Of a stretch of DNA of 64,000 nucleotides, positions 1 through 64,000 are shown in pieces. Position 1 is the stretch's first letter, and each line of letters opens with the position of its first letter. Both the position numbers and the translations under genes were made by a program. Source of the stretch: Pseudobutyrivibrio sp. GTDB taxonomy: Bacteria; Bacillota; Clostridia; Lachnospirales; Lachnospiraceae. The DNA lies in contig JAFYYR010000026.1 of assembly GCA_017557435.1 (NCBI GenBank), positions 124,001 through 188,000 of the forward strand, written 5' to 3'. The notes below the pieces were generated by a model. It did no database searches. It worked only from the letters and a program-made list of their open reading frames with translations, and was not told where the DNA came from.

Positions 1-1
1 G

Positions 2-1423
2 TATTTTGATATTGCAACTGAAAAGCAGGGTACACTTTTTACAACAGAGGATTTGGTAAATATCATTTGGGAGGACAGACCAGAACTTCCAAAGGCTACT
101 ACTTGGGTACTTGAGGATGAGTATTCAGGAGAGAGCATGCAGGCTAAGATATACCGTATCCGTGACAAGATGAAAAAGAAAAAGGCTGATGCACATCTTA
201 TTTCAAGCCTTTATGATATTGCATATATTCTAAATATCAGAGGAAATGACATTGAGAATGTTCCTGTTTTTTTGTCATTCCTTCTTATTACAGATGATAG
301 TGTAATTCTCTTTACAGACACAACTAACTGGCCTGAGGAGGTTATGAGCTATCTTAATGACAATAGCGTCAAGCTCTATCCTTACAATATGGTATATCAC
401 TATATGCAGAGCGCTGATATGGCTGGCAGAAGAGTCCTTCTTGATGAGAGCGTTGTCAACTACAACATCGTGAAGGAGCTTAAGGGCTCAGCTAAAATCA
501 TCGATGGTAAGAATCCATCGGAGCTTATGCGCGCTATTAAAAATGAGACAGAGATTAAAAACACTAAAATAGCTCATATTAAGGATGGTGTTGCCTGCAC
601 AAAGGCAATTAAATACATCAAGGAGAATATTGGCAAGGTGCCAATGACAGAGATTACAGCTTCTGATTATTATGAAGCTAGAAGAAGAGAGCAGGAGAAT
701 TTCCTTGACCTTTCATTTGGTACAATTTCTGCCTACGGTGGCAATGCAGCTATGATGCACTACAGCGCTAAGCCAGGCTCTGAGGCTACACTTAAGCCAG
801 AGGGCTTCTTGCTTGTTGATTCAGGAGCACACTACCTTGAGGGTACTACTGATATCACTCGTACAATCGCACTTGGACCACTTACACAGCAGATGAAGGA
901 GTACTACACTGTAGTTCTTCGTTGCCATTTGAGACTTCTTGCTGCTAATTTCCCTAAGGGAGTTACAGGTGCCAACTTAGACGTGCTTTCCCGTGGACCA
1001 GTTTGGGATATGGGACTTGATTATCGTTGTGGTACAGGTCACGGCGTAGGACATATTTTAAATGTTCACGAAGGACCTAACAATTTCCGTTGGAAGGTAG
1101 CTAAGGGACAGAACGCTGCAGAGCTTGTTCCTGGTATGATTACAACAGATGAGCCAGGTCTTTACATTGAGGATGGCTTTGGTATCAGAATTGAAAATGA
1201 GCTTCTTTGTGTGGCTGGAGAGACTACAGAGTATGGTGATTTCCGTCACTTTGAGGCTATTACATATTGCCCAATCGACCTTGATCCAGTTATCCCTGAG
1301 ATGATGACAGAGGCAGAGAAGAAGACTCTCAACGATTACCATGCTATGGTTCGTGACACTCTTAAGCCATATCTCAGCGATGAAGAATATGCATGGCTTG
1401 AAAAAGAAACTAGAAGTATATAA
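2..1423 (+). CDS. M24 family metallopeptidase, Xaa-Pro aminopeptidase type (5' truncated)
   Basis: The reading frame is open to the left edge, so the start codon lies outside the window. About 473 C-terminal residues are present, while aminopeptidase P relatives of this kind are usually near 600. The pita-bread catalytic domain fills the second half. The first metal-binding aspartates are in VDSGAHYLEGTTDITRT, the His ligand in GTGHGVGHILNVHEG, and the two glutamates in TTDEPGLYIEDG and RIENELLCV. By family knowledge it removes N-terminal residues that precede proline, using two metal ions, and is probably cytosolic since no signal or membrane segment is visible. Substrate specificity is inferred only. 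Gene end and family are secure. Confidence 0.93.
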   Translation, partial: YFDIATEKQGTLFTTEDLVNIIWEDRPELPKATTWVLEDEYSGESMQAKIYRIRDKMKKKKADAHLISSLYDIAYILNIRGNDIENVPVFLSFLLITDDSVILFTDTTNWPEEVMSYLNDNSVKLYPYNMVYHYMQSADMAGRRVLLDESVVNYNIVKELKGSAKIIDGKNPSELMRAIKNETEIKNTKIAHIKDGVACTKAIKYIKENIGKVPMTEITASDYYEARRREQENFLDLSFGTISAYGGNAAMMHYSAKPGSEATLKPEGFLLVDSGAHYLEGTTDITRTIALGPLTQQMKEYYTVVLRCHLRLLAANFPKGVTGANLDVLSRGPVWDMGLDYRCGTGHGVGHILNVHEGPNNFRWKVAKGQNAAELVPGMITTDEPGLYIEDGFGIRIENELLCVAGETTEYGDFRHFEAITYCPIDLDPVIPEMMTEAEKKTLNDYHAMVRDTLKPYLSDEEYAWLEKETRSI

Positions 1424-1429
1424 AAGCAA

Positions 1430-1513
1430 GCTCGTAATGCACAAGCTCTTAGCTCTTGGAATGAAGCGTGTTAGCTGAATGAAAAGAGACTAAGGCTTGT
1501 GCATGTAACTAGC
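1430..1513 (+). repeat. Structured intergenic element, copy A
   Basis: One of three related hairpin elements (others at 7865 and 20479). The 78-nt cores align without gaps. Here TGCACAAGC at 1438 pairs with GCTTGTGCA at 1495, CTTAG pairs with CTAAG, and CTCTT pairs with AAGAG. The outer GCT/AGC pair closes it across an internal loop with AA on one side and TGTA on the other. It lies between the M24 gene and polA and ends just before the polA ribosome binding site. Function is unknown. Confidence 0.7.
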
Positions 1514-1537
1514 GTGATATATAGAAGGATAAATGTT

Positions 1538-4240
1538 ATGAAGTTACTTTTAATGGATGGTCACAGCATCTTAAATAGAGCATATTATGGTTTACCAGAC
1601 TTAACAAATAGCGCCGGAGAACACACCGGCGCCATTTTTGGTTTTCTTAATATGATGCTTAAATTCATCGAGGATGAGCAGCCAGATAATTTTGCTGTTG
1701 CCTTTGATGTTCATGCTCCTACATTTAGACATAAGATGTACGACGCATACAAGGGAACTAGAAAGCCTATGGACCCTGAGCTTAGAGAGCAGGTGCCTCG
1801 CATTCAGGAAATCCTTAAGGCTATGGGCGTTCCTGTAATCACAATGGAAGGCTGGGAGGCTGATGATATCCTTGGCACACTTTCTCGCATAGGTGAGGAG
1901 AAGGGCATGGATGTGACAATTGTCTCTGGAGACAGGGATTTATTGCAGCTTGCCACAGACAAAATCAAGATTTCCATTCCAAAGACCAAAAAGACTGGTA
2001 CAGAAATCGAGAATTACTTTGCAAAGGATTTTATGGAACTCTACGGAGTTACTCCTAAGCAATACATAGATGTTAAGGCACTTATGGGTGATTCATCAGA
2101 TAACATTCCCGGTGTTGCCGGTATCGGTGAGAAGACAGCCTTTAAGTGGATTGCCCAGTATGGTTCTATTGAGGAGTGCCACGCCCATGTTTCAGAGATG
2201 AAAAAGGCAAAGGTGGTTGATAATTTTATAGAGCAGTGGGATACAGCTGTGCTTTCTAAGGAGCTTGCTACTATCAATCTCAATGCCCCTATAGAATTAG
2301 AAGAGGGCTCAACTAAGCTTGGCAATCTTTTTACAGAGGAGGCATATTTACTCTGCAAGAGATATGAGCTTAAAAAGCTTCTTCCTAGATTTGAAAATAC
2401 AGATACTGCCAGTGTTACTGATAACACTGCAGATAGCTTTAAGCGTGTTAATGATTTCTCAGAAGTTGAGACTTTCTTTGAGGATATTAAAAAGACAGGT
2501 AAGGCCTTTATCGGTGCCAGCATTATGGCAGGTGATGACAAGGTGATTCGCGGTGCAGCACTTTCCGATGGAGACAGCACAGTATATGTGGAGTGCCAGG
2601 GATTTATTTCTGCTGATTATCTTTGCCATAAGCTTATGGAGATTTGCAAGGCAGGTGTGAGACTTTGTTTCTGGGATTTGAAAAATGTAATGCACCTTAT
2701 TACTAACATTCTGTCAGAGGACGAGAAAAAGGCAGTGATGGAAAAGGGCGGTAAGTCCCAGATTTTCCCTAACGCTGTTGATGTTTCAGTTGCAGCTTAC
2801 CTTCTCAATCCTACTAAAAAGGAATACACAGCAGATGATGTGGCAAATGAGATGCTTGGAATTATCATTCCTGCAGCAGCTGATTTGTTTGGTAAGAAAA
2901 AGCTGAAGGACGCTCTGACAGATGATAGCCTACTTGAGGCTGTTACAACATTTGCTTGCTATGAGGCTTTTGTTGCATACGGAGCCTTTGAAAAGGTAAT
3001 GGCAGAGATTGAGACAGCTGGCATGGGTAAGATATTTACAGATATCGAGATGCCACTTCTTTACACGCTTTTTGATATGGAGATTCAGGGAATCGCCATG
3101 GATAAGGAAGCTCTTGCTCAGTTTAGCGACAAGCTTTCTACTAGAATTACTGAGCTTGAAAAGGATATATACGCCCAGGCTGGCGAGGAGTTCAATATCA
3201 ATTCACCTAAGCAGCTTGGTGTGATTTTGTTTGAAAAAATGGGAATCGAGGGCGGCAAGAAAACCAAGACTGGTTATTCTACTGCAGCAGATGTGCTTGA
3301 GGAACTGGCACCAGCTAATCCTATTATAGGTAGCATCCTAGAGTACAGACAGCTTGCTAAGCTTAAGAGTACATACGCAGATGGATTGCAGCCATGTGTG
3401 GGAGAGGACGGCAGAATCCACTCTACTTTCATGCAGACTGTTACAGCAACAGGACGTATCAGCTCCATTGAGCCAAACCTTCAAAACATTCCTATTAGAA
3501 TGGAACTTGGCAAGGAGATTAGACGAGTATTTTATCCAAAGGATGGTTGTGTCTTCTTAGATGCAGACTATTCTCAGATTGAGCTTAGAGTACTTGCTCA
3601 CATGTCAGGTGATGAGAATCTTATCGGGGCATTTAAGGCTGGCCAGGATATTCACCGTTCTACAGCTTCACTTGTTTTTAACACTCCTTTTGAGGAGGTT
3701 ACAGACTTACAGCGCCGTAGCGCTAAGGCTGTTAATTTCGGAATTGTTTACGGTATCAGCGCCTTCGGTCTTGCTAAGGATATAGGTGTAGGACGTAAGG
3801 AGGCTCAGGAATATATTGATAATTATCTTAAGGCGTACCCTAAGATGCACACATTCTTAGAGGGCCTTAAGTCAAGCGCCAAGGAAAAGGGCTACGCAGT
3901 TACTCTTTACGGTAGACGTCGTCCTGTTCCAGAGCTTAACTCTTCTAATTTTATGAACAGACAATTTGGCGAGCGAGTTGCCATGAATTCACCTATTCAG
4001 GGAACAGCTGCTGATATTATCAAAATCGCCATGGTAAAGGTTCATGACAGACTTTTGGCTGAGGGACTTAAGTCCAAGCTTTTGCTTCAGGTTCACGATG
4101 AACTGCTAGTTGAAACATATATCGACGAGCAGGAAAAAGTAGAATCTGTCATTAGAGAAGAGATGGAAAATGCAGCTAAGCTTTCTGTGAAGCTAGAGAT
4201 AGACATGAACGAAGGTAAAAATTGGCTAGAAGCTCATTAA
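1538..4240 (+). CDS. polA: DNA polymerase I
   Basis: 900-residue family A DNA polymerase, for Okazaki fragment maturation and repair synthesis. Residues 1 to about 290 form the 5'-3' exonuclease (MDGHSILNRAYYG, GWEADDILGTL, SGDRDLLQL, ALMGDSSDNIPG). The middle domain lacks the acidic motif of a working 3'-5' proofreading site, as in many Gram-positive Pol I proteins. The polymerase carries motif A (DADYSQIELRVLAHMSGD), motif B (RRSAKAVNFGIVYGISAFG) and motif C (LLQVHDELLVE). ATG at 1538 is chosen because AGAAGG lies 9 nt upstream and the family begins MKLLLMDGHS; an in-frame upstream start at 1499 would add 13 unrelated residues. coaE follows after 37 nt. Confidence 0.97.
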   Translation: MKLLLMDGHSILNRAYYGLPDLTNSAGEHTGAIFGFLNMMLKFIEDEQPDNFAVAFDVHAPTFRHKMYDAYKGTRKPMDPELREQVPRIQEILKAMGVPVITMEGWEADDILGTLSRIGEEKGMDVTIVSGDRDLLQLATDKIKISIPKTKKTGTEIENYFAKDFMELYGVTPKQYIDVKALMGDSSDNIPGVAGIGEKTAFKWIAQYGSIEECHAHVSEMKKAKVVDNFIEQWDTAVLSKELATINLNAPIELEEGSTKLGNLFTEEAYLLCKRYELKKLLPRFENTDTASVTDNTADSFKRVNDFSEVETFFEDIKKTGKAFIGASIMAGDDKVIRGAALSDGDSTVYVECQGFISADYLCHKLMEICKAGVRLCFWDLKNVMHLITNILSEDEKKAVMEKGGKSQIFPNAVDVSVAAYLLNPTKKEYTADDVANEMLGIIIPAAADLFGKKKLKDALTDDSLLEAVTTFACYEAFVAYGAFEKVMAEIETAGMGKIFTDIEMPLLYTLFDMEIQGIAMDKEALAQFSDKLSTRITELEKDIYAQAGEEFNINSPKQLGVILFEKMGIEGGKKTKTGYSTAADVLEELAPANPIIGSILEYRQLAKLKSTYADGLQPCVGEDGRIHSTFMQTVTATGRISSIEPNLQNIPIRMELGKEIRRVFYPKDGCVFLDADYSQIELRVLAHMSGDENLIGAFKAGQDIHRSTASLVFNTPFEEVTDLQRRSAKAVNFGIVYGISAFGLAKDIGVGRKEAQEYIDNYLKAYPKMHTFLEGLKSSAKEKGYAVTLYGRRRPVPELNSSNFMNRQFGERVAMNSPIQGTAADIIKIAMVKVHDRLLAEGLKSKLLLQVHDELLVETYIDEQEKVESVIREEMENAAKLSVKLEIDMNEGKNWLEAH

Positions 4241-4277
4241 GCGTTAGGCCTAGCTTTCCCGCAACAGGAGTTTATAT

Positions 4278-4880
4278 ATGTATTTCATAGGTATCACCGG
4301 AGGTGTAGGGGCAGGAAAAAGCACTGTGCTTACCCTTCTTAAGGAAAATTTTAACTGCAAGGTGCTTTTGGCTGATGAGGTGGCAGCTAATCTTATGACT
4401 CCAGGTCATAAGTGTTTTGACAAGGTGGTGGCTCTGGATTGGCCAGAGAGCATTTTAGATGCAGATGGACAGATTGATAGACCTAAGATGGCAAGGTTTA
4501 TGTTTGAGAATAATGACCTTAGGCAGCAGGTCAATTCTATCGTTCATCCCGCTGTTGAGGCTGAAGTACTAAATCAGGTAGAACAGGAACGCCGTAGCCA
4601 CAATATAGAGTACTTTTTCTTTGAGGCTGCATTGCTCATAGAATGTGGTTATGGTAAACTTGTGGATGAGATGTGGTATGTTTTTGCCACCGTTGAAATT
4701 AGGGAAAAGCGCCTTATGGAATCTAGAGGGTACTCTAAGGAGCGCATCGCCAATATGATTGCCTGTCAGAGGAGCGATGAGAGCTTTAGAGCTAATTGCG
4801 ATTTTGTCATTGACAATAGTGGCAGCCCACAGGAGACATTAGAGCAGCTGAGAAAATATATTAAGTCTAAAGGGGACTAA
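4278..4880 (+). CDS. coaE: Dephospho-CoA kinase
   Basis: 200-residue P-loop kinase catalysing the last step of coenzyme A synthesis, phosphorylation of the 3' hydroxyl of dephospho-CoA. Walker A is GITGGVGAGKST at residues 5-16. The DEVAAN segment and the FFFEAALLIECGY region match the substrate lid and core of the family, and the length is typical. It sits 37 nt after polA, an association common in Firmicutes, and its last codons include the AGGGG ribosome binding site of the next gene, so the three genes are probably co-transcribed. Confidence 0.96.
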   Translation: MYFIGITGGVGAGKSTVLTLLKENFNCKVLLADEVAANLMTPGHKCFDKVVALDWPESILDADGQIDRPKMARFMFENNDLRQQVNSIVHPAVEAEVLNQVEQERRSHNIEYFFFEAALLIECGYGKLVDEMWYVFATVEIREKRLMESRGYSKERIANMIACQRSDESFRANCDFVIDNSGSPQETLEQLRKYIKSKGD

Positions 4881-4884
4881 GTTT

Positions 4885-6954
4885 ATGGAGAAGAAAGATA
4901 TCGTTTTTGGTCTAGATATTGGTACTAGAAATGTTATTGGTACTGTTGGATATTTAGATGGCGAGGAATTTCACGTAATTGCCCAGAATCTTAAGGAACA
5001 TGATACTAGAGCTATGCTTGATGGTCAGATTCATGATATCGGCAGAGTTGGCGCCACTTGTGAAGAGGTTAAAAAGGAGCTCGAGGAGCAGACAGGCCTT
5101 AGCCTTTCAGAAGTATGTATAGCTGCCGCTGGTCGTGTACTTCGTACAATTACAACTCATGTGGAGCTTGAGTTTCCTGAGGAGACAGTTGTTACAGGCG
5201 AGGATTTACATACCCTTGATATGCTTGGTATTGAGCAGGCTGGCAAGGAGATTAAGGGTGATGAGGACAATAAATACAAGTTTTTCTGTGTAGGATATTC
5301 TACAGTTAAGTACTATTTAAATGGAGATCCATTCTCATCTCTTGAAGATCATAAGGCTGATGTTATTGGAGAGGATATTATTGTTACATTCCTTCCTGAG
5401 GACGTTGTAGATGGTCTTTATTCAGCAGTTGGCAAGGCTGGACTTTCAGTTGCCAACCTTACATTGGAGCCTATTGCAGCTATCAATGTTGCTATTCCAC
5501 AGAATTTCAGAATGCTTAATATCGCTCTTATTGATGTGGGAGCAGGTACATCCGATATCTGTGTTACTAAGGACGGCAGTATTATTGCCTACGGCATGAT
5601 TCCTATGGCTGGCGATGAGCTTACAGAGGTACTTGTTCATGAGTTCCTTGTAGACTTTGCCACAGCTGAGACAATTAAGCGTGCATCTACTGAGGGTGGA
5701 GATATCACCTATGAGGATATCATGGGCATTTCTCACACTATTAAGTCGGAGGATGTATGGAAGCTTACAGACCCTATCATGAAGAAAATCGCGGCAGAGG
5801 TTGCTGCTAAAATCAAGGAGCTTAACGGAGATAAGTCTGTTTCCGCTGCATTTGTAGTTGGTGGTGGCGGTAAGATTCATGGCTTTACCGATGCACTTGC
5901 TAATGAGCTTAAGATAGTCAGCGAGCGTGTAGCCCTTCGAGGTGAGGAAGTTATGAAGAATATCATCTTCGAGCAGGATGATATTAAAAAGGATTCCCTT
6001 CTTGTTACACCTATCGGAATCTGCCTTAATTACTATGAGACTAAGAACAACTTCATCATGATTCATTTCAACGGAGAGATGATGAAGCTTTATGATAATG
6101 GACAGCTTACAATTGTAGACGCTGCTATGCAGGCAGGATTTTCTGCTGAACAGTTATTCCCACGCCGTGGTCGAGAGATTAATTTCACTGTCAATGGCGT
6201 ATCCCGCATGATTCGCGGTACTGAGGGTGAGTCAGCAATTGTCAAGATGAATGGCAAGCCAGTTGGCATCAACACACCACTTGAGTTCAATTGTGATATT
6301 GAGCTTACTCCATCTACTGTTGGAGCAGGTGGCAATGGCACTATTGCTGATTTGGCCGAGTTTACAACTGAGTATCTCTACTTTACAGTTTGCGGTCACA
6401 GAGTTAAGTGCCCTAAGTTCGTAGAGGTTAATGGTTCTATGGAGCCACCTACATACTCTGTAAAAGAGGGAGATGTTATTGAGACTCGCCCATTCTATAC
6501 AGTAGGCCAGTTGGCTGAGTTCATGGATGTGAATGTGGATGAGCGCTATGAGATTTTAGTTAACAATCGTCCATCCAGCCTTGATTCTCTAGTATATGAG
6601 AATTTCGTTATTGACTGGACTACAACTACTCCAGTTGCCTTTGGTGATTACGAGGCAGAAGAGGGAGAGGGACTTCCAGAGGACTTTGTTCCAACAGAGC
6701 CTGAGACTATTTCAGACGTACATACTAAGATGAAAGATGAGCTTCTTGACATGCCTGTTACTATTAATGGTAAGAAGGTAACCCTTAAGGGCAAGAAGGA
6801 ATACATCTTTGTAGACATATATAATGTAATTGATTTTGACCCTAGCGAAAGCAATGGTCGTTCACTAATCACTATGATTAATGGACAAAAATGTGGATAC
6901 TCTGATACACTTCAGGAAAATGATGAAGTAGAAATCAGATGGTCTTCTTTATAA
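4885..6954 (+). CDS. FtsA/PilM-like actin-family ATPase with long C-terminal extension
   Basis: 689 residues against about 420 for classical FtsA. The N-terminal 380 residues form an actin-fold ATPase: phosphate-1 loop FGLDIGTRNVIG (about residue 8), EPIAAINVAIP, phosphate-2 LIDVGAGTSDICV (about 215) and adenosine loop VVGGGGKIHGF (about 330). The remaining 300 residues contain three stretches that read like small beta-grasp modules (around 450-490, 560-590, and the end with MINGQKCGYS and LQENDEVEIRW). No FtsA-type membrane-targeting amphipathic end is obvious. It starts 4 nt after coaE. A role in division or envelope assembly is likely from the family, but this extended subtype is not characterised to my knowledge. 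Confidence 0.8.
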   Translation: MEKKDIVFGLDIGTRNVIGTVGYLDGEEFHVIAQNLKEHDTRAMLDGQIHDIGRVGATCEEVKKELEEQTGLSLSEVCIAAAGRVLRTITTHVELEFPEETVVTGEDLHTLDMLGIEQAGKEIKGDEDNKYKFFCVGYSTVKYYLNGDPFSSLEDHKADVIGEDIIVTFLPEDVVDGLYSAVGKAGLSVANLTLEPIAAINVAIPQNFRMLNIALIDVGAGTSDICVTKDGSIIAYGMIPMAGDELTEVLVHEFLVDFATAETIKRASTEGGDITYEDIMGISHTIKSEDVWKLTDPIMKKIAAEVAAKIKELNGDKSVSAAFVVGGGGKIHGFTDALANELKIVSERVALRGEEVMKNIIFEQDDIKKDSLLVTPIGICLNYYETKNNFIMIHFNGEMMKLYDNGQLTIVDAAMQAGFSAEQLFPRRGREINFTVNGVSRMIRGTEGESAIVKMNGKPVGINTPLEFNCDIELTPSTVGAGGNGTIADLAEFTTEYLYFTVCGHRVKCPKFVEVNGSMEPPTYSVKEGDVIETRPFYTVGQLAEFMDVNVDERYEILVNNRPSSLDSLVYENFVIDWTTTTPVAFGDYEAEEGEGLPEDFVPTEPETISDVHTKMKDELLDMPVTINGKKVTLKGKKEYIFVDIYNVIDFDPSESNGRSLITMINGQKCGYSDTLQENDEVEIRWSSL

Positions 6955-6973
6955 AACAAAGGATTTTTAAGTA

Positions 6974-7774
6974 ATGGATTTTTTTAGTATTGCAAGTGGT
7001 AGCAGCGGAAATTGTATTTGTGTTGGAGATGACAGCACTCATGTAATGATAGACGCTGGCATTTCTGGTAAGCGCATTGAGGCAGGTATGAATCAATATG
7101 ATTACACTACAGCCGACATGGCAGGGCTACTTGTCACTCATGAGCACTCAGACCATGTGTCTGGTCTTGGAGTGATTTCCAGAAAATATCACATTCCAAT
7201 CTATGCAACTGCTGGTACCATTAGAGCAATACGTTCTATGAAAAGCCTCGGAGCCATTGATGATACACTTTTCCATGTTATCAAGGCTGATGAGGATTTC
7301 TCTATAGGTAGTCTAAATATTCACCCTTTTAAGATTAGTCATGATGCTGCTGATCCAGTTGCATATCGTATAGAAAATACCAAATCTAAGGTTGCAGTCT
7401 GCACTGACTTAGGTTATTATGATGGCTATATTGTTGAAAATTTAACAAATCTGGATGCTATGCTTTTGGAAGCAAATCACGATATTCATATGCTTGAGGT
7501 GGGAACTTACCCATATCCGCTCAAGCAACGAATCCTTGGAAAATACGGACATCTTTCAAATGAAGCCAGTGGTCAGTTGCTTAGTCAGGTACTTCATGAC
7601 AACATTAAGCATGTATTTTTAGGGCATCTCAGCCATGAAAATAATTACCCTGATTTAGCCTATGAGACAGTTCGCCTTGAAGTTACCATGGACAAGGCGA
7701 CACCATACTCAGGCTCAGATTTTGACATTACAGTCGCCTCTCGCTCGGAAGTATCCGAACGCATCGTAATATAG
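6974..7774 (+). CDS. MBL-fold metallo-hydrolase, YycJ/WalJ-like
   Basis: 266 residues with the metallo-beta-lactamase metal motif VTHEHSDHVSGL (residues about 54-65), the later ligands VCTDLGY and LEANHD, and GHLSHEN near the C terminus. The start MDFFSIASGSSGNC is typical of the YycJ subfamily, proposed to be a single-strand DNA exonuclease linked to repair or cell-wall signalling. No walK/walR genes are nearby, so the WalJ name would mislead here. It lies 19 nt after the FtsA-like gene and probably ends that operon. Fold assignment is secure, substrate is not. Confidence 0.88.
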   Translation: MDFFSIASGSSGNCICVGDDSTHVMIDAGISGKRIEAGMNQYDYTTADMAGLLVTHEHSDHVSGLGVISRKYHIPIYATAGTIRAIRSMKSLGAIDDTLFHVIKADEDFSIGSLNIHPFKISHDAADPVAYRIENTKSKVAVCTDLGYYDGYIVENLTNLDAMLLEANHDIHMLEVGTYPYPLKQRILGKYGHLSNEASGQLLSQVLHDNIKHVFLGHLSHENNYPDLAYETVRLEVTMDKATPYSGSDFDITVASRSEVSERIVI

Positions 7775-7839
7775 GTGACGTGATATAGGTGGTTAAGTTT
7801 GTAATATTATTTAATATTAAATATACAATTTTTATATGA

Positions 7840-7978
7840 GCTGGTAGTTCACTAATCAATGAACTCCGGTAGGTGACAAGCTCTTAGATTTCTTGAGCGA
7901 ATCGTGTAGATGAGCGGAGAAATACTAAGGCTTGTCATCGTGACCGGAGTTGAACAGAGATTTGTGAACGTAACCAGC
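7840..7978 (+). repeat. Structured intergenic element, copy B with extra outer stem
   Basis: The core (7865-7948) aligns without gaps to the copies at 1430 and 20479. AACTCCGGT (7862) pairs with ACCGGAGTT (7943), GTGACAAGC with GCTTGTCATC, CTTAG with CTAAG and ATTTCT with AGAAAT. An outer stem, GCTGGT...TTCAC with GTGAA...ACCAGC, encloses it and repeats the same asymmetric internal loop (AG opposite CGTA). It lies in the 226-nt gap between the metallo-hydrolase and ACT-domain genes. The AT-rich stretch before it (7800-7838) holds nothing else I can identify. Confidence 0.72.
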
Positions 7979-8000
7979 GGACTAGGGAAAGGAATATAAA

Positions 8001-8276
8001 ATGGAAAACAAAGTTATTATTACTGTAGTTGGTAAGGATACTGTAGGTATCATTGCTCGTATTTGTACTTATTTGGCTGAAAATGGTGTGAATGTACTTG
8101 ATATCACACAGACAATCGTTCAGGGATTTTTCAACATGATGATGATCGTTGATATCGAAAAGGCTACAAAGAACTTTGGCGATATTCAGAAGGATTTAGA
8201 GGACCTTGGCAACGAAATCGGTGTTCAGGTAAAGGCTCAGAAGGAAGAAATCTTCCAGAAGATGCATAGATTATAA
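8001..8276 (+). CDS. ACT domain-containing protein (UPF0237)
   Basis: 91 residues, a single ACT-domain fold from the first residues (VIITVVGKDTVGIIARICTYL) to about residue 75. Proteins of this size are thought to bind amino acids or act as small regulators, as in the GcvR/ACT group. The gene sits 39 nt before the UPF0210/PFL gene, and this pairing is conserved across Firmicutes and archaea, which suggests a joint role. A good GGGAAAGGA ribosome binding site precedes ATG 8001. The ligand is unknown. Confidence 0.93.
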   Translation: MENKVIITVVGKDTVGIIARICTYLAENGVNVLDITQTIVQGFFNMMMIVDIEKATKNFGDIQKDLEDLGNEIGVQVKAQKEEIFQKMHRL

Positions 8277-8315
8277 ATAGACCCTTATGGAGAGAACCAG
8301 GAGGACATTCATCAC

Positions 8316-9680
8316 ATGGTAAATATAAAAGAGGTAATTGAGACTAATAAGATGGTGGAGGAGCAGACTCTTGATGTCCGCACAATCACCATTGGTATAA
8401 GCCTTCTTGAGTGTATTGACTCAGATCTTAAGAAGGTTAATGAAAATGTATACAACCGTATCACCACTGTAGCTAAGGATTTGGATAAGGTGGCTAGGGA
8501 AATCGAGAGAGACTACGGTATTCCTATTGTTAACCGCCGTATTTCAGTTACTCCTATTGCACTTATCGGTGGTGCTGCGTGCAAGAAGCCAGAGGATTTC
8601 GTTACTTTGGCTCATACACTTGATAAGGCAGCTGAGGCTGTTGGCGCTAATCTTATCGGTGGATACTCAGCTCTTGTTTCAAAGGGTATGACTACAGCAG
8701 ATGAGATGCTTATCCGTTCAATCCCACAGGCTCTTTGCGAGACACAGAGAGTTTGTAGTTCAGTTAACTTAGCTTCTACTAAGACAGGTATCAACATGGA
8801 TGCTGTTCGTCTTATGGGAGATATTCTTCTTCAGGTGGCAGACCGTTCAAAGGACAGAGATTCTGTTGACTGTATGAAGCTTGTAGTATTCTGTAATGCT
8901 CCAGATGATAACCCATTCATGGCTGGTGCATTCCACGGTGTTACTGAGGCAGATGCCATTATCAACGTAGGTGTTTCAGGACCTGGTGTTGTTAAGAAGG
9001 CACTTGAGAAGGTTAGAGGAGAGAGCTTCGAGGTTCTCTGCGAGACTATTAAGAAGACAGCATTTAAGGTAACACGTGTAGGACAGCTTGTTGCTCAGGA
9101 AGCATCTAAGCGTCTTGGTATTCCATTTGGTATTATTGATCTTTCCCTTGCACCTACTCCAGCTATTGGAGATTCGGTAGCAGATATTTTATGTGAAATT
9201 GGTCTTGAGTATGCAGGTGCTCCAGGTACTACAGCAGCTCTTGCTATGCTTAATGATCAGGTTAAGAAGGGCGGCGTTATGGCTAGCTCTTACGTAGGTG
9301 GTCTTTCAGGTGCATTCATCCCTGTTTCAGAGGATCAGGGTATGATTAACTCAGTTGAGGCTGGTGCAATCACACTTGAGAAGCTTGAGGCAATGACTTG
9401 TGTTTGCTCAGTAGGTCTTGATATGATTGCTATCCCTGGTGACACTCCAGCTACTACAATCTCTGGTATGATTGCTGATGAGATGGCACTTGGTATGGTT
9501 AACCAGAAGACTACAGCAGCGCGTCTTATCCCTGTAATAGGTAAGACTGTTGGTGATACAGTTGAGTTTGGTGGATTATTTGGTTATGCGCCAATCATGC
9601 CTGTTAATAAGTTCTCTTGTGCAGACTTTATTAACAGAGAGGGACGTATCCCAGCGCCAATCCATTCATTTAAAAACTAA
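8316..9680 (+). CDS. PFL family protein (UPF0210/DUF711)
   Basis: 454 residues, full length for the UPF0210 family of pyruvate-formate-lyase-like fold proteins. Recognisable segments are [34 protein letters not shown] and the glycine-rich C-terminal part with [18 protein letters not shown]. No glycyl-radical motif was recognised, so it should not be called a formate acetyltransferase. CCAGGAGG precedes ATG 8316. It forms an operon with the upstream ACT-domain gene and is followed by a terminator. Biochemical function is unknown. Confidence 0.92.
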
Positions 9681-9692
9681 TAAGATATTGAT

Positions 9693-9724
9693 AAAGGCGA
9701 GTCCTAAAAGGGCCGCCTTTTTTG
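9693..9724 (+). terminator. Rho-independent terminator after the PFL gene
   Basis: AAAGGCG at 9693 pairs with CGCCTTT at 9714 and the stem runs directly into a T tract. It ends the ACT/PFL operon. Confidence 0.85.
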
Positions 9725-9802
9725 GTTGCTTATTTAACTATAAAAAGCTGGGAAAATAAATGGCTCTAACATTATTTTTTCACAATTTTCGTTATTTGGT
9801 TT

Positions 9803-9810
9803 GCTATAAT
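9803..9810 (+). promoter_or_regulatory. Extended -10 promoter for the HD-GYP gene
   Basis: TGCTATAAT provides a perfect -10 hexamer (9805-9810) preceded by TG. No good -35 box is seen at the usual distance, consistent with an extended -10 promoter. The start codon is 32 nt downstream. Confidence 0.5.
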
Positions 9811-9841
9811 TGATAGCATCAAGTATTAGGGGCAATATACG

Positions 9842-11959
9842 ATGAAAAAATTACTAAAAGGCAAAATGATTATGGCTCTCACCATTATTGGTGGGATATT
9901 TGTAAATGTTGCTTTTTCGTTCCTAGTTTCTAAATTGAATTTTCCTTTTTATTTAGATGTAATAGGAACGGTTGGGGTGGCTTTTGCAGCAGGAAGTCTA
10001 CCAGCTTTGATTGTAGCAGTATTTACAAATCTTTTTTGCGGTCTTTTTAACCCTATGTCAGTGTATTACACACTTATTAGCATGTTTATCGCTATTATTG
10101 CCGCATATTTCAGCAACAACAATGATTTCAAAAAAATCTCAAATATAATTGAAATATCTCTTATTATCGGGTTGGTATCAGGCTTCTTAGGTGCTGATAT
10201 CCAGCTATTACTTCTTGGACGACCTCAGTTTGCCTCTGTTTCAGATGCAGCCGAGGTTCTGACTTCTGTTTTCCGCACCAATTATTATTTTAATTTCATA
10301 CTTCTTAATATAGGCCTGAATATTGTTGATAAGGGACTTTCGGTGTTTATAGTAGTCTTTGCCTTGAAGTTTTTGCCAGATAAGGATATTAAATTCCTTA
10401 GAAATATTGGTTGGAAGCAAAGGCCACTATCTAGAGAGGAAATTAGAAGATATGCTTCCACTAGTAAACGAAATGGAAGACTTCAGAGACGATTTTCAAG
10501 ACTTTTAGTAAGTGCTGCTGTAGCCATAACTGTGATTATGGTTCTCATCAGTATGAACATCTATTTTGAGCATACAAAAAAGGAATATACTCTCAATGCA
10601 TACGGCGCCGCTAGGATGGCAGCCACTGAGATTAATGTGGATAGAATTGAGGAGTTTACCAAGCGAGGAGAGGCAGCAGTAGGATATAGAGAAACTGAAA
10701 TGCGACTTACAGCAGTTAGAAATAATTTCCCAGGAGTCAAGTATCTCTATGTCTATGACATAAAAGAGGACGGTTGCCATGTTGTATTCGACATTGATAC
10801 AGAAGATGATGAGGGATATGAACCTGGAGAGGTGATTCCTTTTGACGAAGAGTTCCTGCCATATGTGGATCAGCTTTTAGCTGGAGAAGAGATAAATGAC
10901 GTAGAAAACAACAAATATTTTGGATGGCTTAATACAGTTATGCATCCTGTAAGAGATGAAGATGGCGTTACTAGATGCTATGTGGGCGTTGATGTTTCCA
11001 TGCATATTTTGACGGATTTTGTTAAGGAATACTTGATTCGTATCGTGCTTATTTTTACTGGATATTTGGCTGTAATTTTGGCTATTGGTCTCTGGGTGTC
11101 TAGATATTATCTGGTTCATCCTATAAATGCCATGGTTAGCTGTACCAACAGTTTTATGTATGAGATGGATAACCAGGCTGTTTTGCAGGACAATGTAAAA
11201 AAGATTAAAAAGCTTAAAATCAAAACAGATGATGAGCTGGAAAACTTATACAATGCCCTTTGTAAAATGACAGAGGACACAGCGGAGCAGGTGAATGATA
11301 TCAGGTATCAGAACCAGACAATCAACCAAATGCAAAATGGTCTGATTATTACCATGGCAGATATGGTGGAAAATCGTGATTCGGATACAGGTTATCACAT
11401 TCAAAAAACAGCGGATTATGTGAGAATTATCCTTGAGGGTCTTAAGAAAAAGGGCTATTATCAGGACAAGCTTACTACAAAATTTATGAATGACGTGGAG
11501 ATGTCTGCGCCACTTCATGATATTGGAAAGATAAATATATCAGATACAGTTTTAAATAAGCCAGGTAAGCTTACTGATGAAGAATATGAAATAATGAAAA
11601 CTCACACTACTGCCGGAAAGAACATTATGGAAAAAGCCATTAATTCGGTAAAGGGTGAGAACTATTTGAAAGAAGCCAGAAATATGGCTGCATACCATCA
11701 TGAAAAATGGGATGGAACTGGATATCCAGAGGGGTTAAAGGGACAGGTGATTCCTCTTTCAGCTAGAGTGATGGCGGTTGCAGATGTATTTGATGCATTG
11801 ACTTCAAAGCGAGTTTATAAGGATGCTATGCCACTTGAGGAGGCAATGGCTATAATTAAAAGGGATTCAGGTACACATTTTGATCCAAAGTGTGCCGAAG
11901 TATTTTTGGAAGCCGAGGAAGAAGTACGACTTGTACTTAGAAGATATCAAGAGGACTGA
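9842..11959 (+). CDS. Membrane-bound HD-GYP phosphohydrolase with ECF-like sensor region
   Basis: 705 residues. The first 180 residues hold about five or six membrane segments resembling ECF-type substrate-binding membrane domains (FPFYLDVIGTVGVAFAAG). A further membrane helix at about 220 leads to an extracytoplasmic sensory region to about residue 390, then another helix (VLIFTGYLAVILAIGLWV) and a linker. The C-terminal 190 residues are an HD-GYP domain: HDIGK, THTTAGK, AAYHHEKWDGTGYPEG, ADVFDALTS. HD-GYP enzymes usually hydrolyse cyclic di-GMP. The end is 24 nt before the hybrid kinase, so the two may form a signalling unit. The signal sensed is unknown. Confidence 0.87.
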   Translation: MKKLLKGKMIMALTIIGGIFVNVAFSFLVSKLNFPFYLDVIGTVGVAFAAGSLPALIVAVFTNLFCGLFNPMSVYYTLISMFIAIIAAYFSNNNDFKKISNIIEISLIIGLVSGFLGADIQLLLLGRPQFASVSDAAEVLTSVFRTNYYFNFILLNIGLNIVDKGLSVFIVVFALKFLPDKDIKFLRNIGWKQRPLSREEIRRYASTSKRNGRLQRRFSRLLVSAAVAITVIMVLISMNIYFEHTKKEYTLNAYGAARMAATEINVDRIEEFTKRGEAAVGYRETEMRLTAVRNNFPGVKYLYVYDIKEDGCHVVFDIDTEDDEGYEPGEVIPFDEEFLPYVDQLLAGEEINDVENNKYFGWLNTVMHPVRDEDGVTRCYVGVDVSMHILTDFVKEYLIRIVLIFTGYLAVILAIGLWVSRYYLVHPINAMVSCTNSFMYEMDNQAVLQDNVKKIKKLKIKTDDELENLYNALCKMTEDTAEQVNDIRYQNQTINQMQNGLIITMADMVENRDSDTGYHIQKTADYVRIILEGLKKKGYYQDKLTTKFMNDVEMSAPLHDIGKINISDTVLNKPGKLTDEEYEIMKTHTTAGKNIMEKAINSVKGENYLKEARNMAAYHHEKWDGTGYPEGLKGQVIPLSARVMAVADVFDALTSKRVYKDAMPLEEAMAIIKRDSGTHFDPKCAEVFLEAEEEVRLVLRRYQED

Positions 11960-11983
11960 CATAAGGGCTACAGGGGGAAATAC

Positions 11984-14900
11984 ATGATAAATAAGGGTTT
12001 ATTAAAAACTGTTGGCGCATTAATGCTGGCTGTGGGATTTACCATGGGCAGCTTTATTGCCTATGCAAATGATGTACAAGAGCCAGAACCTATTAGAGAC
12101 GGAGGTGGATATGCTGTCTCTAATCAGGTGTACGGCGTTGGTTATGCTACAGAGTTGTATGATGCAAATAATGGACTTCCTACATCTGATGCAAGCTGCA
12201 TTTTAGCAGATAGCAAGGGATATATCTGGATAGGAAGTTACAGTGGTATCATTCGCTATGATGGAACTAGCTTTGTGAGAATGGATTCTGCCGGTGGTCT
12301 TACCAGTGGTAAAACTCTATTTGAGGATAGTCATGGACGTATTTGGGTAGGTACCAATGATAATGGTGTTGCTGTGATTGATGGTGCAGATGTTATTCGC
12401 TATACCTACATGGATGGTTTGCTATCTTCATCAATCAGAGCATTTGCAGAGGATAGACAAGGCACAATCTACATTGCAACAACAGGGGGTATTTGCTATT
12501 TAGAAGATGATGGCACCATAAAGGCAATGGAGGAAGAAGCCCTTAAAAACTGCTATATAAATCGTATATTCAGTGAGAGAAATGGAAGAATTGTTGGAAG
12601 CACCAAAAATGGAGAGCTTTTTACAATTACAGATAAAAAATTAAACTCATTTGAATCAGGAGAGAGTCTTGGATTTGGCAAGGTGACTGCTGTATATGCT
12701 GGAAGTGATGTGGGAGATCTTATCTACATTGGAAACGACCAAGGCAAGGTCTATGAAGGCTTTTTAGATGAAACAGGAAAAGAATTAGATGTTAGAAATG
12801 AGGTGGATGTTTCCCCAGCTGTTAATGTAAGCTGGATTTCCTGTGAATGCGAGACAATGTGGATTGTAGCAGATGAAACAGTAGGTTATGTTGACTTAGA
12901 AGGAAGATTTAACACAGTTAAAAATATCCCTCTTGATAGCTCTATCGAAATGGTGGAGGCCGATTATCAGGGAAATCTCTGGATGGTATCTACTAGACAG
13001 GGTGTGGCAAAAATCGTATCCAATAATTTCCAGGATATAACTGACCAGGTTGGACTGGAAAAGGAAGTAGTTAACTCTACCTGCAGAGATCAGGATTTGC
13101 TCTACATTGGTACAGATAAAGGCCTTCAGATTATTGATTTGAAGAAAATGCTGCCCGTTGAGAATGAGCTTACAGAGTTTATTGGAGATACCAGAATTAG
13201 ATGCATAGCAAATGATTTTGGCTATGGGCTTTGGATATGTTGCTACAACAATGGCAAAGGCCTTGTCCACTATTCTAGGGATGGAGAAATAACAAGTTAC
13301 ACTGAGGAAAATGGTTTCCTAAGTGACGGAGTTCGCTGTGCTACTTTAAATGATGAGGGTCAAGTCTTAATTGGAACCAATAAGGGTATCGTGGTAATGA
13401 GACAGGAGGAAGTGGAGTATACCATCACCGAGGAAAATGGTCTTGATAATGTGGTATGTCTTACTGTTGAGCAAGGACTTAATGGAGAAATACTTGTTGG
13501 TACCGATGGCGGAGGTATGTACATAGTAAAGGACGGCCAGGCTGAAAAAATAACTAGAGAGGATGGCCTTACTTCTGATGTTATCCTCAGAATCAAGAGG
13601 GATGAGGACCGTAATTTATACTGGATTATTACATCAAATTCTATTCAGTACTTGAAAAATGGTGTTGTGTATGAGGTGAAAAACTTCCCTTATTCAAACA
13701 ACTTTGACATATATTTTGATGACAATGGAAATGCATGGATTCTGTCATCAAATGGTATCTATTGCGTGGCTGCAGATGATTTAATTCAAAAAGATAAATA
13801 TGATTATAGATTCTATGATATGGCTACAGGACTTACCAGCGTGCCAACAGGTAATTCTTTTAGCGCGATAGATTTTGGAACATTATATATAGCAGGCAGA
13901 AATGGCGTCAATAAAGTTGATATTGATAATTTCTACAGTCAGTCCGGCAATATTAAGGTGGGAGTTAAGAGTATAGTTGTAGATGATGAGGAAATTGCAC
14001 CAGATGAAAATGGCAAATATGTTATTCCATCAACTACAGGTCGTATCACGATTAATGCGGCAATTATCAACTATAATTTGTCTAATCCTCTAGTTCATAT
14101 GTATCTTGAGGGCAATAATGATTCGGGTATAACTGAGAATCAGTCAAAGCTTTCATCTCTTGAATATACAGGTCTTAAATACGGGGATTATAAGCTTCAT
14201 ATTCAGATTTTAGATGAGAGCAATGGAACAGTATATCAGGATAGAGTTGTTGAGATAGAAAAACAGCCTAAACTCAGCGAGTTAATGGTGTTTAGAATTC
14301 TTATGATGGCTTTAGTTGCTGTATTGGTGGGCCTTTTAGTTTGGAGAATAATGTCAGGGACAGTTATCCGCCGTCAGTACAAAGAAATCCAGGCGGCCAA
14401 GAGAGAAGTGGAAAAGGCTAACAGTGTAAAATCACGATTCCTTGCAAATATGTCCCATGAAATCCGAACACCTATTAATACCATAATGGGTATGGATGAA
14501 ATGATAATGCGTGAGAATGCAACGGATGTACCTAAGCCATATTTTAAGGCTATGATGAATTACGCTGGCGATATAAAAGCTGCCTCTGAATCTCTCCTTA
14601 ATCTTATAGATGATGTACTTGATATGTCTCGAATTGAATCAGGAAAAATGCATCTTGTGGAGCAGGAATACAATTTGGAAGAAGAAATCCGAGGCATGGT
14701 AAAGATGATTCGCGCAAGAAGTGATCAAAAGGGACTTCTTTTCACAGTGGACGTGGATGAGAAATTGCCAAAGGTATTGTACGGCGATATTGGAAAACTC
14801 AAGCAGGTCATTATCAACCTTTTGAGCAATGCAGTTAAATATACAAAAAAGGGTAGAATAGAATTTTTTGCTACAGTTGAGGAAATTAATGGAAACAATT

Positions 14901-15601
14901 GCAAGATTAGATTTGCTGTAAAAGACACAGGAATTGGCATTAAAAAAGAAGATATTTCCAAGGTATTCGAGGCCTTTGAGAGAGTCGATGAGCAGAAGAA
15001 TAGTGGCATCCAGGGTACAGGACTTGGACTTGATATTTCAAGACAGTTTTCTAAGCTTATGAACGGCGAGCTAAAGTGTGACAGTGTCTACGGAGAGGGC
15101 TCTGAGTTTACATTTATTGTGCCTCAAAAAATAGTGGATGCTTCTCCAATAGGCAAGTTTGTAGAGCGCAAGGATGAAGCAAAGGCAGGTCTATATAAGC
15201 CTCAGTTCATAGCTCCAGATGCAGCGGTGCTTGTTGTAGATGATAACCCAATGAATTTAAATGTTATTAAGGGATTGTTATCATCCACCAAGATGTTTAT
15301 ATCTACAGCAAATACAGGTGAAGAATGTCTTGATAAGCTAAAATCATCCAACTTCAATGTGGTGCTTCTTGACCACTTTATGCAGGGAATGGATGGAGTG
15401 GCAACCATGGCCAAAATAAAAGAAAGATATCCTGATTTACCAGTGTTTGCAATTACAGCTAATACGGAGGCGGGGGGAGAAGAATTCTATCTGTCCAAGG
15501 GCTTTAGTGGTTATTTCCAGAAGCCTATAGATGGAGTGATGCTTGAAAAGACAATCAGAAAATATTTGCCTGATGATATTGTGGAGGATGTGATAGAATA
15601 A
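11984..15601 (+). CDS. Hybrid sensor histidine kinase with two-component propeller
   Basis: 1205 residues. A signal peptide (LLKTVGALMLAVGFTMGSF) is followed by a very long extracytoplasmic part made of repeating WIGSYSGIIRYDG-like units (LWICCYNNG, VLIGTNKGI, ILVGTDGGGMY), typical of the two-component regulator propeller, then a Y_Y_Y-like segment. One membrane helix lies near residue 765-790. The kinase has the H box FLANMSHEIRTP (His about 825), N box NLLSNAVKYT, and G boxes DTGIGIKKED and GTGLGLDIS. A receiver domain follows (VLVVDDNPMN; phospho-acceptor Asp in LLDHFMQGMDG, about 1129). There is no HPt or DNA-binding domain, so a separate output protein is needed. Such proteins often sense oligosaccharides, but no glycan locus adjoins. 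Confidence 0.93.
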   Translation: MINKGLLKTVGALMLAVGFTMGSFIAYANDVQEPEPIRDGGGYAVSNQVYGVGYATELYDANNGLPTSDASCILADSKGYIWIGSYSGIIRYDGTSFVRMDSAGGLTSGKTLFEDSHGRIWVGTNDNGVAVIDGADVIRYTYMDGLLSSSIRAFAEDRQGTIYIATTGGICYLEDDGTIKAMEEEALKNCYINRIFSERNGRIVGSTKNGELFTITDKKLNSFESGESLGFGKVTAVYAGSDVGDLIYIGNDQGKVYEGFLDETGKELDVRNEVDVSPAVNVSWISCECETMWIVADETVGYVDLEGRFNTVKNIPLDSSIEMVEADYQGNLWMVSTRQGVAKIVSNNFQDITDQVGLEKEVVNSTCRDQDLLYIGTDKGLQIIDLKKMLPVENELTEFIGDTRIRCIANDFGYGLWICCYNNGKGLVHYSRDGEITSYTEENGFLSDGVRCATLNDEGQVLIGTNKGIVVMRQEEVEYTITEENGLDNVVCLTVEQGLNGEILVGTDGGGMYIVKDGQAEKITREDGLTSDVILRIKRDEDRNLYWIITSNSIQYLKNGVVYEVKNFPYSNNFDIYFDDNGNAWILSSNGIYCVAADDLIQKDKYDYRFYDMATGLTSVPTGNSFSAIDFGTLYIAGRNGVNKVDIDNFYSQSGNIKVGVKSIVVDDEEIAPDENGKYVIPSTTGRITINAAIINYNLSNPLVHMYLEGNNDSGITENQSKLSSLEYTGLKYGDYKLHIQILDESNGTVYQDRVVEIEKQPKLSELMVFRILMMALVAVLVGLLVWRIMSGTVIRRQYKEIQAAKREVEKANSVKSRFLANMSHEIRTPINTIMGMDEMIMRENATDVPKPYFKAMMNYAGDIKAASESLLNLIDDVLDMSRIESGKMHLVEQEYNLEEEIRGMVKMIRARSDQKGLLFTVDVDEKLPKVLYGDIGKLKQVIINLLSNAVKYTKKGRIEFFATVEEINGNNCKIRFAVKDTGIGIKKEDISKVFEAFERVDEQKNSGIQGTGLGLDISRQFSKLMNGELKCDSVYGEGSEFTFIVPQKIVDASPIGKFVERKDEAKAGLYKPQFIAPDAAVLVVDDNPMNLNVIKGLLSSTKMFISTANTGEECLDKLKSSNFNVVLLDHFMQGMDGVATMAKIKERYPDLPVFAITANTEAGGEEFYLSKGFSGYFQKPIDGVMLEKTIRKYLPDDIVEDVIE

Positions 15602-15629
15602 TTTCAGTTAGGCAAAGGAGAATGATGTA

Positions 15630-16661
15630 ATGCGATACCCAGCTTTTATAAAAGAAAAGGGAACTATAGGACTTGTGGCACCATCCTTTGGATGTTCAGA
15701 TGAGCCTTACAAGAGCTGTATGGATGCAGCAATTTTACGCTTTGAAAATATGGGCTACAAGCTTGTGGAGGGCCCTAATTGCAGAAAAAATGATGGGATA
15801 GGAATTAGTTCTACACCTGAAAACTGCGGCAGGGAGCTGACAGATTACTATGTGAGCTCAGACAACGACATGCTTATTACCTGCGGTGGTGGAGAGCTTA
15901 TGTGTGAGACCCTTGACTATGTGGATTTTGACGCTATTAAGTCAGCAGATCCTAAGTGGTACATGGGCTACTCAGATAATACCAATTTTACATTTTTACT
16001 GAATACTATCTGCGATACAGCCTCAATTTATGGGCCAAGCATCGGTGCTTTTGGCCAGGAGAATCTTCACCAGGCACTTGTAGATACCATTGATGTTTTC
16101 ACTGGTAAAAAGACCAGTGTTACAGGATATGATTCCTTTGAGGTGGAGTCCCTTAAAGATGAGAATCACCCATTTGTATCTTACAATCTTACTGAGAAAA
16201 AGGAACTTAGACTTTTTATGGGAGATGCAGAGGTGAATCGTCTCCCAAAGTTTAGTGGGATAATCACAGGAGGTTGCCTTGATTGTCTTGCCAATTTAGT
16301 TGGTACTAAATACGACAATGTGGCAGCATTCAATGAAAAATATGATGAGGTGATCTGGTTTGTGGAGGCCTGCGATTTAAATACAATGTCAATTCGTAGA
16401 GCGCTTTGGAATCTAGATAGAGCAGGCTGGTTTAAAAATGCTACAGGATTTATAGTGGGACGCCCAGCTGCAGCATGGAAGCAGGACCTTATGGGTCTTG
16501 ACCAATACAAGGCAGTGACAGCAATCCTTGGCAAATACGGCAAGCCAATAGTAATGGATGCTGATGTGGGGCATTTGGCACCAGCGATGCCAATTATCTC
16601 TGGAGCATATGCTGATGTCACAGCAGATTCCAACATTCAAATAGATTTTTCTTTCAAATAA
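15630..16661 (+). CDS. S66 family LD-carboxypeptidase (LdcA/MccF-like)
   Basis: 343 residues with the S66 serine peptidase triad: nucleophile Ser in YMGYSDNTNF, Glu in VIWFVEACDLN and His in DADVGHLAPAMP. Family members cleave the L-Lys or Dap to D-Ala bond of tetrapeptides during murein recycling, or inactivate microcin-like compounds. No signal peptide is present, so it is cytosolic, which fits recycling. The gene begins 28 nt after the hybrid kinase with a GGAG-type ribosome binding site and ends at a terminator. The choice between peptidoglycan and microcin substrates cannot be made from sequence alone. Confidence 0.9.
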   Translation: MRYPAFIKEKGTIGLVAPSFGCSDEPYKSCMDAAILRFENMGYKLVEGPNCRKNDGIGISSTPENCGRELTDYYVSSDNDMLITCGGGELMCETLDYVDFDAIKSADPKWYMGYSDNTNFTFLLNTICDTASIYGPSIGAFGQENLHQALVDTIDVFTGKKTSVTGYDSFEVESLKDENHPFVSYNLTEKKELRLFMGDAEVNRLPKFSGIITGGCLDCLANLVGTKYDNVAAFNEKYDEVIWFVEACDLNTMSIRRALWNLDRAGWFKNATGFIVGRPAAAWKQDLMGLDQYKAVTAILGKYGKPIVMDADVGHLAPAMPIISGAYADVTADSNIQIDFSFK

Positions 16662-16666
16662 TAGGT

Positions 16667-16711
16667 AAAACCATCAGTTATAAGCTTAATGACTTATACT
16701 GGTGGTTTTTT
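16667..16711 (+). terminator. Rho-independent terminator after the S66 peptidase gene
   Basis: AAAACCATCAG pairs with ACTGGTGGTTTT through an AT-rich loop and runs into T residues. It closes the signalling/peptidase transcription unit. Confidence 0.8.
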
Positions 16712-16781
16712 CTTGTAAAATGGCGGGTAAAAGGGTAAGATAAATAAGATTGGATAATTATAAATAATTTTAGGAGAGAAT

Positions 16782-17195
16782 ATGAACGAGGATTACATTT
16801 TTGAGGAAGAGGATGAGGTAAATGCACCCCATGATTCCGCATCTTCAGATATCCCAGTAGGACCTCCAGAACCTAAGAAGGGGATGGCTATTGCAGCCAT
16901 GGTTTTAGGTATTATTTCACTGGAATTGTTCTTATTAGCAATTAATATTTTAACTGGAATAACTGCTATTATTCTTTCGGTTATTTACTTGGTTGTTTAC
17001 AAGGGTAAATCTGGAAAGATAATGGCATGGGTAGGAATGGTTACTGGCCTACTGAGCATTGTTTTATTTATAATTTCATATAGCCTTATTGCATCAAATG
17101 TTGATAATTTAATACCTGCATTGAGCGAGTATTATCAGATGCAAGGTTATGACGCTGATGCTTATAATGAATTAGACGTACAGGATACGTTATAG
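16782..17195 (+). CDS. DUF4190-like small membrane protein
   Basis: 137 residues. An acidic, proline-containing N-terminal 40 residues (FEEEDEVNAPHD) is followed by PKKGMAIAAMVLGIISL, the usual entry of DUF4190-type domains, then three hydrophobic segments up to about residue 105 and a short polar tail. The fold is probably a small integral membrane domain. Its job is unknown. AGGAGA precedes ATG 16782, and the ileS start is only 17 nt after the stop, so the two genes may share a transcript even though no functional link is evident. Confidence 0.75.
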   Translation: MNEDYIFEEEDEVNAPHDSASSDIPVGPPEPKKGMAIAAMVLGIISLELFLLAINILTGITAIILSVIYLVVYKGKSGKIMAWVGMVTGLLSIVLFIISYSLIASNVDNLIPALSEYYQMQGYDADAYNELDVQDTL

Positions 17196-17212
17196 AAAGG
17201 AATTTAGGTTTT

Positions 17213-20200
17213 ATGTACAACAAAGTCGATGCAAGCCTGAACTTCGTAGAAAGGGAGAAGCAGGTGCTCAAGTTCTGGGAAGAGAATGACATCTTCCAGA
17301 AGTCAATGGATTCAAGAAAAGAGGGAGAGACATATACTTTTTATGATGGACCTCCAACAGCCAATGGTAAGCCACATATTGGTCATGTTGAAACAAGAGC
17401 CATCAAGGATATGATTCCTAGATACCAGACTATGAAGGGCAAGTTTGTTCCACGTAAGGCTGGATGGGACACACATGGTCTTCCAGTAGAGCTTGAGGTA
17501 GAAAAGCTTCTTGGTCTCAACGGTAAGGAGCAGATCGAAGAATACGGAATGGAGCCTTTCATTAAGAAATGTAAGGAATCTGTTTGGAAATATAAGGGAA
17601 TGTGGGAGGATTTCTCTGGCACAGTTGGTTTCTGGGCTGATATGGACAATCCTTATATCACATATGATGACAATTTCATCGAGTCTGAGTGGTGGGCACT
17701 TAAGACAATCTGGGATAAGAAGCTCCTTTACAAGGGATTCAAAATCGTTCCTTATTGCCCTCGTTGTGGTACTCCACTTTCAGCACAGGAGGTTGCTCAG
17801 GGTTACAAGACTGTTAAGGAACGCTCAGCAATCGCTCGTTTCAAAATCAAGGGTGAGGATGCTTACTTCCTTGCATGGACAACTACTCCTTGGACACTTC
17901 CATCCAACCTTGCACTTTGCGTAAATCCAGTTGAGACTTACATCAGAGTTAAGGCAGCAGACGGCTATACATATATTCTTGCAGAGGCACTTGCTGACAA
18001 GGTACTTGGCAAGCTTGCTACAGAAGAAGGCACTAAGGCATACGAGGTTCTTGAGACTTACAAGGGTACAGACCTTGAATACAAGGAATACGAGCCACTT
18101 TTCGAGTGCGCTGGGGTTGCAGCAGCCAAGCAGCACAAGAAGGCACACTTCGTAGTATGCGATGATTACGTAACTATGTCAGATGGTACTGGTATTGTAC
18201 ATATTGCGCCTGCATTTGGTGAGGACGATGCTAAGGTAGGCCGCAAGTATGACCTTCCATTTGTTCAGTTTGTAGACGGCAAGGGTGAGCTTACAGAAGA
18301 GACACCATATGCTGGACAGTTCGTTAAGGATGCAGATCCTAACGTGCTCAAGGATTTGGATGCTAAGGGTCAGCTTTTTGAGGCACCTAAGTTTGAGCAT
18401 GAGTATCCACACTGCTGGAGATGTGATACTCCACTTATCTACTATGCTAGAGAATCATGGTTCATCAAAATGACTGAGGTTAAGGATGACCTGATTAAGA
18501 ATAACAACACTGTTAACTGGATCCCAGATTCAATCGGTAAGGGACGTTTCGGCGATTGGCTTGAGAATGTTCAGGACTGGGGTATTTCACGTAACAGATA
18601 TTGGGGAACTCCTCTTAATATCTGGGAGTGCCCAGACTGCGGTAAGCAGATTTCAATCGGTAGCCGCAAGGAGTTGGCTGAGCTTTCAGGACGTGCAGAT
18701 GCAGAGTCTATCGAGCTTCACCGCCCATACATTGATGAGGTTACATGTAAATGTCCTGAGTGCGGTGGCACAATGAAGCGTGTACCAGAGGTTATTGACT
18801 GCTGGTTTGATTCAGGTGCTATGCCATTTGCTCAGCATCATTATCCATTTGAGAATAAGGAAGTATTTGAGCAGCAGTTCCCTGCTAAGTTCATTTCAGA
18901 GGCTGTTGACCAGACACGTGGATGGTTCTATTCACTTATGGCTGAGTCTACACTTCTTTTCAACAAGGCTCCTTATGAGAACGTTATCGTACTTGGTCAC
19001 GTTCAGGATGAGAATGGACAGAAGATGTCAAAGTCAAAGGGCAATGCAGTAGACCCATTTGACGCACTTGAGAAGATGGGCGCAGATGCTATTAGATGGT
19101 ACTTCTACACATCTTCAGCACCATGGATTCCAAAGAGATTTGGTGAGAATGCAGTTATGGAAGGCCAGAGAAAGTTCCTTGGAACACTTTGGAATACATA
19201 TGCTTTCTATATCTTATATGCAAATATTGATGAGTTTGATCCTACTAAGTATGAGCTTGACTTTAGCAAGCTTGCAGTTATGGATAAGTGGATTCTTTCT
19301 CGTCTTAACTCAGCTATTAAGTCTGTTGATGAGAATCTTTCAGCTTACAAGATTCCAGAGGCAGCTAGAGCTCTTGATGAGTTCGTAGATGATTTGTCTA
19401 ACTGGTATGTACGCCGTTGCCGTGATAGATTCTGGGCTAAGGGCATGGAGCAGGACAAGATCAATGCTTACATGACTCTTTACACTTGCCTTAAGGATAT
19501 TTCACTTGCATCAGCACCAATGATTCCATTTATGACAGAGGAAATCTATCAGAATATGGTTCGCTCAGTTGATAAGACTGCTCCAGAGTCAATTCACCTT
19601 TGTGATTTCCCTGTAGTTAATGAGTCATTCATCGACAAGAAGCTTGAGGATGATATGGATGAGCTTCTTAAGATTGTTGTTCACGGACGTGCATGTAGAA
19701 ATACAGCTAATATTAAGAACCGTCAGCCAATCGGTCAGATGTACATTAAGGCTGAGCACGAGCTTGATGAGATGTATGTAAGCATCATCGAGGATGAGCT
19801 TAATGTTAAGAAGGCTACATTTACAGAGGATGTTTCAGCATTTACATCATACAGCTTCAAGCCACAGCTTCGTACAGTAGGACCTAAGTATGGTAAGTTC
19901 CTTGGTGGTATCCAGAAGGCTCTTGCAGGTCTTGATGGTAATGCAGCTTATGCAGAGCTTAAGGCAAATGGGGTTATTAAATTGCCTGAGGTTGATGCAT
20001 CTATCGAGCTTGCAGAGGAAGACTTACTTATCTCTATGGCTCAGACAGAGGGCTTTGTAGCAGATGGAGACAACTACGTAACAGTAGTTCTTGATACAAA
20101 TCTTACAGAGGAGCTTCTTGAAGAAGGCTTCGTAAGAGAAATCGTTTCTAAGATTCAGACAATGCGTAAGGAAGCAGACTTCGAAGTTATGGATCGAATC

Positions 20201-20371
20201 ACAGTTTCTTACGAATCATCTGATAAGATTAAAAACGTATTCGAGGCTAACAAAGAAATCATCGCTGGTGAAGTATTAGCCGATGAAATCACTTCTGGTG
20301 CGAATGGAACATACACCAAGGAGTGGAACATCAACGGAGAGAAGGTAACACTTAGCGTAACACGTCGCTAG
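17213..20371 (+). CDS. ileS: Isoleucyl-tRNA synthetase
   Basis: 1052-residue class I aminoacyl-tRNA synthetase that charges tRNA-Ile. The signature HIGH sits in NGKPHIGHVETR (about residue 55) and KMSKS in GQKMSKSKGN (about 604). An editing (CP1) domain lies between them, with cysteine pairs in CPRCGTP, CWRCDTP, CPDCG and CPECGG. The C-terminal anticodon-binding part (VDDLSNWYVRRCRDRFW) is complete. The length and tail match the longer, eukaryote-like type of IleRS found in many Clostridia. No T-box precedes it. The downstream 239 nt hold structured element C. Confidence 0.97.
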   Translation: MYNKVDASLNFVEREKQVLKFWEENDIFQKSMDSRKEGETYTFYDGPPTANGKPHIGHVETRAIKDMIPRYQTMKGKFVPRKAGWDTHGLPVELEVEKLLGLNGKEQIEEYGMEPFIKKCKESVWKYKGMWEDFSGTVGFWADMDNPYITYDDNFIESEWWALKTIWDKKLLYKGFKIVPYCPRCGTPLSAQEVAQGYKTVKERSAIARFKIKGEDAYFLAWTTTPWTLPSNLALCVNPVETYIRVKAADGYTYILAEALADKVLGKLATEEGTKAYEVLETYKGTDLEYKEYEPLFECAGVAAAKQHKKAHFVVCDDYVTMSDGTGIVHIAPAFGEDDAKVGRKYDLPFVQFVDGKGELTEETPYAGQFVKDADPNVLKDLDAKGQLFEAPKFEHEYPHCWRCDTPLIYYARESWFIKMTEVKDDLIKNNNTVNWIPDSIGKGRFGDWLENVQDWGISRNRYWGTPLNIWECPDCGKQISIGSRKELAELSGRADAESIELHRPYIDEVTCKCPECGGTMKRVPEVIDCWFDSGAMPFAQHHYPFENKEVFEQQFPAKFISEAVDQTRGWFYSLMAESTLLFNKAPYENVIVLGHVQDENGQKMSKSKGNAVDPFDALEKMGADAIRWYFYTSSAPWIPKRFGENAVMEGQRKFLGTLWNTYAFYILYANIDEFDPTKYELDFSKLAVMDKWILSRLNSAIKSVDENLSAYKIPEAARALDEFVDDLSNWYVRRCRDRFWAKGMEQDKINAYMTLYTCLKDISLASAPMIPFMTEEIYQNMVRSVDKTAPESIHLCDFPVVNESFIDKKLEDDMDELLKIVVHGRACRNTANIKNRQPIGQMYIKAEHELDEMYVSIIEDELNVKKATFTEDVSAFTSYSFKPQLRTVGPKYGKFLGGIQKALAGLDGNAAYAELKANGVIKLPEVDASIELAEEDLLISMAQTEGFVADGDNYVTVVLDTNLTEELLEEGFVREIVSKIQTMRKEADFEVMDRITVSYESSDKIKNVFEANKEIIAGEVLADEITSGANGTYTKEWNINGEKVTLSVTRR

Positions 20372-20420
20372 TCATTGGTCTGTGGTACACAGGATACTAT
20401 GATTCGCTCGTTACGACGTG

Positions 20421-20599
20421 CTATTCATTAATTGTTTTGGTTAACAGGATTCGATAGCTCGTAAGAAGTGTATAAATAGCTGGTAGGCATCAAGCTCTGA
20501 GATCTCTCAAGCGAGACGTGTTGTCGAGCGGAGAGATACTCAGGCTTGTAGACGTAACCAGCGAGATAGGAACTGTATTACGAGCGAGGCAGTGAATAG
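20421..20599 (+). repeat. Outer stems enclosing structured element copy C
   Basis: CTATTCA (20421) can pair with TGAATAG (20593), and GCTCGTAA (20457) with TTACGAGC (20578). These nested arms enclose the copy C element, so most of the ileS-glgP spacer could fold into one large hairpin ending next to the glgP ribosome binding site. Pairing was read by eye and not scored thermodynamically. Confidence 0.45.
20479..20562 (+). repeat. Structured intergenic element, copy C
   Basis: Third copy of the hairpin family, core aligned without gaps to those at 1430 and 7865. GCTGGT pairs with ACCAGC, CAAGC with GCTTG, CTGAG with CTCAG and ATCTCT with AGAGAT. Where copy B has CTTAG/CTAAG and ATTTCT/AGAAAT, both strands have changed together. 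The apical part keeps GAC/GTC around a GTGT loop, replacing ATC/GAT in copy B. Confidence 0.72.
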
Positions 20600-20610
20600 G
20601 GGGTTGAGAA

Positions 20611-23067
20611 ATGAAGAGACAGATGCCAAGTACTAAGGAGATTGAACGCGAGATCATGGATCGTGTGAAGTCTATGTTTAGGAAGGACTTTGAGGAAGCC
20701 ACTAAGGAGGAAATCTATAGGGCTTGCGCAGAAGTTGTCAACGACGTAGTCATTGATAACTGGCTCACCACTCAAAAGGAATTCAACAAGCAGGATCCTA
20801 AGTGCGTATATTACATGTCCATGGAGTTTCTTATTGGTAGACTTCTTGGAAATAACATGATTAATATGCGTGGCTACACAGAGGTTATGGATGCTCTCGA
20901 CGAATTGGGCGTAGATATCAATGAAATCGAGGACCAGGAACCGGATCCAGCTCTTGGTAATGGTGGCTTGGGCCGATTGGCCGCATGTTTCTTGGATTCT
21001 CTAGCTACCCTTAGATACCCTGCTTATGGCTGCGGTATCAGATATCACTATGGTATGTTCAAGCAGAAAATCGAGGATGGCTATCAGAAGGAGGTTCCTG
21101 ATGATTGGCTTCAGACTAGATATCCTTTTGAGCTTGAGCGTCCAGAGTATGAGTTTGAGGTTAAGTTCGGAGGCTGGGTTCGATATGAGAGTCAGCCAGA
21201 TGGAACTACCAAATATATACATGAGGGCTACAATTCTGTAATTGCCACACCTTATGATATGCCAGTTACTGGCTTTGATAATGGTATGGTTAATACCCTT
21301 ATGATTTGGGATGCTAAGCCAAAGGAAGTATTTAGACTTGCTTCATTTGAGCGTGGCGATTATAACAAGGCAGTTGAGGATATGAACTTGGCTAGAAACC
21401 TTACTGAGGTTTTATATCCAAATGATAATCATGTCCAGGGCAAGGAGCTTCGTCTGAAGCAGCAGTATTTCTTCGTTTCTGCTTCATTGCAGCGAGCTCT
21501 TAACAAGTATTTCCGCTATCATCATGACATTATGAAGCTTCCTGAAAAGGTAGTATTTCAGATGAATGATACTCACCCAACCCTTACAGTAGCTGAGCTT
21601 ATGCGTCTTCTTATGGATGAGCATGGTCTTGGTTGGGATGATGCGTGGGAAGTTACTACACACTGCGTTGCCTATACTAACCACACAATCATGGCAGAGG
21701 CTCTTGAGAAATGGCCAGAAGAAATATTTAAGGGACTGCTCCCTCGAATATTTATGATTGTTGAGGAAATCAATCGCCGCTTCTGTGAAGAGATTAGAGC
21801 TAAGTTCCCAGGAGATGATGAGAGAGTTCACCGCATGGCTATTTTGGCTGATGGTCAAGTTAAGATGGCTCATATGGCTATCGCTGCCAGCTATAGTGTC
21901 AATGGTGTTGCGGCTCTACATACAGAGATTCTTAAAAACGTTTCTCTACATGACTTCTATGAGATGTATCCAGAGAAGTTCAACAACAAGACTAACGGTA
22001 TTACCCAGCGTCGTTTCTTGATGCATGGTAATTATAAATTGTCAGATTGGGTTATTTCTAAGATAGGTAGAAGTTGGATTACTGATCTTTCCAATATGGA
22101 AAAGCTTGAGAACTACCTTGATGATAAGAAGGCCTTAAATGAATTTATGGGAATTAAGCTTGAGAATAAAAAGCGTCTTGCTAAGTACATTTATGACCAC
22201 AACAAGGTAACAGTTGATCCAAACTCAATTTTTGACGTACAAGTAAAGAGACTACATGAATATAAGCGTCAGCTTCTTAATATTTTGCATGTAATGTATC
22301 TTTACAATCAAATTAAAGAAAATCCAGATATGGATTTCTATCCAACCACATTTATTTTTGGTGCCAAGGCATCAGCAGGTTATGAGAATGCTAAGCTTAT
22401 CATTAAGCTTATTAATAATGTGGCAGCTGTTATCAACAACGACAAGTCAATTGATAACAAGTTAAAAGTTGTGTTTATAGAAGACTATCGTGTATCTAAT
22501 GCCGAGTGGATTTTTGCAGCAGCAGATGTTTCAGAGCAGATTTCTACTGCATCAAAAGAGGCATCAGGTACAGGTAATATGAAGTTCATGCTTAATGGTG
22601 CGGTCACAATAGGTACAATGGATGGTGCCAATGTTGAGATGTACAAGGAGCTTGATGGAGAGAATATTTTCATCTTTGGTATGAGCTCTGATGAGGTAAT
22701 AGCTCACGAGAAGAATCATGACTACAATCCAGTAGATGAGATGAACAATAATCCTCATATTCAAAAGGTTCTTGGTCAGCTTATTAATGGCTACTATAGT
22801 ATTGATAATCCTGAGTTATTTAGACCAATCTACAATTCACTTTTGAATACTCAGTGCACTGAGAGAGCAGATATGTACTTCGTTCTCAAGGATTTTGCTT
22901 CATACTGTGAGGCCCATGAGAAAATACAGGCTGCTTACAAGGATAGAGAAAAATGGGCTAAGATGGCTCTTTCAAATGTAGCCCATGTTGGTAAATTCTC
23001 TTCCGACAGAACTATTCAAGAATATGTAGATGATATTTGGCATCTAGATAAGCTAGAACTAAAGTAA
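20611..23067 (+). CDS. glgP: Glycogen/maltodextrin phosphorylase
   Basis: 818-residue family GT35 phosphorylase that releases glucose 1-phosphate from alpha-1,4-glucans using pyridoxal phosphate. Catalytic landmarks are the N-terminal ALGNGGLGRLAACFLDS, MNDTHPTLTVAELMR, and the PLP-lysine motif EASGTGNMKFMLNGA (Lys about residue 657). The N-terminal 30 residues (KRQMPSTKEIERE) look like a short extension typical of clostridial forms. ATG 20611 has a GGGGG ribosome binding site partly next to a predicted stem. No other glycogen genes adjoin. Confidence 0.96.
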   Translation: MKRQMPSTKEIEREIMDRVKSMFRKDFEEATKEEIYRACAEVVNDVVIDNWLTTQKEFNKQDPKCVYYMSMEFLIGRLLGNNMINMRGYTEVMDALDELGVDINEIEDQEPDPALGNGGLGRLAACFLDSLATLRYPAYGCGIRYHYGMFKQKIEDGYQKEVPDDWLQTRYPFELERPEYEFEVKFGGWVRYESQPDGTTKYIHEGYNSVIATPYDMPVTGFDNGMVNTLMIWDAKPKEVFRLASFERGDYNKAVEDMNLARNLTEVLYPNDNHVQGKELRLKQQYFFVSASLQRALNKYFRYHHDIMKLPEKVVFQMNDTHPTLTVAELMRLLMDEHGLGWDDAWEVTTHCVAYTNHTIMAEALEKWPEEIFKGLLPRIFMIVEEINRRFCEEIRAKFPGDDERVHRMAILADGQVKMAHMAIAASYSVNGVAALHTEILKNVSLHDFYEMYPEKFNNKTNGITQRRFLMHGNYKLSDWVISKIGRSWITDLSNMEKLENYLDDKKALNEFMGIKLENKKRLAKYIYDHNKVTVDPNSIFDVQVKRLHEYKRQLLNILHVMYLYNQIKENPDMDFYPTTFIFGAKASAGYENAKLIIKLINNVAAVINNDKSIDNKLKVVFIEDYRVSNAEWIFAAADVSEQISTASKEASGTGNMKFMLNGAVTIGTMDGANVEMYKELDGENIFIFGMSSDEVIAHEKNHDYNPVDEMNNNPHIQKVLGQLINGYYSIDNPELFRPIYNSLLNTQCTERADMYFVLKDFASYCEAHEKIQAAYKDREKWAKMALSNVAHVGKFSSDRTIQEYVDDIWHLDKLELK

Positions 23068-23080
23068 TTGGAGATAATTA

Positions 23081-23953
23081 ATGAATCAAAACAGCAGTAA
23101 CAAAGGCAAGTATGTAGCTTGGGTAATTATGCCTTTGATAATAACTTTTATTATTCAAATAGCCCTATATATTATTGGATTCCAGGGCGTTACGGCATAC
23201 GTAATGGCGCATTTTAAAGGCGGCTCACTTCAGGATTTGTTCCAAAAGTGTTTAGATACCATGGATAGTCATACCTTCTACAGTATTTTTCAAGTTTCCT
23301 ATGCCATTGTTGCTATAATTATATTTGGATGTATCTATAAAAAGATGTTTAAGGCGGACCAAAAATATAAGCCATTTAGCACATCCTTAAATCCATCTAT
23401 GACAATCTGCGGAACAGTAATACTTACATTGGCATTACAGTATATTTGTATATACATATTATTGTCACTTATAGTTGCTTTTCCAAACTTGTATATTGAA
23501 TATGTAGAGCTATTAAAGGAAGCAGGACTGGATTCTTCAATTAATATTTTTATGGCTATATATGCTGTGGTCCTTGGACCTATTTGCGAAGAGTTTATTT
23601 TTAGAGGAGTGACTTTATCTGCAGGACTCAAAGCTTTTCCAGCACCTATAGCAATTATCCTTCAGGCGCTAATGTTTGGCCTTTATCATCAAAATGCAAT
23701 TCAAGGATGCTATACATTTGTCTTTGGTTTAGCATTGGGATATGTGATGTATCTTTATGATGATTTGCTTATTACAATTTTGATTCATGTGGTATACAAC
23801 ATTTTGGGTACATTTTTATCAGGCTTGCTGCCAATGGGCGGTGATTCAGTTGTTAACTTCTTTGCGTGGATGTTGGGCTCATTGATTGTTGCCTACTTCG
23901 CAATTGTTCTTTTAAGAAGAGCTTCTGCAAAGGTTAACAATGTAAAACTTTAA
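23081..23953 (+). CDS. CPBP family intramembrane metalloprotease
   Basis: 290 residues with about seven or eight membrane helices. The CPBP (Abi, Rce1-like) signature is visible: EEFIFRG at about residue 168 (motif 1), FGLYHQN (motif 2 His) and a later polar helix motif near HVVYNILG. Family members are membrane proteases or bacteriocin self-immunity factors. It begins 13 nt after glgP and so is probably read through from it, and it ends before a clear terminator. The substrate is unknown. Confidence 0.88.
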   Translation: MNQNSSNKGKYVAWVIMPLIITFIIQIALYIIGFQGVTAYVMAHFKGGSLQDLFQKCLDTMDSHTFYSIFQVSYAIVAIIIFGCIYKKMFKADQKYKPFSTSLNPSMTICGTVILTLALQYICIYILLSLIVAFPNLYIEYVELLKEAGLDSSINIFMAIYAVVLGPICEEFIFRGVTLSAGLKAFPAPIAIILQALMFGLYHQNAIQGCYTFVFGLALGYVMYLYDDLLITILIHVVYNILGTFLSGLLPMGGDSVVNFFAWMLGSLIVAYFAIVLLRRASAKVNNVKL

Positions 23954-23988
23954 TCCGATATATTATTTGCACGGAAGTTTATCATAGG

Positions 23989-24021
23989 ACCAGGAAGGCC
24001 TTCGGGTTTTCCTGGTTTTTG
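23989..24021 (+). terminator. Rho-independent terminator after the CPBP gene
   Basis: ACCAGGAA pairs with TTCCTGGT around a CCTTCGGG tetraloop stem, followed by five T residues. Confidence 0.87.
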
Positions 24022-24097
24022 ATTTTATTCAAAATCACCTATGAACTAGGAAAAAGGACTTTCCTTTATAAATCTTTTATTTATAGGAGGAAAGAAC

Positions 24098-25138
24098 ATG
24101 GTAATTCAAAACTCTGAGGTATCTATGACCTCAAAAACTAGCTTCGCTAGTGGAACCAGGCTGACTATTCAGTCAGAATCAAGACCCGTTTTCAATGTGG
24201 AAGAAGTACAGGTATTAGGAGGGGACGATGATTTTTTGTCCTCACTTAACTATGCCAAATCCGCAAAGGGAACGGTCCAGGAAGTGGGAGAATCATCCCC
24301 AGTCTTAAGTCCAGCTTCAAGTAGAAAAATCAAACTTCATACTATGGAGTATCTTCTTAAGATGTTGCTTCTTGGAGGATTGTGGAATGAGGATAACTCA
24401 TTCGCAAAAATGTTTGGGGAGGAATGTGATACATCCCCAGCAGGTACTTTAACGGAGATGCCGGGCCAAATGTTTGTTGAGACTACTAAGGTGTCCTATG
24501 CATACTGGCAAAATCAAAGTGTTGAGTTTTCATCAACAGGAACAGCCATTACAGCGGATGGAAGAAAGCTAAGCTTCGACTACAGTTTTGCTATGTCAGA
24601 ATCATTTGTAGAAAAATATGATGTGACCCATATCCATCTTAGACAGTATGCAGACCCACTGGTTATCAATCTAGATGACAATCCTACATCTATCTCACCA
24701 CAGACATTCCTTTTTGATCTGGATGCAGATGGTAAAATGGATGAGATTCACAACATCAAAAAAGGTTCCGGATTTTTGGCTCTTGATCGAAACGAGGATG
24801 GAGAAATCAATGACGGAATTGAGCTGTTTGGGGCACAAACAGGGGATGGTTTCAGGGAATTAGCTGAATTTGACGAAGATGGCAATGGCTGGATAGACGA
24901 AAATGATAGCATATTTGCCAAGCTAAAAATTATGACCATCAATGAGAAAGGTGAAAAGGAAACCTACGGATTAAAGCAATCAGATGTGGGGGCAATATTC
25001 CTTGGAAGAATCGACACGGAATTTGTACACCATGATGATGACAACAGTGCCACAGCAGCAGTTAGGAAATCTGGTATGTTTTTACATGAAAGCGATGGAC
25101 ATGCTGGAGGCGTGCAACATGTAGATTTTGCTACCTGA
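24098..25138 (+). CDS. EF-hand-like calcium-binding protein of unknown function
   Basis: 346 residues with no signal peptide and no membrane helix. The central part contains three acidic loops resembling EF-hand or dockerin calcium sites: DLDADGKMDE, DRNEDGEIND and DEDGNGWIDEND, at roughly residues 208-272. The N-terminal 90 residues are Ser/Thr-rich and look disordered. Architecturally it resembles hypothetical proteins widespread in Clostridia that carry a conserved FLFDLDADG segment. AGGAGGAAAG precedes ATG 24098, and a short TATAAAT/ATTTATA hairpin touches that site. Terminators on both sides make it a single-gene unit. Role unknown. Confidence 0.72.
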   Translation: MVIQNSEVSMTSKTSFASGTRLTIQSESRPVFNVEEVQVLGGDDDFLSSLNYAKSAKGTVQEVGESSPVLSPASSRKIKLHTMEYLLKMLLLGGLWNEDNSFAKMFGEECDTSPAGTLTEMPGQMFVETTKVSYAYWQNQSVEFSSTGTAITADGRKLSFDYSFAMSESFVEKYDVTHIHLRQYADPLVINLDDNPTSISPQTFLFDLDADGKMDEIHNIKKGSGFLALDRNEDGEINDGIELFGAQTGDGFRELAEFDEDGNGWIDENDSIFAKLKIMTINEKGEKETYGLKQSDVGAIFLGRIDTEFVHHDDDNSATAAVRKSGMFLHESDGHAGGVQHVDFAT

Positions 25139-25160
25139 TAATTAAAACAGAATAGCCTAT

Positions 25161-25199
25161 AGAAAATCCTTGTACTATAAGTGCAGGGATTTTCTTTTT
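25161..25199 (+). terminator. Rho-independent terminator after the EF-hand-like gene
   Basis: AGAAAATCC pairs with GGATTTTCT, with further TTG/CAG pairing near the loop, followed by a T tract. Confidence 0.85.
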
Positions 25200-25217
25200 A
25201 AAAGAAAAAAATATATA

Positions 25218-25246
25218 TTGAAGATAATAAATACCTGTGGTATATT
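25218..25246 (+). promoter_or_regulatory. Sigma-A type promoter of the flavinylation cluster
   Basis: TTGAAG (25218-25223) and TATATT (25241-25246) are separated by 17 nt. The -10 box directly adjoins a perfect palindrome (25248-25266), a classic repressor geometry. Confidence 0.7.
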
Positions 25247-25247
25247 A

Positions 25248-25266
25248 ATCGTACTAGTAGTACGAT
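25248..25266. promoter_or_regulatory. 19-bp perfect palindrome, probable TetR operator
   Basis: ATCGTACTA, one central G, TAGTACGAT: nine base pairs on each side with no mismatch, lying on the expected transcription start. The size and symmetry suit a TetR-family repressor, and one is encoded at the end of the cluster (27182). Confidence 0.75.
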
Positions 25267-25287
25267 AATGAGAAAGGGGGTTCGACA

Positions 25288-26187
25288 ATGGAGGCGCAAC
25301 AATGTTTTTACAGCATGAATAGCGTCATGTATGCCTATGTGGATTGTGAAAAAAAGTCTCAGGCAGATGATTTGATATTTCAAATAATAAAAACCGTAGG
25401 TAAATTTGAGAAGAAATGGAATTGTTTTGACAAGAAAAGTTCTGTGGCCAGGCTGAATCGTAGCAAGAATAGGTGGATATTGATGGAGAAACCTACACTT
25501 GATGTACTACAAAGAAGCTATCGATATTCTCTTGATTCCCATGGCAGTTATAGCCTTTTTTCAGGAGTTTACCTGAGAGTTTGGAAGGAAGCTATTATCA
25601 AAGAAATGCCTCCCGATGAGGATGGAATCAAAGAGCTAATTGAAAAACATAATAATGCAGACATTAGTTTTAGATGGCGCTTTGTAAAAACAAATGACAA
25701 TGATTTGATTGACTTAGGAGGTTGCGCAAAGGGATACATAGCCCAGTACATAAAAACTAAGTATGAAAAACTAAGTTACCTGAATAGCTTATTTTTGAAT
25801 CTAGGTGGCAATATCATTACTTATTCAAGGGATGATAGTACCTCAGATGTAAAGATAATAAATCCTATAACAAATCAGGATATTTTATTGAAGAATATAA
25901 CGAATACATCTGTTGTAACTTCGGGAGATTATATACAGAACTTTGAAAGAGAAGGGAAACTCTATCATCATATTATTGATATGAATACGGGGTATCCAGC
26001 GGATTCTCCCTTCTGCAGCGTGACGGTGATTGGTGATGATAGTTTTTTATGTGATTGTAGGGCTACTGATTTTTATGTAAGAGGAAAGGCTGCAATTGAA
26101 GAGTGCAATAAAAACAATATTGCAGCTATTTTTATTTTAAAAGACGGTGAAGTTTTAGCCAGTGAGATGGCACAACAATTAATTTAG
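25288..26187 (+). CDS. apbE: ApbE-like FAD:protein FMN transferase
   Basis: 299 residues. ApbE enzymes move FMN from FAD onto a Ser or Thr of target proteins. Conserved blocks are LDLGGCAKGYIAQYI, FLNLGGNI, TSGDYIQNFE, YHHIIDMNTGYPAD and CDCRATDFYVRG, matching the FAD- and metal-binding motifs of the family. Unlike most ApbE proteins there is no lipoprotein signal (it begins MEAQQCFYSMN), which suggests a cytoplasmic enzyme or an unusual export route. Two genes for FMN-binding-domain proteins follow, the natural targets. AAAGGGGG precedes the ATG. Confidence 0.88.
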   Translation: MEAQQCFYSMNSVMYAYVDCEKKSQADDLIFQIIKTVGKFEKKWNCFDKKSSVARLNRSKNRWILMEKPTLDVLQRSYRYSLDSHGSYSLFSGVYLRVWKEAIIKEMPPDEDGIKELIEKHNNADISFRWRFVKTNDNDLIDLGGCAKGYIAQYIKTKYEKLSYLNSLFLNLGGNIITYSRDDSTSDVKIINPITNQDILLKNITNTSVVTSGDYIQNFEREGKLYHHIIDMNTGYPADSPFCSVTVIGDDSFLCDCRATDFYVRGKAAIEECNKNNIAAIFILKDGEVLASEMAQQLI

Positions 26188-26219
26188 TTTTTTAGCTTAG
26201 GATGAATTGGAGGTTAGTA

Positions 26220-26549
26220 ATGTATTTATTTGATGTACTTAGGTATAAGAAGATGGTAAAGGAAATGATTGTTGATATTCCAGATATATACACCATAGAT
26301 GATGGAGTATATGAGGGAGACTGTGATGCCTTGCTAATAAAGGCAAAGGTCAGAACTACAATAGAAAATCACAGGATTAAGAGTGTGGAATTGCTTGAAC
26401 ATGTTCATGAGCGTGGGGCTGAAGCAGAGAAAATGATTGAATGGATAAATCAGGAAAAGAAATTTAATGTAGGGATGATTGCTGGAGCATCTAACAGCTG
26501 TAAAGTAATGCTTAAAGCAATAGAGAATTCATTAAAGAGTGCTTCGTAA
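26220..26549 (+). CDS. Small FMN-binding domain protein
   Basis: 109 residues. The fold reads as an FMN-binding (NqrC/RnfG C-terminal-like) domain: DDGVYEGDCD, then VELLEHVHERG, and the flavinylation-like motif AGASNS near residue 90, where the last Ser would be the acceptor. ATG 26220 is preferred over an upstream in-frame ATG because TTGGAGG (26207) is 6 nt before it. No signal peptide is seen; the N terminus (MYLFDVLRYKKMV) is only slightly hydrophobic. Modification by the upstream ApbE is inferred. Confidence 0.8.
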   Translation: MYLFDVLRYKKMVKEMIVDIPDIYTIDDGVYEGDCDALLIKAKVRTTIENHRIKSVELLEHVHERGAEAEKMIEWINQEKKFNVGMIAGASNSCKVMLKAIENSLKSAS

Positions 26550-26567
26550 ATAGGATGGAGAATAAAA

Positions 26568-27140
26568 ATGAAAGATAAAATAACATTCAAATCAACAATG
26601 TGTTTAATTTTTTTTTTAGGTGGACTTATATATGGAGTTAGGAACTTACAGCTTATTGGTCACAGACCACCTATTATTTTTATAACTTTAGGTATTGCAG
26701 TCTTAGGTCTTGGGGTTCTATTACTAGTAAGTTTTAAAGATGGTAATGAAAGATATTTTAAGAAGCTTACTATGGTTGCAGTTATTCTCTTGGCTGCCTA
26801 TGGAATTACTGAGATGGTCTGCAATGAAAAGTATCAGGAACAGGTGGCTATGATGAAAGACTGGGACGTGGACTTAAACAGTGTTTCTGATGGGGTCTAT
26901 ACAGGCGAGAGCGATGTTGGTTACATCAAAGCAGTAGTTGAGGTAGAGGTGAAAAATCATCAGCTTATCAGAGTTGACTTAATAAAGCATGTTAACGAAA
27001 GAGGAGAGCCGGCGGAGATTATAGTTGATGAAATAGTTAAAAAGCAAAAGGTAGATGTAGATGCAGTAAGCTCAGCAACGAATTCCAGCAAAGTCATTAA
27101 AACTGCTGTAAAAAATGCTTTATTGCAGGGAGTTCAATAA
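26568..27140 (+). CDS. Membrane protein with C-terminal FMN-binding domain
   Basis: 190 residues. Three hydrophobic segments (FKSTMCLIFFLGGLIYGV, FITLGIAVLGLGVLLLV, MVAVILLAAYGI) occupy the first 85 residues. The C-terminal 100 residues form an FMN-binding domain closely similar to the upstream small protein (DGVYTGESDVGYIKA, IKHVNERGEPAE) with flavinylation-like motif VSSATNSS. It would place a covalent flavin at the membrane. It lies 18 nt after the previous gene, in the same cluster as apbE and the TetR gene. The redox partner is not in this window. Confidence 0.8.
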   Translation: MKDKITFKSTMCLIFFLGGLIYGVRNLQLIGHRPPIIFITLGIAVLGLGVLLLVSFKDGNERYFKKLTMVAVILLAAYGITEMVCNEKYQEQVAMMKDWDVDLNSVSDGVYTGESDVGYIKAVVEVEVKNHQLIRVDLIKHVNERGEPAEIIVDEIVKKQKVDVDAVSSATNSSKVIKTAVKNALLQGVQ

Positions 27141-27181
27141 TCCATTATATTAATAAAAGGATGAAATGGGAGTGTTAGATA

Positions 27182-27811
27182 ATGACAAAAGCAGAAAAAA
27201 TGGAATTATTCCATAGGGATAATATAGCTGATACTGCAGAGAGATTATTTTCTATCAATGGAATAGAAAAGACATCTATGGATCAGATTGCAAAAGAGGC
27301 AGATTATAGTAAATCCACTATATATGTCTATTTTAAAAACAAGGAAGAGATTATCTTATACCTTGTGCTAAAGGGGATGAATGAACTTAAAAATGGCATT
27401 TCAGAAATCATAGATGCTACGGACAAATCTGATGAGGATAAGTACTATCAGATATGTGATGTTTTAGTATCTTTATATGAGAAATCTCCTTTTATTTTTT
27501 CACATATGATGGAGACTATCGAGATGAAAAAAGAGGAGCGCCTGAAGGTGCCTCTTTTAGATGATATCTACCAGGTTGGTGAAGATATAAATGAGAAAAT
27601 CGCTGAGTTTTTGAAAAATGGTAAGGATAATAATTATTTCAAACTGGATGACAAGGCAGAGAAATTAAGCTTCATTTACTGGATGATGCTATCTGGCGTC
27701 ATAATGTTTGGAAACAAAAAGTCCCAGTACATTGAGTGTCAATTTAAGCAAAACAAAGAGGATTTTTTACATCAAGTATTTGCTATGATGCTTGGGATAA
27801 TCAAAAAATAA
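27182..27811 (+). CDS. TetR family transcriptional regulator
   Basis: 209 residues. The N-terminal helix-turn-helix reads SINGIEKTSMDQIAKEADYS then KSTIYVYFKNKEEI, a typical TetR_N domain. The remaining 150 residues are the variable ligand-binding part. It is the last gene of the apbE cluster, and the perfect palindrome at 25248 overlapping the cluster promoter is the obvious operator, so autoregulation is likely. The ligand is unknown. Confidence 0.9.
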   Translation: MTKAEKMELFHRDNIADTAERLFSINGIEKTSMDQIAKEADYSKSTIYVYFKNKEEIILYLVLKGMNELKNGISEIIDATDKSDEDKYYQICDVLVSLYEKSPFIFSHMMETIEMKKEERLKVPLLDDIYQVGEDINEKIAEFLKNGKDNNYFKLDDKAEKLSFIYWMMLSGVIMFGNKKSQYIECQFKQNKEDFLHQVFAMMLGIIKK

Positions 27812-27821
27812 GCTATTTAGT

Positions 27822-27854
27822 GCGGCGCACCGTTTTGGTGCGTCGCCTTTTTTA
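27822..27854 (+). terminator. Rho-independent terminator after the TetR gene
   Basis: GCGGCGCACC pairs with GGTGCGTCGC around TTTT and is followed by a T tract. Confidence 0.9.
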
Positions 27855-27946
27855 GGTGGTGCTTGAGTTTTTTTCATTGTTACGAGATACTAAAACTAAC
27901 ATCTGCAGGTGATTTTTAACGACTTTTGAAAAGAAAGGAGAGACTA

Positions 27947-28846
27947 ATGGTCGAGTTTGGTGAGCAGTTAAGAAGAGCGAGAGAAGAAAAGGGAATGACA
28001 CAGCAGACTTTGGCAGAACAACTATTTGTTAGCAGGCAGTCAGTTTCCAGATGGGAATGTGGCGATCGTTACCCTGATCTTATTACTACTAAGAAAATAT
28101 CACAGATTCTTGACGTGAGCCTTGATGATCTTATGTCAGGAAAAGAGATGATAAAAGTAGTTGAAAGAAATCCTGTAATAGAAAATAAAGTGGCAAATAA
28201 CATAATGATAGCTTTATATGCAATCGTCGTATTATATTATTCAATTGATTTAGTGAATGAGCTTTTAGCTTTGTACGTACAACCTGATAAATATTTATGG
28301 AATTGGGGAATTGCAATATCTGCATTAAAAATAGTAATTTTTACATATGGCCTAGTTACTGCTATTAGAGGAACGCTATCCCCTAAGAAGATGGGAGTTG
28401 TTATAGCTGCTTTTTTAGGACTGAAGATCTTAAATTTCTTTATTGAATTAGCCGAAGGATTTTATCTTGATGGAACCTCTATGAGTATGAGGGGAATATG
28501 GTTAGATTGTATTTTTAGCATAGTTTTAGTCCTTGCAGTTCTTATATTGTTTATTGGAAAGAAGAATCAGATTATTTGGCTATTGGTGATTTCATTTTTA
28601 TCCTTAGTTAAGATAATTAGAAACTTAATTGATTGTTACGATATAATCAGTTTCGCAAGATTTAATAATTCACTTCCTGAGGACCAGCGCTGGATTATGG
28701 TGTCAGATACCACCTATTCTTCTGTTATAAGCTTGTTACTTCCGGTTGCACTTTATGCATTGATTATTTTTCAAACCTATACTCTATACAGAAAACGCAA
28801 AATCCTTATGAACTTTGATGAATCAAATAGTGTGCCTGTCCGTTGA
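27947..28846 (+). CDS. XRE-type regulator with membrane domain
   Basis: 299 residues. The N-terminal 65 residues are a helix-turn-helix of the XRE type (GMTQQTLAEQLFVSRQSVSR, then WECGDRYPDL). The remainder has about six hydrophobic segments (IMIALYAIVVLYYSIDLV, VVIAAFLGLKILNFF, CIFSIVLVLAVLILFI and others), so the DNA-binding domain is tethered to the membrane. ATG 27947 is chosen because AAAGGAG (27934) precedes it; upstream in-frame codons have no such site. Its target and signal are unknown, and it has its own transcription unit between the flavinylation cluster and the sugar locus. Confidence 0.82.
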   Translation: MVEFGEQLRRAREEKGMTQQTLAEQLFVSRQSVSRWECGDRYPDLITTKKISQILDVSLDDLMSGKEMIKVVERNPVIENKVANNIMIALYAIVVLYYSIDLVNELLALYVQPDKYLWNWGIAISALKIVIFTYGLVTAIRGTLSPKKMGVVIAAFLGLKILNFFIELAEGFYLDGTSMSMRGIWLDCIFSIVLVLAVLILFIGKKNQIIWLLVISFLSLVKIIRNLIDCYDIISFARFNNSLPEDQRWIMVSDTTYSSVISLLLPVALYALIIFQTYTLYRKRKILMNFDESNSVPVR

Positions 28847-28916
28847 TTTACAGGGATGGATTATTTATAATAATCTCTAGTGAATTTAGGTTATTGGGTG
28901 GAGAATTATTTTAATC

Positions 28917-29960
28917 ATGAAATTTGGCGGGCGTAAAATTAAAGTAAAAGGCAACAGTGCACTTGCTATTGCAGCAGGTGTAGCTGTTGCTTTTATGTTT
29001 ATAGCCACAATTGTCAGTGTCGTCATTTATAAGAATAGAATGGAGCAGGCTTCTGAGCTTTTGAGGGAGGCTGAGTACAAGCAGTACGATTCCTATGTGG
29101 TAATGATTTCTTCTGATGATGAGTCTGATTTTTGGAAGCAGGTATATGAGGCCGCAAAAGAATACGGTGATGAGAATAGAGTATACGTTGATTTATTGTC
29201 CCAGTCTGTAGATGATGATTACAGCAGAGCTGAGTTGATGGAGATGGCTATAGCCTCAGGCTGCGATGGTATTTTTATCGAGGGAGATTCTACTGAGATT
29301 CCTCAGGAGCTTTTTCAGAAGGCGAAAAAGGCAGATATTTCTGTAATTACTTTAGAGACTGATGTGGACCCTGCTGACAGAGTCAGCTTTATCGGCGTTA
29401 ATAGCTACACTATTGCCAATCTATATGCTAAATCAATCGTTCCTGATTTATCAGAGAATACTACCGTGATGATTATTGGCAATTCAACTGCAGAGGATTC
29501 CAATAACACCAGCCTAATCAACAACTTACAGGAGGCTATCTCCAGCGAGATGCCAGGTGAGAAAATTGAATTTGATTTACGTATTATAGAGGACGATGAG
29601 CAGTTTGCTACAGAGGAGTATATACAGAATCTTTTCATGAATAATCAGGTGGCACCTTTTGTTATCTGTTTGGATGAGGATACTACAACCAGCTTTTATC
29701 AGGCCATGATCGACTACAACAAGGTAGGACAGATTCACCTCTATGGCAATTACAAAACACCTACTATTCTTACTGGTATTCAGCATGGTGTTATTAAGAG
29801 CACTGTCAGTATTGATGCAGAAAGCATGGGCAGCGCTGCTACCAAGGCATTTATAGAATACAGAGATACAGGCTATGTTTCTGACTATATCAACGTAGAC
29901 ACACAGATTATTGATATGTCTAATGTAGCTGAGTATCTAGAGGAGGGCAGCCATGAGTAA
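28917..29960 (+). CDS. Membrane-anchored sugar-binding (Peripla_BP_4) sensory protein
   Basis: 347 residues. One N-terminal membrane anchor (LAIAAGVAVAFMFIATIVSVV) without a lipobox, then a periplasmic-binding-protein fold of the ribose/xylose class: VVMISSDDESDFWKQV, ASGCDGIFIEGDSTEI, FIGVNSYTIANLYAKSI. It overlaps the kinase start by 8 nt, and such anchored binding proteins next to LytS-type kinases commonly act as ligand sensors rather than transporters. The ribosome binding site (GGTGGAG) is rather far, 14 nt, from the ATG. The sugar is not identifiable. Confidence 0.83.
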   Translation: MKFGGRKIKVKGNSALAIAAGVAVAFMFIATIVSVVIYKNRMEQASELLREAEYKQYDSYVVMISSDDESDFWKQVYEAAKEYGDENRVYVDLLSQSVDDDYSRAELMEMAIASGCDGIFIEGDSTEIPQELFQKAKKADISVITLETDVDPADRVSFIGVNSYTIANLYAKSIVPDLSENTTVMIIGNSTAEDSNNTSLINNLQEAISSEMPGEKIEFDLRIIEDDEQFATEEYIQNLFMNNQVAPFVICLDEDTTTSFYQAMIDYNKVGQIHLYGNYKTPTILTGIQHGVIKSTVSIDAESMGSAATKAFIEYRDTGYVSDYINVDTQIIDMSNVAEYLEEGSHE

Positions 29961-31431
29961 AAAGCTTAAAGTTACCCTCTCCCTTAGAAAGAAAATGATT
30001 CTGGCTTTTTGTACGCCAGCAATTTTGCTGTTTCTTGTAAACATGATGCTTTACTTTGGAACTGCTAGGATGATTGATTCTCTTGATGCAGTATTTGCCA
30101 GCAATACTTCTCTTAACGAGCTAAGTGATTGTCTGGATAGAGTTCAAAGTGCTACAACTGGGTACTTGGATACCAAGACATCAGATGCACTAGAGCAGTA
30201 CTATACCTACGAGCAGGATTACAATAATATGGTTATGACTCTTTCTAGTACCAATGATGTGAATGAGAATCGTGTCATGGAAAAAAATATTAGAAACATG
30301 TCACTTAACTATTTGGAGCTTACCAATCAGGCCATCGAGAGTAAGCGTGGTGGTAATGTTGAAAAATACAAGAGCAATTACGATGAGGCTACAAGGCTTC
30401 ACGGCTATATTTCAAAGAGCATTAACAGCTTAAATAATAAGCAATTCGTCAACAACTCTATGTCCTATGCTGCTATGATGTCAGCCCTTCAGACACTAGA
30501 GCAGTTGAACCTGTTTACTCTTATTATTATTGGAGTTGCCAATCTTTCTTTTGTAGTACTTATTGCATCTACAATTACAGAGCCTCTTATTAAGCTTTCC
30601 AACTCTGCCAACAGAGTTTCAAAGGGAGATTTTGATATCGAGCTACTTACAGTTCACTCTAATGATGAGGTGGGTGTAGTAACTAACGCCTTCAACAAGA
30701 TGGTCATTTCCATAAGAGAGTACATTGTAAAGCTGCGAGAATCCATGGAAGTGGAGCGTAGGCTCAAGGAAAATGAGCTTATTATGGAGAACCATATTAA
30801 GGATGCTGAGCTTAGATATTTGCAGGCCCAGATTAATCCTCACTTCCTTTTTAATACGCTAAATGCCGGTGCCCAGCTTTCTATGATGGAGGGGGCAGAG
30901 AGGACCAGCAATTATCTCCAGAGGGTTGCTGATTTCTTTAGATACAATATTAAAAAGAACAAGGACATTGTTACCCTAAAAGAGGAAATCGAGCTTGTAG
31001 ATATCTACATTTACATTATTAATGTGCGATTTGCAGGGGAAATCCTTTTTACAAAGGAAATAGATGAGAGTCTTTTGGATGTGAAAATACCTCGAATGAT
31101 TATACAGCCTATTGTGGAAAACAGTATCAACTACGGTGTGAGAAATGTGGATTGGGCCAAGAAAATTAAGCTTTCTGTATATTCTCTAGAGGATTATATT
31201 TGTGTTAGTATAAAGGACAACGGAATAGGAATGGATTCCAAGACCATCGAGGAGATTCTTGAGGGTGGCTACACTAGAGATCCTAGCAAGTCAGATTCCA
31301 ATGGTGTTGGTCTTGACAATTGTATTGAGCGTCTCAACATTTTCTACGAGAGAGATGATGTTCTAGATATTATTTCAGAGGGGAAGAACAAGGGAACAGA
31401 GACTATTCTCTACCTTTCCAAAACAGATTAA
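29953..31431 (+). CDS. LytS/YesM-type sensor histidine kinase
   Basis: 492 residues. Membrane helices at about residues 12-35 and 180-200 bracket an extracytoplasmic helical region. A HAMP domain follows (EPLIKLSNSANRVSKGDFDI), then the His_kinase motif QAQINPHFLFNTL (His about 297) and the ATPase with N box QPIVENSINYGV and G motifs DNGIGMD and NGVGLDN. It is translated from an ATG overlapping the end of the anchored binding protein, with the response regulator 12 nt downstream. Likely role: sugar-dependent phosphorylation of that regulator. Confidence 0.93.
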   Translation: MSKKLKVTLSLRKKMILAFCTPAILLFLVNMMLYFGTARMIDSLDAVFASNTSLNELSDCLDRVQSATTGYLDTKTSDALEQYYTYEQDYNNMVMTLSSTNDVNENRVMEKNIRNMSLNYLELTNQAIESKRGGNVEKYKSNYDEATRLHGYISKSINSLNNKQFVNNSMSYAAMMSALQTLEQLNLFTLIIIGVANLSFVVLIASTITEPLIKLSNSANRVSKGDFDIELLTVHSNDEVGVVTNAFNKMVISIREYIVKLRESMEVERRLKENELIMENHIKDAELRYLQAQINPHFLFNTLNAGAQLSMMEGAERTSNYLQRVADFFRYNIKKNKDIVTLKEEIELVDIYIYIINVRFAGEILFTKEIDESLLDVKIPRMIIQPIVENSINYGVRNVDWAKKIKLSVYSLEDYICVSIKDNGIGMDSKTIEEILEGGYTRDPSKSDSNGVGLDNCIERLNIFYERDDVLDIISEGKNKGTETILYLSKTD

Positions 31432-31443
31432 GGGTGTTAAGTA

Positions 31444-33033
31444 ATGTACAAAATAATGCTAGCTGACGATGAAGGAATCGTCATTGACTCACTTAAATTC
31501 ATAATAGAAAAAGAATTCGGAAGTCGCTGCGAAATCAGAACAGCCAAAACTGGTAGGCAAGTTATTGAGCTGGCTGAGGAGTTCCAGCCAGATATTGCTT
31601 TCATGGATATTCAGATGCCTGGAATCAATGGTATCGAGGCCATGCGAGAGATCAGGAAGTTCAACAGCCATGTGGTTTTTGTTGTAATGACAGCCTACGA
31701 CAAGTTTGACTATGCCAAGGAAGCTATTTCACTAGGCGTACTTGATTATCTTAACAAGCCTGTCAGCAGGGACACTATAGTGAACGTGCTACAAAAGGCC
31801 ATGAGCAATATCGATGGTGAGAGAACCAAGCGCCGCAATGACTTACGTGTCCGTGAAAAGCTTGAGACTGTAGTTCCTATCATTGAAAATGGTCTAATTC
31901 AGGATTTGCTTTTTAAGGAATATTTCCAAGAGGATATTGATAATTACAAGACATTACTTGGTATTGATTCCCAGTATGGATACATGGCTTGTATGGTTTT
32001 CGGTCGCGAGCAGGTAGGCAACTACATGACCAGCGCTGTTGCCGTTTCCATTCAGGCCCAAAAGGCATATCGAGAGATTCACACCATCACAGAGGATTAC
32101 ATTAAGGGAATTATGGGAGCGGTTATGTCCAACAAAATCCCAATGCTTATCCCATGTGAGAAAGACACTCTTTCATATAATGAGAGAAATGAAATAGTGG
32201 AGAAGGCAAGAGCACTATGCCGCAAGCTATCCGACAGATTCGATATGAATTTCAGAGTTGGATTTGGTTCTGTAAAGCCTCTTGATAAGATGGCTGAGTC
32301 TTACGAAGAGGCCAATTCAGTACTTATTTCCACCACCAGCCATGTGGCCCATATCGATGATATGCCTACAAAGGTTTCCTATGAGGATAACTATCCAATG
32401 GAGATGGAAAAGCGGCTCTTTGATGAGATTGAACTTGGTAACACCAATGAATCCGCATCAGTTGCTCAGGCATTCTTCGATTGGATGGAGGAAAATTATT
32501 CCAGCGATAGCGACAGCGTCAGGCTGAAATGTCTAGAATTCGTTCTATGGGCTGAGCACTTAGCCTATGAGAAGACAGGCCGTAAATACGAATTCAAAAG
32601 TAGACAAAATTATTTATCAGAACTGCTTAATTACCAGACTCATGATGAGGTAAGAATGTGGTTCGTGGAGAAGATAAAGTCAGCTTCATTCTGGGTTTCC
32701 AACCGCCAAGAAGAGCAGACTATGAGTGCCATTAACAAGGCAAAACAGTACATTGACAACAATTATATGAAGGAACTTACCCTGGACGATGTATCTAGAG
32801 TGGTTAATATAAGTTCCTACTATTTTTCAAAGGTATTCAAGGAAGAAACAGGAGAAAACTTCATTGATTATCTGACAAAACTTAGAATAGAAGCAGCCAA
32901 GAAGCTGCTTAAAACTACCAACAAATCTATGAAGGAGATTTCGGCTGAGGTAGGATATTCAGACCCCAACTATTTTTCTAGAAACTTTAAGAAGTACACT
33001 GGAAAAACGCCAACAGATTATGCGAAGGGGTAA
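31444..33033 (+). CDS. AraC-type response regulator (YesN-like)
   Basis: 529 residues. The receiver domain occupies residues 1-125, with acidic pocket LADDE, phospho-acceptor Asp in FMDIQMPGING and conserved Lys in YLNKP. A 290-residue middle region is typical of YesN regulators. The C-terminal 100 residues hold two AraC helix-turn-helix units (LTLDDVSRVVNISSYYFSKV and MKEISAEVGYSDPNYFSRNF). It is expected to activate the binding-protein and transporter genes downstream. No operator could be assigned by eye. Confidence 0.94.
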   Translation: MYKIMLADDEGIVIDSLKFIIEKEFGSRCEIRTAKTGRQVIELAEEFQPDIAFMDIQMPGINGIEAMREIRKFNSHVVFVVMTAYDKFDYAKEAISLGVLDYLNKPVSRDTIVNVLQKAMSNIDGERTKRRNDLRVREKLETVVPIIENGLIQDLLFKEYFQEDIDNYKTLLGIDSQYGYMACMVFGREQVGNYMTSAVAVSIQAQKAYREIHTITEDYIKGIMGAVMSNKIPMLIPCEKDTLSYNERNEIVEKARALCRKLSDRFDMNFRVGFGSVKPLDKMAESYEEANSVLISTTSHVAHIDDMPTKVSYEDNYPMEMEKRLFDEIELGNTNESASVAQAFFDWMEENYSSDSDSVRLKCLEFVLWAEHLAYEKTGRKYEFKSRQNYLSELLNYQTHDEVRMWFVEKIKSASFWVSNRQEEQTMSAINKAKQYIDNNYMKELTLDDVSRVVNISSYYFSKVFKEETGENFIDYLTKLRIEAAKKLLKTTNKSMKEISAEVGYSDPNYFSRNFKKYTGKTPTDYAKG

Positions 33034-33048
33034 TATTGGAGGGAAGTA

Positions 33049-34080
33049 ATGAAACGGTTAAGGAGAAAATTAGTTGCGGTGGCAATGATGTCCGCAATGA
33101 TTTTGTCAGGATGTGGGGAAGCCATGACAAATGACAGTAGTGAGGCTGAGGATTCAAACACACTTGAAATAGGAATGTGTTTTGATTCATTCGTAATTGA
33201 AAGGTGGCAAAAGGATAGAGACGTATTTGTTGATACTGCCACATCCTTAGGAGCCACAGTAAATGTTCAAAATGCCAACGGAGATGTAACTAAGCAGATT
33301 GAGCAGATACAGTATTTTATTGACAAGAATGTAGATTGCCTTGTAATCATACCAATTGATGGCGGGGCCCTCACCGAGGTGGTAAACAAGGCCAAGGCAA
33401 AAAACATTCCAGTTGTTTGTTACGACAGATTGATACGTGACGTTAATGCAGACCTATACATTTCATTTGACAACGAAATGGTAGGCCGAATGCTTGGAGA
33501 TGCCCTAGTCAAGCAAGGCTCAACTAGAGTGGTTATGATATGCGGTCCACATACTGACAACAATGTGCCAATGGTTGAACAGGGATTCAGAGCAGTAATG
33601 GAAGAAAAGGGCATTGAAATTTTAGATATGTACAACTGCGAGGGCTGGAAAGCAGAACTTGGCAGTTCCTACGTCTATGAGAACATAGACCTTATCAAAC
33701 AGTCCGATGGCATCATGTGTGGCAATGACGATATCGCCACCGCAGTCATCAGAGCTCTTGCAGTCAGCCAGCTTGCCGGCGTAATCCCAGTGGTAGGACA
33801 GGATGCCGACTTGACAGCATGCCAGCATATAGTAGAGGGCACCCAGAACATGACTGTCTACAAGCCAGTTAACAAGCTGGCAGAACAGGCTGCCCAACTA
33901 TCAGTTCAACTGGCCAAGGGCAACCCAATAGAGACCACAGAATTCATAGACGACGGCACAACCACCATACCATACGTAGCCGTGGAACCCGTTGCCGTAG
34001 ACGCCGCCAACATCGACGAAGTCATCATCGAAGGAGGCTTCCACAGCCGCGAAGATGTCTACCTAAATGTAGCCAAGTAG
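33049..34080 (+). CDS. Sugar-binding lipoprotein (ChvE/XylF-like), first copy
   Basis: 343 residues with a lipoprotein signal ending LSGCG (Cys about residue 22). The mature part is a type I periplasmic binding protein: IGMCFDSFVIERWQKDRD, DCLVIIPIDGGALTE, IPVVCYDRLI and SFDNEMVGRMLGDALV. It is paralogous to the product of the 34930 gene. The last 240 nt are about 52% GC with C exceeding G (72 C, 53 G by hand count), against about 43% GC with G far above C near the gene start. The stop codon and last codons lie inside the left arm of the large inverted repeat. Confidence 0.9.
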   Translation: MKRLRRKLVAVAMMSAMILSGCGEAMTNDSSEAEDSNTLEIGMCFDSFVIERWQKDRDVFVDTATSLGATVNVQNANGDVTKQIEQIQYFIDKNVDCLVIIPIDGGALTEVVNKAKAKNIPVVCYDRLIRDVNADLYISFDNEMVGRMLGDALVKQGSTRVVMICGPHTDNNVPMVEQGFRAVMEEKGIEILDMYNCEGWKAELGSSYVYENIDLIKQSDGIMCGNDDIATAVIRALAVSQLAGVIPVVGQDADLTACQHIVEGTQNMTVYKPVNKLAEQAAQLSVQLAKGNPIETTEFIDDGTTTIPYVAVEPVAVDAANIDEVIIEGGFHSREDVYLNVAK

Positions 34081-34735
34081 CAGGACCCTTTAGGTGATCT
34101 AATGGGCTCCCATGCCCCCACACGTAGCCCGGCACAAGGCCCCTTGGAGTATCGATTACGCGAATATTTTTAGTTTTTCACGCGTAAAAATTGACGCCAG
34201 CCATGTGTCTTTCTAAGAATGAACTGTTTTCAAAAATGTAGCTTTGCTGTGTGGACACATTTTAAGTTTCAATGGCAGTTTTGCAAAATGATTCTTGAGA
34301 GGGTGTTTGGGGCTCATAATACATTCACTAAGAAAAATTAAAAAGCAGGTTTTGTATATATATGCACCGTGGCACATTCGACATCGTGTCTCAGCGTGAC
34401 CACTGCTGCCGCCATCCTAGCGGCAGCTGCCTATATATTACAAAACCTGCTTTATATTTTTCTAAGTTCATTCCAAAATCGCCCCAAACACCCTCAGAAC
34501 CATTTTTTACTGCCATCTTGTAGTACCGTGTGTCCACACATAGGCTACTTTTTTGAAAACTGTAAAGGCTTGAGAAAGACACATGAAATGTATGGCGCCA
34601 ATTTGCGCAGTAGAAAAACAAAATATTCATGCGTTGATACACCAAGGGGCCTTGTGCCGAGCTAGGCGGGGGCATGGGAGCCTATACTTGTAGAAAAGGG
34701 GCCTGCTACTTGGCTGTTGAAAGCCGCGGCTGTGG
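34041..34735. repeat. Very long imperfect inverted repeat with branched apex
   Basis: The left arm from 34071 and the right arm ending 34715 match in inverted orientation over about 300 nt each, by eye about three quarters identical. Matching blocks include AGCCAAGTAGCAGG, GGCTCCCATGCCCCC, GGCACAAGGCCCCTTGG, ATGTGTCTTTCT, TGTGTGGACACA, GGGTGTTTGGGGC and AAGCAGGTTTTGTA. A further CCACAGCCGCG (34041) / CGCGGCTGTGG (34725) match extends it into the upstream gene. The apex splits into two hairpins: GTGG...CCAC (34369-34403) and GCTGCCGC/GCGGCAGC (34405-34427). No transposase or credible gene lies inside. Confidence 0.85.
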
Positions 34736-34778
34736 CGGGATAGAGGGAGATGGATAGCAAATATTTGCAAAAATGGAT

Positions 34779-34812
34779 AGGGCTAGCACAAAAATGTGCT
34801 AGTCCTTTTTTA
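34779..34812 (+). terminator. Rho-independent terminator before the second binding-protein gene
   Basis: GGGCTAGCACA pairs with TGTGCTAGTCC around AAAA and is followed by six T residues. It separates the regulatory genes from the transporter genes. Confidence 0.9.
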
Positions 34813-34847
34813 GTGGGTAGATTGTTTTAGACAAAAATGTGAAGAAA

Positions 34848-34876
34848 GTGACAACCATTTTTAGAAGGGTTAATGG
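34848..34876 (+). promoter_or_regulatory. Possible promoter of the sugar transporter operon
   Basis: GTGACA (34848) and TAATGG (34871) are 17 nt apart. Both boxes deviate from consensus, which would suit a promoter needing the AraC-type activator encoded upstream. Tentative. Confidence 0.3.
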
Positions 34877-34929
34877 TATCTTTTTTACAGATACAAAAAA
34901 CACCTAATGAAAGGGAGGTTTTCACAGAG

Positions 34930-36069
34930 ATGAAAAAGAAATTATTAAGTGTACTTTTGACAGGTGCTATGGCAGCTTCAATGTTCGTAGGTTGCGGTAC
35001 TAGCACAGAGACAACAGACAACTCTGCACCAGCTTCAACAGACACAGCTACAGAGTCGACAGACGGTGGGGCTGCAGCTGCTACTGGTAAGAAGGTTGGT
35101 GTAGCAATGCCTACAAAGGATCTCCAGAGATGGAATCAGGACGGCGAGAACATGCAGAAAGAGCTTGAGGCAGCTGGTTACGAAGTTGAACTTCAGTATG
35201 CTTCAAACGACACACAGACACAGATCTCTCAGATTGAGACAATGATCAATGATGGATGTGATGTTCTTGTTATCGCAGCTATCGAGGCATCTTCACTTGG
35301 TGAGGCTATGGATATGGCAGCTGAGCAGAACATTCCTGTTATTGCTTATGACCGTCTTATCATGAACACAGATGCTGTTTCTTACTACGCTACATTTGAT
35401 AACTACAAAGTAGGTCAGGTTCAGGGACAGTACATCATCGATACACTTGGTCTTGATGTAAACGATACATCTAAGACATACACAATGGAAGTTACAGCTG
35501 GTGATCCAGGTGATAACAATGCTAACTTCTTCTACAGTGGTGCTATGGATCTTCTTGATGACTACATCGATGCTGGTATCATCGAAATCAAGTCAGGTCA
35601 GCAGGAATTCGCTGATGTAGCTACAGCTCAGTGGGCAACAGAGAAGGCTCAGTCAAGAATGGAGAACATCCTTTCAACATACTATGCTGATGGAACAAAC
35701 CTTGACATCTGCCTCTGCTCTAACGACTCTACAGCACTTGGTGTTGAGAACGCACTTGCAGCTAACTACAAGGGTGAGTACCCAATCGTAACAGGTCAGG
35801 ATTGCGATATTGAGAACACAAAGAACATGATCGCTGGTAAGCAGTCTATGTCAGTATTCAAGGATACACGTACACTTGCTTCACAGGTTGTTAAGATGGT
35901 AGGCCAGATCCTTAACGGTGAGACAGTTGATGTTAACGACAAGGAAACATACAACAATGGTAACAAGGTTGTTGAGTCATTCCTTTGCGAGCCTGTATTC
36001 GCAGATGTTAACAACTACAAAGAGCTCCTCATCGATTCTGGTTACTACACAGAGGATCAGTTAAAGTAA
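34930..36069 (+). CDS. chvE: Multiple-monosaccharide ABC transporter substrate-binding lipoprotein (ChvE-like)
   Basis: 379 residues. A lipoprotein signal (LLSVLLTGAMAASMFVGCG) is followed by a Thr/Ser-rich linker and a type I sugar-binding fold close to ChvE: VGVAMPTKDLQRWNQDGENM, DVLVIAAIEASSLGEAMD, IPVIAYDRLI, ATFDNYKVGQ, SNDSTALGVENAL and VTGQDCDIENTKNMIAG. ATG 34930 is chosen because AAAGGGAGG ends 10 nt before it and the lipoprotein signal starts there. Codon use is strongly biased, which suggests high expression. It delivers a monosaccharide such as xylose, arabinose or galactose to the permeases downstream; the exact sugar is inferred only. Confidence 0.92.
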   Translation: MKKKLLSVLLTGAMAASMFVGCGTSTETTDNSAPASTDTATESTDGGAAAATGKKVGVAMPTKDLQRWNQDGENMQKELEAAGYEVELQYASNDTQTQISQIETMINDGCDVLVIAAIEASSLGEAMDMAAEQNIPVIAYDRLIMNTDAVSYYATFDNYKVGQVQGQYIIDTLGLDVNDTSKTYTMEVTAGDPGDNNANFFYSGAMDLLDDYIDAGIIEIKSGQQEFADVATAQWATEKAQSRMENILSTYYADGTNLDICLCSNDSTALGVENALAANYKGEYPIVTGQDCDIENTKNMIAGKQSMSVFKDTRTLASQVVKMVGQILNGETVDVNDKETYNNGNKVVESFLCEPVFADVNNYKELLIDSGYYTEDQLK

Positions 36070-36071
36070 TA

Positions 36072-36220
36072 GTAAATATTTTTCCTAGCTACGCGACGGA
36101 AAAATGTTTACCACGAACCGCTTCCACGGCGCGAAGCGACGTATACAATAAGCGGTTCTTCCCGTTCCGTAGGATGGGAACAATGGTTGTAAACTTTATA
36201 GGGCGAGCTTAGCTCGCCCT
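36072..36220 (+). other. Multi-hairpin spacer between binding protein and ATPase genes
   Basis: Three successive stems are visible: GTAAATATTTTTCC (36072) with GGAAAAATGTTTAC (36098), GAACCGCTT (36115) with AAGCGGTTC (36150), and the perfect GGGCGAGC-TTA-GCTCGCCC (36201-36219) followed by TATTTTA. The last resembles a weak terminator. Such spacers after binding-protein genes often protect the upstream mRNA and reduce read-through into the less needed ATPase and permease genes; here that is inference. Confidence 0.6.
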
Positions 36221-36253
36221 ATTTTAAAGAGAATGATTTGAAGAAAATAAATA

Positions 36254-36304
36254 ATGAATAGAGCTTTTCATTGCCGAAGGCATTCTTAAATGAGAGTTCT
36301 TCAT
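36254..36304 (+). repeat. Hairpin resembling the asnS-leader repeats
   Basis: ATGAA/TTCAT, GAGCT/AGTTC and TCAT/ATGA stack around TGCC-GAA-GGCA, with an unpaired TTCTTAA on the 3' side. The order of parts matches hairpin 2 of the 90-bp repeats at 44581 and 44671 (CATTGCC, 3-nt loop, GGCA, AT-rich bulge, AGTTCTTCAT), although the outer stem differs. Confidence 0.45.
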
Positions 36305-36349
36305 ATTATTTTTATTTATTGAAATGAAACAAAAAGGGAGGTATATCAA

Positions 36350-37876
36350 GTGGGAAATACAATACTTGAGATGAAGAACATCACAAAAGAGTTCCCAGGA
36401 GTAAAGGCCCTTGATAACGTTAATCTTAAAGTAGAGGAAGGCGAAATTCATGCTCTTGTAGGTGAGAATGGTGCTGGTAAGTCTACTCTGATGAATGTTT
36501 TAAGCGGTATTTATCCATATGGTTCTTACACAGGTGACATCGTATATAACGGTGAGGTTTGTAAGTTCCAAAAGATTAAGGACTCAGAGGAAAAAGGAAT
36601 CGTTATTATCCATCAGGAGTTAGCATTGATTCCATATATGTCAATTGGTGAGAACATGTTCCTTGGAAATGAGCAGGGAAAGAAATCAGCAATTGATTGG
36701 AACAAGACATATTCTGAGGCAGACAAGTATTTGAAGATGGTTGGTCTTTCAGAGAGCAGTCGTGTTCTTATTAAAGATATCGGTGTTGGTAAGCAGCAGC
36801 TTGTAGAAATTGCAAAGGCTCTTGCTAAACACGCAAAACTTCTTATTCTTGATGAGCCTACATCTTCTCTTAACGAGACAGATTCAAGAGCTCTTCTTGA
36901 TTTACTTCTTGAATTCAAAAAGCAGGGAATGACATCTATTATCATTTCTCATAAGCTTAATGAGGTTTCTTACGTAGCAGATAAGATCACAGTTATCCGT
37001 GATGGTTCTACAATTGAAACACTTGATAAGGCAACAGATGATATTTCTGAAGATAGAATTATCAAGGGCATGGTTGGTCGTGAGATGACAGACCGTTTCC
37101 CAAAGCGTCATGATGTTAAGATTGGCGATGTTGCTATGGAAGTTAAGAACTGGACAGTTTATCATCCACAGTTCACAGAGCGTAAGGTAGTTGATGATGT
37201 ATCAATCAACGTACGTAAGGGTGAGGTAGTTGGTATCGCAGGTCTTATGGGTGCTGGACGTACTGAGCTTGCTATGAGTATTTTCGGTAAGGCTTATGGC
37301 TCTAATATCTCAGGTCAGCTTTTCCTTAATGGCGAGGAAGTTCACCTTAAGAATATTAAGGATGCTATCAAGCACAGACTTGCATATGTTACTGAGGATA
37401 GAAAGGGTAACGGACTTGTTCTTTCTAATCCAATCAGAGTTAACACTTCTCTTGCAAATCTTTCAGAGCTTTGTACAAGAAGAGTTATCGATAAGGATAA
37501 AGAGTATCAGGTTGCCGAGGAGTATAGAGGCAAGCTTAAAACAAAGTGTCCTACTGTTGATCAGAATGTAGGAAATCTTTCAGGTGGTAACCAGCAGAAG
37601 GTACTTCTTGCAAAATGGATGTATGCTAATCCAGATGTACTTATTCTCGATGAGCCTACACGTGGTATCGATGTTGGTGCTAAGTATGAGATTTACTGCA
37701 TTATCAATGACCTTGTTGCAGCTGGAAAATCAGTTATCATGATTTCTTCAGAGCTTCCAGAGGTACTTGGTATGTCTGACAGAATTTATGTAATGAATGA
37801 GGGCAAGATGGTTGGTGAAATGGATGGTGCTGAGGCATCACAGGAGAGCATCATGTCTTGCATCTTGAAGTCATAG
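36350..37876 (+). CDS. mmsA: Sugar ABC transporter ATP-binding protein (MmsA/MglA-like)
   Basis: 508 residues with two ABC ATPase domains, as usual for CUT2 monosaccharide importers. The first has Walker [10 protein letters not shown] and Walker [12 protein letters not shown], with [11 protein letters not shown] at the signature position. The second has a degenerate P loop ([10 protein letters not shown]), signature [10 protein letters not shown] and Walker [14 protein letters not shown]. The start is GTG at 36350, preceded by AAGGGAGG. It lies between the ChvE-like protein and two permease genes and energises sugar uptake at the inner membrane face. Confidence 0.95.
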
Positions 37877-37890
37877 AAGGGAGAGAAAAC

Positions 37891-39060
37891 ATGGGTTCAC
37901 TTAGTATTGGACAAATCATAAAGAAATATTCCATGGTAATCGCCCTCGTGGTAATCATTGGAGTATTTACAATAGGAACAGGTGGAAAGATTCTTTTTCC
38001 ACAGAACATTAACAACCTTCTTTCACAGAATGCATACGTATTCGTACTTGCAACAGGTATGTTGATGTGTATCTTAACCGGTGGTAACATCGATCTTTCG
38101 GTTGGTTCGGTTGTTTGTTTCATCGGTGGTGTTGGCGCATTACTTATGAGCCAGGGTGTTAACATGGTACTTGCTGTTATCATCATGTTACTTGTTGGTG
38201 TAGCAGTTGGTGCATGGCAGGCTTTCTGGGTAGCATATATAAATGTTCCACCATTTATCGCCACACTTGCTGGTATGTACGCCTTCAGAGGTCTCTCAAA
38301 CGTAGTACTTAATGGTAAGGTTGTTGCTATCGCAAACCAGACATACTTAAATGTATTCGGTGGTGGTGCAGATTGCTACGTTCCAGATTTTCTTGGCGGC
38401 GGCGATTTCAACACAACATGTATGATTGTTGGTGTTGTTGCTACAGCAATCTTCGTATTAAATGAGTTCCGTTCTAGAATTGCAGCTACAAGAAAAGGCT
38501 ATGAGACAACAAGTATTTCAGGCTTTGCCGCAAAGATTGTACTTATCTCAGCTGTAATCCTTTTCTTAAGTTATAAGCTTGCAGGATACAAGGGTATTCC
38601 TACATCACTTATTTGGATTGTTGTTGTTGTTCTTGCTTATCACTACTTTACAACTAGAACTACAATGGGTCGTTACCTCTACGCAGTAGGTGGTAATGAG
38701 AAAGCTACACAGCTTTCTGGTATCAACACAAAGAAGGTTTACTTCTTTGCTTACACAAACATGGGATTCTTAACAGCAGTTGCTGGTATCCTTACAGTTG
38801 CTCGTTACACAAATGCACAGCCTACATACGGTATGTATTTCGAGATGGACGCAATCGGTGCTTGTTTCATCGGTGGTGCTTCAGCTTACGGCGGAACTGG
38901 TTCTGTATTTGGAGCAATCGTTGGTGCCCTTCTCATGGGTGTTATCAACCAGGGTATGTCTATCATGGGTGTAGATGCTAACTACCAGAACGTAGTAAAG
39001 GGTCTTGTACTTTTAGTTGCTGTTATCTTTGACGTAATGTCTAAGAGAGAGAATAAGTAG
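37891..39060 (+). CDS. mmsB: Sugar ABC transporter permease (MmsB-like), copy 1
   Basis: 389 residues, about ten membrane helices, CUT2 permease family. Landmarks are NAYVFVLATGMLMCILTGGN followed by IDLSVGS, and ACFIGGASAYGGTGSVFGAI near the C terminus. ATG 37891 follows GAAGGGAGAG and lies 14 nt after the ATPase stop; an upstream TTG would overlap the ATPase gene and has no ribosome binding site. It forms the transport channel, probably as a heterodimer with the next gene product. Confidence 0.93.
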   Translation: MGSLSIGQIIKKYSMVIALVVIIGVFTIGTGGKILFPQNINNLLSQNAYVFVLATGMLMCILTGGNIDLSVGSVVCFIGGVGALLMSQGVNMVLAVIIMLLVGVAVGAWQAFWVAYINVPPFIATLAGMYAFRGLSNVVLNGKVVAIANQTYLNVFGGGADCYVPDFLGGGDFNTTCMIVGVVATAIFVLNEFRSRIAATRKGYETTSISGFAAKIVLISAVILFLSYKLAGYKGIPTSLIWIVVVVLAYHYFTTRTTMGRYLYAVGGNEKATQLSGINTKKVYFFAYTNMGFLTAVAGILTVARYTNAQPTYGMYFEMDAIGACFIGGASAYGGTGSVFGAIVGALLMGVINQGMSIMGVDANYQNVVKGLVLLVAVIFDVMSKRENK

Positions 39061-39077
39061 GAAGGGAGGAACAAAAA

Positions 39078-40280
39078 GTGGCAGACAAAATTTTAAATGT
39101 AATCAAGAATAATACAATGCTCATTGTACTGATCATAGTTGTTCTCTTCTTTAATGTTTCAACAGGCGGCAAAATGCTTCAGCCTAGTCAGTTCAATGCT
39201 TTAATTACTCAGAACGCATACGTTTATGTTCTTGCAACTGGTATGCTCATGTGTATGCTTACTGGTGGTAATATCGATCTTTCCTGCGGTTCTTTCGTAT
39301 GTTTCGTAGGTGTTGTTGGTGCTAAGATTATGACAACTCTTACAGCAGCTGGAGTAGATCCAATCGTAGCAACAATCATCGGTATTCCAGCAATGCTTCT
39401 TATCGGTGTTATCTACGGATGTATCTTAGGATACGTTATCGCATATGTTAACATTCCACCATGGATTGCAACTCTTGCAGGTTTCCTTGCTCTTAGAGGT
39501 CTTGGTGTTGCATTAATGGATGGTGCTTCAAGTATCAGTAACCTTCCAGAGAACTTCTGTGTACTTTTCACAGGAAAGCTCAATGACTTCTTTGGTGGTC
39601 CAAGAATCGGTGGCGTACAGTACAATATGACAAGTATTGTAATCGCAGTTGCTGCAGCAATTATTTACATTCTCTTATCGTTAAGAGAGCGTAGCAATAA
39701 GATTGCTAAGGGATATGAAGTTTCAAGCTTTACATCTTTAATTATTAGACTTGTGCTTGTGTGTTTCGTAATCTTACTTTTCGGTTACAAGTACTCACTT
39801 GCAGGTGGTGTTCCTTATCCACTTATCTGGGTGGCTGTAATTGTACTTATCTACAATTTCATTACATCTAAGACAGATATTGGACGTTACTTCTACACAA
39901 TCGGTGGAAACTCAGAGGCAACTCGTCTTTCTGGTATCGATACAAAGAGAATCATGTTCTTAGCTTACATGAACATGGCTGTACTTACGGTAATCTCTGC
40001 ATTCATTACAATGGCTCGTTATAAGTCAGCTAACTCAACAGCTGGTCAGAACTACGAGATGGATGCTATCTCAGCTTGTGTAGTTGGTGGTGTTAGTGCA
40101 TACGGTGGAAGTGGTACTATCTTCGGTATGATTATCGGTGCTACTCTTATCGGTGTAATCAACATTGGTATGTTCCTTATGAACATCGATGCAAACTGGC
40201 AAAAGATTGTTAAGGGTGTTGTACTTCTCGGTGCAGTAGTATTCGAAATCCTTAATAATAAGAAGAACGCTACAAAGTAA
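39078..40280 (+). CDS. mmsB: Sugar ABC transporter permease (MmsB-like), copy 2
   Basis: 400 residues, clearly paralogous to the upstream permease (NAYVYVLATGMLMCMLTGGN followed by IDLSCGS; ACVVGGVSAYGGSGTIFGMI). The start is GTG at 39078, after GAAGGGAGGA. Two adjacent permeases suggest a heterodimeric channel in place of the usual homodimer, or alternative pairings for different sugars. It is the last gene of the transporter operon, before a terminator. Confidence 0.93.
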   Translation: MADKILNVIKNNTMLIVLIIVVLFFNVSTGGKMLQPSQFNALITQNAYVYVLATGMLMCMLTGGNIDLSCGSFVCFVGVVGAKIMTTLTAAGVDPIVATIIGIPAMLLIGVIYGCILGYVIAYVNIPPWIATLAGFLALRGLGVALMDGASSISNLPENFCVLFTGKLNDFFGGPRIGGVQYNMTSIVIAVAAAIIYILLSLRERSNKIAKGYEVSSFTSLIIRLVLVCFVILLFGYKYSLAGGVPYPLIWVAVIVLIYNFITSKTDIGRYFYTIGGNSEATRLSGIDTKRIMFLAYMNMAVLTVISAFITMARYKSANSTAGQNYEMDAISACVVGGVSAYGGSGTIFGMIIGATLIGVINIGMFLMNIDANWQKIVKGVVLLGAVVFEILNNKKNATK

Positions 40281-40318
40281 TAACTAGTTTATTTTCTTCA
40301 TTTTGTTCTCTTATATTT

Positions 40319-40347
40319 GGCCTGCAGGTTTCCTGTGGGCCTTTTTT
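40319..40347 (+). terminator. Rho-independent terminator of the sugar transporter operon
   Basis: GGCCTGCAGG pairs with CCTGTGGGCC around TTT, followed by six T residues. The 194 nt from here to the next start hold no clear promoter or structure that I can support. Confidence 0.87.
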
Positions 40348-40541
40348 ATCTATCAGGATAGGTGGAATGCCTTTGCCGAAAATTTGGATAAGAAAAGAAC
40401 AATATTTTGATGTTCTGAAGTAAAAAATATAGTAGAAATATTCAGAAAATGTGGCATAATATACTTAATTATCATAATTATTTCACAGAAGTGGACGATA
40501 ATATCATTAGAGAGTTTTCTCGATGAAAGGAGTTGATATAC

Positions 40542-41264
40542 ATGAGGGGACGTACAAAAAAGTTAATACAGACATATCTTGTGCTTTTACTCCTAGTGTT
40601 CACTTGGTTTGGTGGCGCTTTTAAAGTAATAGCAAAATCGCCACAAAGAGTTATCGTTATTGATCCTGCATTTCAGGAAGTGGCTGATGATTCAAAGGAA
40701 CCTGTAGGACCAGGTGCCTTTAGAACTAGCATTGAGGCAAGTTCAGGTAATGTGGGAGCGACTACCGGATATCCTGAGTATGAGTTGACACTTCAGGTAG
40801 CTTTAAAGCTTAAGGCTGACCTTGAGGATGCAGGCTATGAAGTAATTCTCACACGCTCATCAAATGATGTAAATATCAGCAATAGCGGTCGTGCTATGAT
40901 AGCAAATATGTTTGAGGCTGATTTATTCATAGTAGTTAGTGCCAAGGAAGATGGAAATGGCTCATCTGGCGTTCAGGTGATTTGCCAGTCAGAGGACAAT
41001 CCTTACAATTATGGAAATTACGAAGATGGCAGACTTTTGTCAGATACAATACTTGGTTCTGTAAAGGCAGCCGGTTCTAAAGCAAAGCTAGTGGAAAATG
41101 ATGACATGGCTGTAATGAACTGGTGCCAGGCACCTAGCACAGTAGTTGAAATCGGTTCTCTTGCCAATGAAGATGAAGAAGAGAAATTACTTAATGTTGA
41201 TTATCAGCAGGAACTTGCTGATGGAATCGCCGCTGGCGTAGATAGCTATTTCACACAGAGGTAA
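40542..41264 (+). CDS. N-acetylmuramoyl-L-alanine amidase-like protein, zinc ligands missing
   Basis: 240 residues. An N-terminal hydrophobic segment (LIQTYLVLLLLVFTWFGG) acts as signal or anchor, and the rest has the Amidase_3 fold order: VIVIDPAF, PEYELTLQVALKLKADLEDA, EVILTRSSND, NMFEADLFIVVSAKEDG and VVEIGSLANEDEE. In active enzymes the first block carries a zinc-binding His (usually DPGHGG) and the fourth another (usually HAN); here they read DPAFQE and AKED, so both His are absent while the Glu of PEYE and the last Glu remain. Hydrolytic activity is doubtful. ATG 40542 follows AAAGGAG by 9 nt. Confidence 0.82.
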   Translation: MRGRTKKLIQTYLVLLLLVFTWFGGAFKVIAKSPQRVIVIDPAFQEVADDSKEPVGPGAFRTSIEASSGNVGATTGYPEYELTLQVALKLKADLEDAGYEVILTRSSNDVNISNSGRAMIANMFEADLFIVVSAKEDGNGSSGVQVICQSEDNPYNYGNYEDGRLLSDTILGSVKAAGSKAKLVENDDMAVMNWCQAPSTVVEIGSLANEDEEEKLLNVDYQQELADGIAAGVDSYFTQR

Positions 41265-41293
41265 ATTAGAAAGGCTTTTATGAAAAATAATAA

Positions 41294-41330
41294 GAGGCAA
41301 TCCTAAAAATTTAGGATTGCCTCTTTTTTA
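41294..41330. terminator. Strong hairpin terminator, possibly bidirectional
   Basis: GAGGCAATCCTAAA pairs perfectly with TTTAGGATTGCCTC and is followed by six T residues on the plus strand. The minus-strand DUF4317 gene converges on it, and the T content on that side is weaker. Confidence 0.88.
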
Positions 41331-41437
41331 TGGCCGATTATTCTAGGTATTCGTAGACTTTTACGTGTACAATTGCAATAATTCATCTATTTACACGTAA
41401 CGTGGCATAAATCATACTCCATCGTGAAGATTAGTTA

Positions 41438-42670
41438 TTAGATTTCCTCGCCATTTAACATAAAAGTCTCATCTGGTTCGATTGGTACGCAGACACATTT
41501 CTTGCCATCTACAATGGCTGTTGTTACAGAGGCTGCCTTGTCCTCAGATACCTTAACTACAATATCAGGTGTTTTGCCTTCTGCTGTGACACCTGTAGCT
41601 TCCTTAAGCTGCTGTGTAAGGTCCACAACACGCTCCTTAAGAACATTTTTCTCAAGACGGAGCTCGTTGTTTTTAAGAGCCTTTTCATCTAAAAGCTCAT
41701 CGGCAAGTGGAAGAGCAGTCTCGAAGTAGTTTTCAAAATTAGCCTGAATCTTTTCTACCTTCATATCAGAAAGTCCTGAGTCAGTGAGGATATTTGCTAC
41801 ATCCTGAGGCTCTAGAATGATTGGCTCATCCTCGCCTAATCTCTCTGTCTCAACAGTAATGAAGTCAGAAAGATTCTGCTGGATGTCTAGCTTCTTTTCG
41901 ATAGTTTCTTCTGTTTCTTCACCAAGGGCCTGGTCAAGCATATTGTTGAAGGCGTTCTTTTTCTGTGTAGAAGTCTTTTTAGTGCCGCAACCGATGCAGT
42001 TCTCCCAGAACTCTACATGAGGCTCTTTTGTATTTTTAGTGTAAGCAAGGCAAGCATGTAAATCTGTAGAACGCTCTGTGAAGCAAGGGAAAGTAAATGC
42101 TGTATCAACAGGTCCCACAACCCAATCTCTGATACGAGCACCGATTCTATTTTCATCCTCACGATATCCAAGACCTGGCTTTGAAAGCTGAACAGGGCAG
42201 ATGGCACAGATGATATAGTCGTAAACTTCCTCAGATTCATCAAGCATCAAATCATCAGTAGTCTTTACAGGAATATCATAGGTGTCGTGGTAAAGTAAAA
42301 TAAGGAAATTACCAACGAAATCGTATGACTCAATAATTCTGTTGTAGTATTCGATAAGAAGCTTCTCGTCCTGAAGACGGCTCTCACGAAGACGCATAAG
42401 CAAATCATGTCCGCTTCCCTCAATTTCCTCACTAGGATCAAATGGAAGCTCAAGAAGATTGTTACCAACAGTTCCTGAAAGTGATTTGTTAGCAATCTCA
42501 AGATACTTGTGGAACTCCTCATCCTCTAGATTAAGGAATGTCTCCTTAAATGTAAGGACCATTTCCTTGTTAGCATCTACATAGCAACCTACCATCTTAT
42601 CAAAGTTGCAATTATCCTTTTTAAAACGTCTTTTTATTTCATTAATTTCTTTTTTATTCAATTTTTTCAC
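41438..42670 (-). CDS. DUF4317 family protein
   Basis: 410 residues matching the DUF4317 family of Clostridia from the first residues (LNKKEINEIKRRFKKDNCN, then CYVDANKEMVL). It has no signal peptide, no membrane helix and no recognised catalytic motif. Cysteines cluster in CAICPVQL and ENCIGCGTKK, and the C-terminal third contains a charged, helix-forming stretch. It is transcribed alone on the minus strand, divergent from the chemoreceptor gene. Function unknown. Confidence 0.88.
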   Translation of the reverse strand: MKKLNKKEINEIKRRFKKDNCNFDKMVGCYVDANKEMVLTFKETFLNLEDEEFHKYLEIANKSLSGTVGNNLLELPFDPSEEIEGSGHDLLMRLRESRLQDEKLLIEYYNRIIESYDFVGNFLILLYHDTYDIPVKTTDDLMLDESEEVYDYIICAICPVQLSKPGLGYREDENRIGARIRDWVVGPVDTAFTFPCFTERSTDLHACLAYTKNTKEPHVEFWENCIGCGTKKTSTQKKNAFNNMLDQALGEETEETIEKKLDIQQNLSDFITVETERLGEDEPIILEPQDVANILTDSGLSDMKVEKIQANFENYFETALPLADELLDEKALKNNELRLEKNVLKERVVDLTQQLKEATGVTAEGKTPDIVVKVSEDKAASVTTAIVDGKKCVCVPIEPDETFMLNGEEI

Positions 42671-42870
42671 TCTTTCTTCAAATTAATATATTATTCTCGT
42701 ATATAGGATATATGCGTTATTTCTACCTATAATTGGCATATATTTTTAAACGATCAACTTCAATTATATGGACTTGTGAAAACTAGTTCAAGAGTGAAAT
42801 TGATTATAAAAAACAAATGGTTTATTATTTAGGTATGTAAAAATAATTATTTTATTTGGAGGAGCAAATA

Positions 42871-44343
42871 ATGAATGGGGTACAAACTAAAAGAGCTAAC
42901 AAGATTTTACTAATTGTGTTATTGGTTTCGAGTTTTTTACTTATTGTAGGTAATTTCTCTCAGCTACAATTTGCGGTGGACTTTGCGCCATATCGAAGCA
43001 TCGTTCCTATTATAATGTGTGTAGTGGGAATAGTTTGTTATATAGTTTTGTATTTTTCTAATAAGGAATCCCTTAGACTTGAGAGAATTGGTGGCGGATG
43101 GTTTTTCTTAACCTATACAGTCTGCCTTATGTTTGGACAGGGCAATTCCACATTCCCATTTTATATTCCTATTTTGATGGTAATCTTAATTATGCTTGAT
43201 GCACCTTTCGTAAGGTTGGTAGCAATTTGGGGACTAGCTGTAAATGTTATTAGAGGTATGTCAATGTTTGCGTCAGCTGAGGACCCTACAGCGGTAGCGG
43301 ATGTGGTTATGATTGAGATAATCGTTTCCATCTGCGCAACAGTTGGTGCTTTAAATGGAATCAAGCATTTGAAGAAGCTTCTTGATGAGAATACTGGTGA
43401 GATTCAGCTTCAGGTTGAAAAGAGTGATAAACTCATGGGCAAGACAAGAGAGACTTCTAGAGCTGTTTCTGATTTGATGAAAGAAAGCCAGGATAGCATC
43501 CAGAGTGTACAAAAGGAAGTTGAGGCTATCAGCCAGTCACTTAATGAGATTTCTCTTGGAACAACAGGTGCAGCAGAGGCAATTGAGAGCCAGTCTAGCA
43601 GAGTGGTAGATATACAGGAACTTATTGATGGTATCTACTCTCAGATTCAAGAGCTTGTGGACATTGCTAAGGAATGTATGACTGAGATTAAGGAAGGTTC
43701 TGACGCGGTAGAATATTTGCAGACCAGCACAGAAAAATCTAAGTCTTCTAGTGAGGAGATGAAGGTTGCAGCAGGCGAGATGATGGACAGAGCCTCAGCT
43801 GTTAGAGATATCATAAGCATCATCCAGGGTATCAGTGCCCAGACTAATTTGCTTGCTCTTAATGCATCTATCGAGGCAGCTAGAGCCGGTGAGGCTGGTA
43901 AGGGCTTTGCTGTAGTTGCTGATGAGATCAGAGCATTGGCAGAGCAGACTAAGGATTCTACAGAGAATATTTCTTCTATCCTTGATGAATTATCAAATGA
44001 CACAGAGCTTGTATCTGAAAAGATTAACGAGACTGTTGAAATTTCTAACGAGCAGGTTGAATACATTGAGATTACAAGAGATAAGTTCTCTATTATCCAC
44101 GATGGCTTCGACAAGCTCAACAGTAACGTAGACGAAGTAAATAGAAACGTCAACGAGCTTAAAGATAACAATAACAAGATAGTTGAGGAGGTTACAAACC
44201 TTTCAGCTACCACAGAAGAAATCTCTGCAAACTGCGAGAATGCCTCTAGCAACAGTTCGTCAACAGTATCTGTTGTAAACAACTTTGTAGACCTTATGGA
44301 CAAGATTGCAAACAAGGTTTATGAGCTGGATCAAAATAACTAG
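42871..44343 (+). CDS. Methyl-accepting chemotaxis protein
   Basis: 490 residues. The first 170 residues contain about six membrane helices with little extracytoplasmic sequence, so the sensor is probably within the membrane. There is no obvious HAMP domain. The signalling tip is clear: [18 protein letters not shown] then [20 protein letters not shown] at about residues 325-365, flanked by long coiled coils. ATG 42871 is chosen since GGAGGAG (42858) precedes it; the in-frame TTG at 42856 overlaps that site. It implies motility in this organism, although no other chemotaxis gene is present here. Confidence 0.94.
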
Positions 44344-44362
44344 TTGTATTGGTTTTAAACAC

Positions 44363-44391
44363 TTGACATAAAAAGCTTAAATAACTATACT
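44363..44391 (+). promoter_or_regulatory. Promoter of the asnS-asnA operon
   Basis: A consensus TTGACA (44363-44368) and TATACT (44386-44391) are separated by exactly 17 nt. The leader peptide gene starts 28 nt downstream of the -10 box. Confidence 0.88.
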
Positions 44392-44418
44392 TTACTCAAA
44401 TAAAGAAGGGGAACAGTC

Positions 44419-44493
44419 ATGGCATTTACATCTATGCTTAATAATCTCAATAATAACAATAATAATTCCGTGAATAATAATCAGGGAGTTTAG
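44419..44493 (+). CDS. Asn-rich leader peptide of the asnS attenuator
   Basis: 24 codons beginning MAFTSML. Eleven of 24 residues are asparagine: a pair (NN), a run of six, and a run of three near the end, followed by QGV and a TAG stop. AGAAGGGG lies upstream of the ATG at a good distance. It sits between a consensus promoter and a set of alternative hairpins ahead of asparaginyl-tRNA synthetase, the standard layout of an amino-acid attenuation leader. The peptide itself probably has no function; ribosome stalling at Asn codons when Asn-tRNA is scarce is the likely signal. Confidence 0.85.
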   Translation: MAFTSMLNNLNNNNNNSVNNNQGV

Positions 44494-44576
44494 TTTTATT
44501 GTGTTGATGAGATTTGAATGTTCCAGATAAACATGATTTAGAGAGCCTCATCAAGCTAGAGTTTGATGGGGCTTTT
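44427..44576 (+). promoter_or_regulatory. Transcription attenuator (antiterminator/terminator) of asnS-asnA
   Basis: Segment 1 is AATCTC within the leader codons. Segment 2, GTTGATGAGATT (44503-44514), can pair with it through GAGATT. Segment 2 TTGATGAG (44504-44511) also pairs perfectly with segment 3 CTCATCAA (44547-44554). Segment 3, extended as AGCCTCATCAA (44544-44554), pairs with segment 4 (44563-44573), making a terminator followed by a short T run. A ribosome stalled on Asn codons would cover segment 1, free segment 2 and favour antitermination. Confidence 0.82.
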
Positions 44577-44580
44577 ACTG

Positions 44581-44670
44581 TATCAAGGAGGGGCCCTTTA
44601 GGGAAGATTCCTTGATACACAGAACTGCCCATTGCCAAGGGCAATTTATAATGGCAGTTCTTCATTGAAA
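44581..44670 (+). repeat. 90-bp tandem repeat, unit 1
   Basis: Differs from unit 2 (44671-44760) at only three of 90 positions. Contains hairpin 1 (TATCAAGGA/TCCTTGATA with an inner CCC-TTTA-GGG) and hairpin 2 (AGAACTGCC/GGCAGTTCT enclosing ATTGCC-AAG-GGCAAT). Two of the three differences fall in the hairpin 2 loop, so the stems are unchanged. Confidence 0.93.
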
Positions 44671-44760
44671 TATCAAGGAGGGGCCCTTTAGGGAAGATTC
44701 CTTGATACACAGAACTGCCCATTGCCAGCGGCAATTTATAATGGCAGTTCTTCATTAAAA
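44671..44760 (+). repeat. 90-bp tandem repeat, unit 2
   Basis: Head-to-tail copy of the preceding unit with the same two hairpins; the inner loop reads AGC in place of AAG. It ends two nt before the asnS ribosome binding site (AGTTGAGGAG), so the mRNA leader of asnS carries four hairpins in a row after the attenuator. Confidence 0.93.
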
Positions 44761-44778
44761 AAGTTGAGGAGAAAAACA

Positions 44779-46179
44779 ATGAGCGTTAAAACCACAGACG
44801 TAAGAACACTTTCAAGAAATTTCAAAGATTATGGGGATAAGGAAGTTACTGTTGCTGGATGGGTTCGCAATATGCGTGATTCTAAGACATTCGGTTTCTT
44901 GGTACTTGCTGATGGTACTTTCTTCAACCCAGTACAGGTAGTATTTAATCAGGATAATATAGACAATTTCGACGAGGTTAGACGTCTTAATGTTGGCGCC
45001 GCAGTATATGTTACTGGTATTGTTACACTTACACCAGAAGCTAAGCAGCCATTTGAGATTCAGGCTACAAAAATTGAGGTAGAGGGCAAATCAACTCCTG
45101 ACTATCCAATCCAGCCTAAGAGACACACAATGGAATACCTTCGTACACAGACACATCTTCGTCCACGTACAAATACATTCCAGGCAGTATTTAGAGTTCG
45201 TTCACTTTGCGCTTATGCAATTCACAAGTTCTTCCAGGAGCGTGATTTCGTATATGTTCACACACCACTTATTACAGGTTCTGACTGTGAGGGTGCAGGT
45301 GAGATGTTCCAGGTTACAACAATGGACCTTAACAACATCCCTAAGACAGAGGATGGCGCTGTAGATTTCTCACAGGATTTCTTCGGTCACGCTACTAACC
45401 TTACAGTTTCTGGTCAGTTAAATGGTGAGACTTATGCACAGGCATTTAAGAACATCTACACATTTGGTCCTACATTCCGTGCAGAGAACTCTAACACAAC
45501 TCGCCATGCAGCAGAGTTCTGGATGATTGAGCCAGAGATTTCATTTGCAGATCTTGAGGATGACATGCAGCTCGCTGAGGAGATGATTAAGTTCATCATC
45601 AACTATGTTTTAGAGCATGCTCCAGAGGAGATGGAGTTCTTCAACAACTTCATCGACAAGGGACTTCTTGATAGACTTCATCATGTTGCTACATCAGACT
45701 TTGGTCGCATCACATACACAGATGCAGTTGCAGAGCTTGAGAAGCACAACGATGAATTTGACTACAAGGTATCTTGGGGCTGTGACCTTCAGACAGAGCA
45801 TGAGAGATACTTAACAGAGAAAATATTTGGTAAGCCTGTATTTGTTACAGATTATCCAAAGGAAATAAAGGCATTCTACATGAAGCTTAACGAAGACGGC
45901 AAGACTGTTGCAGCTATGGACTGTCTTGTACCTGGCATCGGAGAAATCATTGGCGGCTCACAGCGTGAGGATGACTACGATGTACTTCTTAAGAGAATGC
46001 AGGAGTGTGGTCTTAAGGAAGAAGACTATGGATTCTATCTTGATCTTCGTAAGTATGGTTCATCTCGCCACGCAGGCTTTGGACTTGGCTTTGAGCGTTG
46101 CGTAATGTACCTCACAGGAATGGGTAACATCCGTGATGTAATTCCATTCCCAAGAACTGTAGGTAACTGCGATTTATAA
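44779..46179 (+). CDS. asnS: Asparaginyl-tRNA synthetase
   Basis: 466-residue class IIb synthetase that charges tRNA-Asn. An N-terminal OB-fold anticodon-binding domain ([20 protein letters not shown]) precedes the catalytic core with motif 2 ([21 protein letters not shown]) region and motif 3 ([16 protein letters not shown]). ATG 44779 is chosen over an in-frame start at 44722 because AGTTGAGGAG lies 7 nt before it and [11 protein letters not shown] is the normal beginning. Expression is probably controlled by the Asn leader attenuator upstream. asnA follows in the same direction. Confidence 0.96.
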
Positions 46180-46183
46180 ATCC

Positions 46184-46338
46184 GTAATCATCAACGACAG
46201 AGCATACATATCTTTCTACGACACGCTTTCGCTCTTGTCGTGCTCGTTGCCCTACATAAGATGCTGCTTCGCACCATCTAAGTAGGGACGGCACTTTAAG
46301 GTCTTTAGAAAGAAATGTATGTCTGCCGTTGAGATTAC
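46184..46338 (+). other. Large branched hairpin in the asnS-asnA spacer
   Basis: GTAATC/GATTAC, TCAACG/CGTTGA, CATACAT/ATGTATG and TCTTTCTA/TAGAAAGA form one long outer stem. Inside are at least two hairpins: ACGACA/TGTCGT with GC-TTTC-GC, and CCCTAC/GTAGGG continued by AGATG/CATCT. The whole spacer is thus a multibranched structure that ends 13 nt before the asnA ribosome binding site. It is unlike the other element families here. Confidence 0.65.
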
Positions 46339-46367
46339 TCATCTAAATATAGGAGGATACATTAGTT

Positions 46368-47378
46368 ATGAGTAAGATTTACATCCCGGAGGGTTATGCG
46401 TCGGCATTGGACCTTAAAGAGACACAGATTGCGATTAAGAAGGTTAAGGATTTTTTCCAGGCACAGCTTACAGCAGAACTTAATCTTCATCGTGTTACAG
46501 CTCCACTTTTTGTAGAGCCAGAATCTGGTCTTAACGACAATCTTAACGGTGTAGAAAGACCTGTTGCTTTCGGCGTTAAGGAGCAGGGTGATAAGGAAGT
46601 AGAAGTTGTTCATTCACTTGCTAAGTGGAAGAGAATGGCTCTTGGCAGATATAAGTTCAACGTAGGCGAAGGCCTTTACACAGACATGAATGCTATCCGT
46701 CGTGATGAAGATACAGATAATATTCATTCGATTTATGTTGACCAATGGGATTGGGAGTGTATAATAGAAAAGTCGGCTCGTAATGAGGAGACTCTTAAGA
46801 AGTATGTTAAGAGTGTCTATGCAGCACTTAGAGTCACAGAGAAATACATTGCGAATTCTTACGATTATGTAGAGTGTATTCTTCCTGAGGAGATTCACTT
46901 TATCACTACACAGGAGCTTGAGGACAGATGGCCTGAGCTTTCATCTAGTGAGCGTGAGTATGAGGCAGCCAAGGAATACGGAGCAATCTTCCTTATGAAG
47001 ATTGGCGATTTACTTGCTTCAGGTAAGAAGCATGACGGTCGTGCACCTGACTATGATGATTGGCAGTTAAATGGAGATATCATTGTTTACTACCCAGTTG
47101 ATGATATTTCACTTGAGCTTTCATCTATGGGTATCAGAGTAGACGAGGATAGTCTTAAGGCACAGCTTGATAAGGCTGGATGTCCTGAGAGGGCAGAGCT
47201 TCCATTCCAGAAGGCAGTTCTCGAGAAGAAGCTTCCATACACAATTGGTGGAGGTATCGGTCAGAGCCGTATCTGTATGTTCTTCCTTCGCAAGTGTCAT
47301 ATAGGAGAGGTTCAGTGTTCTTTCTGGCCAGAGAAAGATATTGCTTACGCTAGCGAAAGAGGCGTAATTATATTATAA
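46368..47378 (+). CDS. asnA: Aspartate-ammonia ligase (asparagine synthetase A)
   Basis: 336 residues, full length. AsnA makes asparagine from aspartate, ammonia and ATP, and is structurally related to class II synthetases. Family blocks include LNDNLNGVERPVAF, KWKRMALGRYKFNVGEG, LYTDMNAIRRDED, SIYVDQWDWE and the C-terminal GGGIGQSRICMFFL. AGGAGG precedes ATG 46368. Lying behind asnS, it places asparagine synthesis and tRNA-Asn charging under the same leader, so both should rise when charged tRNA-Asn falls. Confidence 0.96.
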   Translation: MSKIYIPEGYASALDLKETQIAIKKVKDFFQAQLTAELNLHRVTAPLFVEPESGLNDNLNGVERPVAFGVKEQGDKEVEVVHSLAKWKRMALGRYKFNVGEGLYTDMNAIRRDEDTDNIHSIYVDQWDWECIIEKSARNEETLKKYVKSVYAALRVTEKYIANSYDYVECILPEEIHFITTQELEDRWPELSSSEREYEAAKEYGAIFLMKIGDLLASGKKHDGRAPDYDDWQLNGDIIVYYPVDDISLELSSMGIRVDEDSLKAQLDKAGCPERAELPFQKAVLEKKLPYTIGGGIGQSRICMFFLRKCHIGEVQCSFWPEKDIAYASERGVIIL

Positions 47379-47382
47379 TTTT

Positions 47383-47418
47383 GAGTTGGCCCCGAAAGGG
47401 GCTAATTCTCTGTTTTTT
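47383..47418 (+). terminator. Terminator of the asn operon
   Basis: GAG, then TTGGCCCC around GAAA with GGGGCTAA, then CTC, followed by TGTTTTTT. Stem and T run are good. Confidence 0.8.
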
Positions 47419-47429
47419 GTAAAAATATA

Positions 47430-47458
47430 TTTACTTTAAAACTTTACTGTGCTAAACT
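47430..47458 (+). promoter_or_regulatory. Probable yerC promoter
   Basis: TTTACT (47430) and TAAACT (47453) are separated by 17 nt. Transcription from here would leave a leader of about 180 nt before the yerC start. Confidence 0.5.
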
Positions 47459-47464
47459 ATAGGA

Positions 47465-47640
47465 AAACAAGCACAGTAGTTTTGTGCGTCGTGGGCATAC
47501 GGTGTCCACTTTTGTTATGTAATGATATTTCCGTGTTTTCACGGGGGTTATAGTTTCTTGGTAGGCCACTGTTTTGCCGAGAGATAGTTAGTTTTGGAAA
47601 TTCTGGGTGGGTTATTTATTTTTATTAAATAGGAGTATAT
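47465..47640 (+). other. Structured 5' leader upstream of yerC
   Basis: Several short hairpins are visible: GCACA/TGTGC, GTGGGCA/TGTCCAC, CCGTG-TTTT-CACGG, and a GGT...GCC-rich segment near 47560-47580. The leader does not match a riboswitch consensus I can recall, and no terminator or obvious ribosome-binding-site occlusion was found. Function unknown. Confidence 0.4.
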
Positions 47641-47645
47641 GATTA

Positions 47646-47936
47646 ATGAATAAAAAACTTGAGACAGCAGAAATGGATGAGCTTCTTCGTGCAATACTTA
47701 GTCTTGAGACAGTAGAAGAAGCATACGAGTTCTTTGAGGATTTATGTACAGTTAACGAGATGGTTGCCATGAAGCAGCGTTTCGAGGTGGCTAAGATGCT
47801 TCGCGAGGAGCGTACATATCAGGATATTGCAGACGAGACTGGTGCTAGTTCAGCTACTATCAGTCGAGTTAATCGTGCATTAAATTATGGCAATGACGGC
47901 TATGATTTAGTTCTCAACAGAATTAGTAATGATTAA
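47646..47936 (+). CDS. yerC: YerC/YecD family TrpR-related protein
   Basis: 96 residues. The TrpR-like helix-turn-helix is clear: CTVNEMVAMKQRFEVAKML, then TYQDIADETGASSATISRVN. Proteins of this family are small DNA-binding proteins related to the tryptophan repressor but generally not shown to bind tryptophan. It lies about 1.4 kb upstream of the trp operon, separated by minus-strand genes, so a regulatory link to trp is possible only as speculation. A terminator follows. Confidence 0.9.
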   Translation: MNKKLETAEMDELLRAILSLETVEEAYEFFEDLCTVNEMVAMKQRFEVAKMLREERTYQDIADETGASSATISRVNRALNYGNDGYDLVLNRISND

Positions 47937-47949
47937 TAGATAATAATAT

Positions 47950-47977
47950 GACCAGGCTTTGTGCCTGGTCTTTTTTT
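47950..47977 (+). terminator. Rho-independent terminator after yerC
   Basis: GACCAGGC pairs with GCCTGGTC around TTTGT and runs into seven T residues. The T tract overlaps the stop codon of the converging ion-channel gene. Confidence 0.92.
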
Positions 47978-48704
47978 ATAGTTCGTATTTTGATTTCTTC
48001 TTCGTTATCTCTGCCATGTAGGCGGCGGTAATGATACCAGTTGGAAGTGCGATGACTGCCATGCCAACAAGGGCTGATATCATGGTGATGAGGCGGCCTA
48101 TTGTGGTTACCGGATAGATGTCACCGTATCCGATGGTCGTAATGGAAATGGTGGCCCAGTACAGGGCATCGAAAAAGTTGTTAAAAAGATTTGGCTCAAG
48201 CTGGAAGATCAGCATTGCTGCCCCAAATATGTAAATGATAATTAGGAACAAAACAGCTATAAGCTGAGACTTTACTTTTCTTATTACATTTCTGATGATA
48301 ATCATTGTCTTAGAGTAGCGAACTAATTTTAGCATTCGAAAGACTCTAAACAATCTAAGAAGAGAAATAAACCCTGACACAGGTATAAAAATATAAACTA
48401 CAGGAACAATAGATAGGAAATCAAATATGGCAAGTGGGGTAAAAATATAGGCTATATATGCTCTATAGTTTTGATATCCCATCTTGTAGTCAGCGGTGTA
48501 GACTCTGGCGGCGTAGTCGATGACGAAAAGTATGCTGACGAATATATCAATTGCCACTAGATAGTTATTCATTTCCTTTACGGTCAGAGGAAGTAGACCT
48601 ACGATGATGGCTGTTGTCATAAGCCTGTCGTAGGCGCGGCTAGATATATCACCTATGCTGGATACCTCAATTACTTCGTATATGCGTCGCTTAAAATCGT
48701 ACAT
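47976..48704 (-). CDS. Voltage-gated potassium channel-like ion transporter
   Basis: 242 residues with six membrane helices. An S4-like voltage sensor rich in Arg is visible (LLRLFRVFRMLKLVRYSK, about residues 115-132), then the pore loop with the potassium selectivity filter ATISITTIGYGDIYPVT (about 190-206). There is no cytoplasmic RCK domain. It starts just after the stop codon of the 51-residue gene at 48714, with TAGGAG overlapping that stop, so the two are translationally linked. Confidence 0.92.
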   Translation of the reverse strand: MYDFKRRIYEVIEVSSIGDISSRAYDRLMTTAIIVGLLPLTVKEMNNYLVAIDIFVSILFVIDYAARVYTADYKMGYQNYRAYIAYIFTPLAIFDFLSIVPVVYIFIPVSGFISLLRLFRVFRMLKLVRYSKTMIIIRNVIRKVKSQLIAVLFLIIIYIFGAAMLIFQLEPNLFNNFFDALYWATISITTIGYGDIYPVTTIGRLITMISALVGMAVIALPTGIITAAYMAEITKKKSKYEL

Positions 48705-48713
48705 GGTAATCTC

Positions 48714-48869
48714 CTAGAAAAATCCCTTGTAAAAAGCTATAAATCCAAGAATAGCAAGAGCAACAGTTATAACATTGCACAGAAAAACAAAGCGTCTTGC
48801 CTGCTTGGTCTTATTGCTTTGGATTACGCCGGAATCACTTATGAAGTTGTCTGTGTTATGATCTGCCAT
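48714..48869 (-). CDS. 51-residue single-helix membrane protein
   Basis: A short gene ahead of the channel gene. It begins MADHNTDNFISDSGV with a polar N-terminal half, a basic stretch (KTKQARR) and one membrane helix (VFLCNVITVALAILGFIAFY), ending KGFF. A GTGAGG site precedes its ATG. The channel gene begins 9 nt after its stop. By the positive-inside rule the N terminus is cytoplasmic. It may be an accessory subunit of the channel or simply an unannotated small membrane protein; no family was recognised. Confidence 0.68.
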   Translation of the reverse strand: MADHNTDNFISDSGVIQSNKTKQARRFVFLCNVITVALAILGFIAFYKGFF

Positions 48870-48967
48870 ATATACCTCACTTTTTTGGTATTATGGGTTT
48901 ATAGTAGCATTAGTGTGTGAAAATTCTTTATCTAAATAGTTAAATCTAAAAATAATCTAATTATTTA

Positions 48968-48996
48968 TTGACATGAGAAGGGGTTGGTGCTAATAT
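48968..48996 (+). promoter_or_regulatory. Promoter of the trp operon
   Basis: Consensus TTGACA (48968-48973) and TAATAT (48991-48996) with a 17-nt spacer, directly before the T-box leader. Confidence 0.85.
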
Positions 48997-49007
48997 TACT
49001 TCAACAT

Positions 49008-49292
49008 AATAAAGTACTAAACCGATGAGGGAGAAGAGTACCTCTTCATGATGTCTAAGAGAGAGCTGCGATGGTGGGATGCAGTAGGATAGTGATTTGG
49101 GAATGGACTCCTGAGGGCGTGAGGAAATAACAGTTTTGTTAGAGTATTGCACGACGTAGGACATACGTTAGTTGTCATGGATATGTTGGTATCCTGTAAG
49201 CGCATGGCATAGTCATGAATTCAAGGTGGCACCGCGGATAAGAAATATTCGTCCTTGATGGAAACTTAAGGTTTCTGTCAGGGGCTTTTTTA
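49008..49292 (+). promoter_or_regulatory. Tryptophan T-box leader
   Basis: All main T-box parts can be read: the stem I base near 49020, AGAGAG (49050 area) with the apical GGTG loop, and the specifier codon TGG (Trp) at 49104-49106 in the usual GAA-TGG-A context. The T-box sequence AAGGTGGCACCGCGG lies at 49223-49237, and the antiterminator pairs CAAGG (49222) with CCTTG (49253). Uncharged tRNA-Trp should stabilise the antiterminator and switch on the trp operon. Confidence 0.95.
49251..49292 (+). terminator. T-box regulated terminator
   Basis: CCTTGATGGAAAC pairs with GTTTCTGTCAGGGG around TTAAG, followed by six T residues. It shares CCTTG with the antiterminator, so only one can form at a time. 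Confidence 0.92.
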
Positions 49293-49334
49293 TTTCCTCA
49301 GAAACCAGAACAGGATTACAAAGGAGGAGAAAAA

Positions 49335-50396
49335 ATGATCAAAGAAGCAATTGTAAAAATCGTTAACAAGGGAGATTTGACTTACGATGAGGCATACGCT
49401 GTTATGAATGAGATTATGGATGGTGAGACTAGCCAGACACAGAATGCAGCGTTTTTATCAGCACTTTCTACTAAGAGCGCTAAGGCTGAGACAACAGAGG
49501 AGATTGCAGGTTGTGCAGCAGCCATGAGAGAGCATGCTTTAAAGGTTAACACTGGCATGGAGGTTTTTGAAATCGTAGGAACAGGTGGAGATAACGCCCA
49601 CAGCTTTAATATTTCTACTACTTCAGCACTTGTAGCAGCAGCTGGTGGTATGAAGGTTGCTAAGCACGGTAATAGAGCAGCTTCATCACTTTGCGGTACA
49701 GCTGATTGCCTTGAGGCTCTCGGTGTTAACATTGCACAGGACCCAGAAAAGTGTGTTGAGCTTCTTGAGAAGGTAGGCATGTGTTTCTTCTTCGCTCAGA
49801 AGTATCACACATCTATGAAGTATGTAGGAGCTATCAGAAAGGAACTTGGTTTTAGAACAGTATTTAACATTTTAGGACCACTTACTAATCCAGCTACTCC
49901 AGCAATGCAGCTTTTAGGTGTTTATGATGAGTATCTTGTAGAGCCACTTGCTCAGGTACTTATCAGCCTGGGTGTAAAAAGAGGTATGGTTGTATACGGT
50001 ATGGACAAGCTTGATGAGATTTCAATGAGCGCACCTACTAAGGTATGCGAGATCAAGGACGGATGGTACAAGACATACGTCATCGAGCCAGAGGATTTTG
50101 GTTTCTCTAAGTGCACAAAGGATGATTTAAAGGGTGGCACTCCAGAGGAGAATGCAAAAATCACTAGAGAGATTTTAAATGGTGCCAAGGGACCAAAGAG
50201 AGATGCAGTTCTTATGAATGCAGGTGCTTCTCTTTACATCGGTGGCAAGGCTGATTCATTTAAGGCAGGTATCGAGCTTGCAGCAAGCATCATTGATTCA
50301 GGTAAGGCACTTGAGACATTAGAGAAATTTATTATAGTTAGCAACGATATTAAGGAAGATGTTTCTGCAAGTGATGCAAAGACTAGTGCAGTTTAG
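49335..50396 (+). CDS. trpD: Anthranilate phosphoribosyltransferase
   Basis: 353 residues, first structural gene of the operon. TrpD transfers phosphoribose from PRPP to anthranilate. Signature blocks: [41 protein letters not shown], and [13 protein letters not shown]. An AAAGGAGGAG site precedes ATG 49335. The C-terminal tail of about 15 residues ([16 protein letters not shown]) extends slightly past the usual end. trpC starts 9 nt downstream. Confidence 0.96.
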
Positions 50397-50405
50397 GAGA
50401 TTTTT

Positions 50406-51185
50406 ATGAATATACTTGATGAGCTGGCAGAATATGCAAAAGTAAGAGTTGAAGAGGCAAAAAAGCAAAGATCACTTGAGGAAGTTAAATCCCAGGCATT
50501 ATCAATGACAAAGGGCGATTTTGAATTTGAAAAAGCCCTTAAAAAAGAAGGTATGAGTTTTATTTGCGAATGCAAAAAGGCATCTCCTTCAAAGGGAATT
50601 ATCGCAGAGGAATTTGACTATCTTACTATTGCTAAGGACTATGAGGCAGCGGGAGCTGATTGCATTTCAGTTTTAACAGAGCCTAAGTGGTTTTTAGGAA
50701 GTGATGAGTATCTTAAGGAAATTGCAGCATCAGTTACCATTCCTGTTATCCGCAAGGATTTTACAGTAGATGAATACATGATTTACGAGGCAAAAATACT
50801 TGGTGCTAAGGCGGTACTTTTGATTTGCTCCATCCTTTCTGAGGAACAGATTAGAGAGTATATTCGTATATGCGATACACTTGGAATTAGTTCTTTGGTT
50901 GAGGCTCATGATGAGGCAGAGATTCAGATGGCAGCTAGAGCTGGCGCTAGAGTCATTGGTGTTAACAACAGAAATCTTAAGGATTTTTCAGTTGATACTT
51001 CAAATAGCAGACGCTTGAGACAGCTGATTCCAGATGATGTAGTTTTTGTTTCAGAAAGCGGAATCAAAGATGCTAGAGATATAGAGCTTTTAAATGAGGC
51101 TAAAGTAGATGCGGTCTTAATTGGTGAGACCTTGATGAAGGCTGAGGATAAGGCAGCTAAGCTTAAGGAATTAAGAGGGAATTGA
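50406..51185 (+). CDS. trpC: Indole-3-glycerol phosphate synthase
   Basis: 259-residue TIM-barrel enzyme that closes the indole ring. Active-site segments include [15 protein letters not shown] (Lys and Ser), [29 protein letters not shown] and [17 protein letters not shown]. It is the normal length for a stand-alone TrpC. One nucleotide separates its stop from the next ATG, so translation is probably coupled to the trpF-trpB fusion. Confidence 0.96.
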
Positions 51186-51186
51186 T

Positions 51187-52977
51187 ATGACAGCAATTAA
51201 ATTATGTGGACTTACAAGAGAAGAAGACATTAAAAAGGCAAATGAAGTTAAGCCTGAATATGTCGGATTCGTCTTCTATGAGAAAAGTAGACGAAAAGTA
51301 TCAAAGGACCAGGCTAAGAAATTTAGAGAGATGCTTAATCCTGAAATCAAAACAGTAGGAGTTTTCGTGGATGCTAATCCAGTGGAAATCGAGGATTTAT
51401 TCCAGGAGAAAATCATAGATGTGGCTCAGCTTCATGGACATGAGGATGAGGAATATATCAAGGAGCTTCAGGACAAGAGTATCCCTGTAATCAAGATGTT
51501 TAAGGGCGATTCTCCTGAGGAGTTGCTTAAGGCAGAGAAATCCAGCGCAGACATGATTATGTTCGATGCAGGCAAGGGCGAGGGCAACACTCTTAACTGG
51601 AACCTTCTTACTTATGTAGAGCGACCATTTATTTTAGCAGGTGGCCTTAATCAGGAAAATGTTGCAGAGGCAATTAAGACAACTAATCCTTATGCTGTAG
51701 ATGTAAGCACAGGTATTGAAACTGACAAGCTAAAGGATGGCCAGAAGATAAAAGAATTCGTAAATGCGGTAAGAGAGGATGCAAAAGTGGTGAAAAGCAA
51801 GGGCAGATTTGGTATCCATGGTGGACAGTATATTCCTGAGACACTGATGAATGCAGTAAATGAGCTTGAAGAAGCATACAATCACTATAAAGATGATCCA
51901 GAGTTCAATCGTGAGTTAAAGGAACTCCTTGATAACTATGCAGGTCGTCCTAGCCTTTTATATTATGCTAAGAAGATGACTGAGGATTTAGGCGGAGCCA
52001 AAATTTATCTTAAGAGAGAGGATTTGAATCACACAGGTTCTCACAAGATTAACAACGTATTAGGTCAGGCTCTTCTTGCTAAGAAAATGGGTAAGACAAG
52101 ACTTATTGCAGAGACAGGTGCAGGTCAGCACGGTGTTGCAACTGCAACTGCAGCAGCACTTCTTGGCATGGAATGTGTTGTTTTCATGGGAGAGGAAGAC
52201 ACTAAGCGTCAGGCTCTTAATGTATATAGAATGAAGCTTTTAGGTGCAGATGTAGTGCCAGTAACTAGCGGCACAGCAACACTTAAGGATGCAGTATCTG
52301 AGTGCATGCGCGAGTGGACTACAAGAATCGATGACACACATTATTGCCTTGGTTCTGTTATGGGACCACATCCATTCCCTACAATTGTTAGAGATTTCCA
52401 GGCTGTTATTTCAAAGGAAAGCAGACAGCAGATATTAGAGTTAGAGGGCAGACTTCCAGATGCTGTTATCGCATGTGTTGGCGGTGGTAGCAATGCCATG
52501 GGTAGCTTCTATCACTACATTGGCGACGAGGGAGTTAAGCTTATTGGTTGTGAGGCAGCAGGTAGAGGTATTGATACATTTGAGACAGCTGCAACAGTTA
52601 ATACTGGTAAGGTAGGTATTTTCCACGGTATGAAGTCATATTTCTGCCAGGATAAGTACGGCCAGATTGCTCCAGTTTACTCTATTTCAGCTGGTCTTGA
52701 TTATCCAGGTGTTGGACCAGAGCATGCTTATCTTCACGATATTCATAGAGCAGAGTATGTTCCAGTTACAGATGTAGAGGCAGTAGAGGCATTTGAGTAC
52801 ATTGCAAAGACAGAGGGAATCATTGCCGCTATCGAGAGCTCACATGCTATTGCATACGCTAGAAAGCTTGCACCTACAATGGACAAGGACCAGATTATTA
52901 TTGTTACAGTTTCAGGCCGCGGTGATAAGGACTGCGCAGCCATCGCCCGCTACAGAGGGGAGGACATCTATGAGTAA
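51187..52977 (+). CDS. trpFB: Phosphoribosylanthranilate isomerase / tryptophan synthase beta fusion
   Basis: 596 residues encoding two enzymes in one chain. Residues 1 to about 200 are TrpF ([51 protein letters not shown]). Residues about 205-596 are TrpB ([23 protein letters not shown] lysine in [49 protein letters not shown]). No frameshift or stop lies between them. The fusion links two non-consecutive steps, isomerisation and the final indole plus serine condensation. trpA overlaps its end by 8 nt. Confidence 0.95.
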
Positions 52978-53743
52978 GATTACAGAAGCATTTACAAATA
53001 AAGCATTTATCCCATTTATTACATGTGGAGATCCAGACCTTGATACAACAAAGCAAATCATAAAAGAATTGGCTGCAAATGGCGCTGATTTAATAGAGCT
53101 TGGTATTCCATTTTCTGACCCAACAGCAGAGGGACCAGTAATCATGGAGGCCAATATTAGAGCACTTAAAAATAATGTTACAACTGATGATGTTTTCGAC
53201 ATGGTTGCAGAAGTCAGTGGTGAAGTTTCTATTCCACTTGTTTTCATGACCTATGCAAATGTTGTTTATTCATACGGAATCGACAGATTCTTTGAGAAAT
53301 GTCAGGCTACAGGAATATGTGGAATCATTTTACCTGACGTACCATTTGAGGAAAAGGCAGAGTTTGAAGATGCAGCTGCAGAATATGGCGTAGAGTTTAT
53401 TTCTATGGTTGCTCCTACATCAGAGGACAGAATCGATTTGATTTCATCAGATGCTAAGGGATTTATTTACATCGTTTCAAGCCTTGGTGTTACAGGAGAG
53501 CGTTCTAAGCTCAACGGAAATATTAAGGCAGTGGTTGAGCGAGTTCGCAAGAATACTAATGTCCCTTGTGCAGTAGGATTTGGAATTTCTACACCGGAGC
53601 AGGCAGCTGAGATGGCAGACATTTCCGATGGAGCCATCGTAGGTTCAGCCATTGTAAAAGTGGTTGCACAGTACGGGAAAGACGCACCAAAGCACGTGGG
53701 ACAATTCGTTAAATCAATGAAAGAGGCTTATCATGTTTCCTAG
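52970..53743 (+). CDS. trpA: Tryptophan synthase alpha chain
   Basis: 257-residue TIM barrel that cleaves indole-3-glycerol phosphate and channels indole to Trp[13 protein letters not shown] opens the barrel. The catalytic Glu is in [17 protein letters not shown]; the position matching the second catalytic acid of the Salmonella enzyme (Asp60, in ADGP) reads Glu here, a conservative change that I believe also occurs in other Firmicutes. The ATG at 52970 overlaps the trpFB end and follows GAGGGGAGGA; an in-frame start at 52793 would be antagonistic to the trpB frame. It overlaps trpE by 11 nt. Confidence 0.95.
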
Positions 53744-55241
53744 TATCGAAGAAGTAGTACGACTTGCAAAGACAAATGAATACAGAAGAATTCCAGTTGC
53801 TATAGAGATGCTTTCTGACAGCTTGACAACTATTGAGGCTGTGCGCATTTTACGAAATGCCAGCCATCAGTGTTACTTACTAGAGAGTGCCAGTCAGACA
53901 GAGACATGGGGCAGATATTCATTTCTGGGATTTAACCCTAAGATGGAAATCACTTGTCAGGATGGACTTGTTTCCATAAAGGAAAATAGTGGTGACAGCA
54001 AGACTCTGATCGAAGAGAGAAAAGTGGCCCATCCAGGTGAGATTTTAAGAGAGGTTATTAAAAGATATAAGTCTCCTACCATCCAGGGTTTGCCTACATT
54101 TACAGGCGGTCTTGTGGGATATTTTTCTTATGACTACATCAAATATAGTGAGCCAAAGCTTGTCCTTGAAAATCACGGTGAGGATGAGTTCAAGGATATG
54201 GATTTGATGCTCTTTGATGATGTAATAGCATTTGATAATTTTAGGCAGAAAATATATTTAATTACAGGTATATCTGTGGGAGATATTTTTGGTGATGAAA
54301 AAGAAATCGCTGCCGAATACGCAAATGCGAATTTACGTCTTGAGTCTCTTAAGGAGATTCTTACAAAGGGAAAGAAAAAGGAGTTTGAGCCACTTAAGCT
54401 TAACTCTGAGATTCAGCCTAAATTCACTAAGGCTGAGTATGGCAATATGGTTGAGAAGGCGAAAAACTACATCAAGGAAGGTGACATTTTCCAAGTAGTT
54501 CTTTCCAATCCACTGATAGCTAAGGCACAGGGAAGCTTGTTTGATGTGTATCGACTCCTTCGAGCTAGCAACCCATCTCCTTACATGTTTTATTTTTCAA
54601 GTGATGACATCGAAATCGCTGGAGCATCACCTGAGACACTTGTTAAGGTAGAGCAGCGAAAGGTCAGCACATTCCCACTTGCCGGAACTAGACCTAGAGG
54701 TAAGGATGCTACAGAGGACGAGGCATTAGAAGTGGAGCTTCTTGCTGATGAAAAAGAAAGAGCTGAGCACAATATGCTTGTGGATTTAGGTCGCAATGAT
54801 ATTGGAAAAATCAGTCGAATCGGCTCGGTAAATGTGGAAAAGTACATGGGAATAGAGCGATATTCTCACGTAATGCATATAGGCTCAACAGTTGTTGGCG
54901 AACTGGCTGAGGACAAGGATGTAATCGATGCGGTAGATGCCATCCTTCCAGCTGGAACACTTTCAGGAGCACCTAAATTTAGAGCTTGCGAGATTATAGA
55001 AGAGCTAGAGCAGAGCAAGCGCGGTATTTACGGCGGAGCACTGGGATATATTGATTTCTCAGGCAATCTGGATGTGTGTATAGCCATTAGACTTGTGTAT
55101 AAGAAAGATGATAGTATATGCATTCGCTCAGGAGCAGGTATCGTATTTGATTCTGTTCCAGAAAAGGAAGCAGAGGAATGCATTAATAAGGCCAAAGCAG
55201 TTGTAAAGGCTGTGGAGCAGGCCGAGGGAGGATTAGAATGA
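53733..55241 (+). CDS. trpE: Anthranilate synthase component I
   Basis: 502 residues. The feedback-type LLES element (CYLLESASQTETWGRYSFLG) near residue 50 suggests tryptophan inhibition. The chorismate-binding domain has FPLAGTRPRGKD, DLGRNDIGKI, ERYSHVMHI, and GTLSGAPKFRACEII. It converts chorismate to anthranilate with ammonia supplied by TrpG. Its position near the end of the operon, after trpA, differs from the usual trpE-first order. It overlaps trpG by ATGA. Confidence 0.96.
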   Translation: MFPSIEEVVRLAKTNEYRRIPVAIEMLSDSLTTIEAVRILRNASHQCYLLESASQTETWGRYSFLGFNPKMEITCQDGLVSIKENSGDSKTLIEERKVAHPGEILREVIKRYKSPTIQGLPTFTGGLVGYFSYDYIKYSEPKLVLENHGEDEFKDMDLMLFDDVIAFDNFRQKIYLITGISVGDIFGDEKEIAAEYANANLRLESLKEILTKGKKKEFEPLKLNSEIQPKFTKAEYGNMVEKAKNYIKEGDIFQVVLSNPLIAKAQGSLFDVYRLLRASNPSPYMFYFSSDDIEIAGASPETLVKVEQRKVSTFPLAGTRPRGKDATEDEALEVELLADEKERAEHNMLVDLGRNDIGKISRIGSVNVEKYMGIERYSHVMHIGSTVVGELAEDKDVIDAVDAILPAGTLSGAPKFRACEIIEELEQSKRGIYGGALGYIDFSGNLDVCIAIRLVYKKDDSICIRSGAGIVFDSVPEKEAEECINKAKAVVKAVEQAEGGLE

Positions 55242-55804
55242 TTTTATTAATTGATAACTATGATAGCTTTTCCTATAACTTGTATCAATTGATAGGCGCC
55301 ATTGAGCCAGATGTGAGAGTTGTGAGAAATGATGAACTTCGTATAAGCGATATTGAGAAAATGAATCCAAGTCAGATTATTATTTCTCCAGGACCAGGTC
55401 GACCAATAGACGCTGGAATCTGCGAAGAGGTAATAGCTCATTTTGCAGGTAAGATACCTATTCTTGGAGTGTGTTTAGGCCATCAGGCTATATGTGAGAC
55501 TTTTGGCGCTACAATCACCTATGCTAGAGAGCTGAAGCATGGCAAACAGTCTAGGGTAAAAGTAGACAGAGCCTGCAAAGTTTTCAAGGGTCTTCCTGAT
55601 GAGATAAAGGTGGCTAGATATCACTCACTTGCAGCAGATTCAAACACACTTCCTGGTAATTTACAGGTGGTTGCCCTTTCCGATGACAATGATGTGATGG
55701 CAGTAAAGCACAAGGATTACGAGATCTATGGTCTGCAGTTCCATCCAGAATCTATTTTGACTCCAGATGGCAGACAGATGATGGAGAATTTCCTTAGAGC
55801 ATAA
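55238..55804 (+). CDS. trpG: Anthranilate synthase component II (glutamine amidotransferase)
   Basis: 188-residue class I glutamine amidotransferase. The triad is visible: Cys in ILGVCLGHQAI, and His plus Glu in LQFHPESILTPDG. ILLIDNYDSFSYNLYQ is the usual N terminus. It starts within the trpE stop codon (ATGA), indicating coupling and equal amounts of the two subunits. The family also covers para-aminobenzoate synthase (PabA), so it may serve both pathways. Last gene of the operon. Confidence 0.95.
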   Translation: MILLIDNYDSFSYNLYQLIGAIEPDVRVVRNDELRISDIEKMNPSQIIISPGPGRPIDAGICEEVIAHFAGKIPILGVCLGHQAICETFGATITYARELKHGKQSRVKVDRACKVFKGLPDEIKVARYHSLAADSNTLPGNLQVVALSDDNDVMAVKHKDYEIYGLQFHPESILTPDGRQMMENFLRA

Positions 55805-55874
55805 ATTTTACAAGGTGGAATGATTAGGGTTCGATATTTAATCCTATTTTCCACGTGTCAATTATGATAAAATG

Positions 55875-55911
55875 TAAGATGTAGTTTTGTGTACTACATC
55901 TTATTTTTTTA
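55875..55911 (+). terminator. Terminator of the trp operon
   Basis: TAAGATGTAGT pairs with ACTACATCTTA around TTTGTGT and runs into seven T residues. A weaker stem with GTGGAA/TTCCAC ends (55815-55854) precedes it. Confidence 0.92.
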
Positions 55912-55938
55912 GCAACTTATTTTCTTGCGAGGTGGAAA

Positions 55939-56586
55939 ATGGATAATTCAAAAAAGAGACTTAATGACATATTGCGCCAGTTGGCTGAGATAGATTATGT
56001 GCACCCAGAGGATATTCCTAATATTGATTTGTATATGGATCAGGTGCTTACATTTTTAAATCAGGAGCTTGGTACTGTCCGCGAGGTTAATGAGGACAAG
56101 GCAATGACCAAGACTATGATTAACAACTACACCAAGAATCAGATTTTACCACCACCAGAGAAAAAGAAATATTCTAGAGAGCATATGCTCAATTTGATTT
56201 TTATCTACTATTTCAAGAACTTCCTTGGACTGAAGGATATCAAGAGTATTTTGGACCCTATTAATGAAAAATACTATAGCGACAGCAAGGGCGTGGATTT
56301 CTTTGATATCTATTGCAACATGGTAGGCTATGAGCACACTGTTGCTAAGGAAGTAACAAAGGACATTATCAAGAAATATAATTTCAGCCGTCAGGTTTTT
56401 GAGGAAGAAGACGAGGAGAGCAAGGACATCTTGCAGGACTTTACATTTATCTGTCTTCTTTCATTTGATGTGTTCGTTAAAAAGATGATGATAGAGCAGT
56501 ATATTTCTGGCCGCAGAAAAGAGGAAGAGGAGCAGGCAGAGCAGACTGAGGAGTCTACTTCTGAGGACAAAGAAGAGCAGGAGTAG
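55939..56586 (+). CDS. DUF1836 domain-containing protein
   Basis: 215 residues. The first 150 residues match the DUF1836 pattern, which includes a MerR-like helix-turn-helix (NYTKNQILPPPEKKKYSREH, then LGLKDIKSIL). The last 40 residues are almost purely Glu/Gln/Lys (RRKEEEEQAEQTEESTSEDK), probably disordered. It is likely a DNA-binding protein of unknown target. Transcribed separately after the trp terminator; GAGGTGGAAA precedes the ATG. Confidence 0.83.
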   Translation: MDNSKKRLNDILRQLAEIDYVHPEDIPNIDLYMDQVLTFLNQELGTVREVNEDKAMTKTMINNYTKNQILPPPEKKKYSREHMLNLIFIYYFKNFLGLKDIKSILDPINEKYYSDSKGVDFFDIYCNMVGYEHTVAKEVTKDIIKKYNFSRQVFEEEDEESKDILQDFTFICLLSFDVFVKKMMIEQYISGRRKEEEEQAEQTEESTSEDKEEQE

Positions 56587-56594
56587 ATTAAATT

Positions 56595-56735
56595 GTTCTT
56601 CATGCAAAGCATTATAGAGGTAGCATGAGATTTAATTCTATGTTACAATAATAGAACAAATTTTCGAAAATCTGCCATGGGTTCTATGGTAGATTTGCCA
56701 TCTCCGGGGAGCCTACAGTGGAGATGGTTCAATAG
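56595..56735 (+). other. Three consecutive hairpins upstream of pcrA
   Basis: CATGC/GCATG with AT-rich flanks, then AAATCT-CCAT/ATGG-AGATTT, then CCATCTCC/GGAGATGG. The series fills most of the 174-nt gap and may be the pcrA leader or the end of the preceding transcript; T runs are poor for a terminator. Confidence 0.4.
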
Positions 56736-56760
56736 TTTTTAGTAAGGATAATAATTAGTT

Positions 56761-59097
56761 ATGGATTTAAGTATGTTAAATGATAGGCAACGAGAGGGTG
56801 TTGAGACTACTGAGGGCCCAGTTCTTATTCTGGCTGGTGCCGGTTCAGGCAAGACTAGGGTTTTGACACATCGAGTTGCTTATTTGATTGAGCAGGGAGT
56901 GATGCCATACAACATCATGGCTATCACTTTCACTAATAAAGCAGCCCGTGAGATGAGAGAGCGTATTGATAATATCGTAGGATTTGGCTCAGATGGTGTA
57001 TGGGTAGCCACATTCCATGCTTCATGCGTGCGTATTCTCCGTCGTTTCTGTGAGAATCTTGGACAGGGTTATACTAGCAATTTTACAATTTACGATACAG
57101 ACGACTGCAAGACTCTTATGAAGGACGTGTGCAAGTACCTTCAGATAGACACTAAGCAGTTTAAGGAGCGCACATTTTTAAATGTGATTTCTGATGCGAA
57201 GAATAAGCTGATAGGTCCAGAGGAATTTACTAATCGTGCTATGGGAGATTTTAATATGTCTCGCCAGGCCACAGTTTACAGAGAGTATCAGGCTAGACTT
57301 CGTCAGAATAATGCATTTGATTTTGACGATTTAATAATGAAGACAGTTGAGCTTCTTAAGCTAGATGGTGATGTGAGAGCTTACTATAATGACAAGTTCA
57401 AATACATCATGGTAGACGAGTATCAGGATACCAATGCAGCCCAGTTTGAGCTTGTGCGTTTGCTTACTGGAGCAGCTCAGAATATTTGTGTGGTTGGTGA
57501 TGATGACCAGTCCATTTACAAATTCCGTGGTGCTGATATTTACAATATTCTTAATTTTGAGGAGCATTTTCCTGGTGCTCATGTTATTAAGCTGGAGCAG
57601 AATTACCGTTCTACTGGCAATATTTTGGAGGCGGCTAATTCAGTCATTGCCAACAATGAGGGACGTAAGGAGAAGGCTCTTTGGACAGAGGCAGAATCTG
57701 GAGATAAGATTACATTCCAACAGTTTGACAGCGCCTACGAGGAGGCTAGCTATATTGCTGGCAATATCGGAAGCCTAGTTAGAAAAGGCGAGGCTGACTA
57801 TAGAGATTGTGCTGTGCTTTATCGTACCAATGCTCAGTCTCGACTTATAGAAGAGAAGATGATTTATGAGGGCATACCTTACAAGATTGTTGGCGGTGTT
57901 AACTTCTATAGCCGTAAGGAGATTAAGGACGTACTGGCATATCTTAAGACAGTTGATAATGGCAGTGATGATATTTCTGTTCAGCGTATCATCAATATTC
58001 CAAAGCGTGGAATTGGTGCTACCACAATTGCCAAGGTATCTGATTTTGCTAGAGAGCGTGGACTAAATTTCTATGAGGCGTTAGTTCACTGTGAGGAGAT
58101 TCCATCTATTGGTAAGGCTGCCACTAAGATACAGGGATTTACTAGCCTTATTGAGAAGCTTCGCAAGATTGCTACAGAGGAGTCAGTGTCTGCTCTTGTA
58201 GAGGAGATTTTGGACCAGACAGATTACGTGGCAGAGCTTAGAGCTGAGGGCACAGACGAGGCCAAGGCTCGTATTGAAAATATCGACGAGTTACTTACAA
58301 AGGCAGTAGCATACGAAAAGGATACTAGAGATGATGGTGGTGAGCCTACACTCTCTGGATTCTTAGAGGATGTTGCACTTGTTGCTGATATTGATAGCTA
58401 TGAGGAGAGCGATAACTACGTAGTGCTTATGACTCTCCACGGAGCTAAGGGACTTGAGTTCCCTAGAGTATACATGGCCGGCATGGAGGATGGATTGTTC
58501 CCAGGTCAGGGAGCTATCTTCGATGGTGGCGGAGCTGATTCAGAGCTTGAGGAAGAGAGACGTCTAGCATACGTTGGTATTACTCGTGCTCGTGAGCATC
58601 TTACTATGACAGCAGCTCGCATGAGAATGATTAGAGGAGAGACATCTTTCCACAAGATTTCTCGATTTGTTAAGGAGATTCCAGAGAGCCTTGTACAGGG
58701 CAATCTTTGGGAGCCAAAGCCAATGGATGACTACAGCAGCACTCCTATTGGCGAGTACTCTGTATATCAAAAGCCAACAGGATTTGGCAAGCCATTTGCT
58801 GCATCTACAAGCTATGGCAGCGCAGGCTCTACTGCTTCCACTGGCAAGGGTAGCTATAGCGCCAGCAGATTTTCAGTAGGTAGCTCTACTACAGCAGTTG
58901 CCAATAAAAATGGAACTAAGATAGAAAAAGCCGAGCTTGATTATGGCATTGGAGACAGAGTTTCTCATATCAAGTTCAAAGAGGGTACAGTAAAGGACAT
59001 CATCGACGAGGGCCGCGACTACGAGGTTACGGTAGAGTTCGATGGCGTGGGTGTGAAGAAGATGTTCGCATCCTTTGCGAAGTTAAAAAAGATTTAA
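56761..59097 (+). CDS. pcrA: ATP-dependent DNA helicase PcrA (UvrD/Rep family)
   Basis: 778-residue superfamily 1A helicase that unwinds 3'-5' in repair and plasmid replication. Motif I is LAGAGSGKTRVLTHR (about residue 25), motif II VDEYQDTNAAQF, motif III VVGDDDQSIYKFRGAD, motif IV LEQNYRSTGNI, motif V VLMTLHGAKGLEFPRVY, and motif VI YVGITRAREHL. The C-terminal 110 residues are Ser/Thr/Gly-rich linker followed by a Tudor-like end (DYGIGDRVSHIKFKEGTV) that in PcrA contacts RNA polymerase. Complete and typical. Confidence 0.96.
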   Translation: MDLSMLNDRQREGVETTEGPVLILAGAGSGKTRVLTHRVAYLIEQGVMPYNIMAITFTNKAAREMRERIDNIVGFGSDGVWVATFHASCVRILRRFCENLGQGYTSNFTIYDTDDCKTLMKDVCKYLQIDTKQFKERTFLNVISDAKNKLIGPEEFTNRAMGDFNMSRQATVYREYQARLRQNNAFDFDDLIMKTVELLKLDGDVRAYYNDKFKYIMVDEYQDTNAAQFELVRLLTGAAQNICVVGDDDQSIYKFRGADIYNILNFEEHFPGAHVIKLEQNYRSTGNILEAANSVIANNEGRKEKALWTEAESGDKITFQQFDSAYEEASYIAGNIGSLVRKGEADYRDCAVLYRTNAQSRLIEEKMIYEGIPYKIVGGVNFYSRKEIKDVLAYLKTVDNGSDDISVQRIINIPKRGIGATTIAKVSDFARERGLNFYEALVHCEEIPSIGKAATKIQGFTSLIEKLRKIATEESVSALVEEILDQTDYVAELRAEGTDEAKARIENIDELLTKAVAYEKDTRDDGGEPTLSGFLEDVALVADIDSYEESDNYVVLMTLHGAKGLEFPRVYMAGMEDGLFPGQGAIFDGGGADSELEEERRLAYVGITRAREHLTMTAARMRMIRGETSFHKISRFVKEIPESLVQGNLWEPKPMDDYSSTPIGEYSVYQKPTGFGKPFAASTSYGSAGSTASTGKGSYSASRFSVGSSTTAVANKNGTKIEKAELDYGIGDRVSHIKFKEGTVKDIIDEGRDYEVTVEFDGVGVKKMFASFAKLKKI

Positions 59098-59163
59098 AAA
59101 AGTTAGCTAAATTGGCTTGCGGGAGCGTAATAATTAGTAGTAGTTAATATATGTGAGGTATAT

Positions 59164-60831
59164 ATGAAGCGTGGAGATATAGTTCAGGGAAAAGTAGTTA
59201 AGGTTTCTTTTCCTAACAAGGGAATAATAGAGACAGCCGAGGGAGACCGCCTTAGAGTTAAGGGGGTACTTCCTGGTCAGACTGTTTCTGTTAGAGTGAA
59301 GAAATCTTCCAAGGAAAAGGCTCAGGGCAATTTGCTTTCATTAGATGTTCCTTCTCCATTGGAGTTGGATGTGCCAGCCTGTGTTCATTTTGGTAAATGT
59401 GGTGGCTGCACATACCAGTCTCTTTCCTATGAGAACCAGCTTAAAATAAAAGAGGACATGATACATGATCTCATGGTTCCTGTGATTGGTGAGGATGTTT
59501 GGAATGATACATACGAGGGTATCAAGGCCAGCCCAAATCAATTTGAATACAGAAACAAAATGGAATTTTCATTTGGAGATGAGGTCAAGGATGGACCTCT
59601 TACTCTTGGCATGCATAAAAAGGGCAGCTTCTATGATGTTGTGACAGTTGACGGTTGCCAGATTATCGACTCTGATATGAGACAGGTTCTCACCATCACT
59701 TTAGATTATTTTGCTAGATCTAATCAGCCATACTATCGCAAGAATACCCATGAGGGATATTTGCGTCATCTTTTAGTTAGAAAAGCAGCTAAGACAGGCG
59801 AGATTCTTGTTGACTTGGTTACTAGCACTCAGATTTCATCCCTGTATGAGATTGCACTTTTAGAGGGATGGAAGCAGGAGCTTTTAGCTGCAACATGGAC
59901 AGGTGCCATTGCTGGTATTCTTCATACTAAAAATGATAGAGAAGCAGATGTTGTTGCCGATGAAGGAACAGAGATTTTATATGGTCACACCTCTTTCAAG
60001 GAGGAGATTCTTGGACTTTCATTTACAATTACGCCTTTTTCATTTTTCCAGACCAATTCACTTGGCGCAGAGGTTCTCTATAGCACAGCCAGAGATTTCA
60101 TTGCAACAGGTGCAGATGGAGCAGAAGTATACGACCTCTATTCTGGCACAGGTACTATTGCGCAGGTTATTGCACCTGCAGCTAAGCACGTAACAGGTGT
60201 TGAGATAATTGCAGAGGCAGTAGAGGCTGCCAAGGAAAATGCCAAGCTTAACAACCTTGATAACTGCGATTTCATAGCAGGAGACGTACTCAAGGTTCTC
60301 GATGATATTACAGAAAAGCCAGATTACATTATCCTGGACCCACCACGAGATGGAATTCATCCAAAGGCCCTTGATAAGATTATCGACTACGGGGTTGATT
60401 CCCTAGTATACATCTCATGCAAGCCAACAAGCCTTGCTCGCGACCTTGAAGTATTCCTTGCTCGTGGCTACAAGGTAACTCGCCTTGCATGTGTTGACAT
60501 GTTCCCAGGCACTTACCATGTAGAGACGTGCGCACTCTTGTCCAAACTAGCTGGTGCAGAAAACCACGTAGAATTCAGCGTTTCTGGCGATGAGTTAGAG
60601 GTTACAACAGCAGAAAGTAAAGCGACATATCAACAGATAAAAGATTGGGTTCAAAAAGAGTGTGGATTAAACGTCACTTCTTTAAATATTGCCCAAGTAA
60701 AGCGTGCAAATGGCATAATTGAAAGGGAATGTTATAATGAACCTAAATCTGAGGATAGTAGACAGCCTGGCTGCCCAGAAGAGAAGTGGAAAGCTATTGA
60801 AGAGGCTTTGAGGTATTTTCAGATGATATAA
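59164..60831 (+). CDS. rlmD: 23S rRNA (uracil-C5)-methyltransferase RlmD-like
   Basis: 555 residues. An N-terminal TRAM domain (GDIVQGKVVKVSFPNKGI) is followed by a four-cysteine iron-sulfur region (PACVHFGKCGGCTYQSL), an SAM-binding domain (YDLYSGTGTIAQVIAP, ILDPPRDGIHPKAL) and the catalytic Cys in YISCKPTSLARDL. The conserved end VDMFPGTYHVETCALL lies at about residue 460, after which there is a 90-residue extension beginning near ENHVEFSVSG that ordinary RlmD lacks. It is classed in the TrmA/RlmCD group; the exact uridine methylated cannot be told from sequence. Confidence 0.91.
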   Translation: MKRGDIVQGKVVKVSFPNKGIIETAEGDRLRVKGVLPGQTVSVRVKKSSKEKAQGNLLSLDVPSPLELDVPACVHFGKCGGCTYQSLSYENQLKIKEDMIHDLMVPVIGEDVWNDTYEGIKASPNQFEYRNKMEFSFGDEVKDGPLTLGMHKKGSFYDVVTVDGCQIIDSDMRQVLTITLDYFARSNQPYYRKNTHEGYLRHLLVRKAAKTGEILVDLVTSTQISSLYEIALLEGWKQELLAATWTGAIAGILHTKNDREADVVADEGTEILYGHTSFKEEILGLSFTITPFSFFQTNSLGAEVLYSTARDFIATGADGAEVYDLYSGTGTIAQVIAPAAKHVTGVEIIAEAVEAAKENAKLNNLDNCDFIAGDVLKVLDDITEKPDYIILDPPRDGIHPKALDKIIDYGVDSLVYISCKPTSLARDLEVFLARGYKVTRLACVDMFPGTYHVETCALLSKLAGAENHVEFSVSGDELEVTTAESKATYQQIKDWVQKECGLNVTSLNIAQVKRANGIIERECYNEPKSEDSRQPGCPEEKWKAIEEALRYFQMI

Positions 60832-60836
60832 TAAAA

Positions 60837-60874
60837 AAGAAGCTAGTAACAATTGAGTTATTAGCTTCTTTTTA
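60837..60874. terminator. Bidirectional terminator between rlmD and the XRE gene
   Basis: AAGAAGCTAGTAA pairs with TTATTAGCTTCTT, with A-rich sequence on the left and T-rich on the right, so it can serve both converging genes. Confidence 0.88.
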
Positions 60875-61195
60875 CAATTTTAAGCAATCATCAATGATTG
60901 ATTCTATAATTCTTAATTGAGAAGGACTTAGTTTTCTCATTTTATCAGATAGTAAAAGTAAATCTTTATCAACTATATCTCCGGTTAATAAGTAATCAGT
61001 GCTTACTCCAAGTGCGATAGATATTTTAAGTAGATTTTCTGGTCGCATAGCACGTTTTCCACTCTCTGCATATGAAACAAATTGTGTTGTAACACTACTT
61101 TTTTCAGCGAGAGCTTCTTGTGTATAACCTAGTTTTCGCCTTCGTTGCTCTATTCTATTTCCAATATCTCTTAAAAAGCTTTCTTGTTCTGTCAA
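60872..61195 (-). CDS. XRE family transcriptional regulator
   Basis: 107 residues if started at TTG 61195, which has AGAAAGG 10 nt upstream. A longer form from TTG 61231 would add 12 residues but overlaps a repressor half-site. The N-terminal 65 residues are an XRE helix-turn-helix (KLGYTQEALAEKSSVTTQFV, then SYAESGKRAMRPENLLKIS), followed by a 40-residue tail. It is divergent from the 61375 gene across a region with palindromic sites that it probably binds. It resembles small phage or element regulators, but no phage genes are present. Confidence 0.85.
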   Translation of the reverse strand: MTEQESFLRDIGNRIEQRRRKLGYTQEALAEKSSVTTQFVSYAESGKRAMRPENLLKISIALGVSTDYLLTGDIVDKDLLLLSDKMRKLSPSQLRIIESIIDDCLKL

Positions 61196-61227
61196 GTGTG
61201 TAAATCCTTTCTTTTTGTTAAATTTTA

Positions 61228-61278
61228 TCAACAGAATTGTGAAATTTTAATGGCGTACTGTTGAAAAATATCAACAGT
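61228..61278. promoter_or_regulatory. Operator sites of the XRE regulator
   Basis: A perfect inverted repeat ACTGTTGA (61257) / TCAACAGT (61271) with a 6-nt spacer, plus an extra half-site TCAACAG at 61228. All lie between the divergent XRE and hypothetical genes, which points to autoregulation. Confidence 0.68.
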
Positions 61279-61280
61279 TA

Positions 61281-61309
61281 TTGAAGCGGCTCTCGCCATA
61301 ATGTAAGAT
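61281..61309 (+). promoter_or_regulatory. Promoter of the terminal accessory block
   Basis: TTGAAG (61281) and TAAGAT (61304) are 17 nt apart. The -35 box begins 2 nt after the palindrome, so a bound XRE protein would block it. Confidence 0.5.
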
Positions 61310-61374
61310 TAAAGATACAGACAATATATAGATTTAATTCAAATAATCAGAATATAGAGAAGGGAGAAATAATG

Positions 61375-61701
61375 ATGCAATTCCACGAAAATGAGATAGT
61401 AAGGAAAAATGATAAAGGTGTAGTCAGTTATTATTTGATAACTAATGTTAATAGTAGCAATTACCATGGGATTAGAGGAAGAATTTTACGTGATAGTGAA
61501 GTTGAATTTTTAAGCTATCCTTATAAAACCGTTTTTCAACCGGATGAATCATGTAGAGAATTGTTAAAGCAATTTTTTTGCATCAAAAAGTATGTTATAA
61601 CACCAATTTCGGAAGACAATCTTGAAATTGTAGGTAAGGTTGAAACTGAGAATATCCATAAAGACATAAATGAAGCTTTTGAAAAGCTTAAGGATGATTG
61701 A
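61375..61701 (+). CDS. Hypothetical protein
   Basis: 108 residues, or 109 if the preceding ATG at 61372 is used; AGGGAG (61361) is better spaced for 61375. It begins MQFHENEIVRKNDKGVV and reads as a small beta-rich soluble protein with a charged helical end (IHKDINEAFEKLKDD). There is no signal, membrane helix or recognised domain. It is the first gene behind the presumed XRE-controlled promoter. I do not recognise the family. Confidence 0.6.
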   Translation: MQFHENEIVRKNDKGVVSYYLITNVNSSNYHGIRGRILRDSEVEFLSYPYKTVFQPDESCRELLKQFFCIKKYVITPISEDNLEIVGKVETENIHKDINEAFEKLKDD

Positions 61702-61792
61702 AAGTAGAAAGTATTATTCTATAAAGGTTTTACATGACCGTATTTTGTGCTAACTATATATGATATTCATTGTTGGAAGGAGGCGTAATTAT

Positions 61793-62536
61793 ATGATACT
61801 AAAAATCATAGGTATTATTGTTATTATTTTTATCGTATTGGCAATAATCGGAGCCATTATGGAAAAAGTAGAAGAAAAGAAAGAGGCTAAAGAAGAAGCT
61901 GAGTGGGAAGCATACATAAAGACTCCTGAAGGCCAAGCTGAAATGAAGAGAATTGAGGAAGAAAAAGAGAAAAGGGCAGAAGAAGAAAGAAAAAAACAGG
62001 AAGATGCAAAAAAAAGAAGAGAAGATTATATACGTTCAATTGATGAAGATTGGATTAACTGTATACCTTTACTTAACCATAATAGTGATATGAGCATTGA
62101 AGAATGTAGAGATTGTGTTTATGATGCAGAAAAATTAGTTAGGTTATATCTTGAAAACATAATTGCATATAAGAATAAGTTCAAAAAAAATGAAGGCGGA
62201 ATGATAATAAAAGATACACTTACAAAGATTGATTATGACCCTGAAAAAAATGCTATTGTATTGATTTTTGGTGATGGGAAAATAGTTAATAATCAGAATC
62301 AGTCTGTTTATAGAGAAATATCTGTAGGTATGGCTATTGATGAAAGAATGAATTTTACTCCGGAATCATATAGTAACTTGAAATTGGGTGAAGAATTAGT
62401 TGTAGTTGCAGATTATTATGATGCTGATCATAATGGATTCTATTTTACACAAGGAGTGCTTCTAGTAAGTAATGGCAAATTTTTTGAGCCAACGAGAGAA
62501 TTGGTCATTAAACTGTATGACAAGCTGAAAGCCTAG
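61793..62536 (+). CDS. Membrane-anchored coiled-coil protein of unknown function
   Basis: 247 residues. One N-terminal membrane helix (LKIIGIIVIIFIVLAIIGAI) is followed by about 55 very charged residues rich in Lys and Glu, predicted coiled coil, and a 150-residue globular domain with hydrophobic beta patterns (AIVLIFGDGKIV, ELVVVADYYDADHNGFYFTQ). ATG 61793 is chosen because AAGGAGG (61777) precedes it; an upstream in-frame ATG lacks a site. No known domain was recognised. Confidence 0.65.
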   Translation: MILKIIGIIVIIFIVLAIIGAIMEKVEEKKEAKEEAEWEAYIKTPEGQAEMKRIEEEKEKRAEEERKKQEDAKKRREDYIRSIDEDWINCIPLLNHNSDMSIEECRDCVYDAEKLVRLYLENIIAYKNKFKKNEGGMIIKDTLTKIDYDPEKNAIVLIFGDGKIVNNQNQSVYREISVGMAIDERMNFTPESYSNLKLGEELVVVADYYDADHNGFYFTQGVLLVSNGKFFEPTRELVIKLYDKLKA

Positions 62537-62577
62537 TAGTAGGCTCATAGCTTCATTGATTTAAAAAGGATGTAGAA

Positions 62578-63867
62578 ATGTTATACGGTCTGATTATCTT
62601 TTATACCATTCTAGTATGGGTAATATATCATTCTATATTTATAGTTATATATCGTAATGTCGGACGCGGAATTATTAAAGAATTAACCACATCACTTTTA
62701 TTTGCGGTAATTTTGACAGCAGTGACGGTGACCTACTGGAAAGCTTTAATAATTATAATAGCAGTGGTTGGAATGATTTTTATTATTAAAGCTCCTGGTA
62801 AAACAAAAATCGTAGTTTTACTAGTAACAGGAGCTTTGGTAGCATGTGTATATTGGGCTGGTCAAGAATATCTTGAACAGTATGCTTCTAAAAACACAGA
62901 AGAAAAAAAAGAGCTCACTGATGAAGAATTTGTAAGTGCTGTCGAGGAATTAGAAAAATACTTTATTGTATGTAACTCGAATTCTTCATCAGAGGGATTT
63001 GTATGCCAAGATTCAACATATGTATCACATGATAATGGTATTACTTGGATTAATATGGAATATTATCCAAATGAATGGAATCCATATAGGATTGACATAG
63101 ATGCATTTTTTACGACTGATGGTTCTCTTGATACAAGAAGATTGTATCAATCATTTTATAGTGAAGATAGTCTTTTTCCGGCATATTTTATGGCACCTGA
63201 GGATGAAACTTTTAACGAAGAGTATTACTTGCTAGTAAATGGAGATGGAACTGTCACGATAGAGTATAAGGAAGATGACATTAATATCTCTGGTAAATAT
63301 AGTTTGGCTACAGCAGAAGATGTTAAAGAATATAATGCCTTACGTCAAAGTTTAATAGATGAATTAACAGCCCAACAGGAGGAAGAAGCTGCCAAAATTC
63401 ATCATCATGAGTATTGTTATAAATATAATGGCGATAATACACACACTGTATATTGCGCAGATGATAGTTGTGATTATAGCGAAGTTCAGGATTGTAGTTT
63501 TATCAATGGAATTTGCCAATACTGTGGTTATACATATCATTTAAGAGATGTGAAAATGCAAGAAGGCGATTACTACTCTCCGTACAGTGAAGAAAGGAAA
63601 GTAAGTCTTTGGTATGATGATAATGATCAGCTTCATCTATCTTATAAAGATGAAAATACAGACGATGATGTAGTCTTAAAATACAATGAAATGTCTTATG
63701 GAATGTATATAGGTGATACTGCAGATGGAACGCATTATTCGTTAGAGGCTGGTTACTATGGTACATATAGTGATTCTAATCCAGATGATATTTATGTAGT
63801 AAGACAAACTGAATTAGGACGGGAAGATTACACATTATATTTAATAGAAGCCGAAAAGGAGGATTGA
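62578..63867 (+). CDS. Multi-helix membrane protein with Cys/His-rich extracytoplasmic domain
   Basis: 429 residues. Three or four membrane helices fill the first 105 residues (LIIFYTILVWVIYHSIFIVI, LLFAVILTAVTVTYW, KALIIIIAVVGMIFII, IVVLLVTGALVACVYW). The long C-terminal part is acidic and probably extracytoplasmic. Around residues 275-322 lies a motif with HHHEYCYKYNGDNTHTVYC, DDSCDYSEVQDC and CQYCGY, a His/Cys pattern seen in several Firmicutes surface proteins and possibly metal-binding. An acidic Tyr-rich end follows. Role unknown; it starts 41 nt after the previous gene and is 5 nt before the next. Confidence 0.65.
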   Translation: MLYGLIIFYTILVWVIYHSIFIVIYRNVGRGIIKELTTSLLFAVILTAVTVTYWKALIIIIAVVGMIFIIKAPGKTKIVVLLVTGALVACVYWAGQEYLEQYASKNTEEKKELTDEEFVSAVEELEKYFIVCNSNSSSEGFVCQDSTYVSHDNGITWINMEYYPNEWNPYRIDIDAFFTTDGSLDTRRLYQSFYSEDSLFPAYFMAPEDETFNEEYYLLVNGDGTVTIEYKEDDINISGKYSLATAEDVKEYNALRQSLIDELTAQQEEEAAKIHHHEYCYKYNGDNTHTVYCADDSCDYSEVQDCSFINGICQYCGYTYHLRDVKMQEGDYYSPYSEERKVSLWYDDNDQLHLSYKDENTDDDVVLKYNEMSYGMYIGDTADGTHYSLEAGYYGTYSDSNPDDIYVVRQTELGREDYTLYLIEAEKED

Positions 63868-63872
63868 CTATT

Positions 63873-64000
63873 ATGAAACGAATTTTATTAGCTCTTCTCA
63901 CATTAGTTTTTGTTGTTAGTGTAATTGGCTGTGGAAATAAATCAAGCGACTCCGGTGAAACTAAAAGTGTTACTTTGACATTTGATTATGAAAAACAAAG
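63873..64000 (+). CDS. Putative lipoprotein (3' truncated)
   Basis: Starts at ATG 63873 behind AAAAGGAGG and runs off the right edge; 42 codons are visible. It has a lipoprotein signal (ILLALLTLVFVVSVIGCGN) with the lipobox Cys at about residue 20, then a Ser-rich linker. The mature domain is outside the window, so nothing can be said of function. It probably belongs to the same unit as the three preceding genes. Confidence 0.72.
   Translation, partial: MKRILLALLTLVFVVSVIGCGNKSSDSGETKSVTLTFDYEKQ

Follow-up and report, generated by a model that had tools for sequence, protein, structure and literature searches.

By sequence comparison, the leader upstream of asnS-asnA in Pseudobutyrivibrio is very probably a ribosome-mediated transcription attenuator that would sense charged tRNA-Asn. 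The leader frame, its Asn codons, regions 2, 3 and 4 of the RNA and the link to the downstream genes are conserved, and from these we infer ribosome stalling, kinetic formation of a 2:3 antiterminator and a response to Asn. If confirmed, asparagine would join the amino acids sensed through leader-peptide attenuation. The parts of the locus are given below, numbered within the window, by which we mean the whole 64,000-nt stretch of DNA analysed.

44363..44391, + strand: sigma-70-type promoter (-35 TTGACA at 44363-44368, 17-nt spacer, -10 TATACT at 44386-44391)
44407..44412, + strand: ribosome binding site AGGGGA of the leader frame, 6 nt 5´ of the ATG
44419..44493, + strand: leader peptide frame, 24 codons plus stop, 11 Asn codons
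44443..44448, + strand: region 1, AATCTC, within the leader frame, candidate partner of region 2
44464..44490, + strand: small hairpin at the last three Asn codons (AATTCC/GGAGTT outer, TGA/TCA inner), conserved in the genus
44504..44514, + strand: region 2, TTGATGAGATT
44544..44556, + strand: region 3, AGCCTCATCAAGC, partner of region 2 or region 4
44561..44576, + strand: region 4 and short T run, the 3´ half of the intrinsic terminator
44541-44576, + strand: terminator hairpin, the 5´ arm of which doubles as partner of region 2
44779..46179, + strand: asnS, asparagine--tRNA ligase (TIGR00457 and NF003037 above cut-off, with a query starting at codon 2), the first gene under the proposed control
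46368..47378, + strand: asnA, aspartate--ammonia ligase (TIGR00669 above cut-off), presumed second gene of the operon

The element is flanked by a chemotaxis-receptor gene on its 5´ side and by asnS-asnA on its 3´ side, and the asnS product is 100% identical over 465 residues to that of P. xylanivorans MZ8. An earlier note on this DNA had described a promoter with a 17-nt spacer, a 24-codon frame with 11 Asn codons and a ribosome binding site, and segments able to form 2:3 and 3:4 pairings ahead of a short T run, and all of these were found in the sequence where it had placed them. The promoter hexamers match the consensus at 11 of 12 positions. The frame runs from the ATG at 44419 to the stop at 44491-44493 and encodes MAFTSMLNNLNNNNNNSVNNNQGV, with Asn at 11 of 24 residues. 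No other frame of 18-45 aa in this DNA is as rich in Asn (one of 12 aa, on the opposite strand, has 6/12), and the fraction of 0.46 compares with at most 0.28 in 30 copies of the window generated by a first-order Markov model. Downstream, TTGATGAG (44504-44511) can pair with CTCATCAA (44547-44554) as 2:3, and AGCCTCATCAA (44544-44554) with TTGATGGGGCT (44563-44573) as 3:4; the two structures are mutually exclusive, as 2:3 overlaps the 5´ arm of the terminator. The terminator hairpin folds with 16 pairs and a 4-nt loop (-22.5 kcal/mol) and is followed by a short T run, TTTTACTG; a simple terminator scan of the window did not list it.

Conservation was examined in 29 genomes of the genus, 27 of which carry asnS (26 in one piece and one split over two contigs). 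With the covariance model R2, the element was found before asnS in 25 of the 27 asnS-bearing genomes, and thus in 25 of all 29. Among the four others, the assemblies of G012 and G014 contain no asnS orthologue, and G009 and G018 keep the gene. In these last two (loci L099 and L093, minus strand, 2896-2902) the leader is gone and only 1 nt separates the receptor-gene stop from the asnS start, an arrangement suggesting that receptor gene and asnS are co-transcribed and that leader control was lost. Together with L025, a more distant locus labelled Pseudobutyrivibrio (asnS 83%) that has no leader, these two genomes count against the attenuator reading. In one further locus (L103) a contig end interrupts the element, leaving 24 complete leaders, all with Asn-rich frames of the kind that the earlier note had proposed to look for in relatives: they hold 10-14 Asn in 24-33 residues, with a longest Asn run of 4-9. 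The gene link is also kept, with asnA adjoining asnS in 24 of 26 loci and the remaining two (L095, L113) ending shortly past asnS.

It might be argued that a neutral AAT/AAC repeat tract of no regulatory consequence accounts for the Asn run and that the hairpin is a leaky terminator of the chemotaxis-receptor gene, given that the region is AT-rich, the hairpin lies ~200 nt past that gene and the T run is short. We consider this highly unlikely in view of the alignment. A near-consensus promoter separates the receptor gene from the leader, and its TTGAC and TATACTT columns do not vary in any of the 24 genus sequences; AGGRG is likewise present in the aligned rows at the leader ribosome binding site. 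AAT and AAC are mixed within the run, four Asn columns differ solely by AAT/AAC exchange, the start and frame are kept and length differences preserve the reading frame. The ratio pN/pS is 0.22 over 181 equal-length pairs and 0.14 for the final 17 codons (276 pairs), indicating purifying selection on the frame, and the Asn run is retained in all five leaders with divergent N-termini (L107, L109, L112, L113 and L114). Finally, a segment complementary to the terminator 5´ arm is conserved. The T tails after the terminator are poor in several leaders (4 to 7 T of 9). The spacing between terminator and asnS ranges from 29 to 207 nt, which argues against hiding of the asnS ribosome binding site, and transcriptional control by the attenuator is the likelier mode.

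Within the genus, the 3:4 terminator was paired in 99.2% of alignment cells, with one-sided changes in five pairs and two-sided changes in none, and the 2:3 antiterminator in 99.5%, with seven of its eight pairs invariant and again no two-sided change. This lack of covariation may be explained by region 3 having to serve two partners. RNAalifold also detected the small hairpin at 44464-44490, the six outer pairs of which were present in 100% of cells (23 distinct sequences from the 24 leaders, with one-sided changes only), and one inner pair was broken in 1 of 24. When 39 aligned members of the wider family described below were considered, the terminator showed 18 two-sided cells, a number reached in 0 of 500 shuffles, and swapped arms never paired as well as its own, either in the full set of 39 or in the 31 non-asnS rows (0/2000 each), values that are inflated by kinship among the rows. 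The number of 3:4 pairs with a two-sided change was three and not unusual (257/500 shuffles), and within the eight asnS rows own arms had no advantage (2000/2000 swaps as good). For 2:3, a core of six pairs is held in every wider-family row with letters, with no covariation beyond shuffles or swaps (980/2000 swaps equally good). The covarying stems that the earlier note had proposed to look for in relatives are therefore seen for the terminator, in the wider family only, and not for 2:3.

The 1:2 stem fared less well. The pairing of AATCTC (44443-44448) with GAGATT (44509-44514) claimed for the window is indeed possible there, but it is neither universal nor more stable than in codon-order shuffles. 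AATCTC occupies the same place in 18 of the 24 leaders, lies one codon later in L091 and elsewhere in L114, and is missing from L107, L109, L112 and L113. Across the 24 leaders, the pairing between leader and region 2 was matched or exceeded in stability by a fraction of 0.10-0.71 of codon-order shuffles. At the position used by the family, 0.67 of cells were paired in asnS rows, a value no higher than that given by partner swaps. In the wider family, 34 of 37 leaders had at least seven 1:2 pairs, with codon-order p ≤0.05 in only six; three two-sided pairs were found (12/500 shuffles equal, and slid controls gave the same or more), and partner swaps were not significant.

Classical attenuators combine a codon run for the controlled amino acid with competing 2:3 and 3:4 hairpins and an intrinsic terminator. 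For the asnS leader, the ribosome would translate the Asn run while RNA polymerase is still making the leader. With plentiful Asn-tRNA it would reach the stop, 10 nt before region 2, and impede 2:3, so that 3:4 would form and transcription would end before asnS. With scarce Asn-tRNA it would be held in the Asn run, leaving region 2 free outside it to pair with region 3 as this emerges, and polymerase would read through into asnS-asnA, the products of which provide Asn-tRNA synthetase and a supply of asparagine. Across the 24 leaders the 2-3 segment folds at -9.3 to -17.6 and 3:4 at -18.6 to -21.2 kcal/mol; with the terminator the more stable, read-through would hinge on timing, the antiterminator being made first. 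We modelled stalled ribosomes with a footprint of ~13 nt. A ribosome anywhere in the Asn run is predicted to lie 5´ of region 2, and one at the stop at its edge. With the modelled ribosome at the first or last Asn codon, 2:3 pairs before region 4 exists; with stalls in the middle of the run, 2:3 faces competing structures. At the stop the remaining 2:3 pairing is weaker (-3.6 versus -6.4 kcal/mol), with five pairs still possible. In an untranslated leader, the model predicts that region 2 would be held by upstream structure and the terminator would form.

The cognate codon run, 2:3/3:4 competition, terminator and a gene using the same amino acid are shared with trp, his and pheST of enterobacteria; the asnS leader differs in its amino acid, its genes, its occurrence in Lachnospiraceae, its apparent descent from a dispersed family and the lack of a universal 1:2 stem. 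A 2005 survey names pheST and Streptomyces trpS and leuS as cases of attenuation, and reports that classical attenuation controlled no synthetase gene in Firmicutes (PMC1262725). A His leader peptide ahead of hisS* and hisZ of bacilli was predicted in 2010 (PMC2965389), and leader peptides at synthetase-family genes in Firmicutes thus have a precedent. Those leaders resemble the present one in being predicted before a synthetase-family gene where others use a T-box; they are specific for His and found in bacilli, and the likeness considered here is one of layout. Ribosome-mediated amino-acid sensing is also described for His attenuators of Firmicutes his operons (PMC9413887), the Leu-rich attenuator of S. 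aureus ilv (PMC5794164) and the branched-chain leader attenuator Rli60 of Listeria (PMC5864092), which differ from the asnS leader in preceding biosynthetic operons and sensing other amino acids. The earlier note knew of no described asnS leader-peptide attenuator in Lachnospiraceae. In the open-access literature searched, we found neither an Asn leader attenuator nor the VNxxQG family introduced below; subscription papers are largely outside that coverage.

Control of asnS by a T-box or a metabolite riboswitch is extremely unlikely. Such control has precedents: asnS is reported as T-box-controlled in no more than a few Firmicutes, but frequently as second gene of a T-box operon (PMC2494555), and Rfam scans of 40 other asnS loci placed a T-box before the gene in two, L024 and L026. 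In the window, however, no Rfam family reached its gathering score upstream of asnS, and the T-box core was not found within two mismatches in the leader-bearing loci L001-L005; the T-box identity of the leader (RF00230) was accordingly rejected, neither family model nor core matching. Of a set of 80 loci fetched by asnS, five had the leader, all labelled Pseudobutyrivibrio, and the 40 scanned loci are among the other 75. In these 75, mostly labelled Lachnospiraceae and including L025, the best-scoring frame listed held at most six Asn in 47-55 residues and the family covariance model gave no match below E 0.1. No family-model match was obtained in 12 further asnS loci, including the two leaderless genus members, nor is asnS preceded by a family element in ten genomes of other genera, all of which have the family at other sites. 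A second match in the window's own genome (C14:181222, E 8.5e-4) is probably due to chance, as both strands matched and no frame had at least seven Asn.

Elements related to the asnS leader were found before other genes. The covariance model R1, built from the genus leaders, matched two Pseudobutyrivibrio genomes and one genome each from four other genera among 397 Lachnospiraceae genomes; in the four other genera a homologous leader precedes acetyltransferase or methyltransferase genes. R2 matched 38 of the 397 at E ≤0.05 (nine below 1e-6, many weak) and, in a separate set, 26 of 40 genomes of one Butyrivibrio-like genus with up to five sites per genome. The asnS product in five of these genomes is 85-99% identical over ~300 residues to that of Butyrivibrio sp. 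INlla16, and the genus is Butyrivibrio or a near relative. Nine Pseudobutyrivibrio genomes have a further copy at E <2e-6 with R2, and those read lie before GNAT, GNAT-methyltransferase or methyltransferase genes. The loci of the family are as follows.

Family loci outside asnS: L121-L124, L143-L146, L148, L149, L167-L189, L192-L195, L244-L254, L258-L262

Fourteen of the loci analysed were added from further R2 matches that had lacked one, and counts omit the weaker R2 matches L151-L166. A script extracted the leader in 37 of the first 42 non-asnS loci, and the five misses were recovered in a later round of 20 loci, which yielded 15 leaders; there L255-L257 had no terminator by the script pattern, and L258 and L259 failed it though intact by eye. 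Matches at L147, L150 and L190 were chance-like and L191 had a leader-like frame without terminator; all four were excluded from the counts. The peptides commonly show, after the start, L-V/I-N or a variant of it close to the N-terminus and then P/S-V-N-x-x-Q-G. As the script demanded V-N-x-x-Q-G/E, the frequency of this motif among the 37 is partly imposed. Among the 15 leaders for which the motif was not demanded, Q-G or Q-E was present in eight and lacking in L146, L148, L149, L244 and L260-L262. The asnS leader carries the family DNA signature, CCGTGAAY-n-ATCAGGGG, a region 2 that lies within or shortly after the frame, and CCTYATC in region 3 of the terminator. Region 2 lies within the frame in all 37 non-asnS leaders (by a loose pattern) and in asnS leaders L112 and L114; in the other 22 asnS leaders the stop is 12-13 nt before the GATGAG core of region 2.

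With Pfam assignments taken from cluster members or representatives and not from every protein, the first open frame after the 37 leaders fell into a GNAT/methyltransferase cluster in 24 cases, a second GNAT cluster in eight and, in three, a cluster whose representative is a phosphorylase-superfamily protein, with one MarR-type regulator and one GNAT-domain protein; no tRNA synthetase-like product was among them. The proteins downstream of L249 and L251 had Pfam matches below cut-off only. Rfam gave no match at eight family loci, one of them an asnS copy. Tetracycline ribosomal-protection genes were considered as a second user of the leader, and one narrow pattern was absent in seven loci scanned, of nine above-cut-off matches listed. 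Thirteen viral contigs with the DNA motif gave short or weak model matches only, and plasmid and phage collections nothing but short chance matches. If confirmed, the family would point to GNAT and methyltransferase gene sets that are probably inducible and offer a route to what the enzymes protect against.

We compared the asnS copies with the rest of the family in an alignment (A5) of 31 of the 37 non-asnS and 8 of the 24 asnS leaders. In short, midpoint-rooted trees the asnS leaders formed one clade, with support of 0.86 from 183 columns and 0.63 from the 134 columns from the motif on. L247, a Pseudobutyrivibrio leader before a GNAT-methyltransferase gene, was nearest neighbour in the 134-column tree and not sister in the 183-column tree, and is identical to asnS leader L112 at 42 of 45 nt; L245 and L248, also from Pseudobutyrivibrio, were placed away from the clade in both trees. 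The Asn fraction averages 0.46 (0.39-0.50) in 11 distinct asnS peptides and 0.14 (maximum 0.30) in 48 distinct others (from 37 + 12 leaders, with L134, L149 and L254 omitted), and the longest Asn run in those 48 is 1-3. A single clade with Asn-richer peptides suggests that an existing attenuator, possibly one sensing translation stress, was captured by asnS and retuned by its Asn-codon run. The simplest history, its direction taken from distribution and tree, seems to be a single capture, followed by lengthening of the Asn run and, later, by an upstream shift of the stop codon. The trp/his-type attenuation proposed in the earlier note is supported as to its Asn codons, translation signals, 2:3 and 3:4 segments and asnS-asnA link, all conserved across the genus, but not as an isolated trp/his-like invention: trees and sequence suggest that the leader derives from a family of attenuators dispersed over other loci.

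The common peptide motif, pairing segments and part order shared with members before acetyltransferase or methyltransferase genes also fit a leader that responds to slowed translation in general, as ribosome-targeting compounds would cause, with the Asn run secondary. There is precedent in the antibiotic-responsive leader attenuator bmrB of B. subtilis (PMC4191407); with the toiL uORF of E. coli, which acts on translation and Rho-dependent termination (PMC12121999), it may be a functional analogue of the GNAT/methyltransferase members. We nevertheless regard this reading of the asnS leader as improbable: long Asn runs are restricted to the asnS copies, the leader frame is under purifying selection and a drug response of the relatives is itself hypothetical. 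Returning to the Asn-specific attenuator, the fuller account would begin with attenuators that sense translation stress, dispersed in Butyrivibrio and relatives, where they control acetyltransferase and methyltransferase genes of a protective kind. One would have been taken over by asnS, a single time, in the lineage of Pseudobutyrivibrio, made specific by a run of Asn codons and later shortened to stop before region 2; the RNA switch would have stayed fixed while codon replacement changed what it senses. The chances for and against this account appear to us evenly balanced. If it is confirmed, the likely parent of an attenuator could be read in living relatives, and how an attenuator changes its signal would become testable.

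Other features of the window were noted. Between the terminator and asnS (44578-44762) lie two tandem copies of a ~92-bp two-hairpin element, with no Rfam match. Five more copies (80-112 nt, 81-87%) occur in the genome, each with an open frame beginning 68-127 nt past the match start; some of the genes that follow look like housekeeping genes, apparently for ATP synthase b, an ABC-F protein, malic enzyme and NifU. The element is possibly an undescribed 5´-UTR element. After asnA, a YerC/YecD TrpR-related gene was found at 47646-47936; the HisR regulators of Firmicutes are of the TrpR family according to one study (PMC9413887). A TwoAYGGAY RNA (RF01731, 63 bits) lies on the minus strand at 34317-34477. 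The T-box that the earlier note had assigned to trp was confirmed by Rfam (RF00230) at 49016-49259, before trpD, which places two kinds of tRNA-charging sensor within 5 kb.
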